A DNA stretch of 22,500 bases, from contig JAJYUJ010000039.1 of NCBI GenBank assembly GCA_021792615.1, positions 1 to 22,500 of the forward strand, read 5' to 3'. Position numbers and translations under genes: made by a program. This stretch comes from a bacterium (GTDB lineage: Bacteria > JAMCPX01). The notes beneath the pieces are model-generated. The model was not told the DNA's origin, did no database searches, and saw nothing but the letters and a program-made list of their open reading frames with translations. Shown piece after piece: positions 1 to 22,500 of the stretch (positions are counted from its first letter, which is position 1; every line of letters starts with the position of its first letter).

Positions 1-94
1 CCCCGTTAGAAACTCAGCAGATGATAATTTGTACGACGATAGATTGAAAATTTATTATAAAAACATCTGTATTATTCCGACATTTCTAACGGGG
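1..94. repeat. Inverted repeat (12-bp perfect outer arms) at window edge
   Basis: Bases 1-12 (CCCCGTTAGAAA) are the exact reverse complement of 83-94. A second pair, CAGATG at 18-23 and CATCTG at 64-69, nests inside. The interior is AT-rich. The arms may extend left of the window. There is no open reading frame of note inside and no T-run typical of an intrinsic terminator. It could be a small palindromic mobile repeat or a structured 3' end; integron attC is unlikely because the core-site orientation is reversed. Confidence 0.7.
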
Positions 95-95
95 T

Positions 96-173
96 TTATA
101 TGCCATTACCCGGTATGGTTTCCTCATCGGATTTTCGAAGAATACCTTTATCTGACGCGGGATTATCGCTCAT
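96..173 (-). CDS. Possible 25-residue mini-ORF or truncated gene remnant
   Basis: An ATG at 173 is preceded by a textbook ribosome binding site (TAAGGAGG, complement of 181-188) at 8 bases spacing. The frame reads MSDNPASDKGILRKSD and on to a TAA at 98-96, which abuts the right arm of the inverted repeat at 83-94. It starts 38 bases after the stop of the GDSL-type lipoprotein gene, so it could be co-transcribed. The peptide is hydrophilic, with no signal peptide or membrane segment. It is either a genuine small protein or the 5' stump of a longer gene cut off by the palindrome. The function is unknown. Confidence 0.35.
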   Translation of the reverse strand: MSDNPASDKGILRKSDEETIPGNGI

Positions 174-211
174 TGCATAAACCTCCTTATTTTACAATCT
201 CATTTTTCAGG

Positions 212-1900
212 TTAATACAGCAGGGTAGTGCAGGTAAGGGGCGTAACGCTGCTGTAATTATTCTCGATGCACATGCAGAAGGGCTTTTGACTATTGGTTG
301 ATTGAGAACAATAGGTTTCAAGCGCAGGGGGAGATAACGGATCTCCAGCAAGTACGGCGCCGAGGTCTGGCAACGGAATATTCGTGCCGAGCCGTGCATT
401 TATGGCCTGCACAAACAGACTTGCTATCATGGCATAGCCGGTATTGGTCGGGTGAGCATCATCAAGGCTGGAAAACCCGCCAAGGTGTTTCATCTTCACG
501 GTGACGTTCCCTATGGTATATTCCGGAAACCCCTGCGCATCGATGGTCATGTATTGCCCTGCAACCGGAACTTTCCCGCTCATCATACCCGAAAGCGGGA
601 CAACGTGAACGTTGGGATATTGTGCGGCCACGGTCTCAAACTTGCTGTTGAATTGGTCGACCTTTTGGTCCATAGACACCAGTGTTTCACATGCGTTGTA
701 TGCACAGGTACTGCCGGTGGAAGTAAAGGTGCCGTTACTGAATGTTGCGGCACAGCTATCGGCATCAGCGGCCTCGTCCAATGCAAAGATCCCGCCGGTA
801 ATGCCGCTGAACGTCATACCGCATTTCATAAGCTCGCCGAGCGCCGGTTCCTGGGATGACGGAAGAAGCAGAACGGCATGCGGGACGTCCGCAAGAAACA
901 CCTGTGCACCTGTCGATGCAAGGGCCGCTACGTCCTGCGTAATAAAGGTAACAAAGGTATTGTACGATGTCGCCACCTCATTCGTAATAAGGTCGTTGAT
1001 ATAAAGGTCCATACTCATGATAAGGGTTGGATGTAAATCTTTTACCATCTGTACTTCGGGTTTTATATCCTTTTTTTCAAACAGGTTGTTGTCATACGGC
1101 GCGAAGAGGAGGTTGCTCAGTGCTATTACAGGGATCGCCATACTTGTGGTCGATGCGGGACCGAGCACCTCGTCTTCGACCGTGGCACCCGGTATGGCAA
1201 TGTTATACGGCACGACATCCGGGTCTTCAAATAAGGCGGGGAAAGATTTTGCCCCGGCCAGGTAATTGACGAGTGCCGTCGCAGTACCGGTAAACCGGCC
1301 GTCCGTTCCCAGCGCATCAAACCCGGGTGCAGGCGGTATGCCGGGCATCCCGAACAAGGGTATGGGGAAGTATGCGCCAGCCTGGCGGGCAATCCATGCT
1401 GCAGGGCCGTTGAGCTGTGCAGCCTCATTGTAACTGTCGGACTGGAACCCTGCTGTGCCACTTGCACCGTATCCGACAAATACTTTGAACGCACTGATCA
1501 ACGGAGGATTGTATCTATAGGCATTGGGCAGATATGCGCAGGCACTCATGCCGGTCGCAATGACCAGCGGGTAGGTGCCTGCCGTGGGTGTTCCTGCTGT
1601 CGTGAAACTGATGGACAATTCATTCCCCGGTTGTGCAGTTACCGTAACACCCCGTGCCTTGTTTCCAAGAAAAACCAGTGCAGGGGTAAACGATACGCCG
1701 GCCGATTTGATGACCGCTGTAACCTGTTGATCTCCGAATTGCGTACCCTGGTTAGGGGATATGCTGACCAGTTGTATGCCGGACACGGAGCTCTTGCAAA
1801 AGCCTGCATACGGGTTCTGTGAAGCACTCCTGCCGGCACACCCGGATATCGCCGCTGCCGCGGCAAACAAACTAAAGAACGTAAGTGATGTCTTTTGCAC
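212..1900 (-). CDS. SGNH/GDSL-type hydrolase-like lipoprotein with N-terminal IPT-like domain
   Basis: This is a predicted secreted lipoprotein of 562 residues. Residues 1-21 form a signal peptide ending in the lipobox ISGC (Cys21). Residues 44-120 resemble an IPT/TIG immunoglobulin-like module (SISPNQGTQFGDQQV onward). Residues 139-500 look like an SGNH hydrolase: GYGASGTAGF around Ser147 takes the place of the GDSL block, the IAIPGAT Gly is near 238, YINDL gives Asn302, and DDAHPTNTGYA near 480-490 supplies the Asp/His pair. Such enzymes hydrolyse esters or lipids; the substrate is not predictable. The short tail is Cys-rich. The start is GTG at 1900, the only start codon between the upstream in-frame stop and the signal peptide; the ribosome binding site is weak. 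It follows bacterioferritin by 27 bases. The fold call is fairly good, but activity is less certain because the nucleophile block is divergent. Confidence 0.75.
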   Translation of the reverse strand: MQKTSLTFFSLFAAAAAISGCAGRSASQNPYAGFCKSSVSGIQLVSISPNQGTQFGDQQVTAVIKSAGVSFTPALVFLGNKARGVTVTAQPGNELSISFTTAGTPTAGTYPLVIATGMSACAYLPNAYRYNPPLISAFKVFVGYGASGTAGFQSDSYNEAAQLNGPAAWIARQAGAYFPIPLFGMPGIPPAPGFDALGTDGRFTGTATALVNYLAGAKSFPALFEDPDVVPYNIAIPGATVEDEVLGPASTTSMAIPVIALSNLLFAPYDNNLFEKKDIKPEVQMVKDLHPTLIMSMDLYINDLITNEVATSYNTFVTFITQDVAALASTGAQVFLADVPHAVLLLPSSQEPALGELMKCGMTFSGITGGIFALDEAADADSCAATFSNGTFTSTGSTCAYNACETLVSMDQKVDQFNSKFETVAAQYPNVHVVPLSGMMSGKVPVAGQYMTIDAQGFPEYTIGNVTVKMKHLGGFSSLDDAHPTNTGYAMIASLFVQAINARLGTNIPLPDLGAVLAGDPLSPPALETYCSQSTNSQKPFCMCIENNYSSVTPLTCTTLLY

Positions 1901-1927
1901 TACGCTATGCTCAACGCATGCAAAATG

Positions 1928-2404
1928 TTATTTTTCTTTCTCTATTTGCTCTATCAGATAATTCTGGACACCGATTTGTTTGAGCTGGTCGAGTTGGGCC
2001 TCAAGCAGATCGATGTGATCCTCTTCGTCTTTGAGGATTGCTTTGAGGAGTTCGCTCGTACCGTTGTCCCCGGCTGCGACAGCGAGGCGGATACTCTCAT
2101 TGTAACCGCGAATGGCGGTTTCCTCGGCGCTCCGGTCATTTTCATGCATTGCGGGTACTTGTGCCCCGATGTAGAGTTTGTTCAATTTACTGACAATGGG
2201 AACCCCTTCGAGAAACAAGATCCTGTCGATGAGCTTTTCTGCATGCTTCATCTCGTCGATAGCCCTCTTCTCGATCATATCGTGGAGCCGTGAGTATTTC
2301 CAGTTCTCGCACATCTGTGCGTGCACCATGTACTGATTGATAGCAGTCAATTCCTCGGACAAACGAGCGTTCAAGTGTTCAATAACTTTTTTATTCCCTT
2401 TCAT
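1928..2404 (-). CDS. bfr: Bacterioferritin
   Basis: This is a cytoplasmic iron-storage protein of 158 residues, the usual family length. In the family, 24 subunits form a shell that oxidises Fe(II) and stores it as a ferric mineral. All six diiron ferroxidase ligands are in register: Glu18, Glu51, His54, Glu94, Glu127 and His130. Met52, in the motif EMKHAE, is the haem-ligating methionine that separates bacterioferritin from plain ferritin. The start is ATG at 2404, behind AAGGAGG at 9 bases. It sits between a LolA/LolB-like lipoprotein gene (52 bases upstream) and the GDSL-type lipoprotein gene (27 bases downstream), so it is probably the penultimate large gene of a long minus-strand unit. 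I saw no Fur box or private promoter in the short gap. No bacterioferritin-associated ferredoxin gene is visible. Confidence 0.96.
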   Translation of the reverse strand: MKGNKKVIEHLNARLSEELTAINQYMVHAQMCENWKYSRLHDMIEKRAIDEMKHAEKLIDRILFLEGVPIVSKLNKLYIGAQVPAMHENDRSAEETAIRGYNESIRLAVAAGDNGTSELLKAILKDEEDHIDLLEAQLDQLKQIGVQNYLIEQIEKEK

Positions 2405-2455
2405 ATACCCTAACCTCCTTTTTATTCATTATGACGCAGGCTATCATCAATGCCG

Positions 2456-3196
2456 TCAATTATCAACATTATCGTAACCGCACAGCTTGTCCGTATCCAT
2501 CAACGACGGATCGACCGGTACATTTATGCGTGCCTGTCTATAATGTATGGTAAGTCTGTTTTTCCCCCATGTGCAGGTCACACGCATCGGAAGCCTCACC
2601 CCGTCAATCATGGTAAAATGCCTATAGGTGCAGGCTACTGCATCTCCATGATCGCTTCCTACTTTTGTAGCTTTGAGAACCAGATCGTCATCTACCTCTG
2701 AAGACCAGCTCCGTTTATCGATTGTTCCTTGCAGCATACTGCCTCTGCTTGTAGAAACTATTTTTTCGGGTTGGGCGATAAGCCGTGCTGTTATAAGATC
2801 CTCAAATATACCGGGACTTACATCGATATGCGTGTATTGCTGCAGAAGGCTTGACGAAGATATTCCGCATGCACCGGTGCCGGTATCCAATACTGCAACC
2901 GTGCCGTTATAAACGATAATAAGCACCGGCTGATAGAATAGGTTCAGTGTTTCAAGGCGTATTGCCGTACCGCTCATGATGATCCCCTCCGGGAATTCCG
3001 ATCCCCTGTCATTAAGCCGTACGCTGACCGATGCAAGCGCTTTCATGCTGGCCAGGGGTCGGGAGTTTTTGTTCATTGCATCCAGCAACGAGGATACACT
3101 GCGGTACGGTGTTGGTTTTACCGTGTATGCGCATCCCGGGAAAAGAATTATGAGGATGAGCAGAGTATTTTTGATGCTAATCTTACTTCGCTCCAA
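2456..3196 (-). CDS. Lipoprotein with LolA/LolB-like (DUF4292-type) fold
   Basis: This is a predicted outer-membrane lipoprotein of 246 residues. A hydrophobic stretch is followed by the lipobox FPGC (Cys22). The rest reads like the half-barrel LolA/LolB/DUF4292 superfamily: an early stretch (SMKALASVSVRL), a strand pair around SGTAIRLETLNLFYQP, then alternating strands to TIHYRQARINVPVD. Proteins of this group carry lipid or lipoprotein cargo. The start is TTG at 3196, inside the last codons of the TPR lipoprotein gene (14-base overlap), so translation is probably coupled. No in-frame ATG precedes the lipobox. Pairing of a TPR lipoprotein with a LolB-like lipoprotein suggests a joint role in outer-membrane assembly. 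The fold assignment is by pattern only. Confidence 0.65.
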   Translation of the reverse strand: MERSKISIKNTLLILIILFPGCAYTVKPTPYRSVSSLLDAMNKNSRPLASMKALASVSVRLNDRGSEFPEGIIMSGTAIRLETLNLFYQPVLIIVYNGTVAVLDTGTGACGISSSSLLQQYTHIDVSPGIFEDLITARLIAQPEKIVSTSRGSMLQGTIDKRSWSSEVDDDLVLKATKVGSDHGDAVACTYRHFTMIDGVRLPMRVTCTWGKNRLTIHYRQARINVPVDPSLMDTDKLCGYDNVDN

Positions 3197-4901
3197 GTTT
3201 CAGCAGCTTTCCCTGCAATTTCTTTTTCAGCTTTTTATCGGTGAGCTGTTTACTCCCTATAGCCATCTTATAGGTCTTAATCGCGGATACCTTGTTTCCT
3301 GCCTTCAGATAAGCGTCGCCGAGATGTTCAAGGATCTGGGGATCCTCTTTTGAGAGTTTCACTGCCTTTTTTAAGGTGACAATGGCCTTGTTCAAAAGTC
3401 CCTTTTTATAATAGACCCATCCGAGACTGTCGGTTATATACCCGTCATCCGGTTTTATTTTTAAAGCCTCTTTGATCATCGTTTCAGCGGCGTCCAGCTT
3501 TATGCCTTTGTCCGCATAGGTATACCCGAGATAGTTCAGTGCATCTGCATTCTTCGGATTTATTTTCAAGAGTTGCTGCATGACACTAATTGCATTTTTT
3601 GTATCACCCGATTGATCGTAGATAACTCCAAGATGATATAAGACGGACTGACTGTCCGTGAATTTATTCAACGCTTTGTTCAGGATATCGATAGCCTGCT
3701 TGTACTCCTTGTCCTGTGCAAAAAACGAGGCAAAGAGATTGTAATGTTCCACGGTCGGATATTTCTGTACAATGGGGAACAGTACCTTTTCGGCTTCCTT
3801 GTTGTTGTTTTCCTGACTGTGGATAATGGCGATCTCTTCCACGCAATCCTGATACATCTCGTCATCGGCGGGTACCTTCTGCAGAACGTCTATCGCCTTG
3901 TCGTACTTTTTATTCTCCGCAAGCAGCAAACCGTAATAATAATAGGCCCTGTAAAACGAAGGGTTCGATTCGATGATGGATTGAAACGTCGCCTCTGCAG
4001 GGGTATACTGTTTCATCTCCACGTAAACCATTCCTATTTTGAGCTGCAGTACCAGGGAAGGCACATACACTTCCGCCTTCTTGTAGCTCTTCAGGGCATC
4101 TGTAAATCTTTTCGCCGTTAAGTAGATGTCTCCGATCTTTTCGTACAAACCGTATTCATCAGGGTTTCCCGCGAGGATGCGCCGGTATACCCCCACTGCC
4201 CTGTCATAATCTTTCATGAAGGTGTATACATCCGCCTCCTCATACAGCGCGGTATAAAAATCAGGGGCCGCCTGAAACGCCTTATTGTAATACTCGATGG
4301 CCTGTTTATACTTTTTCTCATCCACGGCGATCTTTGCAAGGTAGTAATACGGGTAGGGAGAGGATGGGATATGGACAATCATATCGTTGAGTGTGCTTTT
4401 CGCACCCGCCACGTCGTTTGCATGATACTGGGTAAGAGCCAGCGTTATATACGCTTCCTCGGAATCCGGGGAAAGGCTTACTATCTGTTTCAGGATGTCC
4501 ACCGCCTGTTTGTTCTTGCCGGTACTCGAGAGTATGTCTGCTTTTGTGTAGAGTGCCTGAACGTACGTCTTATTCAGGGAGAGGGATTTTTCGGTATACT
4601 CGAGGGCTTTGCTGAAAGATTGTTTTTGCGCATAGATCCGTGCGATCAGAAGATACAGGTAGGGAGACGATGGATCGTAGTGAACCGACTTTTGAAGCTC
4701 TTCCAGTGCTCCGTCGACGTTGTTGTCATGGAGTTTTAAATCCGAGAGCATGAAATGCGTTTCTGCACATTGTTCCGGGCTGGAGCACCGGCTCTCTGCT
4801 TGCATGTTTTTCCCCGCATTCATGGTTAACGTATTCACCGGCGCGTGAGCACACCCTGCAATCGTTACTGCACCTAAAAGGAGTATAAGTTGTTTTCTCA
4901 T
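3183..4901 (-). CDS. TPR-repeat outer-membrane lipoprotein
   Basis: This 572-residue protein has a signal peptide ending in TIAGC (lipobox, Cys17) and then, from about residue 45 to the end, a near-continuous array of roughly 15 tetratricopeptide repeats. Typical repeat signatures include ALEYTEKSLSLNKTYVQALY and LGDAYLKAGNKVSAIKTYK. TPR arrays are protein-protein scaffolds; the lipid anchor places this one at a membrane, most likely as a periplasm-facing assembly factor. The ATG at 4901 lacks a recognisable ribosome binding site. The 3' end overlaps the start of the LolA/LolB-like gene by 14 bases, and the SDR gene lies 55 bases upstream. The specific partner cannot be read from the sequence. 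Confidence 0.85.
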   Translation of the reverse strand: MRKQLILLLGAVTIAGCAHAPVNTLTMNAGKNMQAESRCSSPEQCAETHFMLSDLKLHDNNVDGALEELQKSVHYDPSSPYLYLLIARIYAQKQSFSKALEYTEKSLSLNKTYVQALYTKADILSSTGKNKQAVDILKQIVSLSPDSEEAYITLALTQYHANDVAGAKSTLNDMIVHIPSSPYPYYYLAKIAVDEKKYKQAIEYYNKAFQAAPDFYTALYEEADVYTFMKDYDRAVGVYRRILAGNPDEYGLYEKIGDIYLTAKRFTDALKSYKKAEVYVPSLVLQLKIGMVYVEMKQYTPAEATFQSIIESNPSFYRAYYYYGLLLAENKKYDKAIDVLQKVPADDEMYQDCVEEIAIIHSQENNNKEAEKVLFPIVQKYPTVEHYNLFASFFAQDKEYKQAIDILNKALNKFTDSQSVLYHLGVIYDQSGDTKNAISVMQQLLKINPKNADALNYLGYTYADKGIKLDAAETMIKEALKIKPDDGYITDSLGWVYYKKGLLNKAIVTLKKAVKLSKEDPQILEHLGDAYLKAGNKVSAIKTYKMAIGSKQLTDKKLKKKLQGKLLKLGAK

Positions 4902-4956
4902 AGAAGAAGGATAATGCCTTAATCGTAAGAATTCAACAGGTTTTTACAGAGCTAAA

Positions 4957-5730
4957 TCAAAGCATTATGCCGCCGCCGTCGACAACGATGGTCTGGCCCG
5001 TTATATAGGAAGACGCGTCCGACGCAAGGAAGAGCGCCGTTCCGACGATATCATCCGGCTCGCCGAGTCTTTTGATCGAAATACCTCGCATTATTTCTTC
5101 CGTAAGCTCGGGGCTACTGTACAGTGCCTCTGCGAATTTCGTTTTGATAACGCCGGGTGCAATGGCATTGACCCGTATGTTCATGCCGGTCCACTCTTGT
5201 GCAAGGACCCTGGTCATCATAATGACACCGGCCTTGCTCACGCTGTAAGCGCCGAGTCCCATACCGGGTTTGATCCCTGCAACGGACGCCATGTTGATGA
5301 TCACGCCGCCGCCTTTGTCCGACATAACCGAAGAAACTTCCTTACTGAGGAAGAAAAAGCCGCGGAGGTTTATTTCGAATATCTTGTCCCATATCCTTTC
5401 ATCGACATTCAGGATTGGACCGAATGCAGGGTTCGTCCCCGCATTGTTTACCAGGATGTCTATACGCCCGTAGTGCTCCACCGACTTCTGCACGAGCATC
5501 TTCAGGTCGTCTATCTTGCCGGCATGTGCGGCTACGACATATGCATCGCCGCCGGAGGCCTTGATCTTTTCGGCGACTTTTTCAAGATCGGCCTGCTTTC
5601 TGCTGCACAATACAATCTTTGCACCGGCCGATGCAAACGCCTGTGCAATCCCTTCGCCGATCCCCCGGCTTGCACCAGTTATGACCGCCACCTTACCGTC
5701 AAGCCTGAATCTATCCAATGCCTTTGTCAT
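4957..5730 (-). CDS. SDR-family NAD(P)-dependent oxidoreductase (FabG-like)
   Basis: This is a 257-residue classical short-chain dehydrogenase/reductase. It has the cofactor motif TGASRGIG (residues 18-25), NNAG (95-98), and the catalytic Ser149, Tyr162 and Lys166 of the Y-x-x-x-K motif in AYSVSKAG, and it ends with the usual ITGQTIVVDGG. Members reduce or oxidise carbonyl or hydroxyl groups; FabG-type 3-oxoacyl-ACP reductase or a glucose-dehydrogenase-like role is possible, and the sequence alone does not decide. The start is set at ATG 5730 because AAGGAG lies 6 bases before it, while the ATG at 5736 would abut the ribosome binding site. It begins 18 bases after the enolase stop, so it is probably in the same transcript. 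Confidence 0.9.
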   Translation of the reverse strand: MTKALDRFRLDGKVAVITGASRGIGEGIAQAFASAGAKIVLCSRKQADLEKVAEKIKASGGDAYVVAAHAGKIDDLKMLVQKSVEHYGRIDILVNNAGTNPAFGPILNVDERIWDKIFEINLRGFFFLSKEVSSVMSDKGGGVIINMASVAGIKPGMGLGAYSVSKAGVIMMTRVLAQEWTGMNIRVNAIAPGVIKTKFAEALYSSPELTEEIMRGISIKRLGEPDDIVGTALFLASDASSYITGQTIVVDGGGIML

Positions 5731-5748
5731 AGTCATCTCCTTCGATAA

Positions 5749-7032
5749 TTATTGAATGCTCACAAATGCCCGCATGCCGGGATAGACCGCCCTTTTCCCG
5801 AGCTCGTATTCGATCTCGAGCAGCCGGTTGTATTTTGCAACACGCTCTCCCCGGGCGGGTGCACCTGTTTTTATGAAACCGGTATTCGCAGCCACCGCAA
5901 GGTCCGCTATGGTGGTATCGTCCGTTTCCCCGGATCGGTGGGATATTACCGCTGTCCAGCCATTTGATCGTACCATCCTTATTGCCTCCATGGTCTCGGT
6001 AAGCGTGCCGATCTGGTTCAGCTTGATCAGAACCGAGTTCGCGGCATCCATTTCCAATGCTTTTTGTATGTACTTCGTATTGGTGACCGTAAGGTCGTCT
6101 GCAACGAGCTGTACTTTTGAGCCGAGCCTTTCTTTCAAAAGTACCCAGCCGTTCCAATCGTTCTCGGCAAGCCCGTCTTCGATACTGATAAGAGGGTAAG
6201 CCTTTACAAGACTCTCATAAAGAGAGATCATCTGCTCTGAACTGAGCTTTCTTCCTTCATCCTTGAGATTGTATTTGCCGTTGCTATAGAATTCGCTGGA
6301 AGCAGGGTCTATGGCAAGGTAAATGTCCTTACCCGGCTTGTAGCCTGCTTTTTCGATCGCCTTAAAAAGGAGCTGCAATGGCTCTTCGTTGTTTTTAAGG
6401 TCCGGTGCAAAACCGCCTTCATCACCGACAGAGGTTGCGAGCGATTTCTCTTTGAGGATTGATTTCAGCGTATGATAAACCTCCGCGGATGCCCTCAATG
6501 CTTCTTTCAATGACGGCAATCCGGCAGGCACTATCATGTATTCCTGAAAATCAACATTGGTGTCCGCATGCTTGCCGCCGTTCAGCACATTCAACAGGGG
6601 AACGGGGACCACCGGCGTATCGATACCCCCTATGTATTTGTAAAGGGGCATATTCAGCGCCTTTGCACTGGCGTGTGCAGCAGCAAGAGATACGGCAAGT
6701 ATTGCGTTTGCACCGAACTTTGACTTTGTCCCGGTCCCATCGAGTTCTATCAGCTTTTTATCTATGGCCCTCTGGTCGAAAGGCTCCATCCCTTTTATGG
6801 CCGGCTTTATTATGTCCTTGATATTGCCGATGACCTTCAAAACGCCCTTACCCTGATAGCGTTTTTTGTCTCCGTCACGCAGTTCGAGTGCCTCCCGTTC
6901 TCCGGTTGACGCACCCGACGGCACCTTTGCGGTTGCAAATACACCGTTATCGAGCTTCAACGTTACCTCCACGGTCGGATTACCGCGGGAATCCAGTATC
7001 TCCAGCGCCAGTACATCTTCTATTTTTGCCAT
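5749..7032 (-). CDS. eno: Enolase
   Basis: This is the glycolytic enzyme that interconverts 2-phosphoglycerate and phosphoenolpyruvate in the cytoplasm. It has 427 residues, normal for bacterial enolases. Visible signatures are [25 protein letters not shown], the metal-binding [11 protein letters not shown] and [10 protein letters not shown], the catalytic-lysine segment LIKLNQIGT, and the family signature region ending in [17 protein letters not shown]. The start is placed at ATG 7032 (MAKIEDV), with GGAGG 6 bases upstream; upstream in-frame Met codons would add an unconserved 24-residue leader. It lies 75 bases downstream of the mlaD-like gene. That gap holds a small hairpin and the palindrome AAAAATTAATTTTT, so enolase may have partly independent expression. 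The SDR gene follows at once. Confidence 0.98.
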
Positions 7033-7107
7033 GGAAACCTCCATAAAAATTAATTTTTCAATACATTTTTCTTGCATGAAGCCGAAAGGACTTTCTTCCG
7101 GCAATGC

Positions 7108-8586
7108 TTATTTCGTGTTGACGTATGTCGTACTTGCGGCAAGCCCGAATATGCTCTTCAGATCCTGATCATCGAACTTCAAACCTACCCCCATAAACCA
7201 CGTCCTGGCATCCCTGTTCGCAATGTCCGTCATACCCCCCGAAAGGAGGAAGTACCTTAATATGGATATACTCAGCATGGCTTTCAATTCGGGGTACGGT
7301 TTCTCGTTGAAATTAAACATCTCGACACTCAACTGTGCGTCGTCATTGGGTGCGTTTATATCAACACCGATACCACCGCTCGATTCTATGACGCCTCCGC
7401 GAAACGTGAAGTAGGATATTCGTTTTGCAATCTCTGCATTTATCTTAAGCTGATTCGATATATTATTGCTCACGGTCTGTGTTTGCTGGATTGTACCGGT
7501 ATTGACGTTTTTTACCGTCGTATAGGTTGTTGAAGTGGAAGAGTAGCCTCCGGGATCGTCAACGATGCCCAGCAGGTAATACTTGTCCCATGTCGGCTGG
7601 AGCCTCAGATCAAGGTAGCTTTTCACATTGTGATAAGCGAATTGATACTCGCCGCGGTAACTGATAATGGTCCTGAACCTCGATGTGCCGCCGACCATGG
7701 AACTCAATCCGCTTATGGCCTTGGTCACCTGCTGTTCTGTTTTTTTGTCCGAGAGCAGCTTTCCTATGGCCCCTTTGCCCTCTTTCAGATTACCCGTTAT
7801 CACCTCAAGATTTGCGAGTGTCTTATCAAGCTTTTCGCTTGCCTGGTTTATATTTTTCATTGTCCTGTTTACGGATTGTTTGTTCTCGGCGATAATAGCA
7901 TGGAGTTCCCCGGAGATCTGTGCCAGATTCGCCAGGATATCGGGCCCCTGTTCTTTTAAGGCCTGTGCAAACGTATTGACCGAATCAAACGTCTGGTTGA
8001 GGTTTTTATTGGTACTGGTTATAAGACGGTCCATGTGGGTAATTGTCCTGTTGAGATTATCGAACATACCCCTGATATTGTTTTCGCCTTTCGAGCCCCC
8101 GAATACATCGTTGAGACTCTGGGTTACCGATTTTACATCACTGGCAATGCCGTTCAGTTTGTTCATGAGTTCTTCGAGATCAGGAGGAGACTCGGTAAAA
8201 ATAATCTGTTCCCCGGGTTTAAGGGCCGCGGCTTGCTGCTTTCCCGGTACAATCTCGATGTATTTCTCTCCGAGTAGTCCCTTTGTCCGTATAACTGCTT
8301 TTGCATTGTCTTCGATCTTCACACCGGGCATTATCCGTAATGTGACAAGCGCCTTGTCATCCTCCAGCTTAATATCCTCGACATAGCCTACCTTTATACC
8401 GGCAATAAAAACACCGGTCTTCGTGTTCAGTCCCTGTGCATTATCAAACTCTGCGGTCAGTGTGTATCCCTGGAGCCTGCCGAATATGGTACCGCTGCTT
8501 ATTTTGAACGTAATCCAGAAGAGGAGCAGAAGGACGATGACTACGAATATACCAACCCTGGCATTTGTCGAAATACCTTTATTCAT
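7108..8586 (-). CDS. mlaD: MCE/MlaD-type lipid-transport protein with a beta-rich, barrel-like C-terminal domain
   Basis: This 492-residue protein is about three times the length of Escherichia coli MlaD. Residues 11-28 form one membrane anchor. Residues 40-115 are a canonical MCE domain (FDNAQGLNTKTGVFIAGIKVG through KYIEIVPG). Residues 130-295 are helical and heptad-rich. Residues 300-492 are a series of alternating amphipathic strands (RTIISYRGEYQFAY, YPELKAMLSISILRYFLLSGG, TWFMGVGLKFDDQ) resembling an outer-membrane barrel. In the family, MCE rings move phospholipid between membranes with the MlaE/MlaF transporter encoded just upstream. The stop of mlaF and this ATG are one base apart, with GAGG six bases before the ATG. 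The C-terminal domain may anchor the complex at the outer membrane directly (inference); no mlaC, mlaB or mlaA is visible in the window. Confidence 0.9.
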   Translation of the reverse strand: MNKGISTNARVGIFVVIVLLLLFWITFKISSGTIFGRLQGYTLTAEFDNAQGLNTKTGVFIAGIKVGYVEDIKLEDDKALVTLRIMPGVKIEDNAKAVIRTKGLLGEKYIEIVPGKQQAAALKPGEQIIFTESPPDLEELMNKLNGIASDVKSVTQSLNDVFGGSKGENNIRGMFDNLNRTITHMDRLITSTNKNLNQTFDSVNTFAQALKEQGPDILANLAQISGELHAIIAENKQSVNRTMKNINQASEKLDKTLANLEVITGNLKEGKGAIGKLLSDKKTEQQVTKAISGLSSMVGGTSRFRTIISYRGEYQFAYHNVKSYLDLRLQPTWDKYYLLGIVDDPGGYSSTSTTYTTVKNVNTGTIQQTQTVSNNISNQLKINAEIAKRISYFTFRGGVIESSGGIGVDINAPNDDAQLSVEMFNFNEKPYPELKAMLSISILRYFLLSGGMTDIANRDARTWFMGVGLKFDDQDLKSIFGLAASTTYVNTK

Positions 8587-8587
8587 A

Positions 8588-9340
8588 CTATGCCTCTACC
8601 TGCAACGGGCCTTCTGCCCTTCTCTCCAGAAATTGCCTGACAATCGGATCCTGTGTGTTTCTGAAATCATCAGGACTACCATATAAAACAACTTTGCCTT
8701 TGTAAAGCATTGCTATCCATCGGGCTATCTTGAAGGTACCCGGTATATCATGGCTTATAACGATGCTGGTCACGCCGAGGCGTTTTTGTGTGTTCAAAAT
8801 AAGGTTGTCTATCGTATCGCTCATGACCGGATCAAGACCTGTCGTGGGTTCATCAAAGATAAGCACCTGGGGATCAAGGGCTATTGCCCGCGCAAGGCCG
8901 ACGCGTTTTTTCATGCCGCCGCTCAATTCCGCAGGGTAAAGCTGTTCAACACCTTTCAGTCCTACTATGGCCAGCTTTTCCCGGACAACGTCCATAATCT
9001 TTGACGGGGAAAGTCCGGTATGTTCTCTCAGGGGGAAAGCGACATTCTCGCCGACGGTCATTGAATCGAATAATGCCGAGTTCTGAAACAACACGCCGAA
9101 GTTCTTGATAATACCGCCAAATTCTTTGCGCTTTAATTTTGTAATGTCCGCGCCGTTTACGATAATCTGCCCGGCATCAGGCCGCAACAGTCCTATGATG
9201 TGCTTGATAAGCACGCTTTTTCCGCAACCGGTCTGACCGACGATGACCGTGGTTTTGCCGTCCTCTATCGTAAGGTCTATGCCGTTCAGCACACTATTCG
9301 TACCGAATGATTTTTTTAGCCCTTTAATATCTATCTGCAT
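8588..9340 (-). CDS. mlaF: ABC transporter ATPase, MlaF type
   Basis: This is the cytoplasmic ATPase of the MCE lipid transporter, 250 residues from ATG 9340. It has Walker A GQTGCGKS (35-42), Q-loop region LFQNSALFDSMTVGENV, the signature LSGGMKKRV that is typical of MlaF rather than generic ABC proteins, Walker B LIFDEPTTGLDP, and the H-loop SHDI. The stop of mlaE lies two bases before this ATG. A TTG at 9346 overlapping that stop by four bases is an alternative start. There is no clear ribosome binding site, which fits translational coupling to mlaE. It is expected to power lipid movement through the MlaE permease and the MlaD-type ring. Confidence 0.95.
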   Translation of the reverse strand: MQIDIKGLKKSFGTNSVLNGIDLTIEDGKTTVIVGQTGCGKSVLIKHIIGLLRPDAGQIIVNGADITKLKRKEFGGIIKNFGVLFQNSALFDSMTVGENVAFPLREHTGLSPSKIMDVVREKLAIVGLKGVEQLYPAELSGGMKKRVGLARAIALDPQVLIFDEPTTGLDPVMSDTIDNLILNTQKRLGVTSIVISHDIPGTFKIARWIAMLYKGKVVLYGSPDDFRNTQDPIVRQFLERRAEGPLQVEA

Positions 9341-9342
9341 AA

Positions 9343-10125
9343 TCAAAACAAGAGCGCGGTCAAAAAATAGTCCGCTATCAGTATGGATACCGAGGAAATG
9401 ACTACAGCCTGTGTTGCCGCCTTGCCGACACCCTCAGCTCCCTTTTCCGCAAAATATCCCTTATAGCATCCAACAACTGCTATAATGGCTCCAAACACTG
9501 CCGCCTTCAAAAGGCCTATGTATACATCTTTGAGGTCCACCATATAAATGGTATCGTTTATAAAGCGGTTACCATTGAGACCGAGAAAGAACACAGCCAT
9601 AAAATAACTTCCGATGATACCGATAAAATCAAACAATATCGTCAGCATTGGAAGCATGATGATCGATGATAAAACGCGCGGCGTTATCAGATACTGGACC
9701 GGGTTTATACTCATGGTATAAAGGGCATCTATCTGTTCTGTTACCTTCATCGTTCCAAGTTCCGCTGCCATCGCAGAGCCGACCCTGCCGGTTACCATAA
9801 GCCCGGTGAGGACAGGACCAAGCTCCCGCGCCAGTGACAGTGCTACGGACGGTCCTATGAGGTTTTCCGCACCGAACAACCTGAATGCATACGATGTCTG
9901 GAGTGCAAACACCATGCCGGTAAACGCGCCGGTAAGCAATACTATAAAACTTGATTCGACACCGATAAACTCCATCTGCTTTAAAAAAAGCCTCATTCTG
10001 AAAGGTGGCACAAACAACAGTCCGGCGGACTGGAGGAAGGTCGAGAATATACCGCCCAATTCTTCAAGGAGCGTGGTAAATCTTGCGCCTATATACTCAA
10101 ATATGGCTATCGGCCTGAATGTCAT
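9343..10125 (-). CDS. mlaE: MlaE-family ABC transporter permease
   Basis: This is an inner-membrane permease of 260 residues, the family's usual size, with several hydrophobic segments. Family-typical stretches are GAFTGMVFALQTSYAFRLFGAENLIG, ARELGPVLTGLMVTGRVGSAMAAELGTMKVTEQIDAL and the closing SILIADYFLTALL. It forms the membrane core between MlaF and the MCE protein. The start is set at ATG 10125, one base after the alr stop; a start at 10176 would overlap alr by about 50 bases and add unconserved residues. AAGGAT lies about 11 bases upstream. It is the first gene of the E-F-D trio and is continuous with alr. Confidence 0.95.
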   Translation of the reverse strand: MTFRPIAIFEYIGARFTTLLEELGGIFSTFLQSAGLLFVPPFRMRLFLKQMEFIGVESSFIVLLTGAFTGMVFALQTSYAFRLFGAENLIGPSVALSLARELGPVLTGLMVTGRVGSAMAAELGTMKVTEQIDALYTMSINPVQYLITPRVLSSIIMLPMLTILFDFIGIIGSYFMAVFFLGLNGNRFINDTIYMVDLKDVYIGLLKAAVFGAIIAVVGCYKGYFAEKGAEGVGKAATQAVVISSVSILIADYFLTALLF

Positions 10126-10126
10126 A

Positions 10127-11215
10127 TTATTCGTAGATCCTTTTGAGACTTGAACCCATACTGCACAATAACTCATAACTTATTGTCGAAGCAAGCGATG
10201 CGATTTGATCCGCACCTATATACATGGAGCCGTCTTTCCCTATAATAAGCACCTTATCACCAACGCGGGCATGTATGCCCTTCATATCTATCATGGTATG
10301 GTTCATCGTCACCCTTCCGACAACGTATACCTTTTTACCCTTTATGCCAACAAATCCTGTATTGGAAAGCATGCGCGAATATCCATCGGCATAGCCAACC
10401 GGCAGAACCCCCACTACCGTATCCTTTTTCAGCCTGTACGTTCTCCCATAACTGATGGCGTACCCCTTTTTCAGAGCCTTAACAGAGATGAGTTTTGAGA
10501 AAACATGCATCACCGGCGTCAAGCCTTTCCTGCCATAGCCATAGAGGCTTATCCCTGCTCTCACCATGTCAAAACAGGATTCGGGGTAATTGAAGAATGT
10601 ATCCGTATTTGCCGCATGGGAGATCAACCGCCGGGACAGCCTTGATTCAAGGAACCCCTGTACCTTTTGAAACCGCTTTATCTGGACCTTCGTAAAATAT
10701 GCAGAATCATGCGCATCGGATATATGTGTGGCGACACCGGTAATATTGAGATTTTTTGTTTTTTCGAGAACACGGTTCAGGGCGGCCATATCATCATACA
10801 AAAATCCCAGTCTTCCCATACCGGTATCAATCTTCAGATGTATGTTCCTCCGTACGTTTCTTTTTCTTGATTCCCTGTCAAGCAGCTCAACCTGGCCTGC
10901 ACTATACACGAGCGGGACAAGGTTATGGTCAATCAACATATCTTCTTCCCCCGGCTGGAAACCCGAGAGAACATAGATTGGAGACGATATACCTGCCTGC
11001 CTCAGAACCACCCCTTCCTGAATAAATGCTACGCCAAACCCATCAACACCTGCCCTTTCCAATGCTGTTGAAACAGCGACGATACCGTGTCCGTAGGCAT
11101 CCGACTTTACGACGGCCATAACGGCGGTGCCTTTCCGGATGCTTTTTTTTATCGAGGTTAGATTACGGACCAAGCCCTTCAGATCAATGCGCGCGTAGGT
11201 GTACGGGTTGTTCAT
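10127..11215 (-). CDS. alr: Alanine racemase
   Basis: This is a PLP enzyme making D-alanine for peptidoglycan, 362 residues. The PLP-binding lysine is Lys37 in AVVKSDAYGHG. The second catalytic base is Tyr256 in ISYGRTY, followed by the conserved VLPVGYADGYSR. RVTMNHTMID and the C-terminal TISYELLCSMGSSLKRIY are also typical. The start is ATG 11215, which overlaps the stop of the EnvC-like gene in the arrangement ATGA; a GTG at 11230 is less likely. Its position directly between a septal-amidase activator and the lipid transporter genes ties cell-wall precursor supply to envelope construction in one transcript. Confidence 0.97.
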   Translation of the reverse strand: MNNPYTYARIDLKGLVRNLTSIKKSIRKGTAVMAVVKSDAYGHGIVAVSTALERAGVDGFGVAFIQEGVVLRQAGISSPIYVLSGFQPGEEDMLIDHNLVPLVYSAGQVELLDRESRKRNVRRNIHLKIDTGMGRLGFLYDDMAALNRVLEKTKNLNITGVATHISDAHDSAYFTKVQIKRFQKVQGFLESRLSRRLISHAANTDTFFNYPESCFDMVRAGISLYGYGRKGLTPVMHVFSKLISVKALKKGYAISYGRTYRLKKDTVVGVLPVGYADGYSRMLSNTGFVGIKGKKVYVVGRVTMNHTMIDMKGIHARVGDKVLIIGKDGSMYIGADQIASLASTISYELLCSMGSSLKRIYE

Positions 11216-12333
11216 CGTGAAGTCAACCACTCTTCCGGGTTGAGGGGCTTTTCGCCGTGCCGTATTTCGAAGTAAAGGGTTTTTTCCCTGCCGAGTCCGG
11301 CGTCTCCTACCTTGCCTATCGATTGACCTGCTTTGACCTCATCGCCAATTTTTGCATCGGTATCTCCCACATGAGCGTATATGGTAAAATACCGGTCCCC
11401 GTGATCGAGAATGATGGTATTCCCATAGCCCTTCAGCCATTCAGACCACACAACCACACCCGGGTAAACTGCTTTTATAGGCACATCCGACTGCACGACA
11501 AATAAAACACCTTTTGCATTGATAATGCTGTCTGTCGATTTACCGAAAATTCTTTCTAATCTCCCCCGTACCGGGAAAGGCAGTTTTCCTTCCATCGATG
11601 CAAACCCTGTTTTTAGACCCGATGTACCCTCCAGAGATTTCAGCGTATGCTGCAACTTTTCCTCCGACACCTGCAACTCGATCAATACCTTTCTCGTTGC
11701 CTGCGTGCTGCGCCTGATGTTTGCAAGCATCAGGGTCTTCTGCATTCTTGTACGCATAAGGTCTGCCCTTTGCTTATTGAGATTATCCGTTACCGTATCA
11801 AGCCGGGATTTTTGCTCTGCGTATTTTTTTTTCTCTACGACAAGAGACTCCGCTTCTGCCCGGTATTCCTTCTCCTCCTTCTCATCATGCCGGATTATAT
11901 ACCCCATTAAGGTATACCGCTTCTCCATATCAACGGGAGAATCCGAGGCGAGCATGAGTTGAAGATACCCTGTTTGCTGCAATTTAAAACTTGCGACCAG
12001 TCGCTTGCCGATAATATTTTTTTTGGCCGATATGCTTGCGTTGATGGAGGCGATCTTGTTTTGCGTTGTGTTGATTTCTTTTGTAAGGTTTGTTTTTTCC
12101 ATATTCAGTGCGCCTATCCTGGATTCAATCCCGGCGTTCTGCTTGTCTATGGAATCAATTTCGTTCAGTATTGCCCAGGCCTTCTGTTTGGAGATTTTTA
12201 TCTCTTCTCTTTTTTCTTTTATAGATCTTTTTATTTCGTTTAACCGGTTTTTTACCGGGTGCCTTTCTGATTTGCAGTACCCGGAGATTGGGACAAGAAC
12301 CAAGAGTATTACGGTCAAAAGGATTTTTCCCAT
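11212..12333 (-). CDS. envC: EnvC-like murein hydrolase activator (degenerate LytM/M23 domain)
   Basis: This exported protein of 373 residues has a signal peptide at 1-20, a long coiled coil at about 25-240 (KEKREEIKISKQKAWAILNE onward) and a LytM/M23 domain at about 255-373. The zinc-binding residues are gone: the place of the H-x-x-x-D motif reads NAKGV and that of H-x-H reads TLYFE. The related M23 gene at 13577 keeps them all. Catalytically dead LytM proteins with this coiled-coil layout activate cell-wall amidases during division, so this is most likely an EnvC-type activator. The start is ATG 12333, with TTG 12348 as an alternative; neither has a good ribosome binding site. No amidase gene is in view. 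Confidence 0.85.
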   Translation of the reverse strand: MGKILLTVILLVLVPISGYCKSERHPVKNRLNEIKRSIKEKREEIKISKQKAWAILNEIDSIDKQNAGIESRIGALNMEKTNLTKEINTTQNKIASINASISAKKNIIGKRLVASFKLQQTGYLQLMLASDSPVDMEKRYTLMGYIIRHDEKEEKEYRAEAESLVVEKKKYAEQKSRLDTVTDNLNKQRADLMRTRMQKTLMLANIRRSTQATRKVLIELQVSEEKLQHTLKSLEGTSGLKTGFASMEGKLPFPVRGRLERIFGKSTDSIINAKGVLFVVQSDVPIKAVYPGVVVWSEWLKGYGNTIILDHGDRYFTIYAHVGDTDAKIGDEVKAGQSIGKVGDAGLGREKTLYFEIRHGEKPLNPEEWLTSR

Positions 12334-12383
12334 ACGATTATAGAGCAATGCGGAATGGCTCGATCAAAAAAACAATCCTGTGG

Positions 12384-12403
12384 ATTCCCACTCTCGTGAG
12401 AAT
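12384..12403. repeat. Dispersed intergenic hairpin, diverged copy
   Basis: ATTCCCAC and GTGAGAAT flank a four-base loop; the arms pair at seven of eight positions. The segment, including the preceding TGG, resembles the hairpin at 17951-17970 (TGG then ATTCCCGT...ACGGGAAT). Both lie between minus-strand genes. Short palindromes reading roughly GGATTCCC...GGGAAT are common intergenic repeats in environmental bacteria. Confidence 0.5.
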
Positions 12404-12421
12404 TATGGAAACCCCCATAAA

Positions 12422-12766
<345 letters not shown>

Positions 12767-12780
12767 TTACCTCTTTAAAA

Positions 12781-12810
12781 TGTATATCATCCCTCTTGAA
12801 AAAAGATCAA
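12781..12810 (-). promoter_or_regulatory. Putative sigma70-type promoter for glnB
   Basis: On the minus strand TTGATC (12810-12805) and TATACA (12786-12781) are separated by 18 bases, about 20 bases before the glnB ATG. This leaves room for the ribosome binding site. It is a match by eye only. Confidence 0.4.
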
Positions 12811-12819
12811 GCAGATTTG

Positions 12820-13470
12820 TTATCCCTTGTCCGGCAAGTCGTCCGAAGGCACAGGTATAAATCCCTTTCCTATCAAATAGAGCTCTGAAGAAGAGCTCCT
12901 CGAAGCCGGAGGCTTGGTCGTATAAATCTCCTTAAAATATAAACCGGCCTGTTTCAAAAAAGATTTCAGCTCCGGACTGTAAAATAGTTTTATAAGGAAA
13001 TTACCGTTGTTTTTCAGAAGCTCCGGCAGATAGGAAACGACGAGTTGAGCCAACTCGAGGTTCCTGGTATTGTCCGTCGATGCGTTGCCCGTAATATTGA
13101 TGGAGACGTCGGATACAACGGCGTCAAATTTGCCGTTGATCGCGGCAATGACCTGCTGCCGTATGAGAGGTTCCTGAATATCACCCTTTATAGTTACAGC
13201 TTTGGTGTTACAGGTCTTGCCGGTCCTCTTCGCCGAATTCGTCATGGGAGGGATATCCAGGAGATCAATCCCGACTACCGTGCCGTCTTCCCCGATAACT
13301 TCCATAATCACCTGCATCCAGCCCCCGGGTGCGGCACCGATATCGAGGACCCTGCTGCCGTGCCGTATAAGATGATACGAATTGTTCAGTTGAATGAGTT
13401 TGAAGGATGCCCTGGACCGGTATCCCTGCTGCTTTGCGAGCCTGTAATAACCGTCTTTTCTTATATACAT
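12820..13470 (-). CDS. rlmE: 23S rRNA 2'-O-methyltransferase RlmE (FtsJ/RrmJ)
   Basis: This SAM-dependent enzyme methylates the 2'-OH of a uridine in the ribosomal A-loop during late 50S assembly. It has 216 residues, normal length. The SAM site is VLDIGAAPGGW (41-51). The catalytic tetrad K-D-K-E is complete: Lys24 (RASFKLIQL), Asp121 (VVSDVS), Lys161 (NFLIKLF) and Glu196 (SSSELYLIG). The start is ATG 13470; there is no clear ribosome binding site, and the upstream 106 bases are an AT-rich repeat region. The PII gene follows 56 bases downstream. Confidence 0.96.
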   Translation of the reverse strand: MYIRKDGYYRLAKQQGYRSRASFKLIQLNNSYHLIRHGSRVLDIGAAPGGWMQVIMEVIGEDGTVVGIDLLDIPPMTNSAKRTGKTCNTKAVTIKGDIQEPLIRQQVIAAINGKFDAVVSDVSINITGNASTDNTRNLELAQLVVSYLPELLKNNGNFLIKLFYSPELKSFLKQAGLYFKEIYTTKPPASRSSSSELYLIGKGFIPVPSDDLPDKG

Positions 13471-13494
13471 ACGAATACACTAAAGAAATGAAAA

Positions 13495-13550
13495 ATTCAA
13501 AATTAACTATTCAATATTGAGTCTTTAATTCTTAATTTTGAATATTGAAT
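13495..13550. repeat. AT-rich intergenic inverted repeats
   Basis: ATTCAAAATTAA (13495-13506) is the exact reverse complement of 13532-13543, and ATTCAATATT (13509-13518) is the exact reverse complement of 13541-13550. The two pairs interleave rather than nest, so they cannot both form one simple hairpin; either could pair, or the stretch is a degenerate tandem of one AT-rich motif. It fills the gap between the M23 gene and rlmE and probably contains whatever promoter rlmE has. Confidence 0.6.
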
Positions 13551-13576
13551 CTTGGGTTTCTTATAGACCGCCGGGG

Positions 13577-14503
13577 TTACTGGAAATTACCGACAAGGTA
13601 TCTCATGGGATTTACCGGAATACCGTTTATCCTTACCTCATAGTGTACGTGCGGGCCTGTTGAAAACCCCGTGTCGCCTACCAAACCTATCACCTGCCCG
13701 CGTTTTACTATCTCTCCGGCCTTGACCTTTATCTTGCTCATGTGCCCGTACAGGGTGGTGATACCATATCCATGATCTATGATCACCGTGTTGCCGTACC
13801 CGGTTTCCCATCCTGCATAGCTGACAATGCCGTTGCTTGGAGCTTTTATGGGATTGCCTAACTGCGTTGCAATGTCAATGCCCTCATGCATCTCTTTTCC
13901 GCCGGTAATCGGGTTGATACGCCAGCCGAAACCCGAGCTTATAAAACCTCTCACAGGCCATATCGAAGGGGTTGCAAGCAAGAGGTCCTTTTTATCGAGG
14001 ATATTCTCATAAACCTCCTGTAAACTCTTCTCTTCCATACCCGTCTTTGAAAGCAGATCGTTTATATCCATCTCCATTTTTTTGACCAGCATGTCTTTGC
14101 TGACTCCGGTCAGGGGAACGGGGTAGCCGCCTGTATCAATGGTAGGACCTCCAATACTGTAGGTGTTCTCTTTTTGAGAGGCTGCGTTTTCGATATTGGC
14201 AAGTATACGTATCTTCATATCGAACTGCTGAATGGATTCAAGCCGTGTTTGTAAGGTATGGATCTTGTTCGCAAAATCCATAATCTGGTTATTCTGCTCC
14301 ACAACAAGCTTGCGTGTGCTAAACAGCTCATGCCCCTGATATTGCTGATGTAAAAACTCATAGACAAGAAAGGTAAATACAAGAGCAAAGCTCGCGAGCA
14401 CCAGAATACCGGCCTTTATCATATTCGAGCTTACGGATGCCCTTTTTGTCTTTTCTGTACCCTCGGGTACAATGATAAATGTAAATTTTTTATGTTTATT
14501 CAT
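13577..14503 (-). CDS. M23-family peptidoglycan endopeptidase, membrane anchored
   Basis: This 308-residue protein has a cytoplasmic N-terminus, one membrane segment (about 29-49), a helical linker to about 175, and a C-terminal LytM/M23 domain. The zinc and catalytic residues are all present: His206 and Asp210 in MHEGIDI, and His285 and His287 in PHVHYEV. It should therefore be an active peptidoglycan cross-link hydrolase in the periplasm. GAGG lies 8 bases before the ATG. It has its own promoter and an operator-like palindrome upstream, unlike most genes here. Its domain is homologous to the degenerate LytM domain of the EnvC-like gene two genes downstream, so enzyme and likely activator are encoded close together. 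Confidence 0.92.
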   Translation of the reverse strand: MNKHKKFTFIIVPEGTEKTKRASVSSNMIKAGILVLASFALVFTFLVYEFLHQQYQGHELFSTRKLVVEQNNQIMDFANKIHTLQTRLESIQQFDMKIRILANIENAASQKENTYSIGGPTIDTGGYPVPLTGVSKDMLVKKMEMDINDLLSKTGMEEKSLQEVYENILDKKDLLLATPSIWPVRGFISSGFGWRINPITGGKEMHEGIDIATQLGNPIKAPSNGIVSYAGWETGYGNTVIIDHGYGITTLYGHMSKIKVKAGEIVKRGQVIGLVGDTGFSTGPHVHYEVRINGIPVNPMRYLVGNFQ

Positions 14504-14531
14504 ACGACTGCCCTCATCAGGCGTACTTTTA

Positions 14532-14561
14532 TATAAAGCACAAAACCATTCTTTCTGTCAA
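14532..14561 (-). promoter_or_regulatory. Putative sigma70-type promoter for the M23 gene
   Basis: On the minus strand a perfect -35 box TTGACA (14561-14556) and TTTATA (14537-14532) are 18 bases apart. The -10 box lies about 28 bases before the M23 ATG. Confidence 0.65.
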
Positions 14562-14567
14562 CAGAAA
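14552..14567. promoter_or_regulatory. Operator-like palindrome over the -35 box
   Basis: TTTCTGT-CA-ACAGAAA has seven-base perfect arms around two bases, and on the minus strand it contains the TTGACA box. A dimeric regulator bound here would block RNA polymerase. No regulator gene is nearby. A chance palindrome cannot be excluded. Confidence 0.45.
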
Positions 14568-14648
14568 TTAGCCCTTGCCCGTGCTGCCTGTTTTGTCTGG
14601 AGCCTTACCCCGTCAAAAAGCACCATGTATGATAAACCGCCGGACTTG

Positions 14649-14688
14649 CCCCATAGGTGCATAGTCCCGAGGAGGACTTTCACCGGGG
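14649..14688 (-). other. Structured GC-rich hairpin after the transaldolase gene
   Basis: Starting right after the transaldolase stop, the minus strand reads CCCC-GGTG-AA-AGTCC-(loop)-GGACT-ATG-CACC-TAT-GGGG, so three stem blocks (4, 4 and 5 pairs) nest with small internal loops. No T-run follows, so it is not a classic intrinsic terminator. The continuing GCAAGTCCGGCGG stretch is GC-rich and non-coding. It could be a 3' stabilising structure or the remnant of a repeat or structured RNA. No family could be assigned. Confidence 0.5.
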
Positions 14689-14689
14689 T

Positions 14690-15346
14690 TTATTTCTTCA
14701 ATGCGTTTTTCAGCTTTTCCCAGTCTTTATTAAAGGTTTCAATACCCCTGTCCGTAAGCGGGTGCTTCATAAGCCGTTCAAGCACATTGAACGGTACTGT
14801 TGCTATGTGGGCTCCAATCATCGCAGATTGCACAAAGTGCACGGGGTGTCGTATGCTTGCAACAATGATCTCCGTTGGAAACAGGTAATTGTCAAAAATG
14901 GTCACGATCTCCTGTATAAGCTCCATGCCGTTGCCGGATATGTCGTCTATCCTGCCGACGAACGGGCTTACATAGCTTGCCCCGGCCTTTGCCGCAAGCA
15001 GTGCCTGGGACGACGAGAATACCAGAGTTACATTCGTTTTTATACCCTGTTCCGAAAGCCTTTTTACCGCTATCAATCCCTGCTCGCACATGGGGATCTT
15101 TATCACGACGTTTTTCCCCATTTTTGAAAGAGGTTGTGCCTCTTTTACCATGCCGTTTGCATCAGGTGAAACAACCTCTGCGTTTACCGGACCATGGACA
15201 AGCCTGATAATCTCCTTAAGCTGTGCGACAGGCTCCTTGCCTTCCTTTGACAAAAGGCTTGGATTGGTCGTAACACCATCTATCAATCCCAGCTCAACCG
15301 CTCTCTTTATCTCCGCTGTATTTGCCGTATCGAGAAAAATCTTCAT
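14690..15346 (-). CDS. tal: Transaldolase, small fructose-6-phosphate aldolase (FSA/TalC) type
   Basis: This is a cytoplasmic pentose-phosphate-pathway enzyme of 218 residues, the short single-domain class. It opens with [20 protein letters not shown], followed by [12 protein letters not shown], and Lys83 in VIKIPM is the Schiff-base lysine. [14 protein letters not shown] and the closing [15 protein letters not shown] are typical. In the family it exchanges dihydroxyacetone units between sugar phosphates, or acts as an aldolase; the two cannot be told apart here. AAGGAG 7 bases before the ATG overlaps the stop codon of the upstream barrel gene (12-base gap), so the two are co-transcribed. Confidence 0.95.
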
Positions 15347-15358
15347 ATTCCTTCTCCT

Positions 15359-16222
15359 TTAGAAAAACGTATATCCAACACTGCCTTCCACGGACTGGAC
15401 ATCGAACACATGCACCTCAAAATTAAAGAACACGTACGGTGTGATAAACTGGTCGAGTCCGAATATACCGCCAAGGTTATACTTTGAGCTATAATTAAAA
15501 TTGGGATTTGTAAAGGAAAGGTCAACATTCGAGGCTTGCAGACCGCCATACGTAACGGTATTTAAATTTTTAAATGCCGCATAAACCGCACCGCTGTATT
15601 CGAAATTATTTACACTGCGCACGCCATTGCCGCTCTGGGTGTTGTGGACGTCCGCATTGATGTTGATGGTGAACCTGCTTCTATGGGGATCCGGCAGTGA
15701 TAACCTGAACCCTCCGCCAAAAGAGCCGCCGAGATAGCCCTTAAAATCCGGATCGGAAAGCCATATATCGCTAAACCCTCCGTCTGCATATATACTCAGC
15801 TGACTGACGATATTGTACCGTGCAACTATGGAAAATCCCTTGGAGGACATATCCGCATCCCCGCTGTCCGAAGAGGTAACCCTGCGCATCGTATAATCAA
15901 TGCCAAACCCAAGGGAAACATCGCCTGTTTTCTGTCCGACGGACATGGCGCCAATGGGGGTTGCGTATGCCCGATGCGGCAGACAGAGGATGGCAACAAG
16001 AGCGAAAGCCAAAACTATACCCCTCGCATTGAATTCCCGGCCCAAGCCCGGCCCGGGTGCCCCGCCCTTCTTAAACTTCTGCGTTATCCCTCTTACATAA
16101 GAGGGAATAAGGGAGTTACTTTTTTCTTTTATTTCAAAGAATACACCCTGTATATCTTTTCGATGCTTTCCTAACCTATGCCATGTTCCTTTCCCTGTTT
16201 GAATGTTGCGCATAAATTTCAT
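15359..16222 (-). CDS. Outer-membrane beta-barrel protein; N-terminus probably disrupted
   Basis: The C-terminal 215 or so residues after a signal-like core (IVLAFALVAILCLPHRAYA) are alternating strands with many Gly and aromatic residues (GDVSLGFGIDYTMRRV, QLSIYADGGFSDIWL) and end in VGYTFF. The terminal Phe fits the outer-membrane assembly signal. The function is unknown. From ATG 16222 (AGGGAG upstream) the frame carries about 65 odd basic residues before the signal core, through a hairpin and a G-rich repeat. An ATG at 16029 would give a normal signal peptide directly, MRG then the hydrophobic core, if the run of four Gs that follows had one more base. The annotated start is therefore doubtful, and the gene may be frameshifted. 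Confidence 0.6.
   Translation of the reverse strand: MKFMRNIQTGKGTWHRLGKHRKDIQGVFFEIKEKSNSLIPSYVRGITQKFKKGGAPGPGLGREFNARGIVLAFALVAILCLPHRAYATPIGAMSVGQKTGDVSLGFGIDYTMRRVTSSDSGDADMSSKGFSIVARYNIVSQLSIYADGGFSDIWLSDPDFKGYLGGSFGGGFRLSLPDPHRSRFTININADVHNTQSGNGVRSVNNFEYSGAVYAAFKNLNTVTYGGLQASNVDLSFTNPNFNYSSKYNLGGIFGLDQFITPYVFFNFEVHVFDVQSVEGSVGYTFF
16036..16067 (-). other. G-quadruplex-type motif upstream of the barrel gene
   Basis: The minus strand carries six runs of three or four Gs in 32 bases (plus-strand C-runs at 36-38, 41-43, 47-49, 52-54, 60-63 and 65-67 of the 16000 block), with spacers of 1-5 bases. This matches the usual G-quadruplex pattern and ends seven bases before the ATG at 16029. 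Confidence 0.6.
16087..16106. repeat. Perfect 9-bp-stem hairpin repeat
   Basis: TCCCTCTTA-CA-TAAGAGGGA is a perfect 20-base inverted repeat. It resembles widespread intergenic palindromes of environmental genomes. A related shorter copy lies at 16239-16257. Confidence 0.65.
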
Positions 16223-16238
16223 AACGCTCCCTGTCCCC

Positions 16239-16257
16239 CTCTTATCCTGAGTAAGAG
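16239..16257. repeat. Second, diverged copy of the CCTCTTA/TAAGAG hairpin
   Basis: CTCTTA and TAAGAG pair around a seven-base loop. It shares the core CCCTCTTA...TAAGAG with 16087-16106. The two copies bracket about 130 bases between the GH1 gene and the barrel gene. Confidence 0.45.
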
Positions 16258-16286
16258 ATTTAGTATTTGTAGCTGAAGGGCACATA

Positions 16287-17837
16287 TCACTGCCCGTACT
16301 GGTTCATGATCGTCGGGGTTATGTCGTTGGCAGCTGCTATGGCTGAAAACACATCGACTGCGGGCTGTACCGGTGTTCTGGTGAAGTTCGTCGTTGTCGT
16401 CGGAATCAGACCGCATTTCGGCGTGGTACAGCTTGTAAAATTATCCACGTAGAACAGTCCGAAGTTCTGGGCATAGCCCGATGTCCATTCATAATCATAG
16501 TCCATGGTCCAGTACATATAGCCGAGCATGTCGGCGCCCTGGTTGATGGCGTTTTTTACGGCCTGGATATTCTGCACGATGTACTTCGCTTTCCCGACGG
16601 GGTCAGCATCGCCGTAGCCGTTTTCCGTTATCAGCATAGGCAGGTGGTAGCGCTGCGCATACTCAACCAGTATACCGGTCAAGCCCTGCGTTTCCGGGGG
16701 GTTCTGCGCAGGACAGCCAATCGAGCTTAAGGGAATAAACGCACCTATGGTTGAATCGCAGGGCAGGGCATTGATAGGCTTTAAAAACCCTGCGGGAGCA
16801 GGAACAACATAATCGTTGTTGTAGTAGTTAACCCCTATATAATCGAGCGTGTGCGCCCATTCAGGATAGTACGTCGTGTTTGTTGTACCGGTAAGCCCGT
16901 TGTCGAATATACCTGTTGTTGCTGCATCGAGATACGTGAGATTGTATGCGTGGTCAAAGGCCTTTGCAGCTGCCGCTGATGCGGCATTACCGGGTATTGC
17001 ACTGGAAAAGATAGAATTTGCTGCGATACTCACCATTGCATTCGGCTCGATTGCATGTATGGCATGATAAGCCAGCGCATGTCCCATGATCATGTTCTTT
17101 ACCACGGTAACAACGCTTGCACCGTTGGGCATGGTTGGGGCAGTAAGATCTGAGAGATTATTGAATCCCGGAGGAAAAACACCCATTATATACCCGCTCA
17201 GGGTGTCTGGTAATGGTTCGTTTTCGGTAATCCAGTATTTTACCGTTGTTGAGAATTGCTGTGCCATGAAAGCCGCATAGCTTGAAAACGCATAAGCAGT
17301 AAGGGTATTGGTCCAACCCGCAAGACTTGTCGTACTCTGCGTATAGTTATTGGCCTTGATATTTGCCGGGTCATCCACCCATTGGGGTACTGTCCAATGG
17401 ACAAGTGTAACAACCGGCGTCAATCCGTGAGCTTCTAATGAGGCTATAACGTCCTTATAGTGCTGAACCTCTGACGTTACAACATCTCCTGCTGTCAATG
17501 GCATGCCTATCACCGCCGGTGGATTCGGTTCAATCCTTGACCACTCGAAGGTAAGCCTGAATGCGTTCAGGTGCATTGCCTGAGCATTGGTAAAATCCTG
17601 TGCATAAAGGTTATAGAAATTATCCGCAAGCCCGACCGGGGGGGTGTTGCCCATCTGCTCCCAGATATACCAGTCGTTATTGGTAATGCCGCCCTCGCTC
17701 TGTTCCGCTGCCGTCGAAACACCCCATAAAAATCCTTTTGGAAAACTCTTTGTTCCGCTGCTGCTGCTCGAACAAGACATTATTGACGTTACGCCCAGGA
17801 ATAGAGCGATCGCAGAGATTGCTATACCCTTTTTCAT
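16287..17837 (-). CDS. GH1-family beta-glycosidase-like lipoprotein
   Basis: This 516-residue protein starts with a signal peptide ending IMSC (Cys22, an imperfect lipobox) and a Ser-rich linker, then a full GH1 TIM barrel. The opening is FPKGFLWGVSTAAEQSEGG; the acid/base Glu207 is in WITENEP and the nucleophile Glu405 in LITENGYGD, both with intact context, and YWTMDYDYEWTSGY is the late substrate-site region. GH1 enzymes hydrolyse beta-glucosides and related sugars; most are cytoplasmic, so an exported, probably lipid-anchored one is unusual. The start is ATG 17837, behind a strong AAGGAGG; a start further upstream would read through intergenic repeat DNA. It may act on a surface glycan or glycolipid (inference). 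A sterol- or lipid-directed role is also conceivable given the START-like neighbour. Confidence 0.88.
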   Translation of the reverse strand: MKKGIAISAIALFLGVTSIMSCSSSSSGTKSFPKGFLWGVSTAAEQSEGGITNNDWYIWEQMGNTPPVGLADNFYNLYAQDFTNAQAMHLNAFRLTFEWSRIEPNPPAVIGMPLTAGDVVTSEVQHYKDVIASLEAHGLTPVVTLVHWTVPQWVDDPANIKANNYTQSTTSLAGWTNTLTAYAFSSYAAFMAQQFSTTVKYWITENEPLPDTLSGYIMGVFPPGFNNLSDLTAPTMPNGASVVTVVKNMIMGHALAYHAIHAIEPNAMVSIAANSIFSSAIPGNAASAAAAKAFDHAYNLTYLDAATTGIFDNGLTGTTNTTYYPEWAHTLDYIGVNYYNNDYVVPAPAGFLKPINALPCDSTIGAFIPLSSIGCPAQNPPETQGLTGILVEYAQRYHLPMLITENGYGDADPVGKAKYIVQNIQAVKNAINQGADMLGYMYWTMDYDYEWTSGYAQNFGLFYVDNFTSCTTPKCGLIPTTTTNFTRTPVQPAVDVFSAIAAANDITPTIMNQYGQ

Positions 17838-17950
17838 ACTTCCTCCTTTTCCTATCGTGTCATTCCGGTCCCCTCTCGGAGTATGGTGATAAACTCCGGC
17901 AGGGATCCCGCAGGGGCGGCCCATGTATTGCCCCTCTCATGCTTTTCTGG

Positions 17951-17970
17951 ATTCCCGTTTGCACGGGAAT
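17951..17970. repeat. Dispersed intergenic hairpin (ATTCCCGT/ACGGGAAT)
   Basis: This is a perfect 8-bp stem with a four-base loop, TTGC, preceded by CTGG. It belongs to the same type as 12384-12403 and lies between the GH1 gene and the SRPBCC gene. The minus strand has no T-run after it, so termination is doubtful. Confidence 0.65.
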
Positions 17971-17989
17971 GATAAATTGTTATTTCCAT

Positions 17990-18694
17990 TTATTGTTTCT
18001 TCCCGGATTCTTCTTTTACCCTCTTTCTTACGGCTTCTATAACACCCGGCAGGGTCTGCTTTGTACCTATGTTTATTATCCAGTCCGGTATCTCGCCGCC
18101 GGGATCGGAAAACACCGTATAGGTCACCAGTGTCCTGTTATTATCGAGCGGCACCAACTCCCACGAACCGTCATTGGTTTTCAGATTACCCAAAACAAGC
18201 GACCAATGCTGATACCACCTGCCCGAGGTAACAAAATCATCGAGCTTTATGATATACCATCTGTTTGTTGCAGGCCAGGGAACATTCAGCAGACTGAAAA
18301 AATAGCCCGTTGTGCCGGTCATTTTGTCCGCCCGGTGCTTTTTCAGGAATTGAATCAGCTCTTTCGGATCCCCGGTATTGTAGTCAAATTTCAATGCCTT
18401 TGCCTTGGCAATTGCATCCGGATTGACGAGTATACTCTCAAGCATCCGCGGCATAAAATGCACAAAATCATTGTTTTCGTGTATCACATTCCATACCTGC
18501 TGGGGAGGGGCATCGACAATGCCGATCGCCACACCTTCTTTTACATCGGTACCTTTGACCGATTCAAGCTGCTTAACAATGCCGCCGTCTTTGATGATCG
18601 ACCATTGATCCGGGGTTATTGCCGAGGCATGGACTGGAGCAGATAGTGCGACTATACCGACAATCATTATGCTTTTTATCATTCTTAATGTCAT
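17990..18694 (-). CDS. Secreted SRPBCC/START-like ligand-binding protein
   Basis: This 234-residue protein has a signal peptide (IMIVGIVALSAPVHASA). The mature part follows the START/SRPBCC helix-grip order: GVAIGIVDAPPQQVWNVIHENNDFVHFMPRM, then strands including WYIIKLDDF, WYQHWSLVLGN, GSWELVPLDNNRTLVTYTVFSDPGGEIPDW, and a long C-terminal helix (GVIEAVRKRVKEES). Such domains hold lipids, sterols or other hydrophobic molecules. The start is ATG 18694, with AAGGA 8 bases before it; the ATG at 18703 abuts the ribosome binding site. It lies 57 bases downstream of the unknown 462-residue secreted protein, suggesting one transcript. Confidence 0.8.
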   Translation of the reverse strand: MTLRMIKSIMIVGIVALSAPVHASAITPDQWSIIKDGGIVKQLESVKGTDVKEGVAIGIVDAPPQQVWNVIHENNDFVHFMPRMLESILVNPDAIAKAKALKFDYNTGDPKELIQFLKKHRADKMTGTTGYFFSLLNVPWPATNRWYIIKLDDFVTSGRWYQHWSLVLGNLKTNDGSWELVPLDNNRTLVTYTVFSDPGGEIPDWIINIGTKQTLPGVIEAVRKRVKEESGKKQ

Positions 18695-18751
18695 ATACGT
18701 CATCCTTCCCGTTGTTTTTTGGAGGGTGTTTTTTGCACACACCCCTGCACT

Positions 18752-20140
18752 TCAATGTTTTTTAAACGTAAACTTTACAGGCTCCACCCGCTGATTGTTG
18801 TAGTAAACCACATGAGTGACCGGATGGTCAATAATATTCAGCCACGGCTTCTCTTGCCCTGGTTTGTATCCTACGGGAACATAGATGTAGGATGTAAACG
18901 TATACGTTCCCTTCCTGGCTTTCATGAGATTGCCGAAGTCATAGCCGGTACTGCCAATTTGTCCGGGCTCATTCTCCGGGGGATCCGGCTTTGATTCGTC
19001 ATCGACAAAATAAAGGCCTTTGGTAAACGGAACATCCTTACCCATGACAACCCTGTTCATCCATGCCCCCTGGGGTCCTGAAACAACAGCCCAATCGTAC
19101 GGCGATCTGTTCAGGTCTTCCTGCGCCTTGCTCATCATGCCGGTGATCTTCAGGCCCCCGGGGTTGTTGGAATTGTAAAACTCCATACCGAGTGCGTTAT
19201 GATTGAAATCCGTCGTTGTAACGAGCCGCGCCTTTTTCACGATATAGAGCCGGCGGAGGTCTATGGGTATATCGACAACCGTGGGGAATTGAAAGAAATC
19301 ATAATAGTATGCGCTGTCGGACAAAACAGACGGAGACTGAATGCCGAGCATGATGTCCATGGAGTTCGCCACCCGTCGTATAACCCGTACAGGCCCCTGG
19401 ATGTATCCGACAAGCCTCGATTTAAAGTCATCTTCGTCCTTGTGTATGTTAAAGAGAACGGTATTGATATCAAGCCTCATTTTGAACCCGTCGAATATAT
19501 TGATGCCTTCACCGCCTGCTGATTTCGGCACGGCAAAATAATCGTAGGACAGCGGCGCTTTTTTTGAGAACGCCATGACATACAATTGTGCGGTTACCCG
19601 GTCGTCCCTGGGATCGTATTGTACATACCGCACAGGGGAAAGAGGGGGCGGGTTGTCCTTATAAGACATGAGATATACATAAGCATGTGTGTTGTTGAGG
19701 GGGTCCGTAAGCTCTATTTCCATGACGTCTGCTCCGGGCACGTTAAGCTGATCCGTGTTTGCCTTTTTTCCTGCGTCCTTTGCCATAAATACCAATTCAT
19801 CCTGTGGGGAAAGCGATGTCCTCTTGAGGGGCACGGGATTGCCGTGTTTGTCGTAATTAAAAATCCAGTCACCGTATTCGTCCCGCTCGTCGATCTGAAA
19901 CGGTATCGGTTGGAAAGGTGTGGACTGCAAGGACTCCCGCGCAAGCCCATGCTTTCCTTTTTCCCGGACCACCTTATACAACCTGAAATTCTGTATATTC
20001 CGACCGAGAAACGGGGCGATCGTTGTCCCCTGCAAAACAACAGGGTCAAACTGCCGGTTAAACCTATGTCCATCAGCATACGCCCGAACACCGGCAAACA
20101 CCATACTGCAAGCAACCAGCCAGAGAAGTGTTTTTTTCAT
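18752..20140 (-). CDS. Secreted protein of unknown function, 462 residues
   Basis: The protein has a clear signal peptide (MKKTLLWLVACSMVFAGVRAYA, cleaved after AYA). I recognise no family. Visible features are an early segment FQPIPFQIDERDEYGDWIF, SPQDELVFMAKDAG, PPPLSPVRYVQYDPRDDRVTA, and a C-terminal TYTFTSYIYVPVGYKPGQEKPWLN. Aromatic and Asp residues are abundant and the strand pattern suggests an all-beta periplasmic or surface protein. It has no transmembrane segment after the signal and no lipobox. The start is ATG 20140, with AAGGGG 5 bases upstream. It is followed by the START-like gene. A carbohydrate- or lipid-related role is only a guess from the neighbours. Confidence 0.85.
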   Translation of the reverse strand: MKKTLLWLVACSMVFAGVRAYADGHRFNRQFDPVVLQGTTIAPFLGRNIQNFRLYKVVREKGKHGLARESLQSTPFQPIPFQIDERDEYGDWIFNYDKHGNPVPLKRTSLSPQDELVFMAKDAGKKANTDQLNVPGADVMEIELTDPLNNTHAYVYLMSYKDNPPPLSPVRYVQYDPRDDRVTAQLYVMAFSKKAPLSYDYFAVPKSAGGEGINIFDGFKMRLDINTVLFNIHKDEDDFKSRLVGYIQGPVRVIRRVANSMDIMLGIQSPSVLSDSAYYYDFFQFPTVVDIPIDLRRLYIVKKARLVTTTDFNHNALGMEFYNSNNPGGLKITGMMSKAQEDLNRSPYDWAVVSGPQGAWMNRVVMGKDVPFTKGLYFVDDESKPDPPENEPGQIGSTGYDFGNLMKARKGTYTFTSYIYVPVGYKPGQEKPWLNIIDHPVTHVVYYNNQRVEPVKFTFKKH

Positions 20141-20244
20141 ATATACCCCTTGGATAAGAATCATTGTCCTTCACCATACACCAAAACTCGCGATTGAAAA
20201 ACAGAAAAAAATCGGGTGCGGATGCAGCATCCGGGTTTTTCCGC

Positions 20245-20273
20245 TTGACGGATATTTTCTGTAAAGCTACTAT
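20245..20273 (+). promoter_or_regulatory. Putative sigma70-type promoter for the propeller lipoprotein gene
   Basis: TTGACG (20245-20250) and TACTAT (20268-20273) are 17 bases apart. The expected start near 20280 leaves a leader of about 125 bases. Confidence 0.7.
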
Positions 20274-20316
20274 CTGTATGGACAATGAACGGAACAATGG
20301 AATTGAGCAGTGCAGC

Positions 20317-20339
20317 CTCCGGCCCGCGGTGGCCGTAGA
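20317..20339 (+). repeat. Copy of the 3' end of the downstream propeller gene
   Basis: These bases match 21324-21346 at 22 of 23 positions. In frame this copy reads SGPRWP then a stop, against SGPQWP then a stop in the real gene. Weaker similarity runs on for about 20 bases after the stop. Confidence 0.75.
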
Positions 20340-20403
20340 AGAAAAGGATCTTGGACCGAAACAATAGAAAAGACATTTTCAAGAATAGCTTAAAAGGGGG
20401 GTT

Positions 20404-21345
20404 ATGAAAGTAACTATCAAAATACTTTCAACTTTTTCATCGATTGTAATTATGTTTTCGGCGGGTTGCGGGATCATCCATACCGGAACGCAGCCCGCGG
20501 CAATTGCGATAGACGGCGCCAAAAATGTTTGGGTTGTCAATAAGGGCAGCGCGGATATTACGGAACTCAACTCAAACGGCAGCCGGATGGGAACCTATCC
20601 TGTCGGGACATATCCTTACGGCATAGCTATAGACAGAGCCGGGAATGTCTGGGTTGTCAATAACGGCGACAGCATCGTTTCGGAACTCGACTCCAGCGGC
20701 AAAATCATAAAAGCCTATACGGCCGGAACGGAGCCGAAAGGCATAGCGATCGACAGCTCCGGGAATATCTGGGTTTCTAATTATTTCGATTCTACGGTAA
20801 GCAGGCTCTCATCTGGCGGAATAACCATGGAAACCTATACCGTCGGGACAATGCCCTGGAACATAGCAATAGACAGAGCCGGGAATGTCTGGGTTGTCAA
20901 TAATGACGGTGCCAGCGTTACGAAGCTCAGCAAAAACGGCGTACGGATGGGTACCTATACCGTCGGGTCAAATCCTATAGGCATAGCAATAGACCGATCC
21001 GGGAATGTCTGGGTTGCCAATAATGGGGCAAACACCGTTACAAAACTCAACTCTGGGGGAACGCTCCTGGGGACCTTTAGCGCAGGAACATCTCCCAACG
21101 GTGTTGCAATAGATAATGCAGGCAATGTCTGGGTGACGAATCAATACAGCAACCGTGTTACCGAGTTAAACTCCACCGGCAAAATTATAAAGACCTATGC
21201 TGCAGGGACAGAGCCCTGTGCAATAGCAATAGACAGCGCGGGTAATGTATGGGTCGCAAACTACGGCGACGATACGGTAACGAAACTTGCCGGTGCTGCA
21301 AAAGGCCCCCAGTACTTTCCCTACTCCGGCCCGCAGTGGCCGTAG
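20404..21345 (+). CDS. Seven-bladed beta-propeller lipoprotein (NHL/Vgb-like repeats)
   Basis: This 313-residue protein has a signal peptide with lipobox FSAGC (Cys22), then seven repeats of exactly 40 residues, each carrying GT-x-P-x-x-IAID-x-x-GNVWV-x-N. Seven such blades make one closed propeller resembling virginiamycin B lyase or NHL proteins. The lyase catalytic His residues are not evident, so it is more likely a binding or scaffold protein at the outer membrane. The ribosome binding site AAGGGGGG precedes the ATG. The blades also repeat at the DNA level with a strict 120-base period and no indels, suggesting expansion by internal duplication. The short tail ends SGPQWP. Ligand unknown. 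Confidence 0.9.
   Translation: MKVTIKILSTFSSIVIMFSAGCGIIHTGTQPAAIAIDGAKNVWVVNKGSADITELNSNGSRMGTYPVGTYPYGIAIDRAGNVWVVNNGDSIVSELDSSGKIIKAYTAGTEPKGIAIDSSGNIWVSNYFDSTVSRLSSGGITMETYTVGTMPWNIAIDRAGNVWVVNNDGASVTKLSKNGVRMGTYTVGSNPIGIAIDRSGNVWVANNGANTVTKLNSGGTLLGTFSAGTSPNGVAIDNAGNVWVTNQYSNRVTELNSTGKIIKTYAAGTEPCAIAIDSAGNVWVANYGDDTVTKLAGAAKGPQYFPYSGPQWP
20485..21303 (+). repeat. Tandem 120-bp coding repeats, about seven units
   Basis: The motif AATGTCTGGGTTGTCAATAA or a close variant recurs at about 20525, 20645, 20765, 20885, 21005, 21125 and 21245, exactly 120 bases apart. Units 2, 4 and 5 are the most alike, which hints at recent duplication or gene conversion within the array. Confidence 0.9.
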
Positions 21346-21346
21346 A
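21324..21346 (+). repeat. 3'-end copy partner of 20317-20339
   Basis: This covers the last codons and stop of the propeller gene; it matches the leader copy at 22 of 23 positions. Confidence 0.75.
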
Positions 21347-21674
21347 GAAAGGCATTTAGGACAGCGGCCGCAGGGACTGGGACTAAAGAAATTGCGGGGA
21401 CTTCACTGGGAAATCAGGGCCGGCATTCATATAAGACTTCTGTTTTAGCTGGAGAAAAACCTGTTGACATCCATTCTTGCGGGCAATCACGATACCATCA
21501 GAAATTTTGTGCGCTAAAATGCAATCTGATGTACTTTGCGCGATAGCCATAGTGGCACAGAGAATCTCTTTTACGAAAAGAAGGGGTTCAAATACATCGT
21601 ACAAAGGCTGTATTGATTGATTTGGGATCGCATGGTATAGATAAGGAAACATACCTGACAAAGGAGGAACCAAA
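21347..21674. other. Intergenic region between the two plus-strand genes
   Basis: These are 328 bases without a supportable gene. A minus-strand open frame crosses it (21383-21700), but it lacks a ribosome binding site and overlaps the next gene. No terminator for the propeller gene is obvious. The promoter at 21613-21641 and the ribosome binding site AAGGAGG near 21661 occupy the right end. Confidence 0.6.
21613..21641 (+). promoter_or_regulatory. Putative sigma70-type promoter for the last gene
   Basis: TTGATT (21613-21618) and TATAGA (21636-21641) have exactly 17 bases between them, about 33 bases before the ATG at 21675. Confidence 0.7.
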
Positions 21675-22394
21675 ATGAAAAAGTTACTCTTAGGGCTCAT
21701 ACTTTTGATACCGGTAATTTCCGTTCCTGTTCCGGCAATGGCAGGGGTGGATGTCAGTATCGGAATCTCTCTGCCGCCGCCGGTCGTATTCGGGGCGCCG
21801 CCGGATGTAGTGGTACTGCCGGATACGAACGATGTGTACGTTGTGCCGAATGTAGGAGTAGATTTATTCTTCTGGAACGGATGGTGGTGGCGTCCGTGGG
21901 AAGGCGGCTGGTATCGATCACGATATTATAACCGCGGCTGGATTTATTTTAACCGTGTACCGCGTTTCTACTATGACGTAGACCCGCGCTGGAGAGAATA
22001 CTACAGGGATCGAGATTGGCAGGGACACCCGTGGAACTATGAACGTATTCCCGACCGGGAACTGCAACGGAAGTGGAGAGGCTGGCACAACGACAGGTAT
22101 TGGGAACGGCAAAGGACATGGGGTGTGCGGGACTATCATCCCAGAGCTATACAGCAAAGGCGGGATATAAGATACCAAAGGCAGCAGGAGTACCAGAGAA
22201 GACCTGAGGTTATAAGACACCAGCAGTGGATACGGGAACACCCTGGACAGTACCATGGACAAAGGTATCAGCACCATCCGCAAGGACGCCCCTATGGCCC
22301 CCAGGGACAGAGATTCCAGCGCCCTGAGGAAAGACAATCCCATGGCCAGCAAAGACGCGAAGAAAAATTCAGGGGAAGGTCAGAAGGACGATAG
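21675..22394 (+). CDS. Exported Trp/Tyr/Arg/Gln-rich protein of unknown function
   Basis: This 239-residue protein has a signal peptide (MKKLLLGLILLIPVISVPVPAMA). Next comes a Val/Pro-rich part (GVDVSIGISLPPPVVFGAPPDVVVLP), then a very aromatic stretch with FFWNGWWWRPWEGGWY and YYNRGWIYF that recalls short W-G-W-type periplasmic proteins. From about residue 100 to the end it is basic and low in complexity: Arg, Gln, Tyr and His dominate (QQRRDIRYQRQQEYQRR). The tail is probably disordered and positively charged. A strong AAGGAGG lies 7 bases before the ATG, and promoter and terminator are both close, so it is a single-gene unit. Role unknown. Confidence 0.85.
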   Translation: MKKLLLGLILLIPVISVPVPAMAGVDVSIGISLPPPVVFGAPPDVVVLPDTNDVYVVPNVGVDLFFWNGWWWRPWEGGWYRSRYYNRGWIYFNRVPRFYYDVDPRWREYYRDRDWQGHPWNYERIPDRELQRKWRGWHNDRYWERQRTWGVRDYHPRAIQQRRDIRYQRQQEYQRRPEVIRHQQWIREHPGQYHGQRYQHHPQGRPYGPQGQRFQRPEERQSHGQQRREEKFRGRSEGR

Positions 22395-22427
22395 CTTCAT
22401 AAAAACATCGAATAGATGAATCGACAC

Positions 22428-22460
22428 AAGGGGGCACGCTTCAACGTGCCCCCTTTATTT
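22428..22460 (+). terminator. Intrinsic terminator, possibly bidirectional
   Basis: AAGGGGGCACG (22428-22438) pairs perfectly with CGTGCCCCCTT (22445-22455) around a six-base loop, followed by TATTT. It begins 33 bases after the last stop codon. The A's before the left arm give weaker potential on the minus strand. Confidence 0.88.
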
Positions 22461-22500
22461 GATAGATAGGACAATGGGATCCCGATCAAAAATGATACAG

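Follow-up and report, generated by a model that had tools for sequence, protein, structure and literature searches.

The closest described system to the locus studied here is that of V. parvula, which has mlaEFD only, with neither MlaA nor MlaC (Grasekamp et al. 2023, PMC10665443). The MlaD of that organism contains a transmembrane (TM) helix, an MCE domain, ∼150 helical residues and a predicted ten-stranded C-terminal barrel, and the resulting transenvelope bridge was modelled at ∼23.5 nm. The separated domains of the protein fractionated with the inner and the outer membrane. In the same study, the C-terminal barrel was inferred in 103 sequences across diderm phyla, and the architecture was reported to be widespread.

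A locus of this kind was found in the window analysed here (the whole stretch of 22,500 nt of DNA). Its features, including the subdivisions of the gene that we call mlaD-long, were as follows.

10127..11230, minus strand: alr, alanine racemase, upstream of the cluster (TIGR00492 above cut-off); a neighbour conserved within the family
9343..10125, minus strand: mlaE, permease (MlaE, E 3.9e-84; TIGR00056 above cut-off)
8588..9346, minus strand: mlaF, ABC ATPase of 252 aa (ABC_tran, E 1.5e-33; best NCBIfam model PRK11831 MlaF, below cut-off)
7108..8586, minus strand: mlaD-long, 492 aa, an intact open reading frame with an ATG start
8242..8472, minus strand: MCE (MlaD) domain of mlaD-long, residues 39-115 (Pfam PF02470, E 3.6e-21, above cut-off)
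7696..8184, minus strand: helical region of mlaD-long, a putative needle, residues 135-297
7174..7683, minus strand: strand-rich C-terminal domain of mlaD-long, a putative outer-membrane barrel, residues 302-471, ∼10 strands
5749..7032, minus strand: eno, enolase, downstream of the cluster (TIGR01060), likely start ATG 7032

The genes followed one another on the minus strand in the order alr, mlaE, mlaF, mlaD, eno, so that mlaD-long adjoins genes for an MlaE permease and an MlaF ATPase, as in the MlaD family. The likely start of mlaE was the ATG at 10125, 1 nt past the alr stop, giving a product of 260 aa, the same length as in locus L001. The mlaE and mlaF frames overlapped by 4 nt, and only 1 nt separated the mlaF stop from the mlaD start. 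The three genes form one tight cluster and are probably cotranscribed; promoter and terminator scans gave results near chance level and were left out of account. The ATG of eno lay behind a GGAGG site, ∼75 nt after the mlaD stop. The longest enolase frame (5749-7104, minus strand) opened at an upstream TTG, the ATG at 7032 being the likelier true start.

Two M23 peptidases (11212-12348 and 13577-14503, minus strand), one of them EnvC-like, were encoded near alr and mlaEFD, and these genes together make up a small envelope-maintenance neighbourhood. The window also contained open frames of 239 to 470 aa with no Pfam or NCBIfam match, at 15359-16285, 18752-20164 and 2456-3196 on the minus strand and at 21675-22394 on the plus strand.

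The N terminus of mlaD-long carries a hydrophobic stretch (residues about 12 to 27) that corresponds to a single TM helix (residues about 7 to 29), and the MCE domain lies behind it, as is typical of MlaD and MCE family proteins. A preliminary description of this DNA had placed the MCE domain at residues 40 to 115, within one residue of the Pfam match. In NCBIfam, the protein scored just over the cut-off of the MCE family protein model TIGR00996 and under that of TIGR04430, the E. coli-type MlaD. A tail of 21 residues followed the strand-rich domain.

Comparison with V. parvula revealed the same essentials: mlaE, mlaF and mlaD lie together, MlaA and MlaC are absent, and MlaD combines a TM helix, one MCE domain, a long helical part and about ten strands. 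The two systems differ in the length of MlaD (492 aa in the window, 419 aa in V. parvula) and in the flanking genes, which are alr and eno here and tolC and tamB in V. parvula. They also differ in that the barrel fold was predicted with confidence for V. parvula MlaD, whereas that of mlaD-long is deduced from strand pattern and precedent. With the E. coli MlaFEDB-MlaC-MlaA system the locus shares MlaE, MlaF and the MCE domain, and the structures under PDB entries 6zy2 and 6xbd matched residues 10 to 143. However, E. coli MlaD, at 183 aa, lacks both needle and barrel, and E. coli requires MlaB, MlaC and MlaA, all absent from the genome that holds the window. An MCE ring extended by a helical needle is also found in mycobacterial Mce1 (PDB 8fed; profile match to 8fed_B over model positions 9 to 266) and in E. 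coli PqiB. In Mce1, however, the hexamer is heteromeric and its chains do not each carry a complete C-terminal barrel (PMC10665443), and PqiB has three MCE domains and the partners PqiA and PqiC. Brucella MpcD, for its part, is an MlaD that a long helical extension prolongs at the C terminus and for which a membrane bridge was proposed, but it has 331 aa, and the part of its published description available to us presents a series of helices, no barrel domain and a partner, MpcE, with a STAS domain (PMC12436622). Another solved Mce/MlaD protein, PDB 13hr_I (312 residues, 8 chains), matched the MCE and helical parts and may suit as a template for the needle.

The preliminary description had also divided the remainder of the protein into a helical and then a beta-rich part. 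Hydrophobic moments computed on an alignment of 12 diverse homologues, at 100 degrees for helix and 170 degrees for strand, bore this out, with a helix-type moment over residues 135 to 296 and a strand-type moment over residues 300 to 492. In the former region the helix moment was 1.32 and the beta moment 0.67, helix being dominant in 97% of the windows computed and beta in 3%. The helical region, residues 135 to 297, follows the MCE domain as the ∼150-residue helical region of V. parvula MlaD does, and it ends in a nearly invariant EGKGxIGKLL motif (G270, G272, G275 and L277) in the alignment of homologues. Pfam matches of this stretch to DUF6674, Mce4_CUP1 and ApoLp-III fell below the cut-offs and were discarded as likely coiled-coil bias.

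Close homologues aligned over the full length with 71 to 97% identity and kept the alr-mlaE-mlaF-mlaD order as far as their contigs reach, those of the same genus also having eno behind. Besides homologues in the window's own family, a search of 41 genomes yielded distant full-length homologues, with 23 to 39% identity, in several unrelated families; the whole architecture was kept, and these long mlaD genes adjoined mlaF, usually with mlaE visible behind. Since full-length homologues exist at both levels of identity and the complete domain order is found again in many genomes, a chance reading frame or a misassembled fusion can be ruled out. Identity to mlaD-long in the distant homologues was 24 to 41% in the C-terminal domain and 16 to 31% in the helical stretch; because the former is similar to or above the latter, the C-terminal domain is under selection and not a decaying tail. 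We regard mlaD-long as a genuine, conserved transenvelope-type MlaD of the published kind.

Two irregularities were observed among the close relatives. In G004, the MlaD at L002:5099-6676 was extended 34 residues past the usual C terminus, which may reflect a lost stop, a frameshift or an assembly effect. The genome G003, of the same genus, held two long mlaD genes, on G003:C57 and G003:C285 (97% and 66% identical to mlaD-long). Either true paralogy or contamination might explain the pair; the G003 MAG is 80% complete.

The host genome (2.54 Mb, 77 contigs, 99.55% complete) was screened family by family, E. coli and Caulobacter serving as positive controls, which were detected for PF05494 and PF04333. 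Neither in the window nor in the genome searched was a match found for MlaA (PF04333), MlaC (PF05494) or an STAS_2/MlaB-type protein. The earlier remark that no mlaA, mlaB or mlaC was visible in the window therefore holds, and mlaC and mlaA, whose presence elsewhere in the genome would have spoken against a bridge, were found nowhere in it. The genome thus lacks MlaA and MlaC, as in V. parvula, and does not have the MlaA, MlaB and MlaC of the six-component E. coli-type system. The MCE domain of mlaD-long was the only one in the genome, the genome search matching at the same place. The genome also carries two Omp85 (BamA/Omp85) proteins, TamB, two LolA-family proteins and LpxC; the presence of Omp85, TamB, LolA and LpxC marks the bacterium as a diderm of the LPS type, whose outer membrane needs lipid delivery. 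LolA marks a further difference from V. parvula, the Lol system being reported absent from Terrabacteria (PMC10665443).

With each family counted once, MlaA was present in 0 of the 10 families that carry the barrel domain, against 5 of the 16 that have an MCE match and no barrel (one-sided p 0.066). This avoidance between MlaA and the barrel domain is suggestive; the larger survey in the literature points the same way (PMC10665443). The genomes with MlaA and an MCE match carry short MlaDs, with open frames of 128 to 224 aa. An HMM of the C-terminal domain matched 18 of the 41 genomes, one of them (G021) through a weak match with internal stops. It had been asked beforehand whether homologues with the same fusion also lack mlaC and mlaA. 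For mlaA the answer was affirmative in the families counted; for mlaC it was not, because three genomes (G022, G035 and G040) hold both a barrel-type MlaD and, at another locus, an MlaC-family protein, without MlaA. Barrel and MlaC are thus not strictly exclusive. The MlaC of these three genomes may serve a different pathway.

We consider it quite probable that the locus encodes a minimal, three-component Mla phospholipid transporter that bridges the envelope of an LPS-bearing diderm. We infer the hexamer, the needle, the insertion of the barrels and the route and direction of the lipid as follows. By analogy with solved MlaD structures, six MlaD chains would assemble on the inner-membrane protein MlaE as an MCE ring. 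Their helices would come together as a hydrophobic needle that crosses the periplasm, and the ∼162 to 170 residues available would reach ∼24 to 25 nm if fully helical. The C-terminal domains, to judge from the strand pattern and from precedent, would be embedded in the outer membrane, either as barrels or as anchors that resemble them, and the needle would take the place of the MlaC shuttle and of the outer-membrane lipoprotein MlaA. The barrel would anchor or dock the needle, lipid entering or leaving beside it at the inner leaflet and not via its lumen.

A diverged MlaC/MlaA pair, missed by the family searches, might nevertheless act as partner of mlaD-long. Some distant barrel-bearing relatives do carry MlaC-family proteins elsewhere, and a small portion of the genome may be missing, but PF05494 and PF04333 drew a blank in the host and in all eight further members of its family that were sampled, whereas both controls, E. 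coli and Caulobacter, were positive. Such a pair is accordingly very improbable.

The nature of the C-terminal domain itself requires closer consideration. Over residues 300 to 492 of the 12-sequence alignment the strand moment was 0.91 and the helix moment 0.69, and the mean beta moment was reached in only 3 of 1,000 column shuffles. Ten candidate strands, whose boundaries were placed by eye on the alignment and are approximate, could be delimited (302-315, 321-331, 333-343, 376-389, 392-400, 402-410, 417-425, 431-441, 443-452 and 461-471), and about seven of them had one clearly hydrophobic face. The last one ends in GVGLKF in mlaD-long, and the pattern G-x-G-hydrophobic-x-[FL] was present in 11 of the 12 homologues, the exception being the most divergent; a tail of ∼20 residues followed it in most of them. 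This strand end resembles a BAM beta-signal. On single sequences, the strand score of the domain was similar to that of the two Omp85 barrels that the genome encodes. Soluble controls scored below it, by a small margin for some, and the Omp85 barrels overlapped some of them; as a result, strand alternation sets the domain clearly apart from the helical stretch and only modestly from some soluble proteins. The strand alternation, the ten candidate strands and the strand end are consistent with an outer-membrane barrel. Against it stands that searches of the domain in solved structures and Pfam gave no significant match, and the best one, AlkL (E 0.17), was too weak to be used as a structural lead.

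The domain could instead be a soluble, strand-rich periplasmic cap that touches the outer membrane or a partner without inserting. The modest separation from soluble proteins would fit such a cap. The AlphaFold2 predictions, which gave no confident fold on shallow alignments (mean pLDDT of 38 for the full length with 7 sequences of close homologues and 33 for the domain alone with 6), leave room for it as well, although the models carry no weight either way as regards a barrel. Nevertheless, the one hydrophobic and one polar face of most of the ten candidate strands and the beta-signal-like last strand argue for insertion, and in V. parvula the corresponding domain was recovered with the outer membrane on fractionation (PMC10665443), so that a cap seems improbable. 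Alternatively, inserted barrels might make up, or form part of, a conduit that takes lipid across the outer membrane, for instance by merging into a larger, TolC-like barrel. A hydrophobic needle that terminates in a barrel would hint at this, and barrel fusion was raised as a possibility by Grasekamp et al. (PMC10665443). In the judgement of the same authors, however, one predicted barrel is not wide enough for a phospholipid, and their AlphaFold results make a hexameric ring of barrels unlikely (PMC10665443); we regard a conduit as unlikely. Given the narrowness of the published barrel, we favour an anchoring or docking role, which would be no less likely than a conduit. In the most far-reaching version, which appears quite improbable, the six C-terminal domains would build one wide composite barrel through which phospholipid crosses to or from the outer leaflet; were it true, MlaEFD alone would carry lipid from the inner membrane to the cell surface or back.

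Returning to the three-component bridge, the suggestion in the preliminary description that one polypeptide could span the periplasm gains support from the anatomy of the protein and from the genome-wide absence of MlaA, MlaB and MlaC. The bridging itself is the model published for V. parvula; because the same architecture and the same proposal have already been described for that organism (PMC10665443), the idea is largely right but not new. The known picture is unchanged by mlaD-long, with the caution that barrel-type MlaD and MlaC are not strict alternatives in some distant genomes. The locus provides a well-supported further example of the three-gene Mla bridge, a form put forward as ancestral for the system.
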